Assembly: GCF_010119205.1 (NCBI RefSeq)
Contig: NZ_WRXM01000002.1
Location: 116,982 to 180,981 of the forward strand
Reading direction: 5' to 3'
Length of the DNA stretch: 64,000 nt
Source: Haloarcula limicola
GTDB taxonomy: Archaea; Halobacteriota; Halobacteria; Halobacteriales; Haloarculaceae
Shown here: one piece after another, positions 1 through 64,000 of the stretch
How the letters are laid out: the number at the start of each line of letters is the position of its first letter
Numbering within the stretch: position 1 is the first letter of the stretch
Made by a program: the position numbers and the translations under genes
The notes under the pieces: generated by a model
The model's input: only the letters and a program-made list of their open reading frames with translations
Databases searched by the model: none
Told to the model about the DNA's origin: nothing

Positions 1-182
1 TTGAGCGCGTAGCGCGCTTCCTTGCGGTTGTCGGCGTAGCCGAGCACGTCCCGCAGGACGATGAGCAGGGGGACCCCCGACTCGCCGTGCGGGCCGGCTC
101 CGGCCTTGACCGTAAACGTCGCCGTCTTGCGCTCTACGGGCCAGCTGTCCGGCACCGAGAGTCGCTTCTGATGCTTACTCAT
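1..182 (-). CDS. rps4e: 30S ribosomal protein S4e (N-terminal part, cut by window edge)
   Basis: The first 60 residues are visible; the rest lies beyond the window start. The N-terminus begins [20 protein letters not shown], the typical archaeal/eukaryotic S4e opening, followed by a basic [10 protein letters not shown] stretch and [18 protein letters not shown], the start of the S4-like RNA-binding fold. The ATG overlaps the stop codon of rpl24 (ATGA), so the two are translationally coupled. S4e is an archaeal/eukaryotic-specific small-subunit protein. This is the last gene seen of the operon that starts near 7191. Confidence 0.96.
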
Positions 183-541
183 GCGGAATCATCCTCCGAT
201 TCGAGACGCGCCTCGCGCTCGTCGTCTTCGAGCGTCAGCTCGGTCACTCGAACGTTCGAGGTGTCGAGCGGGCGGGGGACCTCCTCGCCGTCGGTCTTCT
301 CGAGGACGACGTCCTCGACGTGGATGACGGCGTCCGTGAGGTCGACGTCGACGACTTCGGCCTCTTCGCCGGCGAAGTCGCCCCGGAGCACCTCGACGGT
401 GTCCCCGGCGTTGACGCGGACGTTTCGCTGGCCGTACTCCTCGCGGAGGTCGGCCGAGAGCGTGGCCCGCACCTGCTTGTGTCGCTCGTGGAGCGGTGCG
501 CGTCGTTGACTCGTTCGCTGTTTGTCTGGTTGCTTGCTCAT
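179..541 (-). CDS. rpl24: 50S ribosomal protein L24
   Basis: This 120-residue protein has the KOW motif at about residues 41-70 ([20 protein letters not shown]), which binds 23S rRNA during early assembly of the large subunit. The basic N-terminus ([20 protein letters not shown]) is the archaeal/eukaryotic L26e type, and the C-terminus is very acidic, as expected for a halophile. It starts 4 bp after rpl14 and its stop overlaps the rps4e start. Length and context match archaeal L24. Confidence 0.97.
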
Positions 542-545
542 GGTT

Positions 546-944
546 CTATACGATCATCGTCGCTGCGGAGGCGACGCTTCCGAACCGTTCCGCGACTTCC
601 CGCGAGATCGGACCTTTCAGCTCGGTCCCGCGCGGGTCCTCGTTCTCGTCCACGATGACGGCCGCGTTGTCTTCGAACTTGACGCGGGTGCCGTCGGGAC
701 GGCGGATCGGCTTTCGCTGGCGGACGACGACGGCTTCGAGCACCTGACGACGCATCTCGGGCGTCCCCTTGGTGACCGACACCGTGATCTTGTCGCCCAG
801 ACCGGCCTTCGGATGCCGGTTCTTCGTCCCCGAGTAGCCGTGGACGGAGATGACCTTCAGCTCGCGTGCGCCCGTGTTGTCGGCACACGTGATGAGCGAG
901 CCCTTCTCCAGTCCTTGGGTGACGTCTGCGTTGAGCGCCTCCAT
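546..944 (-). CDS. rpl14: 50S ribosomal protein L14
   Basis: This 132-residue protein contains the L14 signature [19 protein letters not shown] (residues 18-36) and the conserved [10 protein letters not shown] and [17 protein letters not shown] segments. L14 sits at the subunit interface next to the sarcin-ricin region. Its start overlaps the rps17 stop by one base. It belongs to the long co-transcribed ribosomal operon. Confidence 0.98.
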
Positions 945-1297
945 TAGTTCTCACCGTCCTCTACGCCGTCCGTGGCCTCGTCCGAGCCCACACTGACGAC
1001 GACGTGACTCTTCGTCTTCGAGAGCGGTCGACACTCTGCTATCGTGACCGTGTCACCGACCGCGAGGTCGAGACAGTCGGGTGCGTGAGCCGGAACGCGG
1101 CTCCGCCGCTTCATGAAGCGGTCGTATTTCGGCACCTTCACGTCGTACTCGCGTTCGACGACGACGGTCTTCTCCATGTCAGTGGAAGCGACCTCACCGT
1201 CCAGCGTCTGACCGCGCACGGAGAGCTCTCCGTGGAACGGGCAGTTCTGGTCGGTACAGGTCGTTTCCGGTTCCTGTACGTTCAGTCCTAGCGCCAT
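944..1297 (-). CDS. rps17: 30S ribosomal protein S17
   Basis: This 117-residue protein has an OB-fold core with the motifs [20 protein letters not shown] and [11 protein letters not shown], which are diagnostic of archaeal S17/eukaryotic S11. An N-terminal extension carries two cysteines (Cys14 and Cys19 in [10 protein letters not shown]), typical of the archaeal form and absent from bacterial S17. The first 10 bases overlap the end of the RNase P component gene. It is a primary 16S rRNA binder. Confidence 0.97.
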
Positions 1298-1572
1298 TTG
1301 GAATCACCTGAATTCTCTGTGCGACGAGCGGGACGGGCGACGAGCGTCTCGCCCTCGACGCGGACTCGCTGCCCGCGTACGTCGAAGGCGAACGTCGCGC
1401 CGTCCTTCGGCACGTGCCACACCCGGTCTGCCCCCTCGATGGTCAGCGTCTGGGTCGTCTCGACGACGACCGCTCCGCTGATGCCGACGGCGTCCGGATT
1501 GGACGCGGCGACGACCTCGACGTCGAGGCCGACGAGTTCGTGACGGGGGAGCGTCTCGGGTGTCAGTGGCAT
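1288..1572 (-). CDS. rnp1: Ribonuclease P protein component 1 (Rpp29/Pop4 homologue)
   Basis: This 94-residue protein is read in the frame that starts at the ATG at 1572. It shows the Rpp29 core [20 protein letters not shown] followed by [16 protein letters not shown] and a [14 protein letters not shown] strand, giving the Sm-like barrel. It is a protein subunit of the archaeal RNase P ribonucleoprotein that trims 5' ends of pre-tRNAs. The position between rpl29 and rps17 is the standard archaeal one. I preferred 1572 over longer upstream reading because it forms a TAATG-type overlap with the rpl29 stop and the extra upstream residues look like out-of-frame L29. Confidence 0.93.
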
Positions 1573-1787
1573 TATTCGTTCTCCTGAAGGTCGCCGTCTT
1601 CGCGCTGAATCGTCTTGATCCGGGCGATGGCCTTCTTCAGTTCCTTGATGCGACCCGGGTTCTCCGGGGCACCACCCGCGGCCTGCACGGCCCGGGCGTT
1701 GAGCAGTTCCGTCTTGAGGTCGTCGAGTTCCGCCTCTCGCTCGGCGGCCGTCATGTCGCGAACTTCCTGGACGTGGAGGACGGTCAT
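1572..1787 (-). CDS. rpl29: 50S ribosomal protein L29
   Basis: A 71-residue two-helix protein: MTVLHVQEVRDMTAAEREAE then LDDLKTELLNARAVQAAGG and PGRIKELKKAIARIKTIQRE, the classic L29 coiled-coil pattern. It lies near the exit of the peptide tunnel. The start codon overlaps the rps3 stop codon (ATGA), and its own stop overlaps the rnp1 start. The gene is short and sits inside larger shadow reading frames, but length and motifs fit L29 exactly. Confidence 0.95.
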   Translation of the reverse strand: MTVLHVQEVRDMTAAEREAELDDLKTELLNARAVQAAGGAPENPGRIKELKKAIARIKTIQREDGDLQENE

Positions 1788-2719
1788 TCTTCGTCGTCCT
1801 CCTCGTCTTCCATCTCGCCCATGAGCTCTTCGGCTTCGGCCTCGACGTCCTCGTCGAGTTCCTCGTCGACGGCGTCTTCGAGTTCGTCGACATCGACGTC
1901 CTCGACGTCCTCGTCGGTCGGAACGTCGACCTCTTCCGCGACGACTTCCTCTTCGACCTCGGTCTCCTCGTCGCGTCCGTCGTCGGCGACCTGCTCGTCG
2001 CCGTCGTCGGGTTCGTCGGAGACCTCGACGTCGGCGCCCTCGACGCTCTCGTCTTCGGGCTCGCCTTCGAGGAGTTCCTCGACCGACTCGCCGTCGGTCT
2101 CGGCGACGTAGTCCTCGACCTCGACGTCCTCGTAGATCTCGAAGTCGTCGGGGAGTTCGGCGTTCGGCGGGATGATCTTCACCCGCACGCCGATGGTGCC
2201 GAGTTTCATCACGGCGACGCCGACGCCGCTGTCGACGATGTCCTCGGCGGGTTCGCCGTTGTGCTTGATGTAGCCGCGGTTGAACTTCTCGACGCGCGAG
2301 CGGGCGCCCGTGACCTTCCCGGAGAGGACGATCTCGGCACCCTTCGCGCCGGCTTCCATGATGCGGTCGATCGTGGTGTGACCGGCCTTTCGGAAGTACC
2401 AACCGCGTTCGAGCGCGTTGCCCAGACGGTCCGCGACGATGCGGGCGTTGAGGTCCGGCTCGTCGACTTCCTGCACGTCGATCTGCGGGTCGTCGAGGTC
2501 GAACCGGTCTTCGAGTTCCGTCGTGATCTTGCGGATGTTCTTCCCGCCCTTACCGATGACCATCCCGGGCTTCTCGGCTTTGAGGACGATCTGAGTCCCC
2601 ATCGGGGTCTTGGCGACGTCCATGCCGCCGTAGCCCGCGCGACCGAGTTCGTCCGCGAAGAACTCGTCGATCTGGGTCCGCTGAAGGCCGTCTTCGATGA
2701 ACTGCTGTTCGTCCGCCAT
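1784..2719 (-). CDS. rps3: 30S ribosomal protein S3 with long acidic C-terminal tail
   Basis: This 311-residue protein has a type II KH domain with the GxxG loop VIGKGGKN at residues 54-61. The S3 C-terminal domain follows at about 90-190 (ALERGWYFRKAGHTTIDRIM, LGTIGVRVKI). Residues from about 197 to 311 form a nearly uninterrupted Asp/Glu tail with no lysine and one arginine (R249). The ATG at 2719 is chosen because it overlaps the rpl22 stop and gives the normal S3 start; the longer upstream reading is antisense-like shadow. S3 helps form the mRNA entry site. Acidic tails are common in halophile ribosomal proteins, but this one is over a third of the protein. Confidence 0.96.
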   Translation of the reverse strand: MADEQQFIEDGLQRTQIDEFFADELGRAGYGGMDVAKTPMGTQIVLKAEKPGMVIGKGGKNIRKITTELEDRFDLDDPQIDVQEVDEPDLNARIVADRLGNALERGWYFRKAGHTTIDRIMEAGAKGAEIVLSGKVTGARSRVEKFNRGYIKHNGEPAEDIVDSGVGVAVMKLGTIGVRVKIIPPNAELPDDFEIYEDVEVEDYVAETDGESVEELLEGEPEDESVEGADVEVSDEPDDGDEQVADDGRDEETEVEEEVVAEEVDVPTDEDVEDVDVDELEDAVDEELDEDVEAEAEELMGEMEDEEDDEE

Positions 2720-3180
2720 TATTCCTCGACCTCCTCTAGGACGAGTTCGACGTCGACCAGCGTGGAGTTCCAGGCGGAGGCCCGGCCCATCGCGCGCGGT
2801 TTGCGACCCTGCTGCTCGCCGACCTTGTGGGCGGCGACGTGCATGATCTCCATGGCTTCGCCGTCGAAGCCCTGGTGGTCGGCGTTGCCGACGGCGTTCT
2901 CCAGCAGGTCGATGAAGGCCTCGCTGGCCTTCTCCGGGTAGCGACCGGCGTCCCAGCCGTCGACCTTGCTCTTGTGGCCGACGCCCGAGTTGTGCTGTTT
3001 GAACGCGACCGGCTGGTCGCCCTCGATGACCGCTTCGAGGAACTCGACGGCGTCGCCCGCCGTCTTGCCCTTGATCTCTCGGGCGACGGCCTTGCTGTGC
3101 TTGTGGCTCATCTGCCGCTCCCGGAGCATGGCTTTCGCGGTGGTCTCCGGGTCGGCGTCGACTGAGTAGCTGATTCCCAT
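2719..3180 (-). CDS. rpl22: 50S ribosomal protein L22
   Basis: This 153-residue protein begins MGISYSVDADPETTAKAMLR and contains MSHKHSKAVAREIKGKTA and the archaeal L22 tail QGRKPRAMGRASAWNSTLVD, which reaches into the exit tunnel. It is separated by 2 bp from rps19 and overlaps the rps3 start. The length is typical of archaeal L22/eukaryotic L17. Confidence 0.97.
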   Translation of the reverse strand: MGISYSVDADPETTAKAMLRERQMSHKHSKAVAREIKGKTAGDAVEFLEAVIEGDQPVAFKQHNSGVGHKSKVDGWDAGRYPEKASEAFIDLLENAVGNADHQGFDGEAMEIMHVAAHKVGEQQGRKPRAMGRASAWNSTLVDVELVLEEVEE

Positions 3181-3182
3181 GA

Positions 3183-3605
3183 TTACTTGAGCGGTACGAA
3201 CTTCGAGGAGCGTGTCGCCCCGATACCGGCCTGACCGTGTTCGACGTCGCTACGGGTGAGCTGGAACTCACCGAGGTAGTGACCGAGCATCGCGGGCTCG
3301 ACTTTGACGCGCTCGAAGCTCTGGCCGGCGTGGACGGCGAAGGTGATGTCGACCATCTCCGGCAGCACCGGCATGTCGCGCAGGTGCGTCCGGATCGGGT
3401 CGTTCGCCGTCTCCTCCTCCTCGGCATCGCGGGCCTTCTCGAGCAGTTTCTGCTTCTCCTCGGTCAGACCGCGTTCGATACTTCGCCGCTGGCGAGCGGG
3501 GAGCAGTTCCGCGACTTCCTCGAGCTCCATCTCCTGCAGCTCGTCGAGCGTGTGGCCGCGGAAGGAGAACTCTCCTTCGTGGCCGATTTGATATTCCGAA
3601 CTCAT
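3183..3605 (-). CDS. rps19: 30S ribosomal protein S19
   Basis: This 140-residue protein has the S19 core: [20 protein letters not shown] followed by [17 protein letters not shown] and the C-terminal [13 protein letters not shown]. The N-terminus ([20 protein letters not shown] and [11 protein letters not shown]) is the archaeal/eukaryotic S15-type extension. The start overlaps the end of rpl2 by four bases. S19 sits in the head of the small subunit. Confidence 0.97.
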
Positions 3606-4324
3606 TCATTGCCACCTCGGCCGGTCCGCTTCGAGGCGATGTCCCCGACCTTGCGTCCCGGCGGCGTGTTACGCGAGACGGACTTGGGCTTGCCGGGGTG
3701 TTGCCGGCCGCCGCCACCGAAGGGGTGGTCGACGGCGTTCATCGCCACACCGCGGACGTTTGGCCACTTCGTCCCGCGCGCTTTCATCTTGTGATACTTG
3801 TTTCCGGCCTTGACCATCGGCTTGTCAGTTCGGCCGCCGCCGGCGACGACGCCGACGGTGGCGCGACACTGCGGGTCCAGGCGCTTCATCTCCCCGGAGG
3901 GGAGCTTCACGACCGCGACGTTGCGGTCGTGGGTGAGCAGCGTGGCGTTGACGCCCGACGAGCGGGCGAAGCGCCCGCCGTCGCCGGGGCTGGACTCGAC
4001 GTTACAGACCGGGACCCCCTCGGGGATCTCCGCGAGCGGGAGCGTGTTCCCGGGAGCGATCTCGGCGCTGACGCCGACCTGCAGTTCGTCGCCGACGCCG
4101 ACGCCCTCGGGCGCGAGCACGAGGCGGCGGTCGCCGTCCTCGAACTCGACGGCCGCGACGGGTGCCGAGCGAGCCGGGTCGTGTTCGATGTCCACGACCG
4201 TGCCGGCGATGACGTCGCCGTCCTCGACTTTCCGGTGCTGTAGGTCTGCCTTGTAGCGGTGGGAGGGCGCCCGGAACGTGGACGTCCCGCGACCGCGTCG
4301 TTGTCCCTGAATTCGTCGTCCCAT
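3602..4324 (-). CDS. rpl2: 50S ribosomal protein L2
   Basis: This 240-residue protein begins [20 protein letters not shown]. The peptidyl-transferase-associated histidine lies at residue 200, in [11 protein letters not shown]. Other L2 marks are [39 protein letters not shown] and the basic C-terminal [17 protein letters not shown]. The ATG at 4324 lies 2 bp after the rpl23 stop. L2 binds 23S rRNA and is needed for subunit joining. Confidence 0.98.
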
Positions 4325-4326
4325 CG

Positions 4327-4584
4327 TTAGAACACCCCGATCCTGGAGGCGACTTCCTGGGCGTCGTCGTCTTCGGAGAGACGCACGACGGCCTTCTTGA
4401 CGCCGTCCATCGTGTTCTGCGTGTTCACGTCCACGACCGAGACCTCGTACTGGGACTCGATGGCGGATGCCACGTCGTCCTTGTTGGCTCGGTCGTCGAC
4501 GACGAACTGGAGCTTGTTGTCGAAGTCCATGTCGTTCATGGCCTTCTCCGTGACGTGCGGGTACTTGATGACGTCCCAGCTCAT
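4327..4584 (-). CDS. rpl23: 50S ribosomal protein L23
   Basis: This short 85-residue protein begins MSWDVIKYPHVTEKAMNDMD and contains KLQFVVDDRANKDDVASAIE and VDVNTQNTMDGVKKAVVRL, the archaeal L23 pattern. L23 lines the tunnel exit and is the docking site for SRP. The ATG overlaps the rpl4 stop (ATGA). Confidence 0.97.
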   Translation of the reverse strand: MSWDVIKYPHVTEKAMNDMDFDNKLQFVVDDRANKDDVASAIESQYEVSVVDVNTQNTMDGVKKAVVRLSEDDDAQEVASRIGVF

Positions 4585-5321
4585 CGGTCCGCGACCTCCT
4601 CGACGGCGGATTCGGTGAAGACGGTGAGCCGACCGGGCTGTGCGCCGGGCGCGAGGTCTTCCGCGTTGACCTCGCGCGCGGTCGCCACGTCGACGCCCGC
4701 GAGGTTGCGGGCGGCCTTCGACGGCTCGTCACTGGTCACGAACAGGATGGAAGACGGGCGGCGGTACTTCCGGCCGCGCGACTTCCCCTGTCCGGCCTTG
4801 ATCTTCGTCTCGTCCGCGCGCTCGACGTCCGCGTGAAGCGAGAGCGCCTCCAGCAGGGAGACGACCTCCTGGGTCTTCACGAGGTCCTCGAAGTCGTCGG
4901 AGACGACGACGGGGACCTCCTCGCGGTCGAACTCGTGGCCGCGGTCGGCGACGAGTTCGGCGTCCGTCGTGGCGGCGAGCGCCGAGCGGACGGCGAGTTG
5001 GCGTTCCTTGTCGTTCAGGTCGAGCGACCGGTCCTTCTCGGCTTTCGGCGGGTGGGCCACGCGGCCCTTGACCGCCTGCGGGACGCGGCGGGCACGGCCG
5101 TCCTGCTTCGGGACGTGCGCCTGTCCGCGACCGCTACCGAACGATTCGGCCGGGGTACGGAGACCGGCGTACTCGTCGGTCCCGTAGTCCTGCTTTCGGT
5201 TTGCCTGGGCGGCGCGAACGGCCTTCTGGATGAGGTCGGTCCGCACGGGCGTCTCGAAGACGTCCGGCAGGTCGACCTCGCCGTCGGCCTCGCCGTCCAG
5301 ATCGTAGATAGTTGCCTGCAT
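4581..5321 (-). CDS. rpl4: 50S ribosomal protein L4 (L4e/L1e type)
   Basis: This 246-residue protein carries the archaeal L4 features VRTDLIQKAVRAAQANRKQD, GSGRGQAHVPKQDGRARRVP (the internal loop reaching the tunnel), PPKAEKDRSLDLNDKERQLA and GQGKSRGRKYRRPSSILFVT. It lies 3 bp after rpl3 and overlaps rpl23. L4 shapes the polypeptide exit tunnel. Length is normal for archaea. Confidence 0.97.
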   Translation of the reverse strand: MQATIYDLDGEADGEVDLPDVFETPVRTDLIQKAVRAAQANRKQDYGTDEYAGLRTPAESFGSGRGQAHVPKQDGRARRVPQAVKGRVAHPPKAEKDRSLDLNDKERQLAVRSALAATTDAELVADRGHEFDREEVPVVVSDDFEDLVKTQEVVSLLEALSLHADVERADETKIKAGQGKSRGRKYRRPSSILFVTSDEPSKAARNLAGVDVATAREVNAEDLAPGAQPGRLTVFTESAVEEVADR

Positions 5322-5324
5322 GGG

Positions 5325-6341
5325 TTATCCCTGGTTCGATTCGGTGGAGACGTAGCGCACCTCGGGGTCGAGGCGCGGCTGGTCGTTCGGTCGCACCGCG
5401 GGGCGGAAGCGCACCAGGCGCTTGTCCGGCCCGGGCACCGAGCCCTTCACCAGCGTGTACGGCCCGTCGACCTCGCCGTAGTTGACGAAGCCGCCGTCGA
5501 CGGTGGCCTCGTCGCCCTCGCCGATGTCGACGAGGCGCTTGTTCAGCTCGGTGCGCTGGTGGTAGCCGGTCTGGCCCTGCTGAGGGACCGTCGAGCGCAC
5601 GCGGGAGGGATTCCACGGGCCGAGGTTACCGATCCGGCGCCGCCAGCCCTGCCGGGCGTGCTTGCCCTTTCGCTTCTGGACGCCCCAGCGCTTGACGGGA
5701 CCCTGCGTCCCCTTGCCCTTGGTGACGCCCGCGACGTCGGTGTACTCACCGGCGCGGAACACGTCGTTCATCGCGTGTTCCCCGCCGTCACCGACGAGTT
5801 CGAGCGCGTAGTCGAGGCGCTCGGAGAGCGAGCTACCGCCGACGCGAGTCTCCATCACGTCGGGCTTTTTCTTCGGGACGCTCGGGACGGCGTCGGGGAC
5901 GGTGTGCGTGATGAGGCGCACGTCCCCGAGGTTCCCATTGTCGAGTGCGTCGCGTACCTGTTCCTCTGCAGCGTCCGGGTCGTGGTCCTCCGGCAGGTCG
6001 AGAGTCCGGTCGAGTTCGCCGTGGAACTCGTCGGTCCAGACCTCCGTCAGCGGACGCTTGCCGTACGGCGTATCCTCGTACGCTCGCAGGGCGACGGCGC
6101 GCATCGGCGGCGTCTCGACGACCGTCACCGGGACGGTCTCCTCCATCCCCTCGCGGGGGGAGTCGGGTTCGTCGTTGACGAGCACGACGTGAGTCATGCC
6201 TGCCTTGTAGCCGGCGAACCCTTGGACGCCCGCCTGCCCGTCGTCGGACGGCCAGCTGTTGAAGCGGGGCGTCTCGGTCGTCGAGCGCTTGCGCGGGCCG
6301 AAGCCCAGCGAGCCTTTGCGTGGTCTGCTTGGTTGTGGCAT
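5325..6341 (-). CDS. rpl3: 50S ribosomal protein L3
   Basis: This 338-residue archaeal/eukaryotic-type L3 begins MPQPSRPRKGSLGFGPRKRS. The central signature is KGKGTQGPVKRWGVQKRKGK, followed by GWRRRIGNLGPWNPSRVRST and the basic extension toward the peptidyl-transferase centre. It is the first ribosomal gene of the cluster and lies 4 bp after the upstream SPOUT methyltransferase gene. Confidence 0.98.
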   Translation of the reverse strand: MPQPSRPRKGSLGFGPRKRSTTETPRFNSWPSDDGQAGVQGFAGYKAGMTHVVLVNDEPDSPREGMEETVPVTVVETPPMRAVALRAYEDTPYGKRPLTEVWTDEFHGELDRTLDLPEDHDPDAAEEQVRDALDNGNLGDVRLITHTVPDAVPSVPKKKPDVMETRVGGSSLSERLDYALELVGDGGEHAMNDVFRAGEYTDVAGVTKGKGTQGPVKRWGVQKRKGKHARQGWRRRIGNLGPWNPSRVRSTVPQQGQTGYHQRTELNKRLVDIGEGDEATVDGGFVNYGEVDGPYTLVKGSVPGPDKRLVRFRPAVRPNDQPRLDPEVRYVSTESNQG

Positions 6342-6345
6342 ACGT

Positions 6346-7191
6346 TTACTCCGTGAGGGTTAGACAGGCGAGGGAGGCGAACATCGCTTCTTCCGTTCGC
6401 ACCACCTCGCTGCCCTGGTTCGGAACCGTATTCAGCCAGAGGTCGAACCCTGTGGGGTCGTCGCCTGTCTGGTCTCCGCCGACGGAGCCCGGGTCCACGT
6501 CGAGTATCGACGGTAACCCCCGCTCGGGTGCTCCGAAGGCGACTGTCAGGCCGCCCTCGGCGTCCCGGCGCTCGACCAGCTGGCCGAGACGCCGCGTCGT
6601 CGCCGGCTCACCGTATCGCGATGACGCGATGGTGAGTCCGGCGTCGTCACGCGAGAGTGCCGCATCGAGGTCCGCGGTAACGACGTCGAACCCCGGCGTG
6701 GGGTGATCGACGAGTTTCGCCCGGACCGGCCGTCGCGAAGAGACCCTGACGGTTACGCGCTCCCCCTCCGCCGCTTCCATTCCGTCTGGAACGGGGAGGG
6801 AGATCGGGTGTTGCATGCCGCAATTGACCCGGACGCGCCCATCAGCTCCGACCTCGGTCACGATTCCCTGTCTTAACGACCCCGAACCCTCAGATCCGGA
6901 GCCGGTCTGTGAACGCACGCGGAGCGGCGGCAGGACGCCGACGTACTCCAGTTCGTCCCGCTTGCCCCACATCTCCTTTCGGAGGTGCGGGGGCGTCGCG
7001 GCGTACCGCAGCACGGTTTCGACGAACCCGTCTTCCCACTTGCCCGCCCCGTCTGGGTCGGGGAACACTGTCAGCCGATCGGCCCGGAAGACGGTGGCCG
7101 CGCGGGCCACGTATCCGAGCTTGCGAGTCGCCTCGCGGCGGTCTTCGGCTTCCCGTGTGAGGGAAGACGGCACGAGTACGCTGGTCGTCAT
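6346..7191 (-). CDS. SPOUT-family RNA methyltransferase (COG2106-like)
   Basis: This 281-residue protein is assigned to the archaeal SPOUT methyltransferase family with an inserted OB-like domain. The N-terminus MTTSVLVPSSLTREAEDRRE and RKLGYVARAATVFRADRLTV form the first part of the knot. Residues 60-110 hold PPHLRKEMWGKRDELEYVG, the middle (about 115-170) looks like a small beta-barrel insert (GIVTEVGADGRVRVNCGMQH), and the C-terminus AFGAPERGLPSILDVD plus LWLNTVPNQGSEVVRTEEA matches the SAM-binding knot. The ATG at 7191 is preferred because the upstream reading frame has no family similarity. A TATA-like element lies about 60 bp upstream. It heads the ribosomal operon with only 4 bp to rpl3, so an rRNA target is a reasonable inference, but the substrate is not visible. 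Confidence 0.85.
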   Translation of the reverse strand: MTTSVLVPSSLTREAEDRREATRKLGYVARAATVFRADRLTVFPDPDGAGKWEDGFVETVLRYAATPPHLRKEMWGKRDELEYVGVLPPLRVRSQTGSGSEGSGSLRQGIVTEVGADGRVRVNCGMQHPISLPVPDGMEAAEGERVTVRVSSRRPVRAKLVDHPTPGFDVVTADLDAALSRDDAGLTIASSRYGEPATTRRLGQLVERRDAEGGLTVAFGAPERGLPSILDVDPGSVGGDQTGDDPTGFDLWLNTVPNQGSEVVRTEEAMFASLACLTLTE

Positions 7192-7247
7192 GCCGTGACG
7201 CTTCCACGTCGCGCCACTAGACTGTGCCGATACTTCTCCGTCCCTAC

Positions 7248-7257
7248 GGTAAAAAGA
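7248..7257 (-). promoter_or_regulatory. Putative TATA box of the ribosomal operon
   Basis: Read on the minus strand, TCTTTTTACC lies about 57-66 nt upstream of the SPOUT methyltransferase ATG at 7191. This would leave a leader of roughly 30 nt. No other TATA-like element is seen closer to the start. Confidence 0.45.
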
Positions 7258-7428
7258 CCCCGCTTCGCGCGTGCGTTGAGACGCGTTCACACGGCCCGTC
7301 GCCGCCGATACCCCCCGAACAGCCCACCCGACCTTTGCCGGTTTCGAAAGGGTGGTCCGCGTAACGTGGCCGAACGATCCGGTAAGTCGAATGCCCTCAC
7401 GTCCCACGGTTTCCCCCGGAAAACGGAA

Positions 7429-7439
7429 GGCTTTTTACT
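7429..7439 (+). promoter_or_regulatory. Putative TATA box upstream of tRNA-Gly
   Basis: GGCTTTTTACT lies about 90 nt upstream of the mature tRNA-Gly 5' end, so the primary transcript would carry a leader of about 60 nt trimmed by RNase P. The stretch 7192-7524 between this operon start and the tRNA has no convincing protein gene. It does contain GCGCTGGTA (7470-7478), a copy of the first nine tRNA bases. Confidence 0.4.
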
Positions 7440-7524
7440 GTCACCCCCGCCAGATTGTGATGCAACAGGGCGCTGGTACCGAGCGGGCGCGGTGTGGCCG
7501 CGAGGGTCAGGGCGAACGAAGTGA

Positions 7525-7595
7525 GCGCTGGTAGTGTAGTGGTATCACGTGACCTTGCCATGGTCACAACAGGGGTTCAAATCCCCTCCAGCGCA
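7525..7595 (+). tRNA. tRNA-Gly (GCC anticodon)
   Basis: A complete cloverleaf of 71 nt: acceptor GCGCTGG pairs with CCAGCGC with discriminator A at 7595. The D arm contains TAGTGTAGTGGTATCAC, the anticodon stem TGACC/GGTCA closes the loop TTGCCAT (anticodon GCC), and the T arm is AGGGGTTCAAATCCCCT. No intron and no encoded CCA. It reads glycine GGC/GGU codons, abundant in this GC-rich genome. A partial copy of its 3' end follows at 7720-7741. Confidence 0.97.
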
Positions 7596-7668
7596 TTTCT
7601 ACGGCGAACAACTTCGGCGAGCACCGCGTAGCGTGTGCTCGCGATCGCGTGAGCCGTGAAATCGTACT

Positions 7669-7717
7669 GGAATTTGAACCCTATCAGTCGCGCGCAGCGA
7701 AGCGAGCACGTCTGATT
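7669..7717 (+). repeat. tRNA-associated hairpin segment, Gly copy
   Basis: This segment lies between tRNA-Gly and its 3' copy. It contains CCTATCAGTCGCGCGCAGCG (7680-7699) and a block ending GAGCACGTCTGATT (7701-7717). The same 20-nt block and 17 bases of the second occur downstream of tRNA-Leu at 57655-57674 and 57731-57747. The ends can pair (ATCAG/CTGAT and TTTGAACC/GGTTCAAA), so the unit may fold as a long hairpin with the T-loop copy in its 3' arm. No reading frame is evident. Confidence 0.75.
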
Positions 7718-7719
7718 CC

Positions 7720-7741
7720 GGTTCAAATCCCCTCCAGCGCA
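7720..7741 (+). repeat. Partial copy of the tRNA-Gly 3' end
   Basis: Twenty-two bases starting GGTTCAAATCC and ending CAGCGCA are identical to the last 22 bases of tRNA-Gly (7574-7595), including the discriminator A. The rest of the tRNA is absent. The copy starts exactly at the GG before the T-loop. Upstream, at 7669-7680, GGAATTTGAACC is an imperfect inverted version of the T arm, with a hairpin between (ATCAG at 7683-7687 against CTGAT at 7712-7716). Confidence 0.9.
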
Positions 7742-7775
7742 TCTCCTACGACCTTTTTCGTCGTCGGGTTTCCTC

Positions 7776-7881
7776 GTGAGCTGGAGGCTCACTGCGGGAA
7801 CCCTCCTCGAAAAACGTCGATGAAAAAGGCCGGAAGTCGCGCCTGCGGCGCGCTTCCGGTGAAACCGCGCCTCCGGCGCGG
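7776..7881. repeat. Three consecutive GC-rich hairpins in a non-coding gap
   Basis: The gap 7742-8020 has no supported gene. It holds three perfect inverted repeats: GTGAGC/GCTCAC (7776-7781 and 7787-7792), CCGGAAG/CTTCCGG (7830-7836 and 7853-7859, with inner GCGCC/GGCGC) and CCGCGCC/GGCGCGG (7865-7871 and 7875-7881). They could act in RNA as transcription termination or processing structures after the tRNA locus. Confidence 0.6.
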
Positions 7882-8020
7882 TATGCTTCTCAGATCAGCC
7901 TGCCCTTCCCCGGGTCGTCGCACAGAGGCGACTCCCGGCCCACGCGACGCACGCGGGACACAAGTATTCTGAATCGCCCGGAACGCCAATGTTAGGCCGG
8001 TGGCGGCCGAACCCGCGACC

Positions 8021-8353
8021 ATGACCTGTATCGGCTTCCTGTCGGTCGCACCGGTCGTCGAGGAGAGCATGGCACCGTACGTCGCCGACGCCGTGGCGGC
8101 GCTGGACGACTTCGACGTGGAGTACGAGACCACGCCGATGGGGACGATCATCGAGGCCGAGGACAGCGAGGAGCTGTTCGCGGCCGCTCACGCCGCGCAC
8201 GAGGCCGTCGGCGCGCAGAGCGAGCGCGTCGAGACGTTTCTGAAGATCGACGACAAGCGCGGGGTCGACCAGCGCGCGAGCGAGAAGGTCGACGCCGTCG
8301 AGGCGTCGCTGGGACGCGAGGCGCGAAGCGGCGCGTCCGAAGGCGGAGATTAA
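8021..8353 (+). CDS. MTH1187-type thiamine-binding protein
   Basis: This 110-residue protein begins MTCIGFLSVAPVVEESMAPY and continues with VEYETTPMGTIIEAEDSEEL and ERVETFLKIDDKRG, the ferredoxin-like fold of the MTH1187/YkoF (DUF77) family, members of which bind thiamine. The start at 8021 (ATG) matches the family N-terminus; a GTG-type start seven codons upstream is possible but adds unrelated residues. It lies 24 bp before mch on the same strand, though no functional link is known to me. Confidence 0.85.
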   Translation: MTCIGFLSVAPVVEESMAPYVADAVAALDDFDVEYETTPMGTIIEAEDSEELFAAAHAAHEAVGAQSERVETFLKIDDKRGVDQRASEKVDAVEASLGREARSGASEGGD

Positions 8354-8377
8354 AAGGCAGGCTGTCAAAGGCCGAGT

Positions 8378-9310
8378 ATGGACAGTCTCAATCGGATGGC
8401 CACGGAACTCGTCGACGAGGCCATCGACTTCGCGGACGAACTCACGATAGACGTACACGCGCTCTCGGGCGACGCCGCGGTGCTGGACTTCGGCGTCGCG
8501 GTGCCCGGTGCCGTCGAGGCGGGGATGTTACTCGCCGAGATTCAGACGGCGGGACTGGCGACGGTCCAGACGACGATGGATACCGTTGGTAGTGCGCCGC
8601 TGACCCACGTCGAACTGTCGACCGACCACCCCGCGCTGGCCCTGCTCTGTTCCCAGAAGGGCGGCTGGGAAGTCGCGACCGACGACTTCGAGGGGCTGGG
8701 TAGCGGCCCGGCCCGTGCGCTCGTCGGTGAGGAGGACGTCTTCCAGCGCATCGGCTACCGCGAGGACGCCGATTTCGCCGTGCTGGCCATCGAGTCCGAC
8801 GAACTCCCCGACGAGGCCATCGCCGGGCAGATCGCCGAGCGGACCGGCGTCCCCGAGACGGCGGTGTTCATGCCGACGTTCGCCACCGCGAGCGTCACCG
8901 GCAGCGTCGTCGCGGCCGCCCGCGCGGCCGAACTCGCCGTCTACCGCCTCGCGGAACTGGGCTTCGACCCAGCGGAGGTGCTCTCGGCGAACGCGCGAGC
9001 GCCGATGGCTCCCGTCGCCGCCGATGAGGCGTCGGCGATGGCCCGGACGACGGACGCGCTGGCCTACGGCGGCGAGGTCCACCTCACCGTCGACGAGGAC
9101 TTCGACCGCTTCGACGAAGTGGCCTCGATCGCCGGCGCGGAGTACGGCCGACCGCTCGAAGGCGTCTTCGACGACGCCGACTGGGACTTCGGCGAACTCC
9201 CGGTCGAACTGTTCGGCCCGGCGCAGGTCACCGTCGACGTGGTCGGCGGCGACACCCACGTCGTCGGCGAGACCCGCGAGGACGTGCTGGTCGAGAGCTT
9301 CGGCCTCTGA
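8378..9310 (+). CDS. mch: Methenyltetrahydromethanopterin cyclohydrolase
   Basis: This 310-residue enzyme converts methenyl- to formyl-tetrahydromethanopterin, or the analogous folate step in haloarchaea, in C1 metabolism. Family sequence runs through the whole length: MDSLNRMATELVDEAIDFAD, GVAVPGAVEAGMLLAEIQTA, STDHPALALLCSQKGGWEV, LGSGPARAL and FMPTFATASVTGSVVAAARA. It is cytoplasmic. The start at 8378 follows a short gap after the thiamine-binding gene. The next gene starts in the stop codon (TGATG), so the two are translationally coupled. Confidence 0.96.
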   Translation: MDSLNRMATELVDEAIDFADELTIDVHALSGDAAVLDFGVAVPGAVEAGMLLAEIQTAGLATVQTTMDTVGSAPLTHVELSTDHPALALLCSQKGGWEVATDDFEGLGSGPARALVGEEDVFQRIGYREDADFAVLAIESDELPDEAIAGQIAERTGVPETAVFMPTFATASVTGSVVAAARAAELAVYRLAELGFDPAEVLSANARAPMAPVAADEASAMARTTDALAYGGEVHLTVDEDFDRFDEVASIAGAEYGRPLEGVFDDADWDFGELPVELFGPAQVTVDVVGGDTHVVGETREDVLVESFGL

Positions 9311-9789
9311 TGCGCTACAAGGTGGCACCGCCGACCCGGTCGCTCGACTTCCTCCGCGACGCGCGGGCGGCGATCCCGCTGGTCCCCGACGACGAGGCCG
9401 ACTGCTGTCGAGCCATCCAGCGGGCCACCGACGTCGCTGACCGCGAGACGGCCCGTGAGTATCTCACCTTCCTGCGGGCGCTGGGCCTCGTCGCCGAGAG
9501 CGAGCGGGGCTACCACCGAACGCGAACCGAACCCGACCGCTCCGCGTTGGCGACCGCCTTCCGCGAACACGTCTTCGCCGCCGCGGAACTGCTCGACGCG
9601 CTCGACAACGACGGTCCGCTCACCGAGGCAGAAGCGTTCGAACGGGTTCGAGACGCCGTCCCGCGCTGGGAGCGCGAGCGCCAGACCGGCTGGGAAGATG
9701 TCTGGCGAACGCGCGTCGGACACCTGCTCGGGTGGGCCGAGGTGTTCGGCCTCGCGACGCAGACCAGCGAGGGCTACGAACGCCGATAG
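9310..9789 (+). CDS. Haloarchaeal hypothetical protein coupled to mch
   Basis: A 159-residue soluble protein that I cannot assign to a named family. The N-terminal half (DDEADCCRAIQRATDVADRE, TAREYLTFLRALGLVAESER, GYHRTR) looks like a winged helix-turn-helix. The C-terminal half (EAEAFERVRDAVPRWERERQ, WEDVWRTRVGHLLGWAEVFG) is helical. The ATG overlaps the mch stop codon by one base, strong evidence for co-expression. A regulatory or partner role for C1 metabolism is only an inference. Confidence 0.8.
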   Translation: MRYKVAPPTRSLDFLRDARAAIPLVPDDEADCCRAIQRATDVADRETAREYLTFLRALGLVAESERGYHRTRTEPDRSALATAFREHVFAAAELLDALDNDGPLTEAEAFERVRDAVPRWERERQTGWEDVWRTRVGHLLGWAEVFGLATQTSEGYERR

Positions 9790-9881
9790 AGCGAGGGAAA
9801 CCGACGATTCCGGCGCGCAGTTTCTTGTCGGTGGCACGCCTCAGCTGACGGCATGGTATCGATCAGCGCGGAGGACCGCCG

Positions 9882-10526
9882 ATGAGCGCCCCGGTCTGGC
9901 ACGGCTTTCCGCCGTACCGACCCGGCACTCGTCCCGTCTCCGCCCGGGCGTATGGGTTCGACGCCGCGTACGCGGGCGTCCCGGCGTGGGACATCGGGCG
10001 GCCGCAGCGGGCGTTCGCCGAACTCGCCGAGGCGGGCGAGATCCGCGGGCGCGTCCTCGACGTGGGCTGTGGCACCGGCGAGCTGTCGCTGTATCTCGCC
10101 GACCGCGGTCACGACGTCCTCGGCGTCGACTTCGCGCCGCAGGCCGTCGAACAGGCCCGACAGAAGGCACGCTGGCGGGACAATCCCGCACAGTTCCTCG
10201 TCTGGGACGCCCTCAGCGTGGACGACCTGCCGATGCGCTTCGACACGGTGACGGATTCGGCGCTGTTTCACTGCCTGAACGACGCGGAGCGAGACGAGTA
10301 CGTCGCGGCCGTCCGAGCGGTGTTGAATCCCGGCGGGCGGCTGTTCATTCTCGCGGCGGCCGCGCCCGAACGCTGGGGTCGGCAACCGGGCGGCGTCGCC
10401 TACTCGGAGTTCGCGGCGCGGTTCGACGAGGGGTGGACGGTCGCGTGGGTGCGAAACGCCCCCTTCGAGAACCGTCGGTATCCGTATCAGCACCCGGCGT
10501 ATCTGCTCAAGGCGGTCCGTCAGTAG
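9882..10526 (+). CDS. Class I SAM-dependent methyltransferase
   Basis: A 214-residue Rossmann-fold methyltransferase. Motif I is VLDVGCGTGELSLYL at about residues 53-67, motif II GVDFAPQAVEQAR follows, and the post-motif region has FDTVTDSALFHCLND and NPGGRLFILAAA. It resembles the small methyltransferase domain 11/25 proteins whose substrates cannot be read from sequence. The start at 9882 is supported by a GGAGG Shine-Dalgarno site at 9870-9874. The stop overlaps the convergent NAD(P)-binding gene by a few bases. Confidence 0.85.
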   Translation: MSAPVWHGFPPYRPGTRPVSARAYGFDAAYAGVPAWDIGRPQRAFAELAEAGEIRGRVLDVGCGTGELSLYLADRGHDVLGVDFAPQAVEQARQKARWRDNPAQFLVWDALSVDDLPMRFDTVTDSALFHCLNDAERDEYVAAVRAVLNPGGRLFILAAAAPERWGRQPGGVAYSEFAARFDEGWTVAWVRNAPFENRRYPYQHPAYLLKAVRQ

Positions 10527-11134
10527 GCGATGCCGACGCGCTCTCGACGATGCCCGCCCCGAACCGCCGCGTCGTAGACGAACGCCGCCACGTCGCCGGT
10601 CGAGACGGACTGGCCGCCCTCCGGGAGGTAATCGACGGCCGTCCGGTAGTGGTTCGTCGGCGCGCCGTCGGGCATCCGCGGCGGGCACGCGAGCGTCCAG
10701 TCGAGCGTCGACTCGCGGAGTCGCTCGTAGGCGTCCCGGTGGGCCGTCGCCACCTGCCGTAGTCCGGCGGGAAACTCCGGCGTGTCGAGGCGGAGACGAT
10801 TCGGCGTCGCCTGCAGGATGCCGGCGGCGGCGACGCCGACCAGTCGGTCGATGCCGGCGTCCGCCATCGCCGGAGCGATGTTGTCGATCCCGTCGGTCAG
10901 CACCGACGGACGCTCGTCGGCGTCGGGCCCGACGGCGTTACAGACCGCGTCGTGGCCGGCGACGGCGGCGATCACCGACTCGGTGTCGCGGACGTCGCCT
11001 TCGACCACGCCGACGCCGGGCGGCGCGCTGTCGGCGTCGCGGACGAACGCGGTGACGCCGTGGCCGTCGCTGGCGGCGTACTCACAGACGCGACGGCCGA
11101 CTCGGCCGCTCCCGCCGAAGACGAGCAGTTGCAT
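10520..11134 (-). CDS. NAD(P)-binding Rossmann protein (NmrA/SDR-like)
   Basis: A 204-residue protein with the extended-SDR dinucleotide motif MQLLVFGGSGRVGRRVCEYA at the N-terminus, then VVEGDVRDTESVIAAVAGHD and CNAVGPDADERPSVLTDGID. It resembles the atypical SDR5/NmrA-like reductases. The catalytic YxxxK is not clearly present, so the reaction is uncertain. The ATG at 11134 is used because it directly precedes the nucleotide-binding strand. Confidence 0.85.
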   Translation of the reverse strand: MQLLVFGGSGRVGRRVCEYAASDGHGVTAFVRDADSAPPGVGVVEGDVRDTESVIAAVAGHDAVCNAVGPDADERPSVLTDGIDNIAPAMADAGIDRLVGVAAAGILQATPNRLRLDTPEFPAGLRQVATAHRDAYERLRESTLDWTLACPPRMPDGAPTNHYRTAVDYLPEGGQSVSTGDVAAFVYDAAVRGGHRRERVGIAY

Positions 11135-11181
11135 GGCACCGACGACGCGTCCGGCGGATAAACCGATGATACCTAACCGAG

Positions 11182-12861
11182 TCAATCCGTGCTCACGTCG
11201 GTCACGGTCCCGACGCCCTTCGAGCGCCCCTCGCGGAAGACGAACTTCTGGCCCTCCTCGACGAAGTACGACCGGAACTTGAACTCGACCGTGGTCGCGC
11301 CCGCGTCGCCGGGGAGGAGTTGGCCCCCCTCCGGGCGGAACGATGCCGCCTCGCTGACGGTCTCTAAGTGGACGACCGGTTCGTAGCCCTCGCCGATGCG
11401 CGTCGGGTGGTTCAACACCATCACCTCGGCCTCGAACTCGCGGACCCCCGTGGGCTCTGCGTCCGCCGGGAGGAGGACCATCCCGCGTTCGATATCGGGT
11501 TCGCGGACCCCCTTGAGGGCGATGCCGACGATGCGGCCGGCCTTGGCCTCGTCGACGCGGTGGTAGTGCATCTCGATGGAGCGCACCTCGACCTCGCGGA
11601 ACGCGCCGTCCTGCATCGGCCCGAGCAGGAGCTGGTCGCCGGCTTCCACCTCGCCGGATTTGATCGTGCCCGAAGCGACCGCGCCGACGCCCTGGACGTT
11701 GTACGTCCGGTCGATGTACATTCGGAAGTCGCCGACTTCGCCGCTGGTCTTCGGCAGCGCCTCGAACATCGCGTCGAGGTCGGACAGGCCCTCCTGCGTG
11801 ACCGCGCTGGTCGTCACGACGGGGACGACCGTCTCGGATATCTCCTCGATCGCGGTCTCGACGCCGTGGCGCTCGACCCGGAGCGGGGTCTTATCGACCT
11901 CGCGCAGCGCCCGTTCGACGTCGCGTTCGACCTCGGCCACTCGCTCGTCGTCCGCGATGTCGACTTTCGTGAGGGCGACGATTGTCGGGAGGTCCGTCGC
12001 CAGCAGGATGCCCAGGTGCTCGCGGGTCGTCTCCGTGACGCCGTCGTCGGCGGCGACGGTAAGCAGGCCGTAATCGAGTTTCTGCCCGACCAGTCCCCGG
12101 ATGGTCGTCCGGAGCCACGGTTCGTGGCCCACCGTGTCGACGAACGAGACGAGGCGGTCGGACTCCTCGACGACCCGCGCCCGGTCGCTCTTGCGGTGCG
12201 GGTTGTCCATCCGGATCGGGCCATCCTCGTCGAAGCCGTAGACGCCGTAGGAGAGGTCCGCCGAGAGGCCGCGCTCGACCTCGTGTGGTTGCACGTCGAG
12301 GAAGCCGCGGGTCCCGCCCTCGCCGTCGTCGGCTTCCCCGGTCACCAGCGACCCGACGAGCGTGGACTTCCCGTGGTCGACGTGGCCGGCGGTGCCGACG
12401 ACGATGTGGTCGTCGTCGTCGAGTACCGCCCCTTCCCGGATGGTGGCGACGCCGACGATCCCGTCGAGCGGACGCTCGTCGTCCTCGCTCGCCACGCCGT
12501 CGGCGGAACCGTCGGTCCCGTCCCCTCGTGGGGTCGACGACCCCACGCCGTCGACGCCCCAGGTCTTGACCTCCTCGATGTGTGCTCCGGCCTCCTCGGC
12601 CAGCAGGCTCAGGACGTCCATCGACTCGGAGAACTCGTCGGGCGAGATGCCCGCCAGGCCGCCGTCGTCGGTGACGCCGACCACGTAGGTCGCCTCCCCG
12701 TCGCCGGAGAGCACGCGGTGGCGTAGCTGTGCCGCCAGTGATTCGAGCCGTCCCTCCGAGAGATGCAGGTCTTCGGTGAGCCGTTCTTTGAACTCGACGC
12801 TACCGCCCTCCTCCTCGCCGCGGTCGAGGGCGCGACGGAGAACGGCCCGGTCGGGGCTCAT
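11182..12861 (-). CDS. GTPBP1-like translational GTPase
   Basis: A 559-residue EF-Tu-like GTPase. An N-terminal domain of about 150 residues precedes the G domain. The P-loop is GHVDHGKST at 159-167, the switch II DTVGHEPWL begins at residue 242, and TKVD forms the G4 motif. Beta-barrel domains II and III occupy about 370-559. This architecture matches archaeal homologues of eukaryotic GTPBP1/2, which are linked to ribosome rescue and mRNA turnover. The start at 12861 is chosen because a TATA element (12881-12891) sits 20-30 bp upstream, giving a leaderless mRNA. Confidence 0.9.
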   Translation of the reverse strand: MSPDRAVLRRALDRGEEEGGSVEFKERLTEDLHLSEGRLESLAAQLRHRVLSGDGEATYVVGVTDDGGLAGISPDEFSESMDVLSLLAEEAGAHIEEVKTWGVDGVGSSTPRGDGTDGSADGVASEDDERPLDGIVGVATIREGAVLDDDDHIVVGTAGHVDHGKSTLVGSLVTGEADDGEGGTRGFLDVQPHEVERGLSADLSYGVYGFDEDGPIRMDNPHRKSDRARVVEESDRLVSFVDTVGHEPWLRTTIRGLVGQKLDYGLLTVAADDGVTETTREHLGILLATDLPTIVALTKVDIADDERVAEVERDVERALREVDKTPLRVERHGVETAIEEISETVVPVVTTSAVTQEGLSDLDAMFEALPKTSGEVGDFRMYIDRTYNVQGVGAVASGTIKSGEVEAGDQLLLGPMQDGAFREVEVRSIEMHYHRVDEAKAGRIVGIALKGVREPDIERGMVLLPADAEPTGVREFEAEVMVLNHPTRIGEGYEPVVHLETVSEAASFRPEGGQLLPGDAGATTVEFKFRSYFVEEGQKFVFREGRSKGVGTVTDVSTD

Positions 12862-12880
12862 GGGGGTCCGTAGCGGGTGG

Positions 12881-12891
12881 CGAGATAAAAG
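12881..12891 (-). promoter_or_regulatory. TATA box of the GTPBP1-like gene
   Basis: On the minus strand GGCTTTTATCTCG reads toward the ATG at 12861 with the TATA centre about 25 nt upstream, the spacing of a leaderless haloarchaeal gene. It decides the start codon of that gene. The rest of the gap up to 13098 contains no gene that I can support. Confidence 0.65.
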
Positions 12892-13098
12892 CCTTCCCCG
12901 GGTTTGGGCCTGCTTACCGGGATTTAGAGGACTGATTGCGACTATCACTCACAATAGGATTGAACGAACGTTTATCACCGAAAGCGGGACCAGCGGCGCG
13001 TATGTGACGAGTCGCCCCCGGGACGCCGCGACCGTGTGACACCGCTCCCGGGGAGGCGAGGCGGAAGTTCGGTGTCGCCAGTTCGCTACGGAGCATCA

Positions 13099-13779
13099 CT
13101 ACCGACGGTACGGCGCGACGGCTTCGAGAAACCCATCGGCGTACCCGGCTTCAGTCACGCGATCGGCACGCGCTTTCGCCGTCGCGTCGGCGTTGGCGAC
13201 GGCGACGGACTCGCCGGCCACCTCGAACGCCTCCGCGTCGTTCTCGGAGTCGCCGACGGCCAGAAACGACGCCGGATCCAGCCCGAGTTCCGCACACACC
13301 GCTTCGAGGCCGGTTCCCTTGTCGACGCTCGGGTCGGTGACGTGGTAGGCGAAGCCGGTGTCGAGGACGACGAGGCCGTACTCGGCGGCCAGCCGTTCGA
13401 GCGGTTCCAGCGGCTGGTCGAGGCTGACGACCACCTCCGTCTCGCGCCAGCGGTTCGCGAGGTCGACCGACCCGAACCCGAGTTCGTGGCCTAGTTCGCG
13501 GTACGCCTCAGCCACGGCCAGACTCGCCTCGTGGTCGCCCTCGAACTGGAGTTCGTCGGTCGCCTCGACGAAGACGACGCCGCCGTTCTCCGCGACGACG
13601 GTCCGCTCGATGCTCAGGAACTCACAGAGAGCGATCGGAAACGGCATCGCTTTCCCGGTTGCGATGACGACGGGTTCGGGCCACTCCCGCAGAACGGGAA
13701 ACACCCGCGGGTCGATGGCGCGTGACTCGTCGGTGAGCGTACCGTCGATGTCGACGAGAAGCGGCGGCGTCTGCGTCAT
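13099..13779 (-). CDS. pgp: Phosphoglycolate phosphatase (archaeal HAD-IIB type)
   Basis: A 226-residue HAD hydrolase. Motif I DIDGTLTD (residues 10-17) carries the nucleophile Asp10 and Asp12, motif II is VVIATGKAMP, the Lys of motif III lies in SVDKGTGL and motif IV is AVGDSENDAEAF. The archaeal phosphoglycolate phosphatase family has the same length and C2-type cap. It removes phosphate from 2-phosphoglycolate; sugar-phosphate substrates cannot be excluded. It ends about 240 bp before the GTPase gene start. Confidence 0.85.
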   Translation of the reverse strand: MTQTPPLLVDIDGTLTDESRAIDPRVFPVLREWPEPVVIATGKAMPFPIALCEFLSIERTVVAENGGVVFVEATDELQFEGDHEASLAVAEAYRELGHELGFGSVDLANRWRETEVVVSLDQPLEPLERLAAEYGLVVLDTGFAYHVTDPSVDKGTGLEAVCAELGLDPASFLAVGDSENDAEAFEVAGESVAVANADATAKARADRVTEAGYADGFLEAVAPYRR

Positions 13780-13822
13780 ACCCTCACTGACGCCCCGGTC
13801 GGTTTGGCCGTTGCGGTCGCGG

Positions 13823-14488
13823 TCAGTCGGTCAAGGTCTCGTAGGCGGCTTTCACCCGCTTGAACTCCGCTTCGCTACCGGTGTCGGTGTCCGGATGGAC
13901 CTCCTTGACCTTCTCGCGATAGGCCTCCTTGACCGCGCCCTGATCGGCGCTCGCGTCCAAGTCGAGCCGCGCGTACGCCTCGCTGGGGCTCGGGCCGCTG
14001 GATTGCTGGATGCGCTGTCCCTGTCCGCCGCGTCGCTGTTGTCGCCCCCGCTGCCGTCGACGGCCCTGCTGTCGGCGTCGTTGCTGCTCTCTGGCCTGCC
14101 GCGCCCGCCGGGCGGCCTCGCGGACTCGCTGTCCGCCTCGGGGACCCTCCCAGTCCTCTCGCGGTCCGGCACCGAATCCGCCGCGGCGCGCGCCGCGCTG
14201 GCCCTGGGCCCCGTGGGCGGCCCGCCGCTCGACTCGCTCGTAGACGTCCGCCGCCAACTTGCCGCTGGCGTGGTAGTACATGAAATACGCCGACGCGCCG
14301 AACATCAGGGCCAGGAAGAGGACCGCCGGGTTCACCAACACCCCGACCACGGTGAGCATGCCTGTCAAGACGGCGAACACCGCGGCGACCCCCGTGATGA
14401 GACGGTCGTACTGCACACCCGGAGTTCGGACCAGAGAACCGTAAGCGTCTCGCTCGTCGCGACGGTCTCGTCGGTCTCGCAGTTGCAA
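13823..14488 (-). CDS. Membrane-anchored J-domain protein
   Basis: A 221-residue protein with two membrane segments (about 29-51 and 54-72), an Arg/Gln/Gly-rich linker (about 98-160) and a C-terminal J domain (about 168-221) with the HPD motif at 198-200. The HPD loop stimulates DnaK-type ATPase activity, so this is probably a membrane-localised Hsp70 co-chaperone. The strongly basic linker is unusual in an acidic halophile proteome. It lies alone, divergent from the zinc-finger gene at 14527. Confidence 0.88.
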   Translation of the reverse strand: MQLRDRRDRRDERDAYGSLVRTPGVQYDRLITGVAAVFAVLTGMLTVVGVLVNPAVLFLALMFGASAYFMYYHASGKLAADVYERVERRAAHGAQGQRGARRGGFGAGPREDWEGPRGGQRVREAARRARQAREQQRRRQQGRRRQRGRQQRRGGQGQRIQQSSGPSPSEAYARLDLDASADQGAVKEAYREKVKEVHPDTDTGSEAEFKRVKAAYETLTD

Positions 14489-14526
14489 CCCGAGCGTTCA
14501 AGACTGTTACCGTGCTATCACATCGC

Positions 14527-14739
14527 ATGAGCGTCTCCGGCCTCTGTAACATCTGTGAGAACGCGGATGTCGAACACGGCTGTGACCGCTGTGGCAAACT
14601 GGTGTGCGACCGCCACTGGGACGAGACGACCGGCCTGTGTACCGAGTGCAGCGCCGAGACCGGCGGCGGCCGCGGCAAGTCCGACGAGCCCGCGAACCCA
14701 GACGACATGCCCGACGGCGTCGACACCTACGAGTTCTGA
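14527..14739 (+). CDS. Small cysteine-rich zinc-finger protein
   Basis: A 70-residue protein with cysteines at 7, 10, 19, 22, 27, 38 and 41 and histidines at 18 and 30 (CNIC, CDRCGKLVCDRH, CTEC). This looks like a B-box/AN1-like double zinc site. The ATG at 14527 is preferred over the one 15 bases upstream because it directly precedes the first cysteine pair. Haloarchaea encode many such mini zinc-finger proteins; this one has no assigned function here. It converges on pyrF. Confidence 0.8.
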   Translation: MSVSGLCNICENADVEHGCDRCGKLVCDRHWDETTGLCTECSAETGGGRGKSDEPANPDDMPDGVDTYEF

Positions 14740-14740
14740 A

Positions 14741-15568
14741 TCAGCGGAACTGGTTCAGTTGGGCCTTGAGCTGCTTCGCCGACTGACCGGCGGCCTCGAA
14801 GAACTTCTCGGGAGCCCCGCGGTCCGCCGCGTCCTCGCCGGCGAAGATGATGCCGCGCGAGGAGTTGACGAGGCCGACGCCGTCGGCGAGGCCGTACTCG
14901 ACGGCGGCCTCGCTGTCCCCGCCCTGCGCGCCGACGCCGGGGACCAGAAACGGGATGTCGGGGACGAGTTCGCGGATCTCTTCGAGCTCTTCGGGCGCGG
15001 TCGCGCCGACGACGAGGCCGACGTTGCCGTCGTCGTTCCAGAGGTCCGCGAGGTGGACGACGCGCTCGTACAGTTTCTCGCCGGAGGCGAGTTCGAGATC
15101 CTGTAGGTCGGCCCCGCCGGGGTTCGAGGTGCGGCCGAGGACGAAGACGCCCTTCTCCTCGCGCTGGAGGAACGGTTCCAGCGAGTCGCGGCCGAGGTAG
15201 GGATTGACGGTGATGGCGTCCGCGGCGGGACCGTGGTCGTCGTCCAGAATCGTCGCGTACTGCCGGGCCGTGTTGCCGATGTCGCCGCGCTTGGCGTCCA
15301 GCAGGACCGGCACGTCCTTCCCGTGAGCGTAGGCGATGGTCTCTCGGAGCGCGCGCCAGCCGTCGGGGTCCTCGTAGAACGCGGCGTTGGGCTTATAACA
15401 GGCGGCGTGCTCGTGGGTCGCGTCGATGATGCGGCGGTTGAACTGCCAGCGCGGGAGATCCGCGTCTCGCACGCTCTCCGGGAGGCGGTCGGGGTCGGGG
15501 TCCAGTCCCACGGAGACGACGGAGTCGGCGGCCGCGATGCGATCGCGGAGACGGTCGAAGAACTGCAT
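14741..15568 (-). CDS. pyrF: Orotidine 5'-phosphate decarboxylase
   Basis: A 275-residue TIM-barrel enzyme of de novo UMP synthesis. The catalytic motif DAKRGDIGNT lies at 91-100, giving Asp91, Lys93 and Asp96. The substrate-binding strand VGLDPDPDRLP is near the N-terminus and PGVGAQGGDSEAAVEYG near the C-terminus. It belongs to the longer type 2 OMP decarboxylases. The ATG at 15568 gives the expected N-terminus; the longer upstream reading adds unrelated residues. Confidence 0.94.
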   Translation of the reverse strand: MQFFDRLRDRIAAADSVVSVGLDPDPDRLPESVRDADLPRWQFNRRIIDATHEHAACYKPNAAFYEDPDGWRALRETIAYAHGKDVPVLLDAKRGDIGNTARQYATILDDDHGPAADAITVNPYLGRDSLEPFLQREEKGVFVLGRTSNPGGADLQDLELASGEKLYERVVHLADLWNDDGNVGLVVGATAPEELEEIRELVPDIPFLVPGVGAQGGDSEAAVEYGLADGVGLVNSSRGIIFAGEDAADRGAPEKFFEAAGQSAKQLKAQLNQFR

Positions 15569-15693
15569 AGCTAGCGCGGCGACGGGGACGAACACAAGCG
15601 TTTCCCTCTCAGCGCCGGCCGGCGATCGCTCCGAGAATCAGGTTTGAGAACTGGTCCCGCGATTATTTGAGAGAGGAGGTGAAAGCGAGCGTC

Positions 15694-16170
15694 ATGGACC
15701 GTTCCCTCGACGTCGGTCACGTCGCGGAGACGCTGCCCGACGTGGGGCAGACGCTCGAAGACCCGCGACTGCGACCGGTCGGCGTGCTCGGCGGGACCGC
15801 GCTGCTCGCGCTCGGCGCGTCGCTGTCGCTCGCGCCCACGACCGGAGAGTGGACCTTCTGGTCGAACGCTGTCGCCGCGACGCTCGTCTTCGTCGGCGTC
15901 CCGCTGTTCAGCCTCGGACTGGCGGCGGCGGAACCGCCGTCGGACTCGCGGTTTCACATCGGCGTGAACCTCTCGACGAAACAGCGCCGCGCGGTCGCCG
16001 TCGGCGCGCTCTGTATCACGCTCGCGCCCGTCGTGATGGCGCTCGGCTCGCCGCTGGGGCTCTCCCTGCTCGTGTTGGCGACGGCCGCGACGATGGCGTT
16101 CGTCGGGTCGGCGCTCGTGCTCACCGGGTTCGTCGCGTGGACCGCGGAGACGCTCGGCGAACCGGCCTAA
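15694..16170 (+). CDS. Haloarchaeal membrane protein of unknown function
   Basis: A 158-residue protein with four predicted membrane segments: VGVLGGTALLALGASLSLA, WSNAVAATLVFVGVPLFSL, AVAVGALCITLAPVVMALG and LLVLATAATMAFVGSALVLT. A soluble N-terminus (DVGHVAETLPDVGQTLEDPR) precedes them. A GGAGGTG Shine-Dalgarno sequence ends about 14 bases before the ATG at 15694, so the start could also lie a few codons upstream. I recognise no family. It converges on the gene at 16167. Confidence 0.75.
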   Translation: MDRSLDVGHVAETLPDVGQTLEDPRLRPVGVLGGTALLALGASLSLAPTTGEWTFWSNAVAATLVFVGVPLFSLGLAAAEPPSDSRFHIGVNLSTKQRRAVAVGALCITLAPVVMALGSPLGLSLLVLATAATMAFVGSALVLTGFVAWTAETLGEPA

Positions 16171-16535
16171 CGGTCGAGTCCGTCGGCGAGCACGTCTGCC
16201 AGTACCTTGGCAGCGGCCCCACTGTAGGCGACGACGACCGTCTGTTCACCGCTGTCCGTGCTCGACGCTTCGACTGTCACGTCTTCTCTGTCGGTCTCGA
16301 CTGTCCGCCGCTCGGCGAGCGTCAGCCGAGCGGTGTCGGGCGTGACGTAGACCTCGCCGAGCGAGCGGCCGTCGATCTCGATACCGAACGCGAACGCGCC
16401 GTCGGCCGTCGGTTCCACGTCCCGGTCGGCGTCGACGACCGAAACGTCTCTCAGCGGACCGCGTTCCAGTCCCGTCAACTCGGACGCGAGCAGTTGCGCG
16501 ATGCGTCTGCCGTCGGTGGTTCGGTCCTCGACCAT
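16167..16535 (-). CDS. Haloarchaeal hypothetical protein
   Basis: A 122-residue acidic soluble protein: VEDRTTDGRRIAQLLASELT, GAFAFGIEIDGRSLGEVYVT, TARLTLAERRTVETDREDVT and a helical C-terminus VVAYSGAAAKVLADVLADGL. Alternating strands and helices suggest a small alpha/beta fold. The ATG overlaps the stop of the DUF2240-like gene (TGATG), so they are co-translated. I cannot assign a function. Confidence 0.72.
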   Translation of the reverse strand: MVEDRTTDGRRIAQLLASELTGLERGPLRDVSVVDADRDVEPTADGAFAFGIEIDGRSLGEVYVTPDTARLTLAERRTVETDREDVTVEASSTDSGEQTVVVAYSGAAAKVLADVLADGLDR

Positions 16536-16975
16536 CAGAGTTCCTCCCGCGCGTCGGCCGCGATCTCCTCGACGGCGACGCCCTCGCCGCGGGCGTAGAC
16601 GACCGCCGCGGCCTCCAAGGTCACGCCGAGCTCGGACTGCAGCGAGTTGATGCCGGCGACGGCGTCCTGCTTCTCGACGCCGCTCTCGACGACGGTATCC
16701 AGAATCCGCTCGAACGTCGACCGGGAACGGAGGACGTCCTCGCTCGGCGCGAACCCCTCGGGGACGTCGACCGCCGCCGCGTCGAACCCGACGACGAGGG
16801 CGTCGTCCGTCCGCTCGACGAGGCCCTCGCTGGCGGCGACGTCGACGAGCGTCTTCGCCTGGTCCGGCGAGAACCAGCTCCGATCCAGGGAGAGGGCGAC
16901 GACGAACTCGCTCTCGGCCATCCGGTCGGTGCCGCGCTGGCGGAACGGCGCGGCCACGGCCGTCTTCAGACTCAT
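16535..16975 (-). CDS. DUF2240-like protein
   Basis: A 146-residue protein: VAAPFRQRGTDRMAESEFVV, DRSWFSPDQAKTLVDVAASE, GLVERTDDALVVGFDAAAVD and VTLEAAAVVYARGEGVAVEE. The helical DNA-binding-like N-terminus and conserved tryptophan fit the archaeal DUF2240 family, whose role is unknown. The start at 16975 was chosen because MSLKTAVAAPFRQRG is the typical family opening; the upstream reading frame runs antisense to the deoxyhypusine synthase promoter. Confidence 0.75.
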   Translation of the reverse strand: MSLKTAVAAPFRQRGTDRMAESEFVVALSLDRSWFSPDQAKTLVDVAASEGLVERTDDALVVGFDAAAVDVPEGFAPSEDVLRSRSTFERILDTVVESGVEKQDAVAGINSLQSELGVTLEAAAVVYARGEGVAVEEIAADAREEL

Positions 16976-17102
16976 CGTTCCGGGAACGACGCGGGCGGGG
17001 CGTAACGGTTGCGGTTGGCGGCGGGCCGCCCGCCGCGCGTCGTCGTCGCGAGTTCGGTACGAACCACGTCGTTCAAGCCCTCGGCCGGACCAGAGGGGAG
17101 CG

Positions 17103-18107
17103 ATGAGCGACCACGAGGACCGCGAGACGTTCAGGCACGACCCCATCGGCCACGCGGAGGCCCGCGCGGGAATGACCGTCGGCGAGCTGGCCGAGAGCTA
17201 CGGCGAGGCCGGTATCGGCGCGAACGACCTCCACGAGGCCGTCGACGTCTACGCCGAGATGTTGGACGAGGACGTGACGACGTTCTTCGGGTTGGCCGGC
17301 GCGATGGTCCCGACCGGGATGCGCGCTATCGTCTCCGAGCTGATCCGGGACGGTCACGTCGACGTGCTGGTGACGACGGGCGCGAACCTGACCCACGACA
17401 GCATCGAGGCCATCGGCGGGAAACACCACCACGGCGAGGTCACGCCCCCGGAGACGACCGAGCGGGAACACGATGAGACGCTCCGGGACGAGGGCGTCGA
17501 CCGCATCTACAACGTCTACCTCCCGCAGGAGCACTTCGCGCTGTTCGAGAGCCACCTGCGCGAGGAGGTGTTCACCGAACTGGAAGCGGAGAGTCCGGTC
17601 TCCATCCAGCGCATGACCGAGGAACTCGGTCGAGCAAACAGTGAAGTCAACGAGCGCGACGACGTGGCCGAGGACGCGGGCGTGCTCGCGGCCGCCTACG
17701 AGAACGACGTGCCGGTGTACTGCCCGGCGTTCCAGGACTCCGTGCTGGGCCTGCAGGCGTGGATGTACTCCCAGACCAGCGAGTTCACCGTCGACGCGCT
17801 CGCCGACATGACCGATATCACGGACATCGCCTACGAGGCCGACAGCGCGGGCGCGATGCTCGTCGGTGGCGGCGTCCCGAAGAACTACACGCTCCAGACG
17901 ATGCTCGTCTCGCCGGACGCCTACGACTACGCCGTCCAGTTGACGATGGACTCCTCGAACACCGGCGGCCTCTCCGGGGCGACGCTGAACGAGTCCCGCT
18001 CGTGGGGCAAACTGGAGAAGGACGCCCGTAACGTGAGCGTCTACGCCGACGCGACCATCACCCTGCCGCTGGTGGTCGCCGCGGCACGCGAGCGCGCCGG
18101 GGAGTAG
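17103..18107 (+). CDS. dhs: Deoxyhypusine synthase
   Basis: A 334-residue enzyme that transfers the aminobutyl group of spermidine to a lysine of initiation factor aIF5A. Residues 60-110 hold FFGLAGAMVPTGMRAIVSEL and VTTGANLTHDSIEAIGGKHH (NAD site). The catalytic lysine region NESRSWGKLEKDA gives Lys303. GAMLVGGGVPKNY (250-262) is the second NAD-binding stretch. The ATG at 17103 is the first one consistent with the family; the upstream reading frame is antisense shadow. Haloarchaea may use agmatine chemistry, but the family is clear. Confidence 0.94.
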   Translation: MSDHEDRETFRHDPIGHAEARAGMTVGELAESYGEAGIGANDLHEAVDVYAEMLDEDVTTFFGLAGAMVPTGMRAIVSELIRDGHVDVLVTTGANLTHDSIEAIGGKHHHGEVTPPETTEREHDETLRDEGVDRIYNVYLPQEHFALFESHLREEVFTELEAESPVSIQRMTEELGRANSEVNERDDVAEDAGVLAAAYENDVPVYCPAFQDSVLGLQAWMYSQTSEFTVDALADMTDITDIAYEADSAGAMLVGGGVPKNYTLQTMLVSPDAYDYAVQLTMDSSNTGGLSGATLNESRSWGKLEKDARNVSVYADATITLPLVVAAARERAGE

Positions 18108-18176
18108 CGGCGTCCGCGCGCTGGGCGATTAGCGACCGGGCGTAGTTCTATACCCTCGCAAGCCATACGTTCACAT

Positions 18177-18683
18177 ATGTCATTTCAGGTTGGCGTTCGG
18201 CCGGCGACCGAACACGACATCACCGCGATCCAGCAGGTGGCACACGCCGCGTGGCACGCCGTCTACGACGACGTCCTCGGCGAGGAGGCCGTCGACACGC
18301 ATCTCGCGGAGGGATACACCCGGAACGTCCTCGAACGGATGATCGACGTGGACGACATCGGGCTGTTCGTGGCGACCGTCGACGACGACGTCGTCGGGTA
18401 CGCCAGTTGCGGGATGACCGACCCCGTCGGCATCGGCGACCTGGACCTCTACGTCCACCCCGATTACTGGGGCGAAGGCATCGGCAGCGAACTGCTGGAG
18501 CGCGGGAAGAAACACCTCAAGAGCCTCTCCGTGCGGACGATCCGCGACGAGGTCCTGGTCGACAACGAGGTCGGCAACGGCTTCTACCGGACGCACTTCG
18601 AGCGCGCCGGCGAGCGCACCGCCCGTCTCGGCGGGAAAGAACTGCCGGTGAACGTCTACGAGCTGTCGTTAGCGAGAGTCTGA
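18177..18683 (+). CDS. GNAT-family N-acetyltransferase
   Basis: A 168-residue single GNAT domain: VGVRPATEHDITAIQQVAHA (strand 1 and helix 1), VGYASCGMTDPVGIGDLDLY (strand 4), and the acetyl-CoA loop HPDYWGEGIGSELLERGKKH (Q/RxxGxG/A-like, here GEGIGS). The C-terminal strand GFYRTHFERAGERTARLGGK follows. The substrate is not visible. A TATA-like element (TTCTATACC, about 18143) lies 30 bp upstream, supporting a leaderless start at 18177. Confidence 0.87.
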   Translation: MSFQVGVRPATEHDITAIQQVAHAAWHAVYDDVLGEEAVDTHLAEGYTRNVLERMIDVDDIGLFVATVDDDVVGYASCGMTDPVGIGDLDLYVHPDYWGEGIGSELLERGKKHLKSLSVRTIRDEVLVDNEVGNGFYRTHFERAGERTARLGGKELPVNVYELSLARV

Positions 18684-19001
18684 GCGGTAGTGAAGACCCT
18701 CGAAGCGACGCGGTGACTGCGAGGCGCTTTGGGCCTCGAACGCGAGCGGCGATAGCCGCGAGCGAAGGGAACCGCGGAGCAGTAGCGAGGGTCTGGGCAG
18801 CGAGGAACCGGAGGTCTCTCGGGCAGTCGGGCGGTAGTGCTGCCCGACGGCGGAGCGAAGACTCTCAGCCCCTGCAGGTTCGCGGTTACACCGCTCGCCC
18901 TGTCGAGGTTCCTCGTTTCACTCGGACCCTCGCTAGCCACTCTCACACGCTCTCCGTTCGTTTGACAACGTTTTAGCCGCTCATTCGCCTGGTACCTCTC
19001 A
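18684..19001. other. Hairpin-rich gene-free interval
   Basis: This 318-bp stretch has no supported gene. It contains an inverted repeat AGACCCTCG/CGAGGGTCT (18694-18702 and 18786-18794), with a third GACCCTCG near 18927, and a perfect stem CGGGCAG/CTGCCCG (18820-18826 and 18840-18846). The end carries a TATA-like GTTTTAGCC about 30 bp before the ychF ATG, which would make that gene leaderless. Confidence 0.6.
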
Positions 19002-20189
19002 ATGAGCTACAAGATCGGACTCGTCGGCAAACCCTCCGTCGGCAAGTCCACCTTCTTCAACGCGGCGACGATGAACGACGTGCCCGAGGGCGCGTACCCC
19101 TTCACGACCATCGACCCGTCGATGGGCGAGGCCTACGTTCGCGTCGACTGCGCCGCCCCGGAGTTCGAACACAGCTGTACGCCCAACCACGGCTACTGCA
19201 CCGAGGGCGTGCGGTTCGTCCCGACGAAACTCGTCGACGTCGCCGGGCTCGTCCCCGGTGCCCACGAAGGTAAGGGTCTCGGCAACCAGTTCCTCTCGGA
19301 TCTCAACGAGGCCGACGTGCTGGTCCACGTCGTCGACTTCACCGGCGAGACGGACTTAGAGGGCGAACCGACCGAGGACCACGACCCGCGCGAGGACATC
19401 GAGTTCCTGGAGAACGAACTCGACATGTGGTATCTCGACATCTTGGAGAAGGGCATCGAGCGCTACCGCTCGGGGTATCACGGCGAGGACAAGGACATCG
19501 AGGCGGACCTCGCGGAGCAGATGTCGGCGTTCAAGATCAGCGAAGACGAGATCAAGCAGGTCGTCCTCGCGCTGGACCTGGAACTGGACCCCGACGAGTG
19601 GGACGAGGCGGACCGGGAGGCACTGGCCCGCGAAATCCGCATCCGCACCAAGCCGATGGTCATCGCGGCCAACAAGATGGACGCCGAAGCGGCACAGGAA
19701 AACTGGACCGAGATCACCGACGACCCCGACTACGAGCACCTGACGTTCGTCCCCGTCTCCGCCCACGCCGAGAAGGCGCTGAAGAACGGCGACGAGCAGG
19801 GCGTGCTGGACTACCGGCCCGGCGATGCCGACTTCGAGGTGACGGCGGACCTCCCCGAGGAGAAGGCAGCGGGCCTCGAACAGATCCGGGAGTTCGTCAC
19901 CGAATTCGAGGGGACCGGCGTCCAGCGGGCGCTCGAAACCGCGCTCTTCGAGGAGTTGGGCGCGATCGCCGTCTTCCCCGGCGCGCGCAAGCCACAGGAG
20001 GACGGCACCTTCTTACAGGACTGTTTCGTCCTCCCCGACGGCTCGACGGCCGAGGACTTCGCGTACTTCCTGCACACCGACATCGGCGAGGGGTTCCTCC
20101 ACGCCCACGACGTGCGCTCCGGTCGGCAGGTCGGGGCCGACACGGAACTGGACCACCGGGACGTCGTCGAGATCACGACGACGAACTGA
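19002..20189 (+). CDS. ychF: YchF/OLA1-family GTPase/ATPase
   Basis: A 395-residue Obg-superfamily nucleotidase. The P-loop is GLVGKPSVGKST (6-17), switch II is DVAGLVPGAHEGKGLGN (79-95) and NKMD is the G4-like motif. The C-terminus (LPDGSTAEDFAYFLHTDIGE) is a TGS domain. The insert of about 40 residues between G1 and G3 with Cys50, Cys59 and Cys66 is typical of the archaeal branch. YchF/OLA1 proteins act in ribosome-linked stress responses and often prefer ATP. The ATG at 19002 follows a TATA-like element. Confidence 0.92.
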   Translation: MSYKIGLVGKPSVGKSTFFNAATMNDVPEGAYPFTTIDPSMGEAYVRVDCAAPEFEHSCTPNHGYCTEGVRFVPTKLVDVAGLVPGAHEGKGLGNQFLSDLNEADVLVHVVDFTGETDLEGEPTEDHDPREDIEFLENELDMWYLDILEKGIERYRSGYHGEDKDIEADLAEQMSAFKISEDEIKQVVLALDLELDPDEWDEADREALAREIRIRTKPMVIAANKMDAEAAQENWTEITDDPDYEHLTFVPVSAHAEKALKNGDEQGVLDYRPGDADFEVTADLPEEKAAGLEQIREFVTEFEGTGVQRALETALFEELGAIAVFPGARKPQEDGTFLQDCFVLPDGSTAEDFAYFLHTDIGEGFLHAHDVRSGRQVGADTELDHRDVVEITTTN

Positions 20190-20201
20190 GCGGGCGGGCG
20201 G

Positions 20202-20816
20202 TCAGATATCGACGGGACACCCGTTTATCTCGCCGCCCCGCATCCCGTCGGCGAGCCAGTGGATCGAGAGCGTGAGGACCACGAGCGCGCCCAGCGCGAA
20301 CTCCAACCCGTCGAGCGGCAGGAAGACGAGCGAGGCGGAGACGCCAAGCAGCGAGAGCAGTCCGAGCAGGACCGCCGACCCGCAGGCCGCACAGCCCGCG
20401 CCGAGCGTGCCCAGCAGGACGCCGGCCGCACCGGCACCGCCCTCTCTGATGGCGACACCGTGCTCCCGGAAGTGATAGGTCGCCATCGCCACGTCGACCC
20501 CGGTCAGCGCCGCGACGGCCACCAGCAGGAGGCCCTGTGCCGGATGGAAGAAGGTCCCGACGAACGGGTACAACTCCGCGAGGACGGTCAGCCGACTTTC
20601 GAACGGCAGCGACCCGCCGACGACGAGATCCAGCACGAGCGGGACGTTCAGCGAGACGACGAAGGCCGTCAGCGAGAGAGCGGCCGCGAGAACGGCGACG
20701 GCAGCGTAAGTCGGTAGCGTGAGGACGAGTCGGACGGTTCGGCCCATCAGCCGCCAGTCGCGCCGGGACAGCGGCGGGCGCAGTGTGCGCACCGTGCGCC
20801 GCCAGCCCCCCGTCAC
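20202..20816 (-). CDS. Membrane protein with CxxC motif, paired with DsbA-like lipoprotein
   Basis: A 204-residue membrane protein with about five hydrophobic segments (about 30-55, 56-68, 93-112, 128-165, 170-190). The motif GCAACGSA places Cys142 and Cys145 at the start of a membrane helix, and a further Cys200 lies near the C-terminus. I recognise no named family. Its ATG overlaps the stop of the thioredoxin-like lipoprotein gene at 20813, so the two are translated together. By analogy with DsbB/VKOR it could reoxidise or reduce that partner; this is inference. Confidence 0.8.
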   Translation of the reverse strand: MTGGWRRTVRTLRPPLSRRDWRLMGRTVRLVLTLPTYAAVAVLAAALSLTAFVVSLNVPLVLDLVVGGSLPFESRLTVLAELYPFVGTFFHPAQGLLLVAVAALTGVDVAMATYHFREHGVAIREGGAGAAGVLLGTLGAGCAACGSAVLLGLLSLLGVSASLVFLPLDGLEFALGALVVLTLSIHWLADGMRGGEINGCPVDI

Positions 20817-21466
20817 GACGCCTCCCCGAGCGCCTCCGCGACCACCTCGTAGCTGACGCTGCCGTTGACTTTCGTGACGAACTGGCCGTCCCGAAAGAGG
20901 AGGACGACGGGTGTCGTCTCGCCCAATTCCGCGTTCTCGGCCGCGTCGATGTCGGCCTGTACGGCGTCGTCGTAGGCCCGGCTCTCGGCGTCGCTGACGA
21001 CCGCGTCCGCGTCGAGGGCCGTCTCCTCACGCAGGAACGCCCCCGTCCGGTCGAGGACGTTCTCGGCGGAGAACTGCGAGCGGTTCTCGAAGTAGTGGCC
21101 CAACAGCGACCAGAACGCCGCGTCGTCGCGGGCGTAGGTCGCCTCCAGCGCCTGGCTCGCCGGCTCACCCCACGGGAACACGACGGGATACACTCGGACG
21201 ACGAACGCGCCGAGTCCCGGCTCGACGAGCCTCGACAGGATCTCCGGCACCGTCTCGGCGTGAAACGCCGCACAGCGCTCACAGGACGGGTCCTCGAACG
21301 CTAACACGACGTGGTCGCCGAGGTCCCCCCGTCGTGGCTGGGCGTCGAGTCCCGCCGCAGCGGGGTGGTTTTCGATGGAGTCCCCCGTCGCATCGCTGCC
21401 CCCGCAGCCCGCGAGTCCGCCGGCGAATCCCGCCCCCGAGAGCGCCAGGAAGCGTCGTCGCTGCAT
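20813..21466 (-). CDS. DsbA-like thioredoxin-fold lipoprotein, Tat-exported
   Basis: A 217-residue exported protein. The N-terminus MQRRRFLALSGAGFAGGLAG has a twin-arginine start and a lipobox ending at Cys21, the usual haloarchaeal Tat lipoprotein signal. The thioredoxin-like core has FEDPSCERCAAFHAETVPEI with the CxxC pair Cys62/Cys65, an inserted helical domain, then GETTPVVLLFRDGQFVTKVN with the cis-proline near TTP. It probably exchanges thiol-disulfides on the outer face of the membrane. A TATA-like GATAAACCC on the minus strand (about 21490) precedes the ATG by 25 nt. Confidence 0.87.
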   Translation of the reverse strand: MQRRRFLALSGAGFAGGLAGCGGSDATGDSIENHPAAAGLDAQPRRGDLGDHVVLAFEDPSCERCAAFHAETVPEILSRLVEPGLGAFVVRVYPVVFPWGEPASQALEATYARDDAAFWSLLGHYFENRSQFSAENVLDRTGAFLREETALDADAVVSDAESRAYDDAVQADIDAAENAELGETTPVVLLFRDGQFVTKVNGSVSYEVVAEALGEAS

Positions 21467-22005
21467 ACCGTCGGAAGGGACTCCCCGGGTTTATCGTTTC
21501 TCCCGTGTGCTTCCGAGGGGCAACCGTCTTGCCGCCGCGTCCGGTAGGGTCGCCCGGCCGATGACGACGGCGCGTTCCGAGCCGCGGTGACTCCGCGGCG
21601 GTGACGAACCCTATGAGTGCCGAGGCCGACTCCCGACCGGCGTCTCGGTCGGCCGTTCTCCGAAATCACTTCCGGACAGCGCAGCGCCGGTCGGCGACTC
21701 TTCGCTCGGTCGCCGGGTGACCGTCATCGGGTCGGTCGATGCGCCGGCGACCCCCGCTACCGTCTGGTATGCCCATACAGGCCGGCTGTTCAATGACGTG
21801 ATCCCCTAACGGAAAGACGACGTTTTCTCCGTCGACGCGACGGCTTCGTTCGCCGCGGTCATCTCACTCGCCCATCAGAGCCGGGCGGCCTCGCCGTCGC
21901 GGGGCCGGCGTCACTGCCGGGGAGCACGGTGTGTCAGCGCCAGTCACGATCGGAGAGATTTCGAACAGCGTTTTCCGACCCGGGCCCCAGTTACGACTTG
22001 AGAAG
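21467..22005. other. Long gene-poor interval
   Basis: Between the lipoprotein start and the next gene, reading frames are short and lack family features. The left end holds the promoter of the lipoprotein gene. The centre is GC-rich with several short inverted repeats (for example CGACCGGCGTCTCGGTCGG near 21634). I see no RNA gene or mobile-element remnant in it. Confidence 0.5.
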
Positions 22006-22593
22006 ATGACGAAAGCGTCTGTACAACCCGGTGAACTCCGGGAGCTTCGGCACCGCTTCGGTCCGCAGATCAACGGACTCGTCAACGCGCTCGGGCAGCC
22101 GACGACACAGGTGTATCCCTCGGGGTACGTCGGGACCGTCGAGCGCTCCATCGAGACGCTCGAGTCGGCCCTCACCGACGGCGGGTTCACGTGGGACCCG
22201 GTGAGCATGTACCACCGCTCGCCGACCGGAAGCACCGCGGACGGGAGCTGGGTGTACAGGGACTCGCCGCTGGCCGACCGGCAGCTCCACGTCGTCCTGT
22301 TCTCCCAGAGTTACAACGGTTGGACCGACGTCTACGCCCACGAGGAGTTCAGCTGGCTCCGTCACCCGATCAAACACGCCAAGGAGGAGCGGATCACGCG
22401 CGAGGAGGGCGTCGCCGAGACGCGTCGGTGGCTCGACGACGCCGGCATCGCCTATCGAACCCACTCGAACCTGCGCCGGAAGGCGAGACAGGCGGTGAAA
22501 CGAGCCCACGAGCGCCTCGTGGACGGCGGTCGACAGCTCGGACACCCGAAGCTCGAGACACCGGCCGTGAGCGCCGTCTTCGAGCGGCTATAG
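22006..22593 (+). CDS. Haloarchaeal hypothetical protein
   Basis: A 195-residue soluble protein: TKASVQPGELRELRHRFGPQ, TTQVYPSGYVGTVERSIETL, WDPVSMYHRSPTGSTADGSW, HVVLFSQSYNGWTDVYAHEE and WLRHPIKHAKEERITREEGV. The C-terminal third is basic and helical (RRKARQAVKRAHERLVDGG). I recognise no family or catalytic motif. The ATG at 22006 is used; a start 75 bases upstream is possible. The gene stands alone. Confidence 0.7.
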   Translation: MTKASVQPGELRELRHRFGPQINGLVNALGQPTTQVYPSGYVGTVERSIETLESALTDGGFTWDPVSMYHRSPTGSTADGSWVYRDSPLADRQLHVVLFSQSYNGWTDVYAHEEFSWLRHPIKHAKEERITREEGVAETRRWLDDAGIAYRTHSNLRRKARQAVKRAHERLVDGGRQLGHPKLETPAVSAVFERL

Positions 22594-22685
22594 CCGCCGG
22601 TCGCGAGTATCTGTGTCTGCCGGTACCGAGAGAGCGACCGCAGAACGACCGAGCGAAACGAAGCGAAACGAAGCGGTCCGACGGA

Positions 22686-22787
22686 TCAGCGCCGTCGGAG
22701 CAGGCGCCGTCCTTTGCGAACGATGCGTCGCCGCACGCTACGCGGGAGTCGTCGCCAAGTCTTCATCGCCTTTCGAAGTTTTCCCAT
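22686..22787 (-). CDS. 33-residue arginine-rich micro-protein
   Basis: The reading frame begins MGKLRKAMKTWRRLPRSVRR and ends RKGRRLLRRR, giving 33 residues with more than a third Arg/Lys and almost no acidic residue. A perfect GGAGGTG Shine-Dalgarno site (22795-22801) lies 7 bases upstream of the ATG, an unusual strength in a genome rich in leaderless genes. The same frame stays open upstream to 22886, but those residues look non-coding. Such a basic peptide could bind nucleic acid or membranes; no function is known to me. Confidence 0.65.
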   Translation of the reverse strand: MGKLRKAMKTWRRLPRSVRRRIVRKGRRLLRRR

Positions 22788-22794
22788 TGAATAG

Positions 22795-22801
22795 CACCTC
22801 C
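22795..22801 (-). promoter_or_regulatory. Perfect Shine-Dalgarno site of the 33-residue gene
   Basis: On the minus strand GGAGGTG is followed after seven bases by ATG at 22787. The match to the 3' end of 16S rRNA is complete, and it supports translation of this very small gene rather than the longer open frame around it. Confidence 0.75.
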
Positions 22802-23003
22802 GTCGGGTTAGCTCGTGCCCGCTCTCGCTCGCCGCGGGCATCGTGGATACCTCGCGGTCGGTCTTAACGCTGCGGGCTGCAAGCACGGCTCGCGGCTCTC
22901 GTGATACCGCCTTCCGGTACGGACGCCGGGGCTTTCCGACGAAACGGGAGCGGACGAGAGTGGCGACGGCAGTGTCCCCTCCGAGACGCGGGGGACGCGG
23001 ATC

Positions 23004-23924
23004 TCAGTCGTCGGTCATCGAGTCGATGCTGGGGCCGCCTTGCCGGACCTCGTCGTCGAGGTCGGGCTCTTTGGACCCGAAGGTCACGTGGCCGTACTTG
23101 ACGAGGGAGACGAAGACGACGCCGCCGATGGCGTTGCCCACCGACGTGAGGGCGAGGAACTGTCCCCACTGGGCGACCGAGATCGGCGCGCCGGCCATCA
23201 TCGCCGCGATGACCTCGATGTTGCCGGCGACGCAGTGGGGCATGTGCGCGAAGCCGATGAGGTACGTGACGGCGACGATGACCGCGATCCGACTGATCGT
23301 GTCGCCGACGGAGGTCAGTATCCACGAGAGCAGGCCCATCAGCCACCCGGCGAGTATCGCGCCGGCGAAGACGCCCTGCGGTGAGAGGTCGATGAACGTC
23401 ATCCCCGTGTCGACAAGATATTTCGGCTTGATGACGCCGAGCGCCACCGTCGCCCAGCCGACGAAGACCGCGGCGACGGTTCCACCGATGATGTTCCCGC
23501 TGTAGACGAGCGTCCAGAGACGGGCGAGGTTCGAGATCGAGTCGCGCCCGTCGAGGACCGGTAGGACGGCCAGGGTCGTGTGTTCGGTGAACAGCTCCGA
23601 CCGCCCGAGAATGACGAAGAGGAAGCCGAAGGTGTAGAGTATCGGCATGATCGCGTGGGCGATCGGGTCCGCCACGGCCCCGCTCAGCGACGTCAGCATG
23701 GCGATCATCATGAAGGGGCCGAGGCTGATGTCGAGCCCGCAGGACACCGAGGAGACGAACTGCCCCGCGGCCGGCCGATTGAGGGTTCGCATCCCCTCTT
23801 GGAGCTGGTTGTAGAAGATGTCCGTGTACGACCGCTGGGTGTCCATCTGGCTCTCCGGCGGCGGTCCCTCTTGGTGCGATTCCTCCGTCGTGTCGTTCGG
23901 CTCGTCTGAGGTTGCTGGAGACAT
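23004..23924 (-). CDS. Formate/nitrite transporter (FNT) family channel
   Basis: A 306-residue protein with a hydrophilic N-terminus (about 1-55) and six membrane segments. FNT signatures are SCGLDISLGPFMMIA, GRSELFTEHTTLAVLPVL and LWTLVYSGNIIGGTVAAVF, and the pore-histidine region GFAHMPHCVAGNIEV gives His227, His230 and Cys231. FNT pentamers pass formate, nitrite, hydrosulfide or similar weak acids. The ATG at 23924 is chosen because it starts the Ser/Glu-rich N-terminus and lies 10 bp after the small membrane protein gene. A paralogue is at 36558. Confidence 0.9.
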   Translation of the reverse strand: MSPATSDEPNDTTEESHQEGPPPESQMDTQRSYTDIFYNQLQEGMRTLNRPAAGQFVSSVSCGLDISLGPFMMIAMLTSLSGAVADPIAHAIMPILYTFGFLFVILGRSELFTEHTTLAVLPVLDGRDSISNLARLWTLVYSGNIIGGTVAAVFVGWATVALGVIKPKYLVDTGMTFIDLSPQGVFAGAILAGWLMGLLSWILTSVGDTISRIAVIVAVTYLIGFAHMPHCVAGNIEVIAAMMAGAPISVAQWGQFLALTSVGNAIGGVVFVSLVKYGHVTFGSKEPDLDDEVRQGGPSIDSMTDD

Positions 23925-23934
23925 TGTAGGCGGT

Positions 23935-24162
23935 TCAGTCGGGCGTCTCACCCGTCTCATTCGGGTCTCGGTTGGAGTGGGGCGATATCTGCGTGTCGAG
24001 GTAGTCCGAGTGCCGTGCGAGTTCGACCGGGCCACCGATCAGGAGCGGGATGCAGACGAGCGCCGCTATCGGTCCCCACGGAATCCGCAGACCGATCGCC
24101 ACGATCCCGAACACGGCGATACTGAGGACGGACATCACGCGAATCGGCTCTTCGATCCTCAT
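23935..24162 (-). CDS. Small two-helix membrane protein upstream of FNT
   Basis: A 75-residue protein with two membrane helices (VMSVLSIAVFGIVAIGLRIP and WGPIAALVCIPLLIGGPVEL) and a short hydrophilic tail. It ends 10 bp before the FNT gene on the same strand, so it is probably co-transcribed and may be an accessory subunit. No family recognised. Confidence 0.65.
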   Translation of the reverse strand: MRIEEPIRVMSVLSIAVFGIVAIGLRIPWGPIAALVCIPLLIGGPVELARHSDYLDTQISPHSNRDPNETGETPD

Positions 24163-24474
24163 AACAGCGCCGATAGGGGAGTCAGCGGCATGAGCGCCGT
24201 GACTGCATCTTCAACCACAGTGCAGTCGATACGCCGACCGCGGGCGGTCCGAGAGGCGAGATCGGGTCAGACGAGTCCGTAGAAAGGGCGATAAATCCGG
24301 ACCGAATCCGCGGCGTCGCCGACAGTTTCAGATGCAAGGTCGGGCGTCTCGTTTGCGGACCCGATTCGTCACGGCGGCCTCCGTCTCTCGGGGGAGTTCG
24401 TCTCGAAGCGAGGGGGCGGTTGGCAGCGGTTGCAAGCCACAGGTACTCCCCTCGGCTCGTCGAACCTGTAATCG
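24163..24474. other. Gene-free divergent interval
   Basis: This 312-bp gap between divergent genes holds a TATA-like GCGATAAATCC (about 24289-24299), read rightward, but no clear leaderless start follows. One open frame from 24332 overlaps the next gene out of frame and looks like shadow. Nothing else is recognised. Confidence 0.5.
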
Positions 24475-24717
24475 ATGCCTGTCACGTTCACCGACGACGA
24501 CGAGGGGAAAGAAGTGGTCGACGCGAGCGGCAACACGCTCGGACTGGTCACGGAGATCGAAGACGACACCGCGTTCGTAGACCCCGATCCGGGACTCACC
24601 GAGACGGTGAAGGCCGACCTCGGGCGGGCCGACGCGGACAGCGACGACTACACCGTCAAACAGGACGCCGTCGAGACGAAGGCCGACGAGAAGCTCCACC
24701 TGCGCGATAACCTCTGA
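24475..24717 (+). CDS. PRC-barrel-like small protein
   Basis: An 80-residue acidic protein with FTDDDEGKEVVDASGNTLGL, VTEIEDDTAFVDPDPGLTET and TVKQDAVETKADEKLHLRDN, the strand pattern of haloarchaeal PRC-barrel proteins. These small barrels occur in RNA-processing factors and stress-linked operons; its partner is unknown. The ATG at 24475 is the first start in frame. Confidence 0.75.
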   Translation: MPVTFTDDDEGKEVVDASGNTLGLVTEIEDDTAFVDPDPGLTETVKADLGRADADSDDYTVKQDAVETKADEKLHLRDNL

Positions 24718-24794
24718 CTCGGCGTCGTCGGTCCCGGCGCTGTCCGGCAGTTCGCTCGCGGGAGAGTTAAGTTCGCTCCGAGAGAGGTGTTACC

Positions 24795-25751
24795 GTGGGA
24801 CAGAGACTTATCGTCGATACGGACACCGCAGGCGACGACTCGCAGGCGCTTCTCATGGCCGCGCTCGCCGAGTCCATCGACATCGAGGCGGTCACGATCG
24901 TCGCCGGCAACGTCGAGTTCGACTACGAGGTCGAGAACGCGAAGTACGCGCTGGACCTCGCCGGCGTCGCCGACTCGGTCCCGGTCTACGAGGGCGCGCG
25001 TCGACCGCTCCTCAAGGAGTTCGACCACGTCGACCACGTCCACGGCGAGGGCGGGCTGGGCGGCGAGCTCTTCCCCGACACCGGCATCCCCTCCGCCGAT
25101 GGCCACGCCGTCGACGCCATCGTCGACGTCGCGCGCGAGTCGCCGGGCGAGGTGAGCCTCGCCTGCATCGGCCCGCTGACGAACGTCGCGCTGGCGATCC
25201 GGCGGGAACCCGAACTGAACGACCTGTTGGACGAGGTGGTGGTGATGGGCGGGGCGGTGAACACGCTCGGCAATGACACCCCCTCGGCCGAGTTCAACTT
25301 CTGGGTCGACCCCGACGCCGCGAAGATCGTGATGAACGAACTCGACGTGACGCTCGTCGACTGGGGGCTGACCGTTCGACACGGCAAGATAGGGGCAGAG
25401 GACCTCGACCGCTTCGCCGAGGCGGAGACGCCCTACGCGGAGTTCTTCACGACCGTCACCGGTCACGCCCGCGAGTTCTCGAAGGAGCGCCTCGGCGTCG
25501 ACGCGGCCACTCAACCCGACACGCTCGCGCTCGCGTGCTTTCTGAACCCGGACCTCGTGACCGAGGCGGGGACGTACTTCGTCGACGTCGACGAACGCGA
25601 GGGGATGACTCGCGGGTACAGCCTCGTGGACGAACTCGGCATCACCGACGGCGAGCCCCGAACGCGCGTCGTCGAGGCGGTGGACGAATCGACGTTCGAG
25701 CGGATGGTCGCGGACATGCTCCTCCACGGCGACCCCGAGCGGTCGCTGTGA
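24795..25751 (+). CDS. Nucleoside hydrolase (inosine-uridine type)
   Basis: A 318-residue enzyme with the calcium-binding N-terminal motif DTDTAGDDSQA (Asp8, Asp10, Asp14, Asp15). Further family segments are ADSVPVYEGARRPLLKEFDH, SLACIGPLTNVALAIRREPE, VVMGGAVNTLGNDTPSAEFN and FWVDPDAAKIVMNELDVTLV. It cleaves the N-glycosidic bond of ribonucleosides in salvage; base preference is not visible. The start is a GTG at 24795. Confidence 0.9.
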   Translation: MGQRLIVDTDTAGDDSQALLMAALAESIDIEAVTIVAGNVEFDYEVENAKYALDLAGVADSVPVYEGARRPLLKEFDHVDHVHGEGGLGGELFPDTGIPSADGHAVDAIVDVARESPGEVSLACIGPLTNVALAIRREPELNDLLDEVVVMGGAVNTLGNDTPSAEFNFWVDPDAAKIVMNELDVTLVDWGLTVRHGKIGAEDLDRFAEAETPYAEFFTTVTGHAREFSKERLGVDAATQPDTLALACFLNPDLVTEAGTYFVDVDEREGMTRGYSLVDELGITDGEPRTRVVEAVDESTFERMVADMLLHGDPERSL

Positions 25752-25877
25752 GGGCGGTCAGCAGAGATCAGTCGGGGTCACGACCCCCTGTATAACGAGA
25801 GCCCCCGAGCGACCTGACCTTCGAAGCCAAAGAGACTATCCTTAGACGAATCGTAGCCCGAGGAGAGGTATCTACAC

Positions 25878-26582
25878 ATGTCCTCACAGACAGTTTTGAT
25901 CCCGATCGAGTTTCCCGACCCGGACCCGCTACCGTCGACGTTTATCGATGCGTTGACCTCCTGTAAGGTGATCCTGCTCGGGGTCTACGAACTGCCGTCC
26001 GACGTGTCCGCGGACGAACGCCAGCGACGGGAGATCGAGGCGTATCGGTCGCTGTACACTACCGCGTCCAACTTCGTACAGGAGGGAGAGACGGCCGAGG
26101 TCGAGCTGATGATGGGGACCGATATCGAAGATGCGCCGACGACGGTCGCCAAGGAGAGGGACGTGGACGCGCTCCTCATCCCGAACCCGATCACGACGCT
26201 CGACCACCTACTGGTCGCGTTACGAGAGGAGAAGTTCAAGCGACCGATCACCGACTTTTTGGACGCGATAGACGAGGAGGTGCTCCTCCGAACGACGCTG
26301 TTCCACGTCGCTGAAACCGAAGACGACGCGGCGGCCGGTGAGCGACTCCTGACCGAGGTCAGGGACCACCTCGTCGAGGAAGGGTTCTCCCGCCCGAGCG
26401 TGGATATCGAGGTCGAGGTCTCCGACGACCCGGCGTTTTCGATCAGCCAGGCGGCCCGGAATCAGGACTTAATCGTAATGGGTGAGACGCAGGAGACCCC
26501 CTCTCAACGGATCTTCGGGAGAACGTACGAGCAAGTCGCCGAGCAGACGGACTCCCCCGTTCTGATTATCCGAGAGCACTAA
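25878..26582 (+). CDS. Double universal stress protein (UspA-like)
   Basis: A 234-residue protein. The C-terminal half is a clear UspA domain: EVLLRTTLFHVAETEDDAAA, SQAARNQDLIVMGETQETPS, QRIFGRTYEQVAEQTDSPVL and IIREH. The N-terminal half (QTVLIPIEFPDPDPLPSTFI, RDVDALLIPNPITTLDHLLV) appears to be a diverged Usp domain. The nucleotide loop is GETQETPSQRIFGR. A GAGGAGAGGT ribosome-binding-like sequence lies just upstream of the ATG. It is next to the APC-Usp transporters and may respond to the same signals. Confidence 0.85.
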   Translation: MSSQTVLIPIEFPDPDPLPSTFIDALTSCKVILLGVYELPSDVSADERQRREIEAYRSLYTTASNFVQEGETAEVELMMGTDIEDAPTTVAKERDVDALLIPNPITTLDHLLVALREEKFKRPITDFLDAIDEEVLLRTTLFHVAETEDDAAAGERLLTEVRDHLVEEGFSRPSVDIEVEVSDDPAFSISQAARNQDLIVMGETQETPSQRIFGRTYEQVAEQTDSPVLIIREH

Positions 26583-26692
26583 CCGCATCGGACGCTTCTC
26601 TGCCCCGATCAGTCGCCGATCGAGACAGAACGGCCGAGAGCTGCCATCTGGCTGTGACGCCTGTCTCCGTTACGTGACGCTCTCCGGAGCGA

Positions 26693-29074
26693 TCAGTCTC
26701 CGCCGACCCACTGGCGGATCTGACCGGTCAAGCGGTTCGTCTTTCCGGCTCGGCGCTTCGTCATGATGGTGATGTTCCGGGCTTTGCGACCGAGCGTCTC
26801 CGGAATCACTCCGAAGACGATCTGTCGAACGCGGCTCTGTCGGGTCGCACCGACGACGGTCACGTCGTGAGTTTTGGTCTCCTCCAGGAGTCGGTCGGTT
26901 ATATCCCTCCCTTCGAGGACCTTCGTGTCGACCGACGGTCGGTCGATACTGTCGGCGACCTCCGCCAACTGGTCGCGAGCGGTTTCGCGCTCGTCCTCGC
27001 TCGCGTCGGGATCGACGACCTTCGCGAAGGTACACGTCGCGTCCTCGGAGGCCGCGATAGCGCCGGCGACTTCGCCCGCGAGGTGAGCGTGAGGACCGCC
27101 CGCCGTCGGCACGAGGATCGAGTCGACGTCGTCGCCGGCGTCGTCGCCCACCCGTTCGACGAGGACGTCGGCGTCGGCCTCACGAACCACCTCGTCGACG
27201 GTGCTACCGAGCGCGATGTTCTGCCGGGAGCGACCCTGTCCACCCCAGCCCAAGAGCACCGCGTCGCTGTCGTGCTGGTCGATGGTGTGGAGGATGATCT
27301 CCTCGGGCTCGTGTCCGACTCGGACGAGCCCGTGCACCGGAACGGCGGAGTCCTCGGCGAACGCCATCGCCTCGTTGACGACGTCTCGCTCCTCGTCGAT
27401 GAACCGGTCCGCTCGCCCGAGCGGCGTCTGTTCGGGCACGGTGACGGCGCTCATCACGAGCAGCTCCGCGTCCCGGTTTTCGGCGACGTCGACCGCCGTC
27501 CGCATCAGTTGTTCGACGTTTTCGGTCTGGGCGATCGGAACGAGCAGTTGCTCCTCGCGGTCCCGTTCCGATATCTCGTCCCGAGCGGTGCGGACCGCTG
27601 CCGTTTCCGTGGCCTCGCTCTCGTCCGGCTCGCGCGCGTTCCGCATATACCCGAACCAGAAGACGACGCCGATCGCCTCGGCGATCAGGCCGACGTAGAG
27701 CGCGGTCTGCTCGACTTGCGTGACGAGGACGAGGTTCGCGAGGATGGCGATTCCCGGAATCCACGGGACGAACGGCACCTCGAACGAGCGGTCGAGGTCC
27801 GGTTCCTTCCGTCGGGACTGGATGAGCGCGATGTTGACGAAGATGAGCCCCGCGAGCAGCATGAAGTCCGCGAAGTGAGCGATCGCGTGGAACCCGAGGT
27901 GGATCCCGAGCGGGGTCGAACCGCCCTCGCTTCCGGGCGCGGTTCCGAAGAGAACGCTGAAGACGAGGATGTAGAGCAGGATCAGCCCACCGGTGAACAG
28001 CACCGACGCGTACGGCGTGTTGTACCGGTCGCTGAGGTCACCGAACACGCTCGGGAGGTGTCCCCGACGGCTCATCGCGAGCTTGACGCGGGACCCCGCG
28101 AGAATGGTGGCGTTCGCGGCGGAGATCATCGACAGCAGCGCGCCGACGATGATCACCCAGAAGCCGATGTTGCCCAGATAGTACTGGGACGCGTACGCCA
28201 TCGAGACCTCGCCGTGCGTGGCGACGTACTCCCGAGCGGCTTCGGCCCCTTGCAGACCGACTTGGTCAGCGAGGCGCAGGAGGAACGTCTGGTCCTGTAT
28301 CGCGAAGACGATGACGAGGACTACTAAGGCGTAGATCACCGAGACGAGTCCCATCGAGAGGAAGATGGCGCGGGGGATGTTGTGTCCCGGCTCTTCGATC
28401 TCCTCGGCGTTCGTCGCGATCGCCTCGAAGCCGAAGAACGTGATGAACACGAGCGTCGTCGTCACCCCGATCTGTCCGAACTGCGTGATGTTATTCGCCA
28501 GCGAGGTTTGGACGACCGTCGGGTCGAACGCCTGGAGGCCGCCGGCGAGGAAGAGCGCGATGAGCGTGACCTTCAGGCCGGTGACGACGATCTGGAACAT
28601 CCCCGTCTCCTCGGTGCCTTTCAGATTGACTCCGACGAGCAGTCCGAGAATGACGAGCCCGGAGAGCCAGTAGGGAATCGCCTCCGGGAGGCTCAGCGCT
28701 GGTGTGATGAACCGGGTGAACCAACTCGAGAACGACGCGAGATAGAACGCCGCCGACGCCGGATACCCGAGGATGATCGACCAACCGACGATGTACGTGA
28801 GGTCGCTGTCGAAGACGTTCGCCACGTAGGCGTAACCGCCCCCGCTCTCCGGATACAGCGCCGAGAACTCGGCGTACGCGAGCGCGGTGAAGCTCGCTAC
28901 GACCCCCGCGAGAAGGAAGGAGACGATAGCAGCGGCACCGACGTTGCTGACCGCCAACCCGGAGAGGACGAAAATCCCCGCGGCAATCATCGTCCCCATC
29001 CCGAGCGAAATCGCACCGATAAGCCCGATATCCCGGTCGAGTTCGTTTTCGACCGAGCCGCCGCTATCACTCAT
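26693..29074 (-). CDS. APC-family amino acid transporter fused to two Usp domains (subtype A)
   Basis: A 793-residue protein. Residues about 1-490 are an APC permease with about 12-14 helices (GLIGAISLGMGTMIAAGIFV, YPESGGGYAYVANVFDSDLT, FFGFEAIATNAEEIEEPGHN, SAANATILAGSRVKLAMSRR). Two UspA domains follow, at about 505-635 (EEQLLVPIAQTENVEQLMRT) and 650-793 (SILVPTAGGPHAHLAGEVAG). The substrate is unknown but amino acids or cationic compounds are typical. Its subtype partner is the gene at 53300. The ATG at 29074 follows a TATA-like CGCTTATCGG (about 29099). Confidence 0.9.
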   Translation of the reverse strand: MSDSGGSVENELDRDIGLIGAISLGMGTMIAAGIFVLSGLAVSNVGAAAIVSFLLAGVVASFTALAYAEFSALYPESGGGYAYVANVFDSDLTYIVGWSIILGYPASAAFYLASFSSWFTRFITPALSLPEAIPYWLSGLVILGLLVGVNLKGTEETGMFQIVVTGLKVTLIALFLAGGLQAFDPTVVQTSLANNITQFGQIGVTTTLVFITFFGFEAIATNAEEIEEPGHNIPRAIFLSMGLVSVIYALVVLVIVFAIQDQTFLLRLADQVGLQGAEAAREYVATHGEVSMAYASQYYLGNIGFWVIIVGALLSMISAANATILAGSRVKLAMSRRGHLPSVFGDLSDRYNTPYASVLFTGGLILLYILVFSVLFGTAPGSEGGSTPLGIHLGFHAIAHFADFMLLAGLIFVNIALIQSRRKEPDLDRSFEVPFVPWIPGIAILANLVLVTQVEQTALYVGLIAEAIGVVFWFGYMRNAREPDESEATETAAVRTARDEISERDREEQLLVPIAQTENVEQLMRTAVDVAENRDAELLVMSAVTVPEQTPLGRADRFIDEERDVVNEAMAFAEDSAVPVHGLVRVGHEPEEIILHTIDQHDSDAVLLGWGGQGRSRQNIALGSTVDEVVREADADVLVERVGDDAGDDVDSILVPTAGGPHAHLAGEVAGAIAASEDATCTFAKVVDPDASEDERETARDQLAEVADSIDRPSVDTKVLEGRDITDRLLEETKTHDVTVVGATRQSRVRQIVFGVIPETLGRKARNITIMTKRRAGKTNRLTGQIRQWVGGD

Positions 29075-29197
29075 AGTGGATTCGTTAGGAGATAGAGACC
29101 GATAAGCGGGAAGCCTGCCATCTAAACAGCGCGCCGATACTCGCAGGAGAGGTAGACGGCGACTCGTCTCTCGGCGAGACAATGAAATAGCGGCTAT

Positions 29198-31642
29198 TCA
29201 GTCAGTCGTCTGCTCGCTCCCCCTCGGACGGCGCGTCGTCGTTAACTGTTTGTAATACCGGTACACCGGGAAGAGCCGGTTCCCGAGCCGTTGCGAGAGC
29301 CCCGTCTCACTTGCGTATACAAGTACCGGCACGTTCGCGCCTTCGGCTAAGTTGATCACGCGATCCGGCGTACTTCCGAAGACCCACCGCTTCAGTTCAC
29401 GGGTCCGGGTGGCTCCGATGATGAGCGGCCCGCCGTTTTCTGCAGCGGTCGAGACGAGCCCCTCGGCGACCGACGACGCGGAGACCTCTTGGACGTCTAT
29501 CGATCCGTTCTCCGGGAGTTGCTCGACCGTGTCCGTCGCGTCCTCGGCGGTCCCGCCCTCGCCGGACGGCGTGACGTTGATGACGTTGATGTGAGAGCCC
29601 GCGTTCGCCATCGCGCCGACGAGCGTGAGGGCCGCCTTGTGATGGGGGCCGCCGCCAGCGCCGACGTTGACCGTCGAAACGTTCGTCGGGTCGTCGAACC
29701 CTTGGGCGTAGAGGACGTCACAGGGTGCCTCGTACTCTACCTCCTGTGCGATTTCCGGGTGGTCCTCGGGATACCCCATCACGATCAGATCCGCTTCGTC
29801 GTCGCGGGCGGTCTGGAGGATGTCGAACGCGATGTCCCGGCAGACGTGGCCCTCCACCGTGTATTCGACGTCGATATCTTCGCCACCGAGCGTCTCCGTG
29901 ATCCGCTCTACGCGCCCGTTCGCGTCGTCGGCGACCATCTCGCTGGGCGTCTGCTCCGGGATGTGCGTGACGTTGACGACCTGTATGATCGGGTTCTCGT
30001 CGTACATCTTCCCGAGCGTCGCCGCGAGTTTGACGTGCGTCGCCGCCCGGTCTAATCGCCCGGCCGGAACGAGAATCCGGAAGCGGTCGTCATCGCTCTC
30101 GTCGGCGGTCGCCGATTCCGCGTCGCTATCGGGTCCCGTGGCACCGCCGTTGGCGGTGATGGGCGAGCGCGCGGAGACGGTGCGTTCGAACAGCTCTTCG
30201 GTGTCGGGCGCGCCGCCCCAGAGGAGGTAGACGACGATGAGCGAGATCGTCAACACCAGTCCGACGGCGACGCCGACGACCGGGAGGTTGTAGATCAGCG
30301 CGACGTTCGCGATGATCCCCAGAATCGGTATCACGGGCACGCCGGGCACCTCGAACCCGCGCTCCATGTCGGGGTACTTCCGGCGCGAGTAGATGAGCGC
30401 GCCGTTGACGAACGCCAGCGGCAGCAGGAGGTTGAGCGTCGCGAAGCCCGTCAGCGCGTTCAGCCCGAGCGCGAACTCTTCGATGACGACGGCGAATCCG
30501 GCGATGCTCGTCTCGAGACCCACCGGGATCGGCGCGAGCATCCCGTCCTCGCCGAACAGCGTGAGGAACGAGACGATGAGCACGACGATGACGCCCGTCG
30601 CCGTCGCCGTGCTCCAGAACGGCGTCCCGTGCTGCGGGTGGATGCGCGAGAGCCGCCGGGGCGCTTGCCCCTGGCGGCCCATCAGCGAGCCGATGCCCGA
30701 AGCGGCGAGGATCGACGCGTTCGACGCCGAGATCATGCTGAAGATCGCGCCGGCGACGATGAGGTACGTGCCGACTTCGACGCCGGCGACGGTGACCGGG
30801 ATGAACGCCTGTGCGACCGCGCCCATCGCCGTCTCGCCCAGTTGCAGAATCTCGTCGGGCGAGCGCGCCAGCCGCCCGGCCACGTTCGTGATGTTCACCA
30901 TCGCCACGATGACGAACGTGTAGAGGACCGTGACGGTGACGATCGAGGCCGCGATCGCCCGCGGGACAGTCTTGCGCGGCTCGATGATCTCACCGGCCGA
31001 GGCCGCGATGGCCGAGAAGCCGAAGAACGTGATGAACGCGAGCGCGGCCACGGAGACGGTGCCGACGGGTTCGACCTGGAAGCTCCCGGTGAACTCGCCG
31101 ACCGCCGGCCCGACGCCGACGCTCGCGAACATGCCGCCGACGAAGACCATCAGGACGGCGACCTTCGCGGCGGTCACGATGACCTGGAACGAGCCCGACT
31201 CCTCGGTCCCGCGGGCGTTGAGCACGCCCAGTAGAATCGCCGCGAGCACGCCGAACGTGCCGTGAGGGAGGAAGTGGATGCTCTCGGGTATCAGGAACCG
31301 GAAGAACCAGTGGTCCATCGTCGCGAGATAGAAGGCGGTCGTGCCGGTGTATCCCAAGAAGAGGGACATGCCGATGCTGTACGTCAGTAAGTCGCGGTCC
31401 TCGAAAGTGCGGGAGGTGAACAGATACCCCCCGCCGTTCTCGGAGTAGATCGAAGCGAACTCGGAGTACGATGCCGCGGTGATGCCGGCGACGATAGCCG
31501 CGAGAACGAACGCGACGACCGCCGTCGAACCGATCTGATACACCGCGATGCCGGAGAGAGAGAAGATCCCGGCCGCGATCATCGTCCCGAGGCCGATCGC
31601 GAAGGCCACGGGGAATCCGAGCGTCCGCGTATGTTCTACCAT
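29198..31642 (-). CDS. APC-family amino acid transporter fused to two Usp domains (subtype B)
   Basis: An 814-residue protein beginning MVEHTRTLGFPVAFAIGLGT. The APC part (about 1-470) has TMIAAGIFSLSGIAVYQIGS, ENGGGYLFTSRTFEDRDLLT and FFGFSAIAASAGEIIEPRKT. The C-terminal Usp domains begin at about 519 (FRILVPAGRLDRA) and 656 (VNVGAGGGPHHKAALTLVGA). It is the close paralogue of the gene at 50835 and differs clearly from the subtype A gene immediately downstream. The two lie in the same direction about 120 bp apart. Confidence 0.9.
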   Translation of the reverse strand: MVEHTRTLGFPVAFAIGLGTMIAAGIFSLSGIAVYQIGSTAVVAFVLAAIVAGITAASYSEFASIYSENGGGYLFTSRTFEDRDLLTYSIGMSLFLGYTGTTAFYLATMDHWFFRFLIPESIHFLPHGTFGVLAAILLGVLNARGTEESGSFQVIVTAAKVAVLMVFVGGMFASVGVGPAVGEFTGSFQVEPVGTVSVAALAFITFFGFSAIAASAGEIIEPRKTVPRAIAASIVTVTVLYTFVIVAMVNITNVAGRLARSPDEILQLGETAMGAVAQAFIPVTVAGVEVGTYLIVAGAIFSMISASNASILAASGIGSLMGRQGQAPRRLSRIHPQHGTPFWSTATATGVIVVLIVSFLTLFGEDGMLAPIPVGLETSIAGFAVVIEEFALGLNALTGFATLNLLLPLAFVNGALIYSRRKYPDMERGFEVPGVPVIPILGIIANVALIYNLPVVGVAVGLVLTISLIVVYLLWGGAPDTEELFERTVSARSPITANGGATGPDSDAESATADESDDDRFRILVPAGRLDRAATHVKLAATLGKMYDENPIIQVVNVTHIPEQTPSEMVADDANGRVERITETLGGEDIDVEYTVEGHVCRDIAFDILQTARDDEADLIVMGYPEDHPEIAQEVEYEAPCDVLYAQGFDDPTNVSTVNVGAGGGPHHKAALTLVGAMANAGSHINVINVTPSGEGGTAEDATDTVEQLPENGSIDVQEVSASSVAEGLVSTAAENGGPLIIGATRTRELKRWVFGSTPDRVINLAEGANVPVLVYASETGLSQRLGNRLFPVYRYYKQLTTTRRPRGSEQTTD

Positions 31643-31877
31643 CGACCAGCGCTATGACTCTGCTTTGGATAAGCTCTGACCTTGCATTTCAATATCGGAG
31701 ACACGGGTTCCGGTCTCTGGCGAGCCGCTTCCGGGCGATAGCAGTGTCGATTTTCCACGTGACGACCGGCACGGACCCCAACCGGCGGCCCGCCGTTTTG
31801 CTGCGAGCCGCCGCCGATGATCGTCCCTGCCTTCGCAGGCAGACCGCTTACCGAGCGAGAAGCCCTCCTTTCTGGTG

Positions 31878-32372
31878 ATGGCACCGTCTGACCTGCACGA
31901 CCTGTTCATGCACAACCTCGAAGACATCTACTACGCCGAGAACGAGCTCCTCGACGCGCTCGACGAGCTGGAGAGCCAGACGGAGAACGAGGAGATCGCC
32001 TCGGCCTTCAGCGAGCACCGCGAGGAGACGCAGGGCCACATCGACCGGCTGGAGGAAGCCTTCGACGTCCTCGGCAAGGAACCCGAGCGCGAGGAGTGTG
32101 AGGGCATCGAGGGCCTCATCGAGGAGCACGAGGAGTTCGCCGACGAGGACCCCACGCAGGACGTGCTCGACGTCCACAACCTCATCGCCGCCCAGAAGAC
32201 CGAACACTACGAGATCGCCGCCTACGGGACCCTGGCGATGCTCGCCGACCGGCTCGGCGAGGACGAGGTCGGCGACCTCCTCCACGAGAACTTAGAAGAG
32301 GAGAAGGACGCCCTCGACGAGCTCTCCTCGCTCGCGGAGGAGTTCGACTACGGGCAGATCGCCGCCGACTGA
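31878..32372 (+). CDS. DUF892/YciF-like ferritin-fold protein
   Basis: A 164-residue four-helix protein: LHDLFMHNLEDIYYAENELL, ASAFSEHREETQGHIDRLEE, LDVHNLIAAQKTEHYEIAAY and VGDLLHENLEEEKDALDELS. Conserved Glu/His at EDIYYAE, EHREETQGH and KTEHYEIAAY fit the di-iron site of the ferritin-like DUF892 (YciE/YciF) family. These are stress-induced proteins in bacteria. The ATG at 31878 follows an overlapping GTG. Confidence 0.87.
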   Translation: MAPSDLHDLFMHNLEDIYYAENELLDALDELESQTENEEIASAFSEHREETQGHIDRLEEAFDVLGKEPEREECEGIEGLIEEHEEFADEDPTQDVLDVHNLIAAQKTEHYEIAAYGTLAMLADRLGEDEVGDLLHENLEEEKDALDELSSLAEEFDYGQIAAD

Positions 32373-32551
32373 CGACGGATTCACCGCCTCACCGCCGCTC
32401 TTTTCTTCGCCGCGTCGAACGACAGCGGCGCGGCTACTCGCGGAGACGGGTCGACGGTAAGCCCGATACCAATGCACGGTCCGACGGTTTAACTGAGTGC
32501 TAACCTCGATAGCGTCCGCATATGTATCCGGATCGGTTTCGATAGGCGGTT

Positions 32552-33979
32552 ATGAAACTCATTCAGTTGTTCGTCCCCACCGAGGACCGCACGGCGGTGC
32601 GGGACGAACTGGCGGAGATGAACGTCGAGTTCGTCTTCGCCGACGAGGACACGCACCGGGGCGGCAGTATCGCGCAGATACCGGTCCCCTCGGGCGCGGT
32701 CGATACCGTCCTCGCGCGGCTGTACGACGTCGGGCTCGACGAGGACACCTACACCGTCGTCACGGACGTCGACCGCGCGACGGTCCCGAACGTCGACGAG
32801 TTGACCGAGAAGTACGTCGACGGGCCGAAGGGCGACCGCGGCGCGTCCCACCCGGAGATCCGAGAGCGCGCGGCGGACCTCACGCCCGATACCGCGACCT
32901 ACGTCGCCTTCGCAGCGCTGAGCGCCATCGTCGCGGTCGGCGGGCTCTTACTCGACTCGGCCATCGTCATCGTCGGCGCGATGGTCATCGCGCCCTTCGC
33001 CGGGTCGACGCTCTCGGCGAGCGTCGGCCTCGTCATCAGCGACCGCGAGATGGTCGTCGACAGCGTCTCCTCGCAGGTCGTCGGGCTGGTCATCGCCTAC
33101 GTCGGCGCGGTGGCGATGGGCGTGTTCTTACAGCAGACCGGGTTCGTCCCGTCGACGCTCAGCGTCTCGCTGGTCACGCAGGTGGCCGCCTTCGCCACGC
33201 CGAATTCGCTGACGCTGGCGATCGCCATCGCGGCCGGCCTCGCGGGCGCGCTCGCGCTGGCGACGGACCTCCCGGTCTCCATCGCCGGCGTGGCCGTCGC
33301 CGCGGCTATCGTCCCCGCCGCCGCCGCCGCCGGCATCGGAACGGCGTGGGGCGAACCGCTCCTCGTCCTCGGCGCGGTCGTGCTCCTCCTGATGAACATC
33401 GTCTTCATCAACCTCGCGGCCTACCTCGCGCTCGTCTCGCTCGGCTACCGCTCGTCGGTCATCCGGAGCGTCCGCGAGAACGCGGCCGTCTCGGTCCGGT
33501 CGGGCGCGTACGCGGTCGTCATCGTCGCCTTCGCCGTCGTCATCGCGCTGACGAGCGTCGGCACGTATCAGCACGTCGTCTACGAACAGGAGGTCAATCA
33601 GGAGGTAGAGGAGGTGCTGGCCGATCCGACCTACAGTTCGCTCGAACTGGTCAGCGTCAAGACGGGGTACAACGACATGAACCTCCTCGGCCGCGACGAG
33701 TCGGTCACGGTCACGGTCAGTCGGTCGAGCGACGCCCAGTACGAACTACTCGACGAGAACGTCCAGTCGAACGTCTCCCGGGCGACCGACCGCCCGGTGA
33801 CGGTGCAGGTCCGGTTCCTCGACTTCCAACGGGCACAGGCCCAGTCGCAGGGAACAGACGAAACGCCGCAGGTCGACGGGTGGGGGACCCGTGTCGCCGA
33901 CTGGGCCGGCGCGGCGTGGGAGCGACTGACCGGTGCGGTCGGCACCGCGGGCGGTATCCAGTGTGCCGGCGGCTGTTGA
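32552..33979 (+). CDS. DUF389 family membrane protein (TIGR00341), copy 1
   Basis: A 475-residue protein. An N-terminal ferredoxin-like domain (MKLIQLFVPTEDRTAVRDEL, about 1-85) precedes about six membrane helices: VAFAALSAIVAVGGLLLDSA, VIVGAMVIAPFAGSTLSASV, LVSLGYRSSVIRSV and AYAVVIVAFAVVIALTSVGT. A C-terminal soluble part follows. The family is of unknown function. A paralogue lies at 38049. A TATA-like CATATGTATCC about 27 bp upstream supports a leaderless start. Confidence 0.85.
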   Translation: MKLIQLFVPTEDRTAVRDELAEMNVEFVFADEDTHRGGSIAQIPVPSGAVDTVLARLYDVGLDEDTYTVVTDVDRATVPNVDELTEKYVDGPKGDRGASHPEIRERAADLTPDTATYVAFAALSAIVAVGGLLLDSAIVIVGAMVIAPFAGSTLSASVGLVISDREMVVDSVSSQVVGLVIAYVGAVAMGVFLQQTGFVPSTLSVSLVTQVAAFATPNSLTLAIAIAAGLAGALALATDLPVSIAGVAVAAAIVPAAAAAGIGTAWGEPLLVLGAVVLLLMNIVFINLAAYLALVSLGYRSSVIRSVRENAAVSVRSGAYAVVIVAFAVVIALTSVGTYQHVVYEQEVNQEVEEVLADPTYSSLELVSVKTGYNDMNLLGRDESVTVTVSRSSDAQYELLDENVQSNVSRATDRPVTVQVRFLDFQRAQAQSQGTDETPQVDGWGTRVADWAGAAWERLTGAVGTAGGIQCAGGC

Positions 33980-33993
33980 GCGCGGTCGGACGA

Positions 33994-34515
33994 TTACGAC
34001 GGGAGGTCGGCCGTCACGCTGGGGAGGTCGCGCTCGAGCGTCCCGAGGGGGATCCGCTTCGTCGACGGGACGTCCAGCCACGCCTCGGTCGTGAGCGACC
34101 CGTCGACGTGGAGCGTCTCGGTCGGCCCCTCCGCGGGGAGGTGCCGCTCGACGCGGACCGCCTCCTCGGTCCCGCTCTCGATCATCGACCGCTCGATGTT
34201 CACCGGTGGCGACCCGTGGGCGTCCTCGGCCCAGAGCACGTTCGCGACCGTCTGTGACCGCTCCGTGTGCCCCAGCCGGAGGTTCACGGCGGCGACCGTG
34301 AGATCGACGGGCAGCTCGTTGGTGACCGAGACCTGAACGCGGACGTCCGAGGCGTCGTCGCCCTCGAACTCGACGGTCATGTCGCTGATATCCACGTCGC
34401 GCTCCATCCTGCTCTCGAGGTTCTGGACGATGTTCTCTGAGAACCGCCAGCCGAGGATGGGGACGTACTTCAGATAGCGCGCCGCCCACGCCAGCGCCCA
34501 CAGGCGAATGATCAT
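33994..34515 (-). CDS. Hypothetical protein with a membrane-proximal N-terminus (LEA14-like)
   Basis: A 173-residue protein. The N-terminus MIIRLWALAWAARYLKYVPI is hydrophobic/amphipathic. The remainder is beta-rich: DISDMTVEFEGDDASDVRVQ, VSVTNELPVDLTVAAVNLRL, TETLHVDGSLTTEAWLDVPS. This resembles LEA14/water-stress domains, but the assignment is weak. It is divergent from the CPA1 antiporter gene and converges on the DUF389 gene. Confidence 0.65.
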   Translation of the reverse strand: MIIRLWALAWAARYLKYVPILGWRFSENIVQNLESRMERDVDISDMTVEFEGDDASDVRVQVSVTNELPVDLTVAAVNLRLGHTERSQTVANVLWAEDAHGSPPVNIERSMIESGTEEAVRVERHLPAEGPTETLHVDGSLTTEAWLDVPSTKRIPLGTLERDLPSVTADLPS

Positions 34516-34675
34516 ACCGCTTCGTGACCACGGCGGGCCAATAGGGTGTCGCATGCGTGTTCGACTGCGCCGAATCGCCGTCGCCGCCGCCACCTCGCCG
34601 GGATGACTCGTCCCTCGCCGAGAGCGTTCCGGACAGCCGCCGAGAAACGAATCGAGCACCGAATAACAGGCAGGC

Positions 34676-34685
34676 AACTTATCCG
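34676..34685 (+). promoter_or_regulatory. TATA box of the antiporter gene
   Basis: CAACTTATCC lies about 27 bp before the ATG at 34710, fitting a leaderless transcript. It supports the 588-residue start instead of the longer open frame that begins at 34557. Confidence 0.5.
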
Positions 34686-34709
34686 GAAGCGTCGATTCGT
34701 AGCGTACAC

Positions 34710-36476
34710 ATGGACCCGGTCGTGCTCGCCGTCGAGACCAGCCCCATCGAGAGCCTGTTGCTGGAGCTGTTACCCGTCTTCATCATCGCGGCCGGCGTCG
34801 GGATCTTCGTCGCCAAGATCGGGCGCTTTCCCTACACCATCGCGCTCCTGCTCGCCGGGTTCGCCGTCTCGGTGCTCGGGGCCGACATCGACATCAACCT
34901 CACGCACGACCTCATCCTGCTGGTGCTCCTGCCGCCGCTGCTGTTCGAGGGCGCGGCGACGACGGACTTGGACCGCCTGCGGCGCAACGTCGGCCCGGTG
35001 CTGGCGATGGCCGTCGTCGGGCTGGTCGTCTCCGTCGCCCTGCTCGGCTACATCGGTCAGTACGCCTTCGGGTTCCCGCTGCTCATCGCGCTCCTGTTCG
35101 CGGCGATGGCGCTCCCGACCGACCCCGTGAGCGTCCTCGCGCTCTTCGAGGAACTGGGCGCGCCGGAGCGCCTCTCCGTGCTCGTCGAGGGCGAGTCGCT
35201 CGTCAACGACGGCGTCGGCGTCGTCATCTTCTCGACCTTCTTCGTCCTGATACAGGAGGGAGCCGATCCGGCCGAGCTGTTCACGTTCGGCGGGCTGACC
35301 GAACTGGGACTGCAGATGGTCGTCTCCAGCGTCGGCGGCCTGCTCGTCGGCTTCGCGGCCGGCTACGCCGTCTACACCGTGATGGCGAACCTAGACGAGA
35401 ACATGACCGAGACGGTGCTGGCCTTCATCCTCGCCTACGGCTCCTTCCTGCTGGCCGAGCACTACCTCGGCGTCTCCGGCGTGATAGCGACGGTCGTCTC
35501 GGGGCTGCTCATCGGCAACCGCGGCGCGGAGAAGGCGATGACCCCACAGACGAAAATCACCGTCTTCAACTCGCTGGAGACCGGCGCGTTCATCGTCAAC
35601 ACGTTCATCTTCCTGATGATCGGCGTCGAGACGCCCATCGGCGACTTCCTCCGGTACGGCGAGCACGTCCTCATCGCCATCCCGCTCGTGCTCGCCGCCC
35701 GGGCCGCGGCGGTCTACCCGCTGACGGCGCTGGTCAACCGCGTCACGGAACCCGAGGTCCCGATGGGCTACCAGCACGTGATGCTGTGGGGCGGCCTCCA
35801 CGGGTCGATTCCGATCGCGCTCGTGCTCGGCCTGCCCAACGACTTCCCGCTCCGACAGCAGTTACTGGCGATGGTGTTCGGCGTCGCCGCCTTCTCGCTG
35901 GTCGTCCAGGGCCTGTCGATGGGCTCCCTGCTGAACCGGCTGGGCGTCGTTACCCGGTCGGACGCCGAGGAGCTGTACGAACTCCTCGTCGGCCGCGCTC
36001 GCGCGGTGGACGCGGCGCTCGAGGCCGCCGAAGAGCTGGACGCCAGCGGCGACATCCCGACGGAGGTGTACCAGGACTTCAAGGGAGAGTACACCCGGGA
36101 GAAGGAAGACCTCAACGACGCCATCGCCGAACTGCTCCGCGAACACGGCGAACTGCGCCACGAGCAGGTGTTACAGGGCGAGCGCCGGGTCCTCACCGAG
36201 GAGAAGAGCGCCATCATGGACGCCACGAGAGAGGGCATCATCGCCGACGACATCGCCGAACGGCTCCTGGAGGAGACGAACCTCAAGCTCGATCGGGTTC
36301 GGGGCGGCGAGACGACCGTGCAGGCCGACCGCGAGGGGTACGAGGAGTTCTGGCGCTCGCGGGCCGACGAGTTCGGACTGGAGATCGACGAGACCGAGGG
36401 CGAGACGGGGACCGAAAGCGAGACCGAGACCGAAGGCGAGACGGAGAGCGACGAGGGCGCGGCCAGTCCGTCCTGA
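34710..36476 (+). CDS. CPA1-family Na+/H+ antiporter
   Basis: A 588-residue protein. About 12 membrane helices span residues 1-400, with LLPVFIIAAGVGIFVAKIGR, LPPLLFEGAATTDLDRLRRN and the ion-binding motif LVEGESLVNDGVGVVIFSTF (ESLxND). A long hydrophilic helical C-terminus (about 410-588) ends in a run of Glu/Thr/Ser repeats (EGETGTESETETEGETES). The family exchanges Na+ for protons and is central to salt and pH homeostasis in halophiles. The start at 34710 is supported by an upstream TATA element. Confidence 0.9.
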   Translation: MDPVVLAVETSPIESLLLELLPVFIIAAGVGIFVAKIGRFPYTIALLLAGFAVSVLGADIDINLTHDLILLVLLPPLLFEGAATTDLDRLRRNVGPVLAMAVVGLVVSVALLGYIGQYAFGFPLLIALLFAAMALPTDPVSVLALFEELGAPERLSVLVEGESLVNDGVGVVIFSTFFVLIQEGADPAELFTFGGLTELGLQMVVSSVGGLLVGFAAGYAVYTVMANLDENMTETVLAFILAYGSFLLAEHYLGVSGVIATVVSGLLIGNRGAEKAMTPQTKITVFNSLETGAFIVNTFIFLMIGVETPIGDFLRYGEHVLIAIPLVLAARAAAVYPLTALVNRVTEPEVPMGYQHVMLWGGLHGSIPIALVLGLPNDFPLRQQLLAMVFGVAAFSLVVQGLSMGSLLNRLGVVTRSDAEELYELLVGRARAVDAALEAAEELDASGDIPTEVYQDFKGEYTREKEDLNDAIAELLREHGELRHEQVLQGERRVLTEEKSAIMDATREGIIADDIAERLLEETNLKLDRVRGGETTVQADREGYEEFWRSRADEFGLEIDETEGETGTESETETEGETESDEGAASPS

Positions 36477-36557
36477 CGACCGACGCCAGCGAAAGCGGCC
36501 GAGACGCCTGTTATCGCAAGCACGGACCACATTAGCGTCTCGACGGACGTTCGAGTC

Positions 36558-37388
36558 ATGTCTCAGGAGAGCGAACCCAGCGAGACGCTCGCATACACGC
36601 GGATACTGGAGACGGAGATAGAGAGCGCGCTTCGGGAGTTCGAACGACCGACGTCGGGGCTCGCTCTCTCCGGGTTGTCGGCCGGCCTCAACGTCAGCTT
36701 CGGGGCGCTGTTCATGGCGATGGCGCTGACGTTCATGGGGCCGTCTCAATCGGGGTTCCTCCGGCAACTGATACTGGCGAACGCCTCGGCCATCGGGTTC
36801 GTCCTCGTCGTCCTCGGACAGACGGAGCTGTTCACCGCCCACACGACGATGGGAATCCTCCCGCTGCTCGACGGGCGCGGGAGCGTCCGGCAACTCGGTC
36901 GGCTCTGGGTGATCGTCTACGGGTCGAACCTCGTCGGCTGCGCCGCGTTCGCCGTACTGATGGCGACCGTCGGCCCGGCGATGGGGATCGTAGAGCCCGC
37001 GGCCGTCGGGACGCTCGCGGCGAACCTCGTCCCGTTTCCCCCGCGGACGATCCTCCTGAGCGGCGTCATCGCCGGGTGGCTTATGGGGATGGTGACGTGG
37101 CTCATCTCGGCCGCCAGAAACACCGTGGCGCAGTTCCTCTTCGTCTGGCTCATCACGGCCGGCATCGGCTTCGGACCGTTTCACCACTGCCTCCTCGGTT
37201 CGACCGAGGTCCTCGCCGCGCTGCTCTTAGACCAGGGCGTGACTATCGGCGAGTACGCCTACTTCCTCGGCTGGACGACGCTCGGCAACGTCCTCGGGGG
37301 CAGCGTGTTCGTGGCGCTGTTGAACTACGGCCAGGCCGTCAGAGGCGGCGAGCCGAAAGACGTCGACGTGGACGCGCACCAGGAGTGA
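36558..37388 (+). CDS. Formate/nitrite transporter (FNT) family protein, divergent copy
   Basis: A 276-residue six-helix FNT protein: SAGLNVSFGALFMAMALTFM, GQTELFTAHTTMGILPLLDG, LWVIVYGSNLVGCAAFAVLM and IAGWLMGMVTWLISAARNTV. In the pore-histidine region the sequence is GFGPFHHCLLGSTEV (His209, His210, Cys211). Aligned with GFAHMPHC of the copy at 23004, the first histidine position is proline (Pro207). Transport of small weak acids is likely, but specificity may differ. It is next to an HPP-family gene on the opposite strand. Confidence 0.87.
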   Translation: MSQESEPSETLAYTRILETEIESALREFERPTSGLALSGLSAGLNVSFGALFMAMALTFMGPSQSGFLRQLILANASAIGFVLVVLGQTELFTAHTTMGILPLLDGRGSVRQLGRLWVIVYGSNLVGCAAFAVLMATVGPAMGIVEPAAVGTLAANLVPFPPRTILLSGVIAGWLMGMVTWLISAARNTVAQFLFVWLITAGIGFGPFHHCLLGSTEVLAALLLDQGVTIGEYAYFLGWTTLGNVLGGSVFVALLNYGQAVRGGEPKDVDVDAHQE

Positions 37389-37393
37389 CAGGG

Positions 37394-37921
37394 TTACTGC
37401 GGCGGTTCCTCGACCCCGGTCGTCGGGAGAACGTGGTCGGCGACGACGAGGACGCAGATGGCGAACAGGATGATGCCGGCTTCGAGCGCGCTGGTCAGCA
37501 GGCCGAGTCCGACGATGAGCGTCGTCGCGCAGGCCGGGGCGTGTCGGAGGTCCGTCCGGAGCATCGCGAAGCTCGTCAGCGCCACCGAGAGGAACCCGGC
37601 GGCGACGAGCTGTAGCCCGGGCATCGACATCGCGGGCGGGATCTTGGTGACCGACAGGCCGGGCGCGATAGTGTGGTACGCGAGGAGCCCGCTGACGACG
37701 CCGAAGAAGTGCCCGCCCAGCGCGCGCTGCCACTGGCTCGTCGCCGCCGACGGCGTCACCGCGAGCGCGTACGCGGACGGACCGAGGCTCGGAAAGAGGA
37801 ACGGCTGTCCGGTCGCCCACGCCAACAGGACCAGCAAGAGGAGGAGACTGCACGTCCGTCCCGTCGAGAGGAGCGCGTCGCTCGTGGTCGGCTGCTCTTC
37901 CAGTGGCTCGAAAACCTCCAT
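37394..37921 (-). CDS. HPP-family membrane protein
   Basis: A 175-residue protein with four or more membrane helices. The family marks are PFLFPSLGPSAYALAVTPSA, RALGGHFFGVVSGLLAYHTI and RHAPACATTLIVGLGLLTSA, typical of the HPP family. A plant HPP protein is known to transport nitrite into plastids. It converges on the FNT gene, with the stop codons 5 bp apart. Confidence 0.83.
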   Translation of the reverse strand: MEVFEPLEEQPTTSDALLSTGRTCSLLLLLVLLAWATGQPFLFPSLGPSAYALAVTPSAATSQWQRALGGHFFGVVSGLLAYHTIAPGLSVTKIPPAMSMPGLQLVAAGFLSVALTSFAMLRTDLRHAPACATTLIVGLGLLTSALEAGIILFAICVLVVADHVLPTTGVEEPPQ

Positions 37922-38048
37922 GGTACCGGGCTAGCCGCCCGGGCTGAAAGGGCCGGTGGTTGCAAATGCGCTACTGATGGGACTGAGAGGCGAGTCTCCC
38001 TTTTCATGCAGGCGACGGGTTCTTCCGCCGGTTGGGCGAAAGGACGGT

Positions 38049-39392
38049 GTGCGCCTCATTCAGACACGTGTCGGGGACGAAATAGAAGCCGAGGTCATGG
38101 CGGTGCTGGAGGAGGAGAACATCGAGCACATCGCCGCCGCCGAGCGCGACGAGAGCGACGCGATCATCCTCTACTTCCCGCTGCCCGACGGCGCGGTCGA
38201 GAAGGTGATGGACCGCCTCTACGACGCCGGGCTCGACGAGGACGCCTTCACCATCATCACTGACATCCAGTCCGCCACCACGCCGACGTTCGACGAACTG
38301 GAGAGTCAGTACACGCAGGGACCCGACGACGAGGTGGGTCTCTCGCACGCGACGCTCCGAGCGAACGCCCGCGAGGTGACGCCGGGCCGGGCGATGTTCG
38401 TCACCTTCGCCGCCCTGAGCGCGATCGTCGCCTCCGCCGGTCTGATGCTCGACTCGGCCATCGTCATCGTCGGCGCGATGGTCATCTCGCCCTTCGCCGG
38501 CTCGGCGCTGTCGGCCAGCGTCGGCGCGGTCATCGGCGACTACCCGTCGATCCTCGACAGCATCAAATCGCAGCTGCTCGGTCTCGTCGTCGCCGTCAGC
38601 GCCGCGACGGGGGCCGCCGCCGTCTTCAGGTGGGGGTACCTCGTCCCGCCGAACCTCGCCATCCAGAACATCTCGCAGGTCAGCGCCTTCTCGATCCCCA
38701 TCGTGCTCACGTACGTCATCGCGATCTTCGCCGGTGCGGCCGGCGCGCTGGCGCTGGCGACCGACCTCGACGTCTCGCTCGCCGGTGTGGCCGTCGCCGC
38801 GGCCATCGTCCCCGCCGCCGCCGCCGTCGGCATCGGTGTCGTCTGGCAGGAGCTGACGGTGATCTTCGGGGCGCTCGTCCTGCTCCTGATGAACCTCCTG
38901 CTCATCAACCTCTCGGCGTACGTCTCGCTCACGCTGTTCGGCTACCGCGCGTCCCCGTCGGCCTCGCTCGCGTCCCACGTCAACGTAGACGCTCGGACGG
39001 CCGTCTACGCCGTCGTCGGTGCCGTCGTCCTCGTCGCGCTCCTCGGCGCGATCGTCAGCACGTATCAGTACCTCGCCTTCGTCGAGACGACAAACCACAA
39101 CGTCGAAGACGTGCTGACACAGCCCCGGTACGACGAACTCGAACTCATCGACGTCCAGACCGACTACGGCGCGCAACTGGTGCGGAAAGGCGACAGCGAC
39201 ACCGTCTCCATCGTCGTCGGCCGGACCTCCGACAGGGAGTACGCGTCGCTCTCGGCGACGCTGCAACGAGCGATCGCCGAGGATACGCCGAGAGCGGTCA
39301 CGGTCGAGGTGCAGTTCACGGACTATCAGCGAACCGAACCGACGACCCAGACTCGGTCTTCGCTCGTGGCACGGCCTGACGGCGGCGTTTGA
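38049..39392 (+). CDS. DUF389 family membrane protein (TIGR00341), copy 2
   Basis: A 447-residue paralogue of the gene at 32552. The GTG at 38049 aligns exactly with the ATG of that copy (VRLIQTRVGDEIEAEVMAVL against MKLIQLFVPTEDRTAVRDEL); a longer upstream frame adds unrelated residues. Shared core: TFAALSAIVASAGLMLDSAI, VIVGAMVISPFAGSALSASV and VAVAAAIVPAAAAVGIGVVW. The cytoplasmic N-terminal domain may sense a ligand; the family's function is unknown. Confidence 0.85.
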   Translation: MRLIQTRVGDEIEAEVMAVLEEENIEHIAAAERDESDAIILYFPLPDGAVEKVMDRLYDAGLDEDAFTIITDIQSATTPTFDELESQYTQGPDDEVGLSHATLRANAREVTPGRAMFVTFAALSAIVASAGLMLDSAIVIVGAMVISPFAGSALSASVGAVIGDYPSILDSIKSQLLGLVVAVSAATGAAAVFRWGYLVPPNLAIQNISQVSAFSIPIVLTYVIAIFAGAAGALALATDLDVSLAGVAVAAAIVPAAAAVGIGVVWQELTVIFGALVLLLMNLLLINLSAYVSLTLFGYRASPSASLASHVNVDARTAVYAVVGAVVLVALLGAIVSTYQYLAFVETTNHNVEDVLTQPRYDELELIDVQTDYGAQLVRKGDSDTVSIVVGRTSDREYASLSATLQRAIAEDTPRAVTVEVQFTDYQRTEPTTQTRSSLVARPDGGV

Positions 39393-39494
39393 GGGGTTCT
39401 AAGACGTGACTCTCGACAGTGAGATATAGAGATGAGGCGGCTGGGGAGCTGTGACCCCAGTTCTCGACCGGCAAGAAACCGGCCGAAATGTGGA

Positions 39495-39518
39495 TGGGCC
39501 AACGCGGATTGTGAACCG
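39495..39518 (-). repeat. Partial copy of the tRNA-Ile 3' end
   Basis: On the minus strand GGTTCACAATCCGCG runs on through TTGGCCC to a final A at 39495. This repeats the T-loop and acceptor 3' side of tRNA-Ile (39631-39704) with one base inserted in the T-loop. No other tRNA parts are present. It lies downstream of the tRNA in the same orientation. A partial inverted T-arm (CAAATCCGC on the plus strand, near 39566-39574) lies between. Confidence 0.85.
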
Positions 39519-39630
39519 GAGGAAGACGCTCGTCTCGCTACGCTCGACGCTGCGACTTCCAGGGCACAAATCCGCTCGGGTTCATTTTTACGGACTCACG
39601 ACTCACTCCGTTCGTAGTTCATCCGAAAAA

Positions 39631-39704
39631 TGGGCCAACGCGGATTTGAACCGCGAACCTCCCGGTTATCAGCCGAGCGCTCAACCTGATTGAGCTATTG
39701 GCCC
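39631..39704 (-). tRNA. tRNA-Ile (GAT anticodon)
   Basis: A complete 74-nt cloverleaf. Acceptor GGGCCAA pairs with TTGGCCC, discriminator A. D arm GCTC...GAGC, anticodon stem CTCGG/CCGGG with loop CTGATAA (anticodon GAT), T arm CGCGG TTCAAAT CCGCG. No intron. A run of five T follows the 3' end and could terminate transcription. Upstream, CTTTTCTATGCC (minus strand, about 39735-39747) is a possible TATA element. Confidence 0.97.
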
Positions 39705-39786
39705 AGGCGAGCGCGTTTTGGTGTATCCGAGGGGCATAGAAAAGGGTAACGTTTCGGAACCCCGGGTGAGAAACCGCACCAGGGCG

Positions 39787-40347
39787 TCAGTTCCCGTCGC
39801 GTTCCTCGAAGTCGACGTCGGTGGCGTCGTCGGCGTCGAAACCGCTACCGCTCGGCGACCCGCCGCTCGGACCGCCCGGGCCGGCCGGGCCGTCGGAGCC
39901 GGTCGCCTGGCCGCCCTCGTTGGGGAAGCCGCCGATGTACACCTGACCGCTGGCGAAGCCACCGGTCTTGGCGTCGATGTAGGGTCTGACGACCCAGCGG
40001 CGCGTCGCGGCGCGGATCGGGTAGCGCGTGAGCGGCACCGCCAGCAGGAGGCCGACGAAGTCCGTCACGAGGCCGGGCGTGAGGAAGAACGCCCCGGCGG
40101 CGATGAGCAGGCCGCCGTCGATGAGTTCGTCCGTCGGCACCTCGCCGCTGGCCAGTTTCCGCTGGATCGCCTGGAGCGTCGCGCGGCCCTCCGCGCGGAC
40201 CAGCAGCATGCCGATGAGCGCCGTGAGGACGACGAGCGCCACGACGACGAGCGGCGGAATCGGATAGATGATCCCCGTCGCCAGCGCCACCAGTAGTACC
40301 GCGTCGAACAGCGGGATGAGCAACAACAGCCCGATGACCCGGAGCAT
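39787..40347 (-). CDS. FxsA family membrane protein
   Basis: A 186-residue protein with two or three helices at the N-terminus (VIGLLLLIPLFDAVLLVALA, IPPLVVVALVVLTALIGMLL) and the FxsA signature AAGAFFLTPGLVTDFVGLLL near residues 83-103. The C-terminus is Gly/Ser/Asp-rich and disordered. FxsA proteins are conserved membrane proteins; in E. coli one suppresses T7 exclusion by F. Confidence 0.87.
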   Translation of the reverse strand: MLRVIGLLLLIPLFDAVLLVALATGIIYPIPPLVVVALVVLTALIGMLLVRAEGRATLQAIQRKLASGEVPTDELIDGGLLIAAGAFFLTPGLVTDFVGLLLAVPLTRYPIRAATRRWVVRPYIDAKTGGFASGQVYIGGFPNEGGQATGSDGPAGPGGPSGGSPSGSGFDADDATDVDFEERDGN

Positions 40348-40459
40348 ACCCTCGCTTGCAGGTCCGGCCCCAAACGCCTTTCGAGAGGTAGCGAGGAATC
40401 GAGCGACGCGAGATTCCTCGGAAAGCGACCCGCTGGGCGAAGCGGGCGGGGCGACTCCG

Positions 40460-41836
40460 CTACCGCTCGCGGACGCGCGCTCGCACCGGGTCCGTCGGCG
40501 AGAGCGTGATACGCATCGCCAAGTCCAGCGGCGGTTCGGTCACCGCCTCGAAGCGAAATCGCTGGGCGAGCGTGGCGATGGCGAGTTTGGCCTCCATCCG
40601 GGCGAAGCGCATACCGATGCAGTGGCGCGGGCCGCCGCCGAAGGGGTAGTAGGCGTAGTCGGGCAGGTCGGCCTCGAACTCGTCGGTCCAGCGCTCGGGG
40701 CGGAAGGCATCGGGGGCGTCGTACCACCGCTCGTCGCGGTGGACGAGCCACTGGGGAATCGTCAGCTGGGCGTCTGTTCCGATGTCGTACCCGCCGAGCG
40801 TGACCGGGCGAGTGGGCTGGCGAAACGTCGTAAACGCCGGCGGGTAGAGGCGCAACACCTCGGTCAGCACCGAGTCGAGGTAGGGCAACTCGAAGAGGTC
40901 GGCGGGCGTCGGGTCCGATCTGCCGAGCGTCTCGTCGAGTTCCTCGCGGAGGCGGCGCTGTCGCTCGGGGTGGTTCCCGAGCAGGAACCACGCGTAGGTC
41001 AGCGTCAGCGCCGTCGTGTCGTGGCCCGCCACCAGAAACGTCAGCAGTTGGTGGCCGAGCCGCTCGCGGTCCATCGTCTCCTCGTCGAGCGAGAGCAACA
41101 GCGAGAGCACGTCGTCGCGGGCCTCGCGCGTCTCGGTGGCCTCGGCCCGCCGCTCGGCGATGACCTCGTCGAGCGTCGCCTCGAAGGCCGCGCGGGTGCG
41201 CTTGATCCGGCGGTTGCTCGGCGTCGGAACGCCGAGGGGAACGTACGCCGACAGCGAACTGGGATCAGTCCGTGTCCGAAGCGCGTCGAGCAGCGGTTCG
41301 AGCGTCGCGGCGGTCCGCTCGACGTCGATGTCCAGGAGGGTCTTCCCGAGGATGCGGAGCGTGAGCGACTGCATCTCCGGCAGCAGGTCGACGCGGTCGC
41401 CGTCGTCCCACCCGGCGGCGGTCTCGGCGGTGAAGTCGGTCATCGTCTCGCCGTAGGTGGCGATCCGTTCGCGGTAGAACGCGGGTTGGAGGGCGGTCCG
41501 CTGGCGCTGCCACTCCTCGCCCTCCAGCAGGAAGAGGCCCTTCCCGATGAACTCCCCCAGCGTGTCGCGGAGGAGCCGACCCTTCTCGTAGTCGCCCTCG
41601 TTCGTGACCAGCACCTCCTCGACGAGGTCCGGGTGGGTGAGGAAGTAGCCCGTCGTCCCGGCGACGTTGTAGCCGACCACGTCGGCGTCCATCGCGCCCA
41701 CGCGGTCGTAGAAGCCGAGCGGGTCTCGGAGCATCGAGAGCGTGTTGTCGAGGAGGGGAATCCGACCGAGGCGGGGCGGTCGGTCGCCCGGCGTCGTCGG
41801 TCCGCGCCGCGTCGACCGGACCTGTTCGGGGCTCAT
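40460..41836 (-). CDS. Cytochrome P450 (CYP174-like type)
   Basis: A 458-residue cytoplasmic P450. The I-helix oxygen-binding motif is AGHDTT (270-275), the K-helix ExxR is Glu326 to Arg329 in TEVLRLYPP, the meander is DAFRPERW (376-383), and the heme-binding loop FGGGPRHCIG places the proximal Cys at 406. No N-terminal anchor. The substrate is unknown. No dedicated reductase gene is near; the [3Fe-4S]-type ferredoxin at 57131 is a remote possibility. The start at 41836 gives the first residues of the family. Confidence 0.93.
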   Translation of the reverse strand: MSPEQVRSTRRGPTTPGDRPPRLGRIPLLDNTLSMLRDPLGFYDRVGAMDADVVGYNVAGTTGYFLTHPDLVEEVLVTNEGDYEKGRLLRDTLGEFIGKGLFLLEGEEWQRQRTALQPAFYRERIATYGETMTDFTAETAAGWDDGDRVDLLPEMQSLTLRILGKTLLDIDVERTAATLEPLLDALRTRTDPSSLSAYVPLGVPTPSNRRIKRTRAAFEATLDEVIAERRAEATETREARDDVLSLLLSLDEETMDRERLGHQLLTFLVAGHDTTALTLTYAWFLLGNHPERQRRLREELDETLGRSDPTPADLFELPYLDSVLTEVLRLYPPAFTTFRQPTRPVTLGGYDIGTDAQLTIPQWLVHRDERWYDAPDAFRPERWTDEFEADLPDYAYYPFGGGPRHCIGMRFARMEAKLAIATLAQRFRFEAVTEPPLDLAMRITLSPTDPVRARVRER

Positions 41837-41939
41837 ACTCGGAGTTGGGACTGCGCCGGAATCGGTCTTTCGCCGGGGCCGCGGCCGGAAATCTCACCGG
41901 AGTGAGAGGGCCTTTGTACGGCCGTCACCGAGACGCGGT

Positions 41940-43550
41940 ATGGACGAGTTCGCGGCGGAGACGAAAGTCGAGTGGCGCGAGTGGGGGGCGGCGGCGTTCG
42001 AACGCGCCGCCGGCAGCGGCAAGCCGGTCCTACTGTCGCTGACGGTAGCCTGGAGCCCCGAATGCCGGGCGATGGACCGCGGCGTGTTCGGCGAGCCGCG
42101 CATCGCGGCGAACATCAACGACGGGTTCGTCCCGGTCCGCGTCGACGCCGACCGGAACTCCCGCGTGCGCGAACGCTACACCATGGGCGGATTCCCCTCG
42201 ACGGTGTTTCTCACCCCCGAGGGCGAGGTCATCACCGGCGCGACGTTCCTCGGTCCCGACGGGTTCCGCGGTATCCTCGACAGCGTCCGGGAGTCCTGGG
42301 ACGCGAAGGGGGCCGCGGCCGGGTCGATCCCGCGGCAGTTGCGCGACGAAGCGCCGCCGGCCGGGGAGCTGCGCCCGCGAATCGAGGAGCACATGATCGA
42401 GCAGTTGCTCGGCGCGTTCGACGAGGAATACGGCGGCTGGGGAACCGACGTGAAGTTCCCGCTTCCCCGAACTGTCGAGTTCGCGCTGGTGCGCGCCCGC
42501 GACCAGGCGACGCGCACGCTCGAAGCCGTCCGCACGCACCTCCTCGACACGTACGACGGCGGCTTCTTCCGCTACGGGACCGGCCGCGACTGGTCGAACC
42601 CGCGCCGGGAGAAGCTCACAGACGAGAACGCGGCGCTCGTGCGGGCGTTCGCCCACGGCTACCGCTACACCGGCACCGACGCCTACCGCGACGCCGCCCG
42701 GCGGACCGTCGAGTACCTCACGACCGACCTCTGGTCGGGCGAGGCCTTCGCGGCCAGTCAGGCCGGCGACGACGACTACTACCAGCTCGGCGCGAGCGAA
42801 CGAGAGGCCCGCGAGGTCCCGCACGTCGACGAGACGGTGTTCGCCGACCGGAACGGGCTGGCGATCGACGGCCTGCTGTGGTTCCACGCCTACACGGACG
42901 ACGAGCGCGCCGAGCGGTACGCGCGACGGGCGCGCGATCACGTCTGTGACGCCCTCGTCGAAGGGGGCGAAGTGGCTCACTACGCCGGCGACGACAGCGA
43001 CGCCGGCCTCCTCTCGGACCAGGCGCAGTTGCTGCAGGGACTGACCACGAGCTGGCAGGTCCTCGGCGAGGGCGGCCCGGCCGAGGCCGTCGCCGACTGG
43101 ACCATCGAGAACCGCCAGCAGGGGACCGGCGCGTTCCGCGACGGTCCCGATACGGGCGCGGGGCTCTGTGGGCGCTCGCTCCACCCGCTTGACGCCACGG
43201 TGGAGCTGGCCGACGCGCTCGTCGACCTCGCGGCGCTCACCGGCGAGGACCGCTACCGCGAGGTGGCGACCGAGGCCGTCGAATCGTTCGCCGGCGCGGC
43301 CGAGCGGATGGGCGTCGAGGTGGCCGGCTACGCCGGCGTCGCCGCCCGGCTGCTCGACCCGCAGCGACTGGTCGTCGGCACCGAGGCCGGCACCGACCTG
43401 CACCGGGCGGCGCTCCGGCTGGCCGACCACGAGACGACGGTCGTCCCCGACCCCGACGGCGACGGGACCGCCCGCCGATACGAGGGCGAGACCGTCACGG
43501 CCGAGGCGTCCGCGCCCGCCGACCTCGAAGCGGCGCTGACCGGCGACTGA
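41940..43550 (+). CDS. DUF255/thioredoxin-domain protein with incomplete CxxC
   Basis: A 536-residue protein. The N-terminal thioredoxin-like domain (about 1-130) has KPVLLSLTVAWSPECRAMDR, INDGFVPVRVDADRNSRVRE and YTMGGFPSTVFLTPEGEVIT. Most DUF255 proteins have a CxxC in WCHWC-type form; here it is SPEC, so only Cys42 remains. The rest is an alpha/alpha six-barrel-like domain (YDGGFFRYGTGRDWSNPRRE, ETVFADRNGLAIDGLLWFHA). The ATG at 41940 is the natural start. Family function is not firmly known. Confidence 0.83.
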   Translation: MDEFAAETKVEWREWGAAAFERAAGSGKPVLLSLTVAWSPECRAMDRGVFGEPRIAANINDGFVPVRVDADRNSRVRERYTMGGFPSTVFLTPEGEVITGATFLGPDGFRGILDSVRESWDAKGAAAGSIPRQLRDEAPPAGELRPRIEEHMIEQLLGAFDEEYGGWGTDVKFPLPRTVEFALVRARDQATRTLEAVRTHLLDTYDGGFFRYGTGRDWSNPRREKLTDENAALVRAFAHGYRYTGTDAYRDAARRTVEYLTTDLWSGEAFAASQAGDDDYYQLGASEREAREVPHVDETVFADRNGLAIDGLLWFHAYTDDERAERYARRARDHVCDALVEGGEVAHYAGDDSDAGLLSDQAQLLQGLTTSWQVLGEGGPAEAVADWTIENRQQGTGAFRDGPDTGAGLCGRSLHPLDATVELADALVDLAALTGEDRYREVATEAVESFAGAAERMGVEVAGYAGVAARLLDPQRLVVGTEAGTDLHRAALRLADHETTVVPDPDGDGTARRYEGETVTAEASAPADLEAALTGD

Positions 43551-43669
43551 CCGACCGTCGACCGCCTGGAGACCGGCCAGCGGCTATTCGGTCGGCTATG
43601 AACCGCGAGCAACGGTGAGAAACGGTAAACCTTCGCTGAGTTTATGCCCCCCGAATAATATTAGGAAAC

Positions 43670-44476
43670 ATGGCGAGTCTGAGAGACCTCGGCCTCTCCG
43701 AGTACGAGGCCAGAGCGTACCGGTCCCTCCTGGAGACGGGGCCGACGACGGCGAAGGACCTCTCGCGAGCGAGCGACGTTCCGATGGGGCGCATCTACGA
43801 CGTGTTGAACAGTTTAGAGACGTACAACCTCGTGCGGAGTCAGACGGCGAGTCGGCCCAAGAAGTACGTCGCCGTCGAGCCCGACACCGCGCTGGACCGA
43901 CTGTTAGACGACAAGAAACAGGAGCTCGCGGAGAAGGCGAACCAGTACGAGGGCATCGTCGAGGACCTCTCGGAACAACTGGAGTCGGCCGAGCCGGTGA
44001 ACGAACCGTTCTGGACGGCCGCCGTCGGACAGGACGAGACGCTCGACCTCCTCTTAGAGCGGCTGGCGGCCGCCGACTCCCGCATCGTCATGGTCGGGTC
44101 GATCCCGGCCAGACAGGTCGACGTCGTCGAGGCGACCGAGCGCATCGTCGACGAACTCGAATCGGCGCTCGAACGCGGCGTCGAGGTGTCGCTGCTGGTC
44201 CGACCGGACCTGTTCAAGACCCTCCCGCGGGAGGTCAACCGGGAGTACTACGAGCGGCTCAGCCCCCACGAGAACTACAGCGCTCGCGCCAGTCCCAACG
44301 TGACGACGACGTTCGAACTCATCGACGACGTCGAGGTGTGCATCGAGGTGCCGCACCCGCTCGGTCGCGACGAGATGTTCGGCGTCATCGACCTCAAGGA
44401 CCCGGAGTTCACCGCCGATATCAGCGCCGCCTTCGACGACCACTGGGCCGAGGCCCAGACCATCAACCCGCCCTGA
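43670..44476 (+). CDS. TrmB-family transcriptional regulator
   Basis: A 268-residue regulator. The winged helix is at 1-75: LRDLGLSEYEARAYRSLLET, TAKDLSRASDVPMGRIYDVL and GSIPARQVDVVEATERIVDE further on. A coiled segment (KKQELAEKANQYEGIVEDLS) links to the C-terminal PLD-like domain. TrmB proteins bind sugars or related effectors. The AT-rich AATAATATTAGG lies just upstream of the ATG. The neighbours (DUF255 protein, MptA) do not reveal its regulon. Confidence 0.88.
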   Translation: MASLRDLGLSEYEARAYRSLLETGPTTAKDLSRASDVPMGRIYDVLNSLETYNLVRSQTASRPKKYVAVEPDTALDRLLDDKKQELAEKANQYEGIVEDLSEQLESAEPVNEPFWTAAVGQDETLDLLLERLAAADSRIVMVGSIPARQVDVVEATERIVDELESALERGVEVSLLVRPDLFKTLPREVNREYYERLSPHENYSARASPNVTTTFELIDDVEVCIEVPHPLGRDEMFGVIDLKDPEFTADISAAFDDHWAEAQTINPP

Positions 44477-44519
44477 ACCCGCTCTCGCTCGCCGGGCGCA
44501 GGCTCGTTTTCGCCCGCTC

Positions 44520-45449
44520 TCAGGCCGTTTCGAGTTCGCTACGGAGGTCGCCCAGTTCCGCCACCCGCTCGGCGTGGGCGTTGTGCTGGTGGATCGACTC
44601 GTCGTTGGACTGTTTCATCGTGACGATCGCGTCGTCGGAGAGCTCCGGGAAGTGCTCGACGACGCCCTCGGCGAGCGCTCTGACGCAGTCCTCGACGAAC
44701 TTCGCGTCCCTGTGTGCCTCGTAGGTCATGTGGTCCTCGTCGGGCCGCTTCGCGAGGTTGTAGATGCGGGCGCTCATCGAATCGCGAGCCACCTCGATGA
44801 GTTCGTTGAGGTCCACTTCCGGCGCGCCGTCGCTCTTGACCGTCAGCGTGGCGTGGCCCCGCTGGGAGTGACCGGCCTGGGGCATCGTCTCTAAGAACTC
44901 GTCGATGACCTCGTCCTCGATGTTCATACCGCGGAGCGTCTCGCGGGCGCGAGCGGCGGACATCCCCTGCGAACAGGGACACACCGTCATCCCGGTGACG
45001 CGGGCACCGATCTCCTCGCTGGTGCCCTCCTCGGTGGCCGTCGCCGAGGCGATGATGTCGGCCGTCGACTGGGTGGCCATCCCGCTCTCGGGGGTCTTCT
45101 CGTGGGTGACGTACTCGGCTTCCATCCGGACCTCCGCCTTCGTCGTGTAGTCGTGTTTCTCCAAGAGGAGGTCGGCGGCGTCGCCGCAGACGTCCTCGAC
45201 GCGGTAGGCCTGCTCGGAGACCGCGGTCTCCAACGTCTCGTCGATGACCTCCATGTTGCGGGACATGTCCGCGCCCTTCCGCCAGGACGGGAGGTCGACG
45301 AACACCTCGAACTCGGCCATCAGGACGATCGGGTCGCGGTCCCGCCGACCGAGTTTGACGAGCTTCTCGACGCCCGTCACGCCGACGCGGTTGAGACCCA
45401 CTGTCACATCCGGACTCGACGCCTGCACGTCCGGCAGTTGCTGGCTCAT
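44520..45449 (-). CDS. mptA: GTP cyclohydrolase MptA
   Basis: A 309-residue member of the COG1469 (FolE2/MptA) family. It opens GTP to a dihydroneopterin cyclic phosphate, the first step of archaeal pterin and tetrahydromethanopterin or folate synthesis. Key residues are in [12 protein letters not shown] (the metal-binding Cys in VCPCSQ), [12 protein letters not shown] and [20 protein letters not shown]. Together with mch at 8378 it documents C1-carrier metabolism. The start at 45449 gives a normal N-terminus. Confidence 0.94.
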
Positions 45450-45525
45450 TGAACACGGTTATGGAAGAGACCGGGTTAGGGCTTTCGAAACCCGCGGTTT
45501 CGGCGGCCGGATGCGCTCGTCCAGG

Positions 45526-46113
45526 TCACTCCGTCGCCGGCGACGCCCGGTTCAGGTCGCGGAACACGGCTTCGAAGTCGGTCTCGTCGAACCCCGCGGT
45601 GACGTCGTCGAGGGTCTCCCGGACGGCGTCGATCTCCCGTTCGAGGGACTGGAACGCCTCGCTCGTGGCGAGTTCGGCCTGGGACTTGTTCGCCACCAGC
45701 GCCGCGCGTTTCCCCGTCAGCGCGTAGTACTCTCGTATCCGCTTTTCGTAGGTGGCACACCGCATGAGATGCTCTATCGTCTCGTACAACGCGCCCCGCG
45801 AGACCGGCTTGACGACGTAGTCGTCGAAGGGCATCTCGACGATGTCGAAGCCCGGTTCGACCGCCGTCACCATCGCCACTCGCATCCCAGGCCCTCGCTC
45901 GCGGATAGTCGACAGCACCTCGTCCCCGGAGACCCCCGGCATCCGACGGTCGAGCAGCACCACGTCGACCGACTCGTCGAGGGCGTCAAGCGCCGACTCG
46001 CCGCTATACGCCGTCTCGACGGCGTATCGCTCGCGGAGCTGTGCGGCGTACGCGTCGGCGACGTCGGCCTCGTCGTCGACGACGAGAATCGTGTCTTCCC
46101 CACCGGTTGTCAT
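45526..46113 (-). CDS. Response regulator with HalX domain
   Basis: A 195-residue protein. The receiver domain (1-120) has VVDDE (acidic pair Asp13/Asp14), the phospho-acceptor Asp55 in VVLLDRRMPG and Lys102 in DDYVVKPV. The C-terminal helical part (MRCATYEKRIREYYALTGKR, AALVANKSQAELATSEAFQS) matches the HalX domain of haloarchaea, an output or dimerisation module without a known DNA-binding motif. No histidine kinase gene is adjacent. Confidence 0.88.
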   Translation of the reverse strand: MTTGGEDTILVVDDEADVADAYAAQLRERYAVETAYSGESALDALDESVDVVLLDRRMPGVSGDEVLSTIRERGPGMRVAMVTAVEPGFDIVEMPFDDYVVKPVSRGALYETIEHLMRCATYEKRIREYYALTGKRAALVANKSQAELATSEAFQSLEREIDAVRETLDDVTAGFDETDFEAVFRDLNRASPATE

Positions 46114-46138
46114 CTGTCCACCTATCGGTGTGTCAAAT

Positions 46139-46180
46139 GATGATAAAAGCGTTCCGCTACCCGTCAGTTAACCGTCAGTT
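46139..46180 (-). promoter_or_regulatory. Promoter of the HalX response regulator with a tandem operator
   Basis: On the minus strand the TATA-like CGCTTTTATCATC (about 46139-46151) lies 26-38 nt upstream of the ATG at 46113. Immediately upstream are two identical 9-bp blocks AACTGACGG (plus-strand CCGTCAGTT at 46161-46169 and 46172-46180), spaced 11 bp apart, which is one helical turn. Direct repeats on one DNA face next to BRE/TATA suggest an activator or repressor site. Confidence 0.6.
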
Positions 46181-46234
46181 CCGAGTCCCGACCTCGAACC
46201 GGAGAAACTACGCTCGCTTCGGAACTGCCGACGA

Positions 46235-47332
46235 TTACTCCCCGACGATGTCGTCGTACTGCGCGCCAGTCTGCTTCAGCGTAGCCGTCGAGTAGAGGCG
46301 GTCGTGGTCGTACGGCAGGAACTCCGCCGCCAGTTCGTCGATCCGCTCGTCGACGGCGTCGGCGTCCCGGCCGTGAATCATGGTGAAAAGGTTGTACGGC
46401 CAGTTCTGTTCGGGCCGACGCGGTCGGTGATAACAGAGCGTGACGGACGGTAACGCGCCGACGCGCTCGCCGCGCTCGTCCAACTGCTCGTCTGGGACGT
46501 CCCAGACGACCATGCAGTTGTTGTCGAAGCCGGTCGTGACGTGGTTGACGACACAACCGACGCGCTTGATACAGCCCGTCTCGCGGAGCTTCCGGACGGC
46601 GGCGAGCACGTCGGCAACGTCCGCGTCGATAGCCGTCGCGACATCGCGGTACGGCGTCTCCGAGAGCGGGAACCCCTCCTGGATCGCCAGCAGGAGCCGC
46701 CTGTCCAGCGCCGTGAGGTCGGCCGCGGCGTCCTCGCTGATCCGGGTCGCGCTGGCGTCGGTCCCCTCGATGGACTCGCGAACTCGCGGCCTATCGGCCG
46801 CTCGCCCATCCGGAGACCCGCCCTCGGGGCGCGTCTCCCTGGCGAACCTGTCGCCGTTGACCACCGGAAATTCGAGGTCGATGTAGTAGTCGGTCAGCAT
46901 CGGCAAGACCAGCACCTCACAGCCCGTACGGTCCTCGATGTCGGCGAGGATCTCGTCGCGCCGGTCGCGGGAGCCGGCGGTGACGACGAACCACATGTTC
47001 CACTCGTGGTCGCGGGCGTAGTTGTGGTTCACCTGCCGGTAGTCGTTGACGACGGCGGCCACCTCGTCGAATCGCTCCGGCGGGACCGAAACCGCCGCGA
47101 GCGTCGACGAGCCGATGACCGGCGGATTTAGTACTGGACCGAACCGCCGGAAGATCCGCTCGTCGTGCAGGCGCTCGACCCGTTCGAGGGCCTCCTCGCC
47201 CGTGATACCTAACTGCTCACCCACCGCCTCGAAGGGGCGTTCACACACCGGGAAGTCGCTCTGGAAGCCGTCGACCAGCGCGGCGTCCACGTCGTCGATG
47301 CGCTCGCGCCAGTCGCCCGACGGAAGGCTCAT
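46235..47332 (-). CDS. ahbAB: Siroheme decarboxylase, fused AhbA-AhbB (Lrp-like)
   Basis: A 365-residue protein with two Lrp/AsnC-like halves: about 1-165 (DDVDAALVDGFQSDFPVCER, VNHNYARDHEWNMWFVVTAG) and about 205-365 (LDRRLLLAIQEGFPLSETPY, CYHRPRRPEQNWPYNLFTMI). The histidine/arginine motifs in both halves (YARDHEWNMW and YHRPRRPEQNWPYNLF) are those of siroheme decarboxylases AhbA/B, which make 12,18-didecarboxysiroheme for the alternative heme pathway. Here both subunits are in one chain. A transcriptional regulator of the Lrp family is the alternative annotation. Confidence 0.86.
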   Translation of the reverse strand: MSLPSGDWRERIDDVDAALVDGFQSDFPVCERPFEAVGEQLGITGEEALERVERLHDERIFRRFGPVLNPPVIGSSTLAAVSVPPERFDEVAAVVNDYRQVNHNYARDHEWNMWFVVTAGSRDRRDEILADIEDRTGCEVLVLPMLTDYYIDLEFPVVNGDRFARETRPEGGSPDGRAADRPRVRESIEGTDASATRISEDAAADLTALDRRLLLAIQEGFPLSETPYRDVATAIDADVADVLAAVRKLRETGCIKRVGCVVNHVTTGFDNNCMVVWDVPDEQLDERGERVGALPSVTLCYHRPRRPEQNWPYNLFTMIHGRDADAVDERIDELAAEFLPYDHDRLYSTATLKQTGAQYDDIVGE

Positions 47333-47436
47333 TGGCCGGGCTTAGGAGCGAATACTGGTATCACTTTCGGGCCGTCGCCGTCACAATATGCGAGGGAAAC
47401 ACAGGGGCTTTCAAACTCCGTGTCGAAGTCCCTCCT

Positions 47437-48522
47437 ATGGCACAAACGACCCCTGAGTACGGCGACTGGCCGCTCAAGCGGCTGATGACGGAAGTCGTCG
47501 GCTCCGGACACAAGTCCGCCGACGACATGACTCGCGAGCAGGCCAGCGAGGCCTTCCGGCGCATCCTCGCCGGGGAACCGGATCACACGACGCTGGGCGC
47601 GTTCTGGCTCGCCAACCGCTGGAAGCGCAACAACCCCGAGGAACTGGGGGCGTACGTCGACGTGATGCGCGAGGAGTCCGTCGTCACCGCCGAACCCGAC
47701 GCCGACCCCGTCGACTGCGGCGCGAACTACGACGGCAAGGGCCGGTCGGCCATCTTCGGCGTCGGGGCCGGCCTCGTCGCCGCCGCCGCCGGGACGCCCG
47801 TCGTCGTCCACTCGGGCGACCGCGTCCCGACCCAGAAACAGGACGCCTACAAGCACGTGCTGGACGAACTCGGCGTCCGCACCGACCTCGAACCCGAAGA
47901 CAGCGCCGGGATGGTCGACGAAGTCGGCTTCGGCTTCTACTACCAGCCCCGGTTCAACCCCGGTATCGAGAAACTGTCCGAACGCCGTGACATGATGGGC
48001 GTCCGGACCTTCGTCAACACCGTCGAGACGCTCGCCAACCCCGCCAACGCCGGCGTCCACCTCGGTAGCTTCTATCACCTGCCGTTCGCCAAGAAGATGG
48101 TTCGCACCCTCAAGAACGCCGAGACCAGCACCGTCTCGCGCGCCCTGTTCTTCCAGGGGATGGAGGGCTACGACGACGTGCGCCCCGGCGAGACGGTGGT
48201 CGCCGAGTGGCCCGTCGAGGGCGGCGATTCGGACGACGAGGACATCGCCGACTTCGAGATCCGCACCGGCGACTACGGCATGGACGTGACGAGCGAGGAC
48301 CTCGAAGTCGACGACGTGGCCGGCGACTCCGCCGCCGTCACCGAGGCAGTCCTGACCGGCGAGCGAACCGACGGCTTCGCCGACGCCGTCGCGCTCAACG
48401 CCGCCCTGCGTATCTACGCCCGCGAGGACGCCGACAGCATCGAGGACGGTCTAGAACAGGCCCGAGGGGCCATCGAGGACGGCAGCGCGGCCGAGGCGCT
48501 CGAAGCGCTGCGGGACTTCTGA
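47437..48522 (+). CDS. Anthranilate phosphoribosyltransferase-like protein
   Basis: A 361-residue member of the glycosyltransferase-3 family: GDWPLKRLMTEVVGSGHKSA, ILAGEPDHTTLGAFWLANRW (N-terminal helical domain), DCGANYDGKGRSAIFGVGAG, PVVVHSGDRVPTQKQDAYKH and GMVDEVGFGFYYQPRFNPGI. It resembles TrpD but the glycine loop and substrate residues differ from standard TrpD and no trp genes are near, so it may be a TrpD2-like enzyme of other function. The ATG at 47437 is consistent with the family N-terminus. Confidence 0.82.
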   Translation: MAQTTPEYGDWPLKRLMTEVVGSGHKSADDMTREQASEAFRRILAGEPDHTTLGAFWLANRWKRNNPEELGAYVDVMREESVVTAEPDADPVDCGANYDGKGRSAIFGVGAGLVAAAAGTPVVVHSGDRVPTQKQDAYKHVLDELGVRTDLEPEDSAGMVDEVGFGFYYQPRFNPGIEKLSERRDMMGVRTFVNTVETLANPANAGVHLGSFYHLPFAKKMVRTLKNAETSTVSRALFFQGMEGYDDVRPGETVVAEWPVEGGDSDDEDIADFEIRTGDYGMDVTSEDLEVDDVAGDSAAVTEAVLTGERTDGFADAVALNAALRIYAREDADSIEDGLEQARGAIEDGSAAEALEALRDF

Positions 48523-48590
48523 CGCGGGGTCCCGCCGGCGGCGTCGAGACCCGCACGAACGCTTTTCGTTCCGTTCCCCCTACTCGAAGT

Positions 48591-49196
48591 ATGCGCATCG
48601 GTATCATCGGTACCGGAAACGTCGGCACCGCTCTCGCCCGCGGCTTCGTCGGCGCGGGCCACGACGTCGTCCTCGGCTCTCGCACGCCGGATTCGCCGCC
48701 GAACGGGCTCGGAGCGGTCGGCGACGAGGTGGCCGTCGAACCGCAGGGGCAGGCCGCCGAGGACGGCGAGGTGGTCGTCCTCGCGGTGCCGGGCGGCGCC
48801 GCGCCGGTCGTCGCGGCCGACCTCGCCGGACACCTCCGAGCGAAGCCCGTGATAGACGCGACCAACGAGTACCCCGAGGCGACGGCCGAGCGGTCGCTGG
48901 CCGCTCGCGTCGCCGACGCGGCCCCCGACGCCCGCGTCGTCAAGGCGTTCAACACCATCGGCGCGGAGCGGATGACGGCCCCCGAGATCGACGGGGAGCG
49001 GGCGACCATGTTCGTCGCCGGCGACGACCGATCGGCCCGCGAGACGGTGACGACGCTCGCCGCCGACCTCGGTTTCGACCCCCTCGTCGCCGGCGACCTC
49101 GGGGCCGCGACCCACCTCGAACACCTCGCGCGCCTCTGGATCCACCTCAGCGCGGACCGCGGCCGGGACATCGGCTTCCGACTCCTGCGAGAGTGA
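48591..49196 (+). CDS. npdG: NADPH-dependent F420 reductase-like protein
   Basis: A 201-residue protein. The NADP-binding motif MRIGIIGTGNVGTALARGFV opens the chain, followed by GHDVVLGSRTPDSP, VVLAVPGGAAPVVAADLAGH and RVVKAFNTIGAERM. These fit F420H2:NADP oxidoreductases, which exchange hydride between F420 and NADP. Haloarchaea use F420, so the assignment is reasonable, but a related reductase is possible. Confidence 0.82.
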   Translation: MRIGIIGTGNVGTALARGFVGAGHDVVLGSRTPDSPPNGLGAVGDEVAVEPQGQAAEDGEVVVLAVPGGAAPVVAADLAGHLRAKPVIDATNEYPEATAERSLAARVADAAPDARVVKAFNTIGAERMTAPEIDGERATMFVAGDDRSARETVTTLAADLGFDPLVAGDLGAATHLEHLARLWIHLSADRGRDIGFRLLRE

Positions 49197-49253
49197 GCGG
49201 CGGGCCGTCGCGCCGACGAAACCCACAACCCCGCCCGCCGCTAACGTCGACCG

Positions 49254-50180
49254 ATGCCAGCCACCGACGCGGCCGCCACCGAGTGGACCGTCCCCGCCGA
49301 CGGCGAGGCGTGGTCTCACGAGACCGTCGAGACGAACGGCGTGGAGTTGCACGCCGTCACCGCGGGCCCCGAAGACGGCGAGTTGGTCGTCCTCCTCCAC
49401 GGCTTCCCGGAGTTCTGGTACGCGTGGCACCACCAGATCCCGGCGCTGGCCGAGGCGGGCTATCGCGTCGTCGCGCCGGACATGCGCGGATACAACCGCT
49501 CGGAGAAGCCCGACGGCGTCGACGCCTATCACGTCGACGAACTGGTGAGCGACGTGGCGGGAGCGGTTCGGGCGTTCGGCCGCGAGAGCGCACACGTCGT
49601 CGGCCACGACTGGGGCGGCCTCGTCGCGTGGCAGACCGCCATCGATCGCCCCGGCCTCGTGGACCGATTGGCCGTGCTGAACGCGCCCCACCCCGCGCGG
49701 TACGAGCGGGCACTCCGGCGCTCGCCCGCCCAGCTGGCGAAGTCGTGGTACGCCTTCGCCTTCCAGGTGCCGCGCGTCCCCGAATGGAGCCTGCGGCACG
49801 ACGACTTCGCCGCCCTGGAGCGAATGCTCCGCGAGAAGCCCGTCCGACCGGACGCGTTCACCGAGACGGATATCGAGCGATACGAGGCCGCGCTCGACCG
49901 ACCGGGCGCGCTGACGGCGGCCGTCAACTACTACCGGTCGCTGTTCCGCCGGAACGCGCGACTGACGCTCACGCGGGGCGGTCTCGGCGAGGCGTCCGTC
50001 GAGGTGCCGACGCTGCTGGTCTGGGGCGAGCGAGACGGGATGCTCGACGTTCGCCTCACCGAGGGCCTCGACGAGTGGGTGGCAGACATCCGGATCGAAC
50101 GGCTCCCCGACGCGAGCCACTGGGTGCAGTTCGACGCGCCCGACCGCGTGAGCGAGCATCTGCTCTCACATCTATCCTGA
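49254..50180 (+). CDS. Alpha/beta hydrolase (epoxide hydrolase-like)
   Basis: A 308-residue enzyme. [15 protein letters not shown] (49-63) gives the oxyanion HGxP motif, the nucleophile elbow is VGHDWGG with Asp119, and the C-terminus has [12 protein letters not shown] (catalytic acid region) and DASHWVQ (catalytic His). An aspartate nucleophile with HGFP fits epoxide hydrolases or haloalkane dehalogenases rather than esterases. Cytoplasmic, substrate unknown. Confidence 0.87.
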
Positions 50181-50256
50181 GACCCGTCCGGCCCGACGCG
50201 GCGGTTCCCGAGCGGTGAGGGGCAGGCTTTTCTGCCGTGCTGCCGTCCGGCCGGGT

Positions 50257-50805
50257 ATGAGCGACCTGACCGCGACGCTTCACACTACCGAGGGCGATAT
50301 CGAGATCGAACTGTTCGAGGACGAGGTCCCGAACACCGTCGAGAACTTCGTCGGCCTCTCCGAGGGCGCGGACGACTACGACGAGGCGGAGGTCGGACCC
50401 GGCACCGGCGCGTGGGAGGACCCCGACTCCGGCGAGAAGCGGATCGACCCGCTCTACACGGACATCGAGATCCACCGCATCATCGACGACTTCATGGTCC
50501 AGATGGGCGACCCGACCGGGACCGGCCGCGGCGGCCCCGGCTACACCTTCGACGACGAGTTCGACGACGACCTCTCGCACGACGGCGCGGGCGTCGTCAG
50601 CATGGCTAACCGCGGCCCCGACACCAACGGTTCGCAGTTCTTCATCACACTCGGTGCCCAGCCGCACCTCGACGGGAAGCACGCCGTCTTCGGGAAGGTC
50701 GTCGACGGCATGGACGTCGTCGAGTCCATCGCCGAGGCCGACACGGACATGAACGACGCGCCGACCTCCGACATCCTCCTCGAATCCGTCGAGATCAGTC
50801 GCTGA
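50257..50805 (+). CDS. Cyclophilin-type peptidyl-prolyl isomerase
   Basis: A 182-residue cyclophilin. Core residues: [56 protein letters not shown] with Arg74 and Gln82, [20 protein letters not shown] and [20 protein letters not shown]. An acidic insert of about 25 residues (40-65) is a halophile/archaeal feature. It catalyses proline cis-trans isomerisation in folding. Confidence 0.94.
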
Positions 50806-50834
50806 GAGGCTGAGAGACCGCGAAAACAGCCGCT

Positions 50835-53195
50835 CTAGCTCCGGTTCGGACTGCCGCTCTGTTTCGACCCCGTGAGCGGCAGCCGCTTTCTGACGTACCG
50901 CACGACCGGGAACAGCCGTTCGCTCACCCTGTCGGAGACGCCCGTCTCGCTGGCGTAGACGAGCACCGGCACGTCCATCTCCGCGGCCAGCGCGATCACC
51001 TCGTCGGGCGTGCTGCCGAACAGCGCCTGTCTGAGCCAGCGGTCCCGGGACGCGCCGACGACGAGGATACCCCCGTTCTCGGCCGCCGTCTCGACGAGCC
51101 CGGCCGCGACGGAGCTGGCGGTGACGTTGTGGACCTCCGTCCGCTCGACGCCCTCCAGTGCGTCGAGCGTCGCGCCGGGGGTCTCGTCGGTGCCGCGTTC
51201 GCCCGAGGAGACGTTGATGAGGTGGAGTTCGCTGCCGTGCTGTCCGAGCGCGTTCACGAGCGGCAGCAGCGCCTGGTGGTGCGGGCCGCCGCCGGCGCCG
51301 ATGTTGATGACGTCTAAGTCCTCGGCCGACGCCGTCTGGCCGGCGAAGAACACGTCACAGGGGGCTTCGCGTTCGACCGTCTCGGTCACGTCGTGATGGC
51401 GCTCGGGGTACCCCATCAGGATGAGGTCGGCCCCGTCGTCGCGGGCGGTCTGGACGATGTCGAACGCCACGTCCCGACAGGTGTGGCCCTCGACGGTGTA
51501 GTCGACGCCCACGTCCGAACTGTCGAGTTCGTCCTGGATGCGTTCGGTGCGGCCGCGAGCGGTGTCCTGTACCGTCTCCCACGGCGTCTGGTCGGGCACC
51601 TGCGTGACGTTGAGGACGTGGATCAGCGGTCGTTCGTCCGATACCGCCGCGAGCGCGCCCGCGAGACGGACGTATCGGAGCGCCCGGTCCGGCCGAGCGA
51701 CGGGGATGAGGACGCGGAACACGTCTCCCTCCGCTTCGCCCGTGCCGTTCGCGGTCGCCGACGGTCCCGATTCGGGGACGACCTCTCGGAGGAGGTCGTC
51801 GGTCTCCGGCGCGCCGCCCCAGAGGAGATAGGCGACGACGAGCGTCGCGGTCATGATGAGTCCGACCACGACGCCGATGCGCGGGAGGTTGTAGATGAGG
51901 CCGATGTTCGCCAGCACGCCGATGATCGGCACCACCGGGACGCCGGGAACCTCGAACCCGCGCGTGATGTCGGGGAGCTTCTGCCGCGAGTAGATCAGCG
52001 CGACGTTGACCACGGCGAGCGGCATCAGGAGGTTCAGCGTGGCGAACCCGGTCAGCGCTTCGAGGCCGAGATTCGTCAGCGCGAGCGAGCCGAGAAGCGG
52101 GAGCGATATCGTGAGGTCGAACGGCACCAGGCCGCCCTCCGCCGGGAAGACCGCGATGAAGAGGACGATGAGCGCGACGATCACCACTGTCGCGGTGACG
52201 ATGCTCCAGAAGGGCGTGCCGTACTTCCGGTGGATGCGAGAGAAGCGACGCGGGGCCTGTCCCTGCCGGCCCATCAGTGACCCGATGCTGCTGGCCGCGA
52301 GAATCGAGGCGTTCGAAGCCGACACCATCGAGAAGATGGCCCCGGCGACGATGAGCGAGCGACCGATGGGACCGAGGAAGCCGGCGGCGACTTCCCCCAT
52401 CGCCGTCTCGCCCTGCCGGGCGATGACTTCGGCCGGAACCGGCGAGTTCACCATCGCGATAATGACGAACGCGTACAGCACCGTGACCGTGACCATGCTC
52501 GCCGCGATGGCCCGGGGGACCGTCTTCTGGGGTTCGATGATCTCCCCGGCGCTGGCCGCGATGGCCGAGAAGCCGAAGAAGGTGATGAACGCGAGCGCGG
52601 AGATGGTGAGAATGTCGATGGGGCCGCCGCCGAAGTTGGCGGCGAAGTTCCCGACCGCCGTGGAGGGGCCGCGGAAGGCGAACGCGCCGCCGATGAACGC
52701 GAACAGCACGGCGACCTTCGCGCCGGTGACGACGAGTTGGAACCCGCCGCTCTCCTCGGTCCCCTGCGCGTTCAGCGCGCCCAAGAGGAGCGCCGCGAGG
52801 ACGCCGGTCGTCCCGTGGGGGAGAAAGTGGAGCCACTCCGGCAGGACGAACTCGAAGAACCACTCGTCCATCGTGGCCAGGTAGAACGCCGTCGTCCCGG
52901 TGTAGCCCAGGAACAGCGACATCCCGATGGCGTAGGTCAAGAGGTCGCGGTCCTCGAAGGTCCGCGAACAGAACAGGTAGCCGCCGCCGTTCTCGGAGTA
53001 GATGGAGGCGAACTCGGAGTACGCCGCCGCCGTCACGCCCGCGATGACCGCGGCGATGACGAAGGCGATGACGGCGCTGGAGCCGATGGCCGCCACGGCG
53101 GTCCCTGAGAGCGAGAAGATCCCCGCGGCGATCATCGTCCCGAGACCGATGGCGAACGCTATCTTGAAGTCCAGGGTCCGGGTGTGCTCGACCAT
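50835..53195 (-). CDS. APC-family amino acid transporter fused to two Usp domains (subtype B)
   Basis: A 786-residue paralogue of the gene at 29198, with the same opening MVEHTRTLDFKIAFAIGLGT. The permease (about 1-455) has AGIFSLSGTAVAAIGSSAVI, ENGGGYLFCSRTFEDRDLLT and FFGFSAIAASAGEIIEPQKT. The Usp domains begin at about 492 (FRVLIPVARPDRALRYVRLA) and 628 (INIGAGGGPHHQALLPLVNA). It is divergent from the subtype A gene at 53300. Confidence 0.9.
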   Translation of the reverse strand: MVEHTRTLDFKIAFAIGLGTMIAAGIFSLSGTAVAAIGSSAVIAFVIAAVIAGVTAAAYSEFASIYSENGGGYLFCSRTFEDRDLLTYAIGMSLFLGYTGTTAFYLATMDEWFFEFVLPEWLHFLPHGTTGVLAALLLGALNAQGTEESGGFQLVVTGAKVAVLFAFIGGAFAFRGPSTAVGNFAANFGGGPIDILTISALAFITFFGFSAIAASAGEIIEPQKTVPRAIAASMVTVTVLYAFVIIAMVNSPVPAEVIARQGETAMGEVAAGFLGPIGRSLIVAGAIFSMVSASNASILAASSIGSLMGRQGQAPRRFSRIHRKYGTPFWSIVTATVVIVALIVLFIAVFPAEGGLVPFDLTISLPLLGSLALTNLGLEALTGFATLNLLMPLAVVNVALIYSRQKLPDITRGFEVPGVPVVPIIGVLANIGLIYNLPRIGVVVGLIMTATLVVAYLLWGGAPETDDLLREVVPESGPSATANGTGEAEGDVFRVLIPVARPDRALRYVRLAGALAAVSDERPLIHVLNVTQVPDQTPWETVQDTARGRTERIQDELDSSDVGVDYTVEGHTCRDVAFDIVQTARDDGADLILMGYPERHHDVTETVEREAPCDVFFAGQTASAEDLDVINIGAGGGPHHQALLPLVNALGQHGSELHLINVSSGERGTDETPGATLDALEGVERTEVHNVTASSVAAGLVETAAENGGILVVGASRDRWLRQALFGSTPDEVIALAAEMDVPVLVYASETGVSDRVSERLFPVVRYVRKRLPLTGSKQSGSPNRS

Positions 53196-53299
53196 TAGTC
53201 GTCTGGACAGGCATTCTCCCAGCCTTCACGTAACGTTATCGTTTTCCGGGATTTCGACGGGCACCAAGTCTTATACTCGGTCGAAGTCAGATAGGGGAT
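53196..53299. promoter_or_regulatory. Shared divergent promoter of the APC-Usp pair
   Basis: This 104-bp gap drives both transporters. TCTTATAC (53269-53276, plus strand) lies about 25 bp before the GTG of the rightward gene, supporting a leaderless start there. On the minus strand a weaker ACGATAACG (about 53233-53242) lies about 40 bp before the leftward ATG. Confidence 0.6.
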
Positions 53300-55663
53300 G
53301 TGAGTCGAGAGGGGACTAGCGTCGAGACGGAGATGGACCGAGACATCGGCATCGTCGGCGCCGTCGCGCTCGGGGTCGGGACGATGATCGCCGCGGGGAT
53401 ATTCGTGCTATCGGGACTCGCCGTCAGCAACGTCGGCGCGATGGCTATCGTCGCGTTCGTGATCGCGGCCGTCGTCGCGTCCTTTACCGCCTTCGCCTAC
53501 GCCGAATTCGCCTCGATATATCCCGAGTCCGGCGGCGGCTACGCGTACGTCTCGAACACGTTCGACTCGGACCTGACGTACATCGTCGGGTGGTCGATGA
53601 TTCTCGGCTACCCCGCCAGCGCCGCGTTCTACTTGGCCTCCTTCTCAGACTGGTTCGACCGCTTCATCGTCCCGCTGTTCTCGCAGGGCCTCCAGGAGAC
53701 GCTCCCGTTCTGGATATCCGGACTCGTCATCCTCGGCCTGCTCGTGAGCCTGAACCTGAAAGGAACCGAGGAGTCCGGCCAGTTCCAGATCGCCGTCACC
53801 GCGCTGAAAGTCAGTCTCATCGTCGTCTTTCTCTACGGCGGCCTGCAGGCGTTCAGTGCGACCACGATCCAACAGTCCGTCACGGAGAACCTCACGAAGT
53901 ACCGCGATATCGGTCTCACGTCCGCGCTGGTCTTCATCACGTTCTTCGGCTTCGAAGCGATCGCGACCAACGCCGAAGAGATAGAGGAACCGGGCAAGAA
54001 CATCCCGCGCGCGATCTTCTTCTCGATGGGGTTCGTCACTGTCGTCTACGCGCTGGTCGTCCTCGTCGTGACGCTGGCCATCAACAACCCGGAGTACCTC
54101 GACCTCCTCATCGACGTCGTCGGCGACGTCTCCGACGCGGCCGGCGCACGGTCGTACATCGCCGAGAACGGCGAACTGGCGATGGGCTATGCGGCCTCGT
54201 TCTATCTGGGAAACGTCGGCTTCTACGTCATCATCGTCGGGGCGCTGTTCTCGATGCTGTCCGCGGCTAACGCCACCGTGCTGGCGGGGTCGCGGGTCAA
54301 ACTAGCGATGAGCCGACGCGACCACCTCCCCGACCGGTTCGAGAACCTCCACCCGCGGTTCAACACGCCCTACTGGTCGGTGTTGCTGACCGGCGGGATG
54401 ATCACGTTCTTCATCTTCTTCTTCACCGTCCTCCCCGGTCTCGCGTTCGGGACGACGACCATCGAGACGGGGCTCGTCGAGTTCCACATGGGCATCGAGG
54501 CCATCGCCCACTTCGCGGACTTCATGCTGCTGACCGGCCTCATCGTCGTGAACTTCGCCATCATCCGCTCCCGGCAGAAGTACCCCGACATCGACCGCGG
54601 GTTCACCGTCCCCGCAGTGCCGTACGTGCCAGTTGTCGCGATCATCGCGAACCTCGTCCTCATCGTCAACGTCGAACCGGGAGCGTTCGCGCTCGGGTTG
54701 GCCGCCGAAGGTATCGGCGTCCTCATGTGGGTCGGTCTCATCGGGTCGACATCGGAGGCAGAAATCGAACAGCAGACGCCGACTGTCGTCGAGGAGACCG
54801 ACACCGACGGGCGGGAGTACCAGATCCTCGTTCCCATCGCGAACCCCAACCACGTCGAGCAGTTGATGCGAACCGCCCGCGACATCGCGGCCGATCGAGG
54901 CGGCGAAGTCCTCGTCCTCTCGGTCGTCTCGCTGCCCGAACAGACGCCGCTCTCCGAGGGGCGCGCGACGGCACGGGAACGCCACGAACTGCTCAGACAG
55001 GCGATGGCCGTCGACGCCGGCGGCGGTGACGAGGACGTGCCGGTCCACGGCATCGTCCGGGTCGGTCACCACGTCGACGAGGCGATCACTCACACCGTGA
55101 CCCAGCATGGGTCCGACGCGGTGTTGCTGGGGTGGCGCGGCCGCCTCCAGCGTCGCCGTGACGCGGTGCTCGGCACGACCGTCGACACCGTCGTCAAGGA
55201 GGCCGACTGCGACGTGCTCGTCGAGCGAATCGGGCCGAAGGGCGCGCCGGAGTCCATCCTCCTCCCGACCGCGGGCGGCCCCCACGCCGAGTACGCCGCC
55301 GCCGTCGCGCGGGCCATCGCCCACACCACTGGTGCGACTGTCACGACGCTCCGCGTCGTCGCGCCCGGCGAGGGCACGCCCGTCGCGTCCGACCGCGTTC
55401 TGGACAAGACGGCGCGGCTACTCGACGACGTGCAGACCGAGCAGAAACAGGTCGAGAGCGACGACGTCGCTGAGGCCATCATCGATGCCTCGGGCGACCA
55501 CGACCTGACCATCATCGGGGCGACCCGCGAGAGCGTCCTCGAACAGCTGGTGTTCGGGGACATCCCGGAGACGGTCGGACGAGAGGCCGACGGAACCGTC
55601 ATCATGGCCAAGCGAGCGCTGCCGGTGACTTCGCGGGTCCGCCAGTTGCTCCGGCGCTTCTGA
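53300..55663 (+). CDS. APC-family amino acid transporter fused to two Usp domains (subtype A)
   Basis: A 787-residue paralogue of the gene at 26693 (DIGIVGAVALGVGTMIAAGI, FFGFEAIATNAEEIEEPGKN, YPESGGGYAYVSNTFDSDLT). Usp domains begin at about 510 (EYQILVPIANPNHVEQLMRT) and 650 (SILLPTAGGPHAEYAAAVAR). The start is a GTG at 53300 backed by a TATA box 25 bp upstream; an in-frame ATG at residue 12 is the alternative. Together with the divergent subtype B gene it forms a second A+B set in the window. Confidence 0.9.
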   Translation: MSREGTSVETEMDRDIGIVGAVALGVGTMIAAGIFVLSGLAVSNVGAMAIVAFVIAAVVASFTAFAYAEFASIYPESGGGYAYVSNTFDSDLTYIVGWSMILGYPASAAFYLASFSDWFDRFIVPLFSQGLQETLPFWISGLVILGLLVSLNLKGTEESGQFQIAVTALKVSLIVVFLYGGLQAFSATTIQQSVTENLTKYRDIGLTSALVFITFFGFEAIATNAEEIEEPGKNIPRAIFFSMGFVTVVYALVVLVVTLAINNPEYLDLLIDVVGDVSDAAGARSYIAENGELAMGYAASFYLGNVGFYVIIVGALFSMLSAANATVLAGSRVKLAMSRRDHLPDRFENLHPRFNTPYWSVLLTGGMITFFIFFFTVLPGLAFGTTTIETGLVEFHMGIEAIAHFADFMLLTGLIVVNFAIIRSRQKYPDIDRGFTVPAVPYVPVVAIIANLVLIVNVEPGAFALGLAAEGIGVLMWVGLIGSTSEAEIEQQTPTVVEETDTDGREYQILVPIANPNHVEQLMRTARDIAADRGGEVLVLSVVSLPEQTPLSEGRATARERHELLRQAMAVDAGGGDEDVPVHGIVRVGHHVDEAITHTVTQHGSDAVLLGWRGRLQRRRDAVLGTTVDTVVKEADCDVLVERIGPKGAPESILLPTAGGPHAEYAAAVARAIAHTTGATVTTLRVVAPGEGTPVASDRVLDKTARLLDDVQTEQKQVESDDVAEAIIDASGDHDLTIIGATRESVLEQLVFGDIPETVGREADGTVIMAKRALPVTSRVRQLLRRF

Positions 55664-55709
55664 TCCGCGTGGGTAACGGCTATCATCGCGGCGGGCCTTC
55701 GACCGGTCA

Positions 55710-56486
55710 GTGGCACACATCGAGCGACTCACCGTCTACCCGGTGAAGGCACTGGACGGTCGTGACGTGGAACGTTCGCGCGTGCTCTCGGGCGGCACGC
55801 TCGCCCACGACCGGGAGTTCGCACTATTAGACGCCGACGGCGACGTGGTCAACGGCAAGCGGACCGACCGCGTCCACGCTGTCGAGAGTTCCTACGACCC
55901 CGAGACGCGAACGCTCGACGTGACCGTCCCGAACGTCGGGGCCGAACAGTTCGAACTGGCGACCGCGTCGGGCCGCGAGCGGGCCGCCGACTGGTTCGGC
56001 GAGGTGTTCGGTCTCGACGTGACGCTGGCCCGGGACACCGCTCTCGGTCACGTCGACCGGCGGGAGATGGGGCCGTCGGTCATCAGCACGGCGACCCTCG
56101 AAGCGGTCGCGTCCTGGTTCGACGACGTGACCGTCGAGGGGGCGCGCCGCCGCCTCCGCGCGAATATCGAGGTCGGCGACGTCGAAGCCTTCTGGGAGGA
56201 TCGGTTCGTCGGAGAGGACGCCCCGGCGTTCGAGGCCGGCGACGTTCGCGTCGAGGGCGTCACCCCCTGCGGTCGCTGTGTCGTCCCCGAGCGAGACCCG
56301 GACACCGGCGAACCGACGCCGGAGTTCCGCGAACGGTTCGTCGAACGTCGACGCGAGACGTTCCCCGAATGGGCCGATCGGGACGCCTTCGACCACTTTT
56401 ACACGCTGATGCTCATCGCTCGCGTTCCGGAGACCGACCGAGAAAAGACGATCGCCGTCGGCGACGACGTAACGACGCTGAGGTGA
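55710..56486 (+). CDS. MOSC domain protein
   Basis: A 258-residue protein. The N-terminal beta-barrel begins AHIERLTVYPVKALDGRDVE (GTG start). The MOSC core has RREMGPSVISTATLEAVASW, RRRLRANIEVGDVEAFWEDR and VEGVTPCGRCVVPERDPDTG. The CGRC segment gives the conserved cysteine of the molybdenum-cofactor sulfurase C-terminal family. These proteins bind Moco or handle sulfur/oxime reduction. Confidence 0.88.
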   Translation: MAHIERLTVYPVKALDGRDVERSRVLSGGTLAHDREFALLDADGDVVNGKRTDRVHAVESSYDPETRTLDVTVPNVGAEQFELATASGRERAADWFGEVFGLDVTLARDTALGHVDRREMGPSVISTATLEAVASWFDDVTVEGARRRLRANIEVGDVEAFWEDRFVGEDAPAFEAGDVRVEGVTPCGRCVVPERDPDTGEPTPEFRERFVERRRETFPEWADRDAFDHFYTLMLIARVPETDREKTIAVGDDVTTLR

Positions 56487-56532
56487 GGATAGTGATGCGG
56501 GGCGAGGCCCCGCTCATCCGTTGCGCCGAGTC

Positions 56533-56652
56533 TCAGTCGGCGCTCCGTCGCGGGACGTATCCGCACTCACAGGGGGAGTCGACCATCATGAGTACGTCGC
56601 TGCATTCGGGACATCGGTACGATTCGACCGCGGTTCGCTGGTGCGTTGCCAT
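56533..56652 (-). CDS. 39-residue micro zinc-finger protein
   Basis: The reading frame gives MATHQRTAVESYRCPECSDV and then VDSPCECGYVPRRSAD, with Cys14/Cys17 (CPEC) and Cys28/Cys30 (CEC). It ends at a TGA 120 bp after the ATG at 56652. A TATA-like CATATACC on the minus strand lies about 25 nt upstream, giving a leaderless start. The zinc-ribbon pattern with CPxC and CxCG fits the mini zinc-finger proteins of haloarchaea. It is too short for most gene finders. Confidence 0.72.
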   Translation of the reverse strand: MATHQRTAVESYRCPECSDVLMMVDSPCECGYVPRRSAD

Positions 56653-56659
56653 TACCGGA

Positions 56660-56896
56660 TGAGAGCCACTCGCGGTATATGAGAGTTATTATAATATCGA
56701 TATACGAATATTAGGGCGTATAGAGAGCCGCTGTGCACCTCGAAAGCGGATCTAGACTGGATAGCGCTCTCTTATCCGCCTCTTTCCCGAGCTTGGCACA
56801 ATCAGTCATAATCGTATTAGTGGTATATAATCTCATAATGAGTAATATGTGTCCTTTCAGCCGAAATTTATATACTACCGATGGGGACTGCCGTGT
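56660..56896. promoter_or_regulatory. AT-rich divergent promoter island
   Basis: About 230 bp are strikingly AT-rich for this genome. They hold a minus-strand TATA (56674-56684) for the 39-residue gene, a plus-strand GGTATATAATC (about 56821-56831) and AATTTATATACTACC (about 56867-56881) for the gene at 56897. Inverted repeats AGAGAGC/GCTCTCT (near 56720 and 56768) and CCGCT/AGCGG also occur. No longer gene is supported here. Confidence 0.6.
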
Positions 56897-57073
56897 ATGT
56901 CCACTACCGAGACGTGGAGCGACCCGAACCGCTGTCCGTTCTGTGACGACGCGCTGGACTCGCCGGGAGCCGGCTTCGTCGCACACATCGAGGAGAAGGC
57001 GGACTGCGAGGCCGCCTTCGGCACGTGGCGAAGCCGCATCACCGACGACGTCGCGGGCGGCTGGAGCGGGTGA
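56897..57073 (+). CDS. 58-residue zinc-finger-like protein
   Basis: The protein begins MSTTETWSDPNRCPFCDDAL and ends FGTWRSRITDDVAGGWSG. Cysteines in CPFC, a downstream His in VAHIEEK and Cys in DCEAAF can make a zinc site. A TATA box lies about 25 bp before the ATG at 56897, supporting this leaderless start. The family is not named by me; it is typical of conserved haloarchaeal micro-proteins. Confidence 0.75.
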   Translation: MSTTETWSDPNRCPFCDDALDSPGAGFVAHIEEKADCEAAFGTWRSRITDDVAGGWSG

Positions 57074-57130
57074 GTCGCTCGCCCGCGCGGAATCGACAGT
57101 CGAAAGGTCGTTCGAGACAAACCGCGTGAC

Positions 57131-57472
57131 ATGACAGAGGCCGACGAGCCAGTCGACCCGAGCGAGATCGGCGAACAGGGCGGTCCGCCCGTCGAGGAGA
57201 AGCCCTACAAGCTCATCTTCGAGGCCAACAAGTGCTTCGGCGCGGGCAAGTGCGCCGAGGTCTCCGAGAACTGGTCGCTGGATCTCGATACCGGCATCGC
57301 GAAGCCCGAGACGTACTTCTTCGGCGAGGACGAACTCGACCACAACGTCAGAGCCGCCGAGGTCTGTCCGGCCAAGAAGGACCGCGGCGTTATCCACGTC
57401 GTCGACCGCCGAACCGACGAGGAGATCGCCCCCGATCCCCACGGCGACGGCACCCTCTCGGTCGACTGGTAA
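57131..57472 (+). CDS. Ferredoxin (3Fe-4S/4Fe-4S single-cluster type)
   Basis: A 113-residue protein. After an acidic N-terminus, YKLIFEANKCFGAGKCAEVS gives Cys35 and Cys41 and AAEVCPAKKDRGVIHVV gives Cys79 in a CP motif. The spacing C-x5-C-x37-CP with only three cysteines fits a [3Fe-4S] ferredoxin, or [4Fe-4S] with a non-Cys ligand. Such ferredoxins can serve cytochromes P450. It is a cytoplasmic electron carrier. Confidence 0.87.
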   Translation: MTEADEPVDPSEIGEQGGPPVEEKPYKLIFEANKCFGAGKCAEVSENWSLDLDTGIAKPETYFFGEDELDHNVRAAEVCPAKKDRGVIHVVDRRTDEEIAPDPHGDGTLSVDW

Positions 57473-57512
57473 TCGAAACCCGTTTTCCCCTCCGGCGTGG
57501 AGGGGCGAGTGC

Positions 57513-57597
57513 GCGAGGGTCGCCTAGCCTGGCCAATGGCGGTGGGCTTAAGACCCGCTCCCGTAGGGGTCCATGGGTTCGAATCCCATCCCTCGCA
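57513..57597 (+). tRNA. tRNA-Leu (TAA anticodon)
   Basis: An 85-nt class II tRNA. Acceptor GCGAGGG pairs with CCCTCGC, discriminator A. The D arm has TAGCCTGGCCAATGGC; the anticodon stem GTGGG/CCCGC encloses CTTAAGA (anticodon TAA). A long variable arm TCCCGTAGGGGTCCA precedes the T arm ATGGGTTCGAATCCCAT. It reads UUA/UUG leucine codons. At least three tRNA fragments follow it. Confidence 0.96.
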
Positions 57598-57645
57598 TTT
57601 TCCGACTCGAACGAACGTGAGAGTCGTGAAAATCTAACCGATGGC

Positions 57646-57747
57646 GATTCGAAGCCTATCAGTCGCGCGCAGCGGGTGCGCGGTTCGAGCGAAGCGAGAA
57701 CCGCGAAGCGAACGGCGTAGCCGTGAGCAGAGCGAGCACGTCTGATT
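57646..57747 (+). repeat. tRNA-associated hairpin segment, Leu copy 1
   Basis: This segment lies between tRNA-Leu and its first 3' copy. GATTCGAAGC (57646-57655) is an inverted T-loop-like block. CCTATCAGTCGCGCGCAGCG (57655-57674) and AGCGAGCACGTCTGATT (57731-57747) are identical to the segment behind tRNA-Gly. The middle is longer here (about 56 bp with GCGAAGCGAG-type repeats). ATCAG and CTGAT can pair. Confidence 0.75.
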
Positions 57748-57749
57748 TC

Positions 57750-57771
57750 GGTTCGAATCCCATCCCTCGCA
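57750..57771 (+). repeat. tRNA-Leu 3' end copy 1
   Basis: Starting GGTTCGAATCCC and ending CCTCGCA, 22 bases match the last 22 of tRNA-Leu. The sequence before the GG is not tRNA-like. The copy carries the T-loop, acceptor 3' half and discriminator. Confidence 0.9.
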
Positions 57772-57812
57772 TGAGTGCGCGGCGCAACTCCGCGCCGCGC
57801 CGAATCGTCCGG

Positions 57813-57880
57813 ATGGGTTCGAATCACGGAAATCTGAACGCAGTGAAGATTTGCTTCGGGTTCGAATCCCATCCCTCGCA
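57813..57880 (+). repeat. tRNA-Leu 3' end copy 2 with preceding hairpin
   Basis: ATGGGTTCGAATC at 57813-57825 repeats the start of the tRNA-Leu T arm. Then AAATCTGAACGCAGTGAAGATTT (57830-57852) can form a hairpin, and 57858-57880 (starting GGGTTCGAATCCC and ending CCTCGCA) is a second full 3' end copy. The arrangement is the same as in copy 1 with a different inner hairpin. Confidence 0.85.
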
Positions 57881-57891
57881 CTTTTGCGGCG

Positions 57892-57987
57892 AACACTCCG
57901 TGAGCCGCAGATGCAGCCGTTGAGATTCGAACTACGGCAGACCGAGCGAAGCAAAGTCTGGCATCGAGTGAGAATCCCATCCCTCGC
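57892..57987 (+). repeat. tRNA-Leu 3' end copy 3, degenerate, with preceding hairpin
   Basis: GAATCCCATCCCTCGC at 57972-57987 repeats 16 bases of the tRNA-Leu 3' end without the T-loop GGTTC. Upstream AGATTCGAAC (about 57922) is the inverted T-loop-like block and CAGAC/GTCTG makes a hairpin. This seems to be an older, decayed unit. Nothing else is seen up to the kinase gene at 58097. Confidence 0.8.
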
Positions 57988-58096
57988 GACTTCCGACGAG
58001 GGATCGAGCGGTAGGTTTCGATACCGCGACACGACGGCCGCCACCTTGTCTGGACCTGCAACGGACTTTTAACCCTCACGCGCGGAAAGCAGGGAA

Positions 58097-60109
58097 ATGA
58101 ATCCCGGCCGAATCACGCCCGACGACGTGCTCGGTGCCTGTGACGCCGCAGGTGCGGCTCGGGAACCCGTGACGGCGGGCGAGGTCGCCGACCGTCTCGG
58201 CTGTCAGCGTGACACGGCTCGGAACCGGCTCGAAGAACTGGTCGAGCGAGGCGAACTCCGCAGTAAGGCGGTCGAAGCGGGACAGCGAGTGTGGTGGCGG
58301 CCCGCGACGGAGAGTCGGTCCCTCGGTGCGGTCGAGGAGTTGCTACCCGTGGAGGCGAGACACGATCACCTCACGACCGAACTGCGGGACGTCTTCGACC
58401 GGATTTCGGACGCCTTCTACGCGCTCGACACCGATTGGCGGTTCACGTACGTCAACGAGCGCGCGGAGGAGCTCATCGACTATCGGGGCGAAGGGCTGGT
58501 CGGCGAAAACGTCTGGGAGGTGTTCGAGTGGGCGGCGGACTCGAAGTTGAAATCGGAGTACCACGCCGCGATGGAGACACAGGAGCCGACCGTGTTCGAG
58601 TTTTACTATCCCGAGCCGCTCGACGCGTGGTACGAGATCAACGCGTATCCCTCCGAGACCGGCCTGTCGGTGTACTTCCGCGACATCTCCGAACGGAAAT
58701 CGCAGACGCGGGCACTTCGAGAGCGCGAGGAACAGCTCTCGCGGCTCATGGAGAACGTCCCGGGCATGGTGTATCGGTGCCGGAACGAGCGGGGGTGGCC
58801 GATGGAGTTCGTCAGCGACGCCTGCCGCGATCTCACGGGCTACGCGCCCGACGCGGTCGAACGCGACGAGGTCGTGTGGGGCGAGGACGTCATCGTCGAC
58901 GCCGACCGCGAAGCCGTCTGGGAGGGGACCCAGACCGCCGTCACCGACCGAGAGCCGTTCTCCATCACCTATCGCATCGAGACCGTCGGCGGCGAGCGAC
59001 GGTGGGTCAGGAGCCACGGGCGCGGCATCTTCGACGACGACGGCGAACTGGTGCTGCTGGAGGGGATCATCTCGGATATCACGACGCGGAAGGAGCGCGA
59101 ACGCGAACTCGAAGAGCATCGGTCCTGGTACCGGACGCTGGTCGAGAACTTCCCGAACGGGGCCGTCGCGTTGGTGAATCGCGACCTCCGGTACGTCACG
59201 TTCGGCGGGACGCCGGAGGGGGACTCCGGCGTGACGAGAACGGAACTGGAGGGGGAACTGCTCCGGGACGCGTTGCCGGCGGAACTGGCGGACGTCGTCG
59301 TTCCCCGCTACCGAGCCGCACTCGACGGCGAAATATCCGCGTTCGAGGAGTCGGTCGGCGACGAGACGTACCAGTTCCACTTCCATCCGGTCCGCGACGA
59401 CGACGGCGAGGTCTTCGCGGCGCTGGGGCTGTCACAGGACGTCACCGACCGCCGGGCGTATCAGCGGCAACTGGAGCAGTCGAACGAGCGGCTGGAGAGC
59501 TTCGCCAGCATGCTCGCCCACGAGCTCAGAAACCCGGTCGCGATCGGGCAGATTTACGCGCAACAGCTCTCCTCACAGCCGGACTCGGAAGCGGTCGAGT
59601 ACGTCGAAGAGGCGTTCGACCGCATCGAGGACATGATAAACGTCATGCTGGTGCTGACCCGGGGAGAGGAGGCGGTCAGCGACCGGACTACGCTCCGGCT
59701 CCTACCGGTCGCGCGGGACGTCTGGGAGGAGATCGACACGGCCGACGGGACCCTGGAGACCGACGGCGACTGCACGGTCGCGGCCGACGAGACGTACCTC
59801 AGACATCTCCTACGGAACCTCTTCGAGAACGCGCTCCAGCACGGCGGTCCGGACGTCACCGTCACCGTGGGCGGACTCCCGACCGGGTTCTACGTCGAAG
59901 ACGACGGGGCGGGCATCCCGCCGGACGAACGCGAGACCGTGTTCCAGGCGGGCTATACGACTGCGGCCGACGGGGGCGGGGCCGGGCTCGGCCTGGCGTT
60001 CGTCAGCGAGTTAGCGGCCGCGTACGATTGGGAGGTAGACGTGCTCGAGAGCGAGGCGGGCGGCGCGCGCTTCGAACTCCGAGGCGTCGGTCGGGAACAG
60101 CGGACGTGA
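58097..60109 (+). CDS. Sensor histidine kinase with N-terminal DNA-binding domain and PAS domains
   Basis: A 670-residue soluble protein. Residues 5-68 form a winged helix-turn-helix (ACDAAGAAREPVTAGEVADR, RDTARNRLEELVERGELRSK). Three PAS-like domains follow at about 93-200, 212-335 and 342-455. The HisKA region holds His475 in SMLAHELRNPVA; the N-box is NLFENAL (575-581), G1 is DDGAGIPP (602-609) and G2 is GGAGLGLAF (627-635). No membrane segment is seen. No response regulator is adjacent; the DNA-binding domain suggests it may act directly on DNA. Confidence 0.92.
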   Translation: MNPGRITPDDVLGACDAAGAAREPVTAGEVADRLGCQRDTARNRLEELVERGELRSKAVEAGQRVWWRPATESRSLGAVEELLPVEARHDHLTTELRDVFDRISDAFYALDTDWRFTYVNERAEELIDYRGEGLVGENVWEVFEWAADSKLKSEYHAAMETQEPTVFEFYYPEPLDAWYEINAYPSETGLSVYFRDISERKSQTRALREREEQLSRLMENVPGMVYRCRNERGWPMEFVSDACRDLTGYAPDAVERDEVVWGEDVIVDADREAVWEGTQTAVTDREPFSITYRIETVGGERRWVRSHGRGIFDDDGELVLLEGIISDITTRKERERELEEHRSWYRTLVENFPNGAVALVNRDLRYVTFGGTPEGDSGVTRTELEGELLRDALPAELADVVVPRYRAALDGEISAFEESVGDETYQFHFHPVRDDDGEVFAALGLSQDVTDRRAYQRQLEQSNERLESFASMLAHELRNPVAIGQIYAQQLSSQPDSEAVEYVEEAFDRIEDMINVMLVLTRGEEAVSDRTTLRLLPVARDVWEEIDTADGTLETDGDCTVAADETYLRHLLRNLFENALQHGGPDVTVTVGGLPTGFYVEDDGAGIPPDERETVFQAGYTTAADGGGAGLGLAFVSELAAAYDWEVDVLESEAGGARFELRGVGREQRT

Positions 60110-60175
60110 CGACGCGGTCGGGGGCGGTTCGGCGAGACGACGCGCTTTTCCGGCGCAGACGGCTATAGCGTTCCA

Positions 60176-60688
60176 ATGACCGACGTTCCACCGGACGTTG
60201 CCGACGCCTTCGAGAGCCGCGAGGGATTCGCCGAGAGCGACGGGGGCTATACCCTCGAGACGACGAGCTTCAGCGGTCGCGTGACCGCCAGCGAGGGCGA
60301 GACGTGGGAGACGAACTACGAGGTGACGGTCAGAGCGCCGACGTTACAGGCCGCGACGGCCGACGACGTGGGAGCGGCCGTTCGTGACGGTTGGTTCGAC
60401 ACGCTGGAGCGCCGCCTCGAAGACGCGCCCAAGGCGACGCGAACCGCCGTCGAACTCGACGAGTACGCGGTCGAGCGCGACGGCGAGGAAATCGTCGTCA
60501 CCTACCGGTTCAGCCTCGGCGGCGAGCGGCAGGCCGCCGACGTGGCGAAAACGTTCGTCGAGTACGTGGAGGGGACCTACGTCGAGGGGATCGTCCCCGG
60601 CTACGACTACGTCGGCACCGTCGCCGAGCTGATGGACTCGGCGAGCACCGGCGGCAGCGAGGGGACGCGCGGCGGAACGCCGCTGTAG
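60176..60688 (+). CDS. Haloarchaeal hypothetical protein (DUF5813-like)
   Basis: A 170-residue acidic protein: DVPPDVADAFESREGFAESD, YTLETTSFSGRVTASEGETW, GAAVRDGWFDTLERRLEDAP and RQAADVAKTFVEYVEGTYVE. It ends in a Gly/Ser/Thr-rich tail. The fold seems alpha/beta. I recall similar haloarchaeal DUF5813 proteins, without known function, and the match is from memory only. Confidence 0.72.
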   Translation: MTDVPPDVADAFESREGFAESDGGYTLETTSFSGRVTASEGETWETNYEVTVRAPTLQAATADDVGAAVRDGWFDTLERRLEDAPKATRTAVELDEYAVERDGEEIVVTYRFSLGGERQAADVAKTFVEYVEGTYVEGIVPGYDYVGTVAELMDSASTGGSEGTRGGTPL

Positions 60689-60720
60689 ATCACCGGGACG
60701 TTTTCGTAGCACCCGCATCC

Positions 60721-60853
60721 GCCGAGCGAAGCGAGGCGGTTCGCCGGGCGCGAGTGAAACGAGCGCCCGGGAGTTTTGTACTAAATTTTGCAAGGAGAGG
60801 TTCCCGCAGCGTCGCACCGCGACGCGAGGAAACCCGACGCAGTAAAATTTAGT
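60721..60853. terminator. Hairpin array between convergent genes
   Basis: Three hairpin elements lie in the gap. The first pair CGGGCGC/GCGCCCG (about 60746-60771) has a 12-base loop. A long imperfect stem runs from ACTAAATTTT (60780-60789) to AAAATTTAGT (60844-60853), enclosing GCGTCGC/GCGACGC. The AT-rich outer arms contain T runs on both strands and overlap the end of the leftward RAM gene. This fits a bidirectional terminator for the convergent genes at 60176 and 60849. Confidence 0.6.
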
Positions 60854-61079
60854 CCATGGCGATGTACGTCTGCGTGCTCTCGACGCCCTCGATGTCCTGG
60901 ATGTGGGTCGCGGCGACGTCCTTGACCTCCGCGGGCGTATCGACGCTCACCTTGGCGATGAGGTCGACGTCGCCGGCGACGATGTGAGCCTCCTGCACGC
61001 CGTCGATGGCTTCGATCTCGCTTTTCAGACGGTCGGCGTCGCCGGTGTGGGCTTTGACCATGATGTATGCAGTGACCAT
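60849..61079 (-). CDS. Stand-alone RAM (Lrp/AsnC ligand-binding) domain protein
   Basis: A 76-residue protein: MVTAYIMVKAHTGDADRLKS, VQEAHIVAGDVDLIAKVSVD and TPAEVKDVAATHIQDIEGVE. It is the effector-binding half of Lrp/AsnC without a DNA-binding domain. These domains form oligomers and bind amino acids. It starts 1 bp after the trkA-like stop, so it is translated with it. It is a paralogue of the gene at 61876. Confidence 0.87.
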   Translation of the reverse strand: MVTAYIMVKAHTGDADRLKSEIEAIDGVQEAHIVAGDVDLIAKVSVDTPAEVKDVAATHIQDIEGVESTQTYIAMD

Positions 61080-61080
61080 C

Positions 61081-61767
61081 TCAGGCACCTCCGAGTGCGG
61101 TCGCGCGGCCGGATTCACCGGCGACGATGCTCCGGACGTCGCCGAGGGTGTCGAAGCCCGCGAGGACGACGACGTGGTCGCCCTCTTCGAGCGTCTCGTC
61201 CGGGTCCGGAATCGTCAGCGCGGTCTCGCCCTTGCCGTGGGCGAGGAGCCGGGCGTTGGCGGGCAGTTCCAGTTCCGAGAGGGAGTAGCCGTTCATCGGC
61301 GAGGCGTCCGTGATGGTGAACTCGACGAGTTGGAGGTTCTGTGCCACGTCCGCGACGGCGCGGATGTTCCCGCCTAACAGCGCGTTCTTCGCGGCGATCG
61401 CGCCGAGTCGCTCGGGGTAGATGACCTCGTCCACGTCGTCGGCGTAGCGCTTGTAGATCTCCTCGCGGTAGTCCTCGTCGATGCGCATGACCGTTCGACA
61501 GCCGTGCTGTTTGCCGATCATGCAGGCGACGAAGTTGTCGTTCAGGTCGCCGGTGAGCGCGCCGACCGCGTCGGCCGAGTCGAGGTCGGCGAGCGACAGC
61601 GTGTCCTCGATGGCGCCGTCGCCCTCGATGACCTCGAAGCCGGCGGTCTGGGCCCGCTCGACGGCTCCCTCGTCCTGTTCGATGAGGACGACGTGGTGTC
61701 CGCTCTCTTGCAGCACGCGTGCGGTTCGGAGGCCGACGCGGCCTGCACCCACGATAACAAATCGCAT
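61081..61767 (-). CDS. trkA: TrkA-family potassium transport regulator
   Basis: A 228-residue protein. The N-terminal RCK/TrkA-N domain has MRFVIVGAGRVGLRTARVLQ and the nucleotide-binding strand VVLIEQDEGAVERAQ. The C-terminal TrkA-C part spans about 145-228 (TDASPMNGYSLSELELPANA, DPDETLEEGDHVVVLAGFDT). It senses NAD(H)/ATP and controls a TrkH-type K+ channel, whose gene is not in the window. A TATA element (61791-61800, minus) lies about 25 nt upstream of the ATG. Confidence 0.91.
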   Translation of the reverse strand: MRFVIVGAGRVGLRTARVLQESGHHVVLIEQDEGAVERAQTAGFEVIEGDGAIEDTLSLADLDSADAVGALTGDLNDNFVACMIGKQHGCRTVMRIDEDYREEIYKRYADDVDEVIYPERLGAIAAKNALLGGNIRAVADVAQNLQLVEFTITDASPMNGYSLSELELPANARLLAHGKGETALTIPDPDETLEEGDHVVVLAGFDTLGDVRSIVAGESGRATALGGA

Positions 61768-61875
61768 GTCCAGTCGTAAGACACGGGGATGAATAAAAGT
61801 ATCCCGACGGACGGACCGGTAGCGAAGGGGCGAACGCGGGAAACTTTTTGGTGGCATGGTACATCATCGCACAGT
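61768..61875. promoter_or_regulatory. Divergent promoters of trkA and the second RAM gene
   Basis: Leftward, ACTTTTATTC (61791-61800, minus strand) is about 25 nt before the trkA-like ATG. Rightward, AAACTTTTTGG (61841-61851) is about 30 nt before the ATG at 61876. Both genes look leaderless, and the close back-to-back arrangement allows common control. Confidence 0.6.
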
Positions 61876-62106
61876 ATGGTCACGGCGTTCATCATGGTCA
61901 AGACGGCGGCGGGCAAGTCCGACGAACTCTTAGAGGCGGTGCGCCAGTCCGAGGGCATCACCGAGGCGCACATCGTCGCCGGGCAGTACGACATCATCGC
62001 GGAGGCGAGCGGCGACGAGGTGTACGACGTGATGCAGTCGGTGGCGACGCGCGTGCGGGACTTAGAGGGCGTCGCCGACACGCGGACGTACATCTGTCTG
62101 GAGTGA
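61876..62106 (+). CDS. Stand-alone RAM (Lrp/AsnC ligand-binding) domain protein
   Basis: A 76-residue paralogue of the gene at 60849: MVTAFIMVKTAAGKSDELLE, GITEAHIVAGQYDIIAEASG and DVMQSVATRVRDLEGVADTR. It also lacks a helix-turn-helix. The pair of RAM proteins on either side of trkA suggests they take part in its regulation. Amino-acid binding is a family property; the ligand is unknown. Confidence 0.87.
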   Translation: MVTAFIMVKTAAGKSDELLEAVRQSEGITEAHIVAGQYDIIAEASGDEVYDVMQSVATRVRDLEGVADTRTYICLE

Positions 62107-62150
62107 GGCCGTTCCGACACCGCAAAGAGCGTCGCCGTCGTAACGACCGT

Positions 62151-62471
62151 ATGGTCAGCGTCGTGGGACTCGTGGGCTTGCTCGTCATCGTGCTGGCGAA
62201 CAGCGCCGTGACGGCGCTCATGACCCGATTCTTCCGGGTACGGATGAACACCCGCTGGGGCGGGCTGCTCTACTCGATACTGCTGTGTCCGGTCGCCATG
62301 TTCGTCCTGTTCATGGTGCTGGCGACGCTCGGGTTCGGCGGCGACCTCACGCTCGGTCCGGGGTTCGTCGTCTTCCTCACGATCGTCGTGCCGCTGGCGG
62401 TCGGGATGACCTTCGATTACGTCTGGATGCCCGCGCCGGACGACGTCGAACTCCCCACCTCGACGAACTGA
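62151..62471 (+). CDS. Haloarchaeal membrane protein of unknown function
   Basis: A 106-residue membrane protein with three helices: VGLVGLLVIVLANSAVTALM, LYSILLCPVAMFVLFMVLAT and VVFLTIVVPLAVGMTFDYVW. The loop between helices 1 and 2 has RFFRVRMNTRWGG. No family recognised. It lies about 40 bp after the RAM gene on the same strand. Confidence 0.72.
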   Translation: MVSVVGLVGLLVIVLANSAVTALMTRFFRVRMNTRWGGLLYSILLCPVAMFVLFMVLATLGFGGDLTLGPGFVVFLTIVVPLAVGMTFDYVWMPAPDDVELPTSTN

Positions 62472-62473
62472 GC

Positions 62474-63067
62474 TCAGAGCCGCTCGACGATGGCCGCTCG
62501 GACCCGGTCGTAGACGGCGTCCGGGTCGGCCGTGGCGTCGACCGCGACGAACCGCTCGGGGTCGTCCTCGCGGAGACGGTCGTAGTTCTCTCGGACGTTC
62601 GCCAGGTAGTCCGCCGTCTCGAACTTGTTCGTGACTCCGCTGCGCCGGGCCGCCGTCTCGGGGTCGAGGTCGAGAAAGAGCGTCAGGTCGGGCGGGCGCG
62701 TCCACGGCGCGTGGACCTCGCGGACGTAATCGAGCGGGTCCTCGAACCAGTCGGTCTCGGCGAGGGTCGCGCCCTGATAGGCATAGCGCGAGTCGGAGTA
62801 GCGGTCGGAGACGACGAGCCCGCCGTCTTCGAGGCCGGGGCGGACCGTCTCCGCGAGGTGGGCGGCGTGGTCGGCGGTGTAGAGGAACAGTTCGGCCACG
62901 GAGTCCGCGTCGCCGTCGTCGATAGAGCGCTGGACGGCCTCGCCGTACCAGCTATCGGTCGGCTCGCGGGTGAACGTCGCATCCGGCGGCAGGGCGTCGT
63001 CGGCCCGTAGCCGCTCCCAGACCGTGGTCTTCCCGCTCCCGTCGAGTCCTTCGAGCGTGACGAGCAT
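62474..63067 (-). CDS. tmk: Thymidylate kinase
   Basis: A 197-residue enzyme that phosphorylates dTMP. The P-loop is [16 protein letters not shown] (5-20), the DR(Y/H) motif is [15 protein letters not shown], and ATFTREPTD holds the substrate-binding arginine. The ATG at 63067 follows the standard N-terminus [13 protein letters not shown]; the longer upstream frame is antisense shadow. It converges on the preceding membrane protein gene by 2 bp. Confidence 0.93.
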
Positions 63068-63188
63068 ACCCGAGCGTCGGCGCGGGGGCACGTAAGCGCC
63101 TCGGACCCCCGGTAGAACCGCCGTTCCCTGCTGACTCCCAAACTGGTTGCGGCGTACTTTTAGGAGGCGTCCGGGCGAGCGTTCGAGT

Positions 63189-64000
63189 ATGGACGTACTC
63201 GTCGTCGGCGGAACCGGCTTCGTCGGCCAGTATCTGTGTCGAGAACTCGACGATCGAGACCACGAGGTCACCGCGCTGTCCCGGAACCCTCACGACGCCG
63301 ACCTGCCGACGGGCGTCACCCGAAAGGAGGGCGACGTCACCGACTACGACAGCATCGAGGGCGCGTTCGAGGGACAGGACGCCGTCTTCTTCCTCCCCGC
63401 GCTGACGCCGCTGTTCAAGCCCGACGGCGGCGACGAGATGCACGAGGTGGTCCACCTCGGCGGGACGGAGAACGCGGTGCGCGCCGCCGAGGAACACGGC
63501 GTCTCCCGATACGTCCAGATGAGCGCGCTCGGTGCGGACCCGAACGGCCCGACGCATTACCTGCGGGCGAAGGGGAAGGCCGAGAAAGCCGTCGAGCGCT
63601 CGGACCTCGACTGGACGATCTTCCGGCCCTCGATCGTCTTCGGCGAGGGCGACGAGTTCGTCTACTTCACCAAGCGGCTCAAGCAGATCTTCGCCCCCGG
63701 CGTGCCGCTGTATCCCCTGCCCGGCGGCGGTCGGAAGGCGCACTTCCAGCTCATCTGGGTCGAGGACCTCGCGCCGATACTCGCCGACTCGCTGGAGAGC
63801 GACGAACACGTCGGGCAGATATACGAGGTCGGCGGTCCCGAGGTCCTCTCGCTCCGGGAGGCGACGGAACTCGTCTACGAGAGCGAGGGAGAGTCCATCA
63901 CGATCGTCCCGCTTCCGATGGAGCTGGCGAAGGTCGGGCTCCCGGTGCTGGGGAGCCTCGGCTTCCCGATGGGCAGCGACCAGTACGAGGGGCTGGACTT
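63189..64000 (+). CDS. NmrA/SDR-like NAD(P)-binding protein (C-terminally cut by window)
   Basis: At least 270 residues are visible and the gene runs past the window. The N-terminus [20 protein letters not shown] is an extended-SDR dinucleotide motif; [40 protein letters not shown] and [20 protein letters not shown] follow. The lysine of AKGKAEKA replaces a classical YxxxK, as in the NDUFA9/NmrA-like group that includes complex I-associated proteins. A TATA-like ACTTTTAGG (63157-63165) precedes the ATG by about 27 nt. Confidence 0.88.

Follow-up and report, generated by a model that had tools for sequence, protein, structure and literature searches.

The 33-codon open reading frame (ORF) on the minus strand between positions 22787 and 22686 of the window, the 64,000-nucleotide stretch of Haloarcula limicola DNA analyzed here, is, as judged from its substitution pattern across genomes, a protein-coding gene under purifying selection, scattered among haloarchaeal lineages. 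The Arg/Lys-rich microprotein it encodes belongs to a conserved family that none of the family libraries searched contains, and whose genes lie, in most lineages, at a locus that ranks among the most translation-linked in haloarchaea.

Coordinates, composition and start codon

The following features of the window were considered.

22787 (ATG) to 22686 (TGA; stop within the coordinates), minus strand: 33-codon Arg/Lys-rich microprotein ORF, conserved at about 49 places in Halobacteriales genomes and under purifying selection
22801 to 22795, minus strand: Shine-Dalgarno (SD) match GGAGGTG, with a 7-nt spacer to the ATG; retained in all three Haloarcula copies
22817 to 22839, minus strand: putative leader stem-loop with the arms GCCCGC / GCGGGC (suggestive)
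22863 to 22867, minus strand: TTAAG box about 80 nt before the ATG, a probable TATA-like promoter element
23004 to 24035, minus strand: formate/nitrite transporter family protein (PF01226, E 2.3e-42), whose end lies some 217 nt upstream of the ORF start on the same strand
21931 to 22593, plus strand: 220-aa protein of no Pfam family, between the ORF and the DsbA-like gene
20813 to 21466, minus strand: DsbA/thioredoxin-like lipoprotein, present in 30 of 32 Haloarcula genomes

Translation of the minus strand from 22787 to 22686 yields MGKLRKAMKTWRRLPRSVRRRIVRKGRRLLRRR, 33 residues with 13 Arg and 4 Lys (K+R = 17), neither Asp nor Glu, and a pI of 12.0. An earlier note on this DNA had described a 33-residue gene with 15-17 Arg/Lys and few acidic residues, preceded by GGAGGTG at 7 nt from the ATG, and was correct in each of these points. 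The window contains 236 ATG frames of 25-59 aa, of which six have an SD match of at least 6 nt and two a K+R content of at least 45%; this ORF alone combines both. As 17 K+R are reached by 82 of the 7418 stop-free 33-aa segments in the six frames of the window, Arg-richness by itself is partly a by-product of high G+C and weak evidence for a gene. Neither Arg-richness nor the SD match alone proves the gene; it is conservation that does.

In the window, the frame stays open for 73 codons upstream of the ATG, such that the DNA alone would allow a longer GTG start. Many relatives, however, carry an in-frame stop 2-3 codons 5' of the ATG, which makes a longer start impossible in them; because conservation also begins at the ATG, this codon is settled as the start.

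Conservation and distribution

A search with the single sequence returned homologues in two more genera of the same family. A profile built from 13 sequences and run on 392 genomes of the order gave matches in 53 of them, spanning six families (f1, f4, f5, f7, f14, f17), with about 49 matching places at E 1e-8 or better and the others borderline. A degenerate DNA pattern fitting all 40 members taken was run against the genomes of about 85,000 species and produced 27 matches, all of them haloarchaeal, in genera including Halomarina, Halocatena, Haladaptatus, Halogeometricum, Halogranum, Haloprofundus, Halegenticoccus, Halobium, Halalkalicoccus and Haloarcula. In a 295-genome sample of the phylum, matches were confined to the known order, and no match was obtained in plasmids and phages (tblastn) or in viral contigs (pattern). 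Since most genomes of the order lack the ORF, this survey indicates that its product is not a core ribosomal protein.

All 40 members examined start with ATG, encode 30-39 residues and have a net charge of +11 to +18. M1, K3, W11, P15 and I22 are invariant, and L14, R13 and A7 nearly so. Across 12 independent pairs, codon positions 1/2/3 differ 37/22/89 times, with 90.5 synonymous changes at 328 sites and 57.5 nonsynonymous changes at 890; single close pairs are noisy for dN/dS, and two lie near 1. Of seven close pairs, most show a higher identity within the ORF than in its leader, trailer and flanks, with a tie between ORF and leader in G165/G187. The chance that the frame is spurious, a product of high G+C composition, is negligible: equally Arg/Lys-rich segments do occur in the window and most congeners have no clear copy, but this explanation is refuted by the conservation of ATG, length and silent-site bias across genera.

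Within Haloarcula, a clear copy is found in 3 of 32 genomes and lacking in 29, with the matches beyond G002 and G022 at E 0.016 or worse. The protein of G002 (likely Haloarcula amylovorans) is identical to the window copy, and the two genes differ at 7 of 99 nucleotides, every one a silent third position; the G022 protein is 91% identical to the window copy, with a dN/dS of 0.14. Identity of the ORF to the window copy is 0.93 for G002 and 0.84 for G022, and drops to 0.67 and 0.66, respectively, in the 70 nt after the stop. Together with the retained GGAGGTG, these values are what the earlier note had proposed to look for in relatives, namely codons and SD site conserved at low dN/dS. Its view of the ORF as a gene is therefore supported by the relatives that have it, with the qualification that 29 Haloarcula genomes are without a clear copy.

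The Haloarcula ORF is located on the minus strand between the genes for the formate/nitrite transporter and the DsbA-like lipoprotein, and the latter gene adjoins it in G022 as well. The aIF5A locus of Haloarcula is intact but does not contain the ORF, and no hidden copy was detected in 30 such loci within 1.5 kb flanks. Outside the genus, the closest relative of the window protein is that of G198 (likely Halalkalicoccus paucihalophilus; 82% identical). Transfer or relocation of the ORF in Haloarcula is possible. The 220-aa protein encoded on the plus strand at 21931-22593 has related sequences in only 5 other of the 32 Haloarcula genomes.

Leader elements and genomic neighborhood

In 32 of 40 homologues, the start codon is preceded by an SD match of at least 5 nt, and with a single exception the spacer in these measures 4-10 nt; four of the 40 (three of four Halocatena copies and G349) lack a match of at least 4 nt. 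The sequence thus has the hallmarks of an SD-led gene, an anti-SD match a few nucleotides before the start that is kept in relatives. Frameshifts or loss of the ATG or SD site in relatives had been named in the earlier note as arguments against the gene; none of the 40 members has a frameshift or lacks the ATG, and SD loss is confined to those four. According to one report, SD motifs in the 5' leaders of Haloferax are not used (PMC3986360). The ORF family offers a natural test of this report, given that the SD match is kept in 32 of 40 members while the flanks diverged; as a sequence pattern, this conservation suggests that some haloarchaea may use SD sites, or that the site has another use.

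A TTAAG/TTATGA box is found 66-80 nt upstream of the ATG in about 20 of 40 homologues. As the TATA box of Haloferax lies at -29 to -25 relative to the transcript start (PMC3986360), transcription is predicted to start near -40, at the foot of the stem-loop. The stem-loop is seen in several lineages, and its arms vary between them with their pairing kept (ACCTGC/GCAGGT, GCCTGC/GCAGGC, ACCCGC/GCGGGT, TCCCC/GGGGA, GCCCGC/GCGGGC); 23 of 40 leaders have a stem of at least 5 bp, where shuffled sequences would give 9.2. Of two control stretches, one was raised too (18 vs 11.2 expected) and the other was not; the leader hairpin is for this reason likely rather than proven. The Halocatena-type genome G042 carries the microgene twice (L069, L085), at different sites and with the same protein sequence, neither copy being beside aIF5A; both have a TGTCT..AGACA leader hairpin just 5' of the ATG and little or no SD.

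Leader and trailer pair better with their native than with swapped partners, most strongly in Haladaptatus and two Haloarcula copies. A universal leader-trailer pairing was nevertheless dropped, as the mean z against dinucleotide shuffles is only -0.69. These pairings and the excess of leader stems would fit a structured or dual-function RNA as the conserved unit, with the peptide of minor importance. The protein-type substitution pattern and the poorly conserved trailer argue against it, as do the low mean z and the lack of an above-threshold Rfam match (the one sub-threshold match falls on the opposite strand, inside the transporter gene), and we consider this reading highly improbable. In the Haladaptatus group (L090-L092, L095, L097, L099, L100), the leader contains ACGAGCGG or AAAAGCG, which can base-pair with a CCGCTCGG or CGCTTTT sequence 3' of the stop codon; changes on the two sides appear to compensate for each other.

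At about 32 of 40 loci, the ORF lies between a NIF3-family gene, from which it diverges, and the genes for agmatinase and aIF5A, with which it converges, and deoxyhypusine synthase is nearby in many cases; these names were assigned by eye from sequence and from the Haloferax cluster HVO_2297-HVO_2300 (PMC5178350). That cluster is described as tied to translation, and the paper's treatment of the aIF5A-agmatinase cluster does not mention the ORF (PMC5178350). With this divergent and convergent orientation, the ORF shares no operon with the translation genes. It is present at only 2 of 30 aIF5A loci, mostly from one family and inspected with a 1.5 kb flank (the G349 copy lies beyond that reach), and is sited elsewhere in Haloarcula and some Halocatena. 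The shared position beside aIF5A may reflect mere common ancestry. No co-directional gene follows directly downstream, which speaks against a leader peptide of the attenuator type; the gene that comes next points toward the ORF and is that for agmatinase in most loci and the plus-strand gene at 21931-22593 in the window.

Predicted fold and possible function

Searches of Pfam, NCBIfam and PHROGs gave chance matches only (in Pfam: PRANC, 0.068; Aldedh, 0.12). The PDB yielded mL78 and aldehyde dehydrogenase by sequence, at a chance-level E of about 1, and nothing by fold. No homologue of known function was thus found in any of these searches. In an AlphaFold2 model based on an alignment of 31 sequences, residues 3-13 and 16-32 form helices joined by a Leu-Pro hinge (mean pLDDT 87, pTM only 0.39). 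In the members tested, the second helix is amphipathic, with a hydrophobic moment of 0.71-0.85, and both helices have a negative mean hydrophobicity. Neither helix qualifies as a hydrophobic transmembrane segment, which speaks against a type I toxin peptide, and plasmids, phages and viral contigs gave no match either.

The ribosomal protein eL41 (Pfam Ribosomal_L41) is likewise very short, rich in Arg and Lys, and helical, as the microprotein is predicted to be; however, 13 members gave no Pfam match to it at E <= 1, profile searches of the PDB returned no eL41 chain at E <= 10, and the microprotein is patchy in its presence. Bacterial DUF1127 (YjiS-like) proteins, of less than about 55 residues, are also small and Arg-rich, with RNA or a protein partner described as their target (PMC12501420, PMC11707872, PMC12218461). 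The microprotein, in contrast, does not match the DUF1127 Pfam model, is limited to haloarchaea, and has a W-R-R-L-P motif and a two-helix layout. The CPxCG zinc-finger micro-proteins of Haloferax are haloarchaeal and shorter than 70 residues (PMC11241148), whereas the window copy and the aligned members are free of cysteine, basic and not zinc-binding.

The reading we tentatively favor is that of an accessory microprotein bound to RNA or the ribosome, although we stop short of calling it probable. Binding to RNA is preferred because a charge of this size in a salt-filled cell would fit RNA best, and a role in translation because of the aIF5A neighborhood, although the ORF lies outside that operon. 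The microgene would be transcribed alone from the predicted promoter some 65-80 nt upstream, giving a short leadered monocistronic mRNA with the predicted stem-loop followed by the SD site. Translation from the ATG would produce a 30-39-residue protein of +11 to +18 with two short predicted helices, hinged at the invariant Pro after the near-invariant Leu. The Arg/Lys face of the second helix would contact RNA, probably rRNA or a ribosome in translation or assembly, and Trp11, Pro15 and Ile22 would stabilize the fold or this contact. As an accessory factor, it would be dispensable for many haloarchaea. A more specific version is speculative and rather unlikely: the microproteins would form a new haloarchaeal family that associates with the ribosome and is linked to the aIF5A (deoxyhypusine) locus, and their mRNA would keep a working SD and 5' stem-loop. 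If true, it would place these two elements in a group regarded as largely leaderless and SD-independent.

Other placements of so basic a protein were weighed. The strong charge, with no acidic residue in the window copy, could serve a nucleoid or DNA-binding peptide; we regard this as very unlikely, with no match to a DNA-binding family in Pfam, NCBIfam, PHROGs or PDB, a patchy presence and nothing specific to DNA. For an amphipathic membrane-surface or antimicrobial-like peptide, the second helix would be suited, but the negative mean hydrophobicities, the lack of a stretch long enough to span a membrane, and a conserved chromosomal synteny in place of a plasmid, phage or viral context leave it a slim chance. 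The third placement is a protein-protein adaptor that would bind a single acidic haloarchaeal enzyme through its conserved Trp-Leu-Pro-Ile face, much as small, Arg-rich proteins of bacteria bind a sensor kinase; action via the sensor kinase PhoR has been reported for small DUF1127 proteins (PMC12501420). Invariant W11, P15 and I22 and near-invariant L14 exceed the needs of plain charge and speak for such a face, yet no co-inherited partner was identified, aIF5A being found in 291 of 293 genomes and the ORF in only a minor fraction of the order, and we deem the adaptor unlikely. At codon 12, the Arg that follows the invariant Trp is encoded by CGA in 26 of 40 members.

Follow-up and report, generated by a model that had tools for sequence, protein, structure and literature searches.

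Hairpins of variable sequence that are kept by their structure and stand in arrays are familiar from the REP and BIME palindromes and from the attC sites of integrons. Haloarchaea carry short, gene-free palindromic repeats of their own, which include the PATE, SMR and MITE sequences of Haloquadratum walsbyi; in the available part of their description these are dispersed, have terminal inverted repeats or near-terminal palindromes, and show links to IS605 or transposases (PMC3119063). The t-elements of Haloferax volcanii, as far as the accessible portion of the source describes them, fold like tRNAs and are cleaved by RNase P and tRNase Z (PMC4946936). In Haloferax, the excerpt at hand reports hairpins upstream of 503 termination sites, one tested structure of which terminated transcription (PMC7237163). 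Archaeal attB sites are usually found at tRNA 3' ends, according to the part of the source available (PMC8371274), and template switching between inverted repeats is described, in an excerpt likewise, as homogenising their arms and inverting their spacers (PMC8604942).

The locus considered here lies in a 64,000-nucleotide stretch of the Haloarcula limicola genome (NZ_WRXM01000002.1, positions 116,982 to 180,981), and this whole stretch is referred to as the window. An initial annotation had interpreted an array of tRNA-Leu 3' fragments in it as the product of repeated rounds of insertion at a tRNA end.

Organization of the tRNA-Leu(TAA) array

Each unit of the array follows the same order, namely hairpin A, an inverted copy of the T-arm, hairpin B, and a direct copy of tRNA nt 52-73 (Table 1). 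A unit takes about 110 nt, and those of the window measure 108-174 nt. The direct copies and the tRNA 3' end form a single direct-repeat family of four members, located at 57575-57601 in the tRNA and at 57749-57775, 57858-57884, and 57966-57992 in the copies. Over the length of the tRNA 3' end GGTTCGAATCCCATCCCTCGCA, the copies match at 22/22, 22/22, and 18/22 positions, and the three tRNA-Leu 3' copies of the initial annotation are thus real. RNA folds also confirm hairpins of like layout between the copies, of which unit 3 is the weakest (z against dinucleotide shuffles of -1.47, compared with -3.71 for unit 2 and -2.26 for the first hairpin). That each copy comes after a hairpin of its own holds good, but the presence of two hairpins (A and B) in every unit and of the inverted T-arm had been missed. 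Unit 2 folds with about 11 bp between the inverted arm and the T-arm (loop and stem) of the copy, and hairpin B forms the apex. The last copy had been regarded as decayed; 4 of its 22 positions are indeed changed, but its TGAGAATCC variant is met again, in other Haloarcula genomes at the orthologous units and, as TGA-, behind tRNA-Arg(TCT) and tRNA-Arg(TCG) of the same genome, and it is therefore a recurrent variant. Hairpin B of unit 1 holds a double hairpin nested in its apex (about 57676-57731), whereas the same module is plain-looped in a relative (locus L093), so that hairpins seemingly grow by insertion at the loop tips.

Within the array, ARAGORN and the Rfam tRNA model call the full tRNA alone and no further tRNA-like fold. 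A scan of the whole window with Rfam found no match in the array at the gathering score beyond that tRNA, and a known Rfam RNA family was rejected as a candidate on this ground. Elsewhere in the window, at 21556-21627 and 6746-6845 (-), an sR-tMet box C/D RNA and an L4-Archaeoglobi ribosomal leader scored above the Rfam gathering score.

Table 1. tRNA genes of the window and the parts of the units behind them (positions in the window)
Feature	Position	Strand	Basis
tRNA-Leu(TAA), array anchor	57513..57597	+	ARAGORN; Rfam RF00005
Unit 1 hairpin A (TTTTCCGACTCgaacgaacgtgaGAGTCGtGAAAA)	57598..57644	+	fold, z -2.26
Unit 1 inverted T-arm copy CGATTCGAA	57645..57653	+	sequence
Unit 1 hairpin B (AGTCGCGCGC..CACGTCT type), extra double hairpin nested at apex	57654..57749	+	sequence
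Unit 1 direct copy of tRNA nt 52-73, 22/22	57750..57771	+	direct-repeat search
Unit 2 hairpin A	57772..57814	+	fold
Unit 2 inverted T-arm copy GGGTTCGAA	57815..57823	+	sequence; fold pairs inverted arm with copy
Unit 2 hairpin B (AAATCT gaacgcagtga AGATTT)	57824..57858	+	sequence, fold
Unit 2 direct copy, 22/22	57859..57880	+	direct-repeat search
Unit 3 hairpin A (TTTTGCGGCgaacactccgtgaGCCGCA)	57881..57922	+	fold
Unit 3 inverted T-arm copy AGATTCGAA	57923..57931	+	sequence
Unit 3 hairpin B (CAGAC cgagcgaagcaaa GTCTG)	57932..57966	+	sequence, fold
Unit 3 direct copy, 18/22, TGAG variant	57967..57988	+	direct-repeat search
tRNA-Gly(GCC), second window anchor	7525..7595	+	ARAGORN
Unit behind tRNA-Gly(GCC): hairpin A, inverted T-arm 7670-7678, hairpin B, copy 7720-7741 (22/22)	7596..7741	+	sequence, fold
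tRNA-Ile(GAT), third window anchor	39630..39705	-	ARAGORN
Unit behind tRNA-Ile(GAT), copy 39494-39515 (18/22)	39494..39629	-	sequence; fold z -2.47

Units behind other tRNA genes of the genome

Two other tRNA genes of the window are followed by a unit of their own, and the one behind tRNA-Gly(GCC) folds well (z of -4.26 for 7596-7740). The copies are specific to the tRNA that they follow. By a strict test (at least 15/18 nt matching, within 300 nt 3' of the tRNA), 19 of the 43 tRNAs of the window genome have a downstream copy of their own end and 24 have none, and swapped tRNA/region pairs give 28/1804. Similarly, Haloarcula amylovorans (G455) has such a copy at 13/44 tRNAs against 16/1890 swapped pairs. 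A looser parse, which requires the inverted arm too, yields 21 arrays in the window genome and 13 in H. amylovorans, and a similar layout was seen behind many of the 43 tRNAs when the downstream stretches of the window genome were printed.

Several structured elements of other kinds were met beside tRNA genes. From 7753-7769 onward, a second element that starts with CTTTTTCKTCGTCGGGT comprises several hairpins; it has 7 exact occurrences in the genome, and 3 are directly behind tRNAs (Gly-GCC, Ser-GGA, and Arg-TCT); one in H. amylovorans separates tRNA-Arg(CCG) from a copy of that tRNA's 3' end. At C1:157068-157375 of the window genome (L041), a duplicated stretch behind tRNA-Leu(CAA) contains half a tRNA-Leu, the variable arm of which holds two hairpins; the extra 225 bp are absent from H. 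amylovorans, exactly at the tRNA end. A third unit type of the same genome, in the order of inverted acceptor copy, hairpin, and copy beginning AATCCC, was found behind tRNA-Arg(CCT), tRNA-Ala(CGC), and tRNA-Ala(GGC) (L016, L017, and L427).

Distribution across Halobacteria and beyond

The units are spread over the whole class. The T-arm-hairpin pattern GATTYGAA-N(22-52)-GTTCRAATC occurs in 284 of 292 Halobacteria genomes and 75 of 77 genera, and its reversed control in none of the 292; this control (0/292), together with the swapped-tRNA control, rules out an effect of chance or composition. In a phylum-wide draw with the pattern one base longer, 31/33 Halobacteria and 4/163 other genomes were positive. 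All 5 pattern places of the window genome are behind tRNAs. When these 5 and another 29 loci from the 292-genome survey were fetched, 29 of the 34 were at most 457 nt downstream of a tRNA, 2 were inside a tRNA-Ser, which can match the pattern by itself, and 3 had no tRNA. Among the last, L083 sits in apparent coding sequence and was taken as chance, L059 has no tRNA, and L074 is behind a tRNA-Val-like 3' end, beside a frame judged by eye to be integrase-like. The tRNA-Leu(TAA) gene was present in 54 of the 80 loci of named genomes, with at least one downstream copy (at least 13/17 within 400 nt) in 29 and none in 25. As these 25 orthologues and 24 of the 43 tRNAs of the window genome lack a copy, no unit is essential at any given tRNA.

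The units were not found in phage records, where the sole match was one of 26 nt to a tRNA-Leu, and carriage by phages was rejected on this account. Plasmids gave short hairpin matches only. A scan of viral contigs (IMG/VR) returned at least 80 loci, and among those listed, the ones above 50% GC were mostly inside apparent bacterial tRNAs; also among those listed is L125 (13744-13921 of its contig), a tRNA-Glu with a hairpin unit, perhaps from a provirus or host flank. On a Haloarcula halophila plasmid (L428, NZ_CP119561.1:239857-242331), 20 tRNA genes are called in 2.5 kb, and a haloarchaeal double hairpin interrupts the anticodon arm of an apparent further tRNA.

Loop motif, orientation and fold

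The hairpins share a common apical loop, GA-RC-GNA-GY-GA, the inner pair of which is G-C in 44, A-T in 22, G.T in 7, and A.C in 5 of 78 distinct hairpins. Unusual stability marks tandem GA/GA mismatches and GNA triloops, d(GCGAAGC) among them, and the apical loop motif resembles this very stable mini-hairpin. The motif has a fixed orientation with respect to the tRNA. Around 183 tRNAs, GARCGNAGYGA occurs downstream 88 times in sense and 19 times in antisense, and 3 times upstream. Within hairpin B of 189 parsed units, it is in sense in 79, in antisense in 1, and in neither form in 109, and the sole antisense unit is on the strand opposite to the only tRNA of its stretch.

The fold also favours the sense strand, which folds better in 151/189 units with RNA energies and in 145/189 with DNA energies. 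Mismatches in the stems are G.T in 78 and A.C in 39 cases, against 23 and 28 in shuffles. Compensatory changes are frequent in hairpin B: family i has 242/272 standard pairs and 36 double changes (maxima in 500 shuffles of 228 and 24), and family ii has 283/300 and 19 (maxima of 272 and 12), counts which come from related sequences, so that the excess over shuffles is not a probability. The 79:1 ratio of sense loops, the better sense folds, and the preponderance of G.T over A.C in the stems point to the sense strand as the acting one and tend to favour RNA. T-run terminators were also considered as a discriminating feature, with no clear difference between tRNAs with and without units.

Correspondence between the arms and the neighbouring tRNA

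The arms track the tRNA in front of them, even when it is unusual. For example, the unusual T-arms of tRNA-Thr(GGT) with CGGAATTTGAA and of tRNA-Arg(CCG) with GCGAGGGATTTGAA are copied faithfully, and tRNA-Asn of H. amylovorans has CAGGGCTCGAA for the T-arm TTCGAGCCCTG. Among the 189 units, of which 103 come from pattern-chosen stretches and 86 are unbiased, tRNA and copy have the same T-loop purine, with the complementary pyrimidine in the inverted arm, in 97 (A-A-T) and 72 (G-G-C) cases, and the result is the same in the 86 unbiased units alone. Pairing at this site is 0.93 against 0.48 expected from units of other tRNAs; along the inverted arm it stays above expectation up to about nt 11 and ends before the acceptor part. 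In 9/189 units the copy departs from the tRNA in the T-loop purine; 6 of these have an inverted arm complementary to the copy, and the other 3 have T.G. The boundaries of the copies in the 86 unbiased units are sharp, from nt 52 to the mature tRNA 3' end. Likewise, among tRNA-Leu(TAA) lineages, at informative sites, i.e., those where the tRNA of a lineage departs from the commonest sequence, the copy has the base of its own lineage at 70/74 and the commonest base at 2/74. A polarity of decay along the arrays proved weak, with perfect copies in 34/68 first, 7/15 second, and 1/3 third units of the unbiased set.

Turnover at orthologous tRNAs

Behind the orthologous tRNA-Leu(TAA) of 12 Haloarcula genomes, the copies number 3, 1, 2, 1, 0, 1, 2, 2, 1, 0, 1, and 1 (18 of 30 loci, which had no match to the tRNA pattern, were left out). 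This range of 0 to 3 within one genus supports the repeated turnover that the initial annotation had proposed, and the constancy of array number over species that it had set against turnover is not seen. Counting the tRNAs with a copy in the window genome, in H. amylovorans, or in both gives 25, of which only 7 belong to the last group. Whole modules are shuffled as well. At tRNA-Leu(TAA), the window genome has a1b1-a2b2-a3b3, H. amylovorans a2b2 with a truncated a1, and another genome (G461) a1b2'-a2b3 with a truncated a3; a swap of A and B modules is also present at tRNA-Ser(TGA). Haloglomus halophilum and Halorubrum vacuolatum have tandem units that are nearly identical, which shows that duplication is one source of the gain of units. 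The arrays are better accounted for by tandem duplication and module shuffling than by the insertion of integrative elements.

Origin of the units

The genome does contain integrated elements at tRNA genes, and the units are independent of them. On contig C4, a 7.8-kb stretch with an integrase frame (L426) follows tRNA-Thr(CGT); its attR, CCCTCCACCGGCT, is acceptor-only and about 13 nt long. Straight after this attR there is a unit of A, inverted arm, B, and copy, which in H. amylovorans adjoins the tRNA directly. Similarly, at tRNA-Ala(GGC) of the same contig there is a 7.2-kb stretch (L427) whose integrase match is weaker and falls short of the Pfam cut-off; a tRNA copy (an attR longer than that of tRNA-Thr) closes it, and a unit-like stretch comes next. 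The order of A, inverted arm, and B was not found at the ends of either element. As both real elements are tRNA-proximal to the units and have ends without such hairpins, a view of the units as integration scars is not supported; integration displaced them and did not make them. Between the copies of the window there is no integrase or cargo gene, for which units of 108-174 nt have no room.

The proposal of the initial annotation, that the units are scars of repeated tyrosine-recombinase integration at the tRNA 3' end, could appeal to the usual position of attB, as given in the available text (PMC8371274), to direct copies that stop at the tRNA end as an attR does, with the attB direct repeat present, and to the integrases of the genome. 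It is nevertheless very improbable and already largely refuted: the two real elements lack such hairpins at their ends and lie between tRNA and unit, and the units, gene-free and about 110 nt long, stand behind a whole range of tRNAs at the same time, each with an inverted arm specific to its tRNA. A local scar at one tRNA is ruled out by the genome- and class-wide spread and by the displaced units behind the real elements. A purely mutational origin, in which replication slippage and template switching at tRNA genes would make, homogenise, and delete functionless hairpin repeats, is unlikely. Direct repeats would explain duplication and deletion, modules are shuffled at direct and inverted arms alike, and template switching is described, in the excerpt available, as homogenising arms and inverting spacers between inverted repeats (PMC8604942); yet inverted spacers, which it should generate, are nearly absent (79 sense to 1), the loop and internal-loop motifs are conserved class-wide, fold and G.T versus A.C are biased to the sense strand, and the units are restricted to Halobacteria.

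The units could also be self-spreading hairpin cassettes, with folded single-stranded DNA or RNA entering tRNA 3' ends and apical hairpin loops, and copying 22 nt of the target, by means of a putative enzyme that is integron-, HUH-, or Cas1-like in its logic. This is rather unlikely, even though unit boundaries are precise at the mature tRNA end, whole units are gained or lost at one tRNA, and similar modules (identity up to 0.89) occur at different tRNAs with their arms swapped. The double hairpin at the hairpin B apex of window unit 1, where the relative has a plain loop, the similar hairpin in the anticodon arm of the plasmid tRNA, and the likeness of the loop motif to the very stable d(GCGAAGC) mini-hairpin are in keeping with it too. 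Against this, no enzyme was found, the units were missing from the phage records and plasmids gave short hairpin matches only, the arms would need remaking for each tRNA, and tandem duplication explains part of the gains. It is distinctly unlikely that tiny gene-free hairpin cassettes of a previously unknown class land at haloarchaeal tRNA 3' ends, spread from tRNA to tRNA and into apical loops via folded single strands, rewrite both arms, and form integron-like arrays that turn over between species.

A proposed structured tRNA trailer

The explanation that we favour, tentatively and somewhat short of calling it probable, is that the array is a transcribed structured tRNA trailer in tandem, multiplied and homogenised by short-repeat recombination or template switching. 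The fold would work in RNA that is read through from the tRNA gene, as a helix between the inverted arm and the T-arm of the copy, capped by hairpin B, and the unit would most likely be a trailer that forms the 3' end or insulates (terminator-like). Recombination or template switching between the short repeats may gain, lose, and shuffle units, and the same process may keep the arms matched to the tRNA, since recombination of a mismatched copy into the tRNA gene would be harmful. That inverted spacers are so scarce suggests that something selects the sense form. Counting against the trailer reading, the sense strand folds better with DNA parameters too (145/189). The many tRNAs without a copy, and T-runs that do not clearly tell tRNAs with units from those without, count against it as well. 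Against a terminator role, the acceptor part (nt 66-73) is unpaired in the unit yet copied exactly, which such a role leaves unexplained; recombination with the tRNA is favoured as what would uphold it.

The genome examined would have an undescribed structured element, with arms copied from the adjacent gene, at roughly half of its tRNA genes, and nearly every sampled haloarchaeal genome would have it at tRNA genes as well. Should it be transcribed, tRNA expression in model archaea would have a feature shared by a whole class; should it be mobile, it would represent a novel sort of minimal mobile DNA. In both cases, concerted evolution, template switching, and hairpin growth could be studied in a natural system that evolves fast. 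Copies of tRNA 3' ends in haloarchaea are, as a caution, not proof of past integration.

Comparison with known systems

The units share with the attL and attR of archaeal tyrosine recombinases a direct repeat of the tRNA 3' end that stops at the mature end; they differ in having no integrase or cargo between the copies, in their tRNA-specific inverted arm and paired hairpins, and in their tandem arrangement of about 110 nt. As with REP, BIME, and attC hairpins, those of the units vary in sequence, keep their structure, and stand in arrays, but their arms are copies of the neighbouring tRNA. Like PATE, SMR, and MITE, they are short, gene-free, and palindromic; unlike these, they are tied to tRNA 3' ends and carry local tRNA copies, and they are not dispersed over many kinds of sites, 29/34 loci being behind tRNAs. 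The t-elements, too, are tRNA-related haloarchaeal sequences near processing enzymes, whereas the copies in the units have nt 52-73 only, pair their T-loop into a helix, and have no acceptor stem. The hairpins at Haloferax termination sites are comparable in standing upstream of RNA 3' ends, and the available part of that account describes no tRNA copies or arrays (PMC7237163). No published description of tRNA-tail hairpin arrays was found in the literature searched, which left out most subscription papers. The element appears to be an undescribed, class-wide structured element of haloarchaea, new as an element type and set apart from PATE, SMR, and MITE and from t-elements by its defining features.
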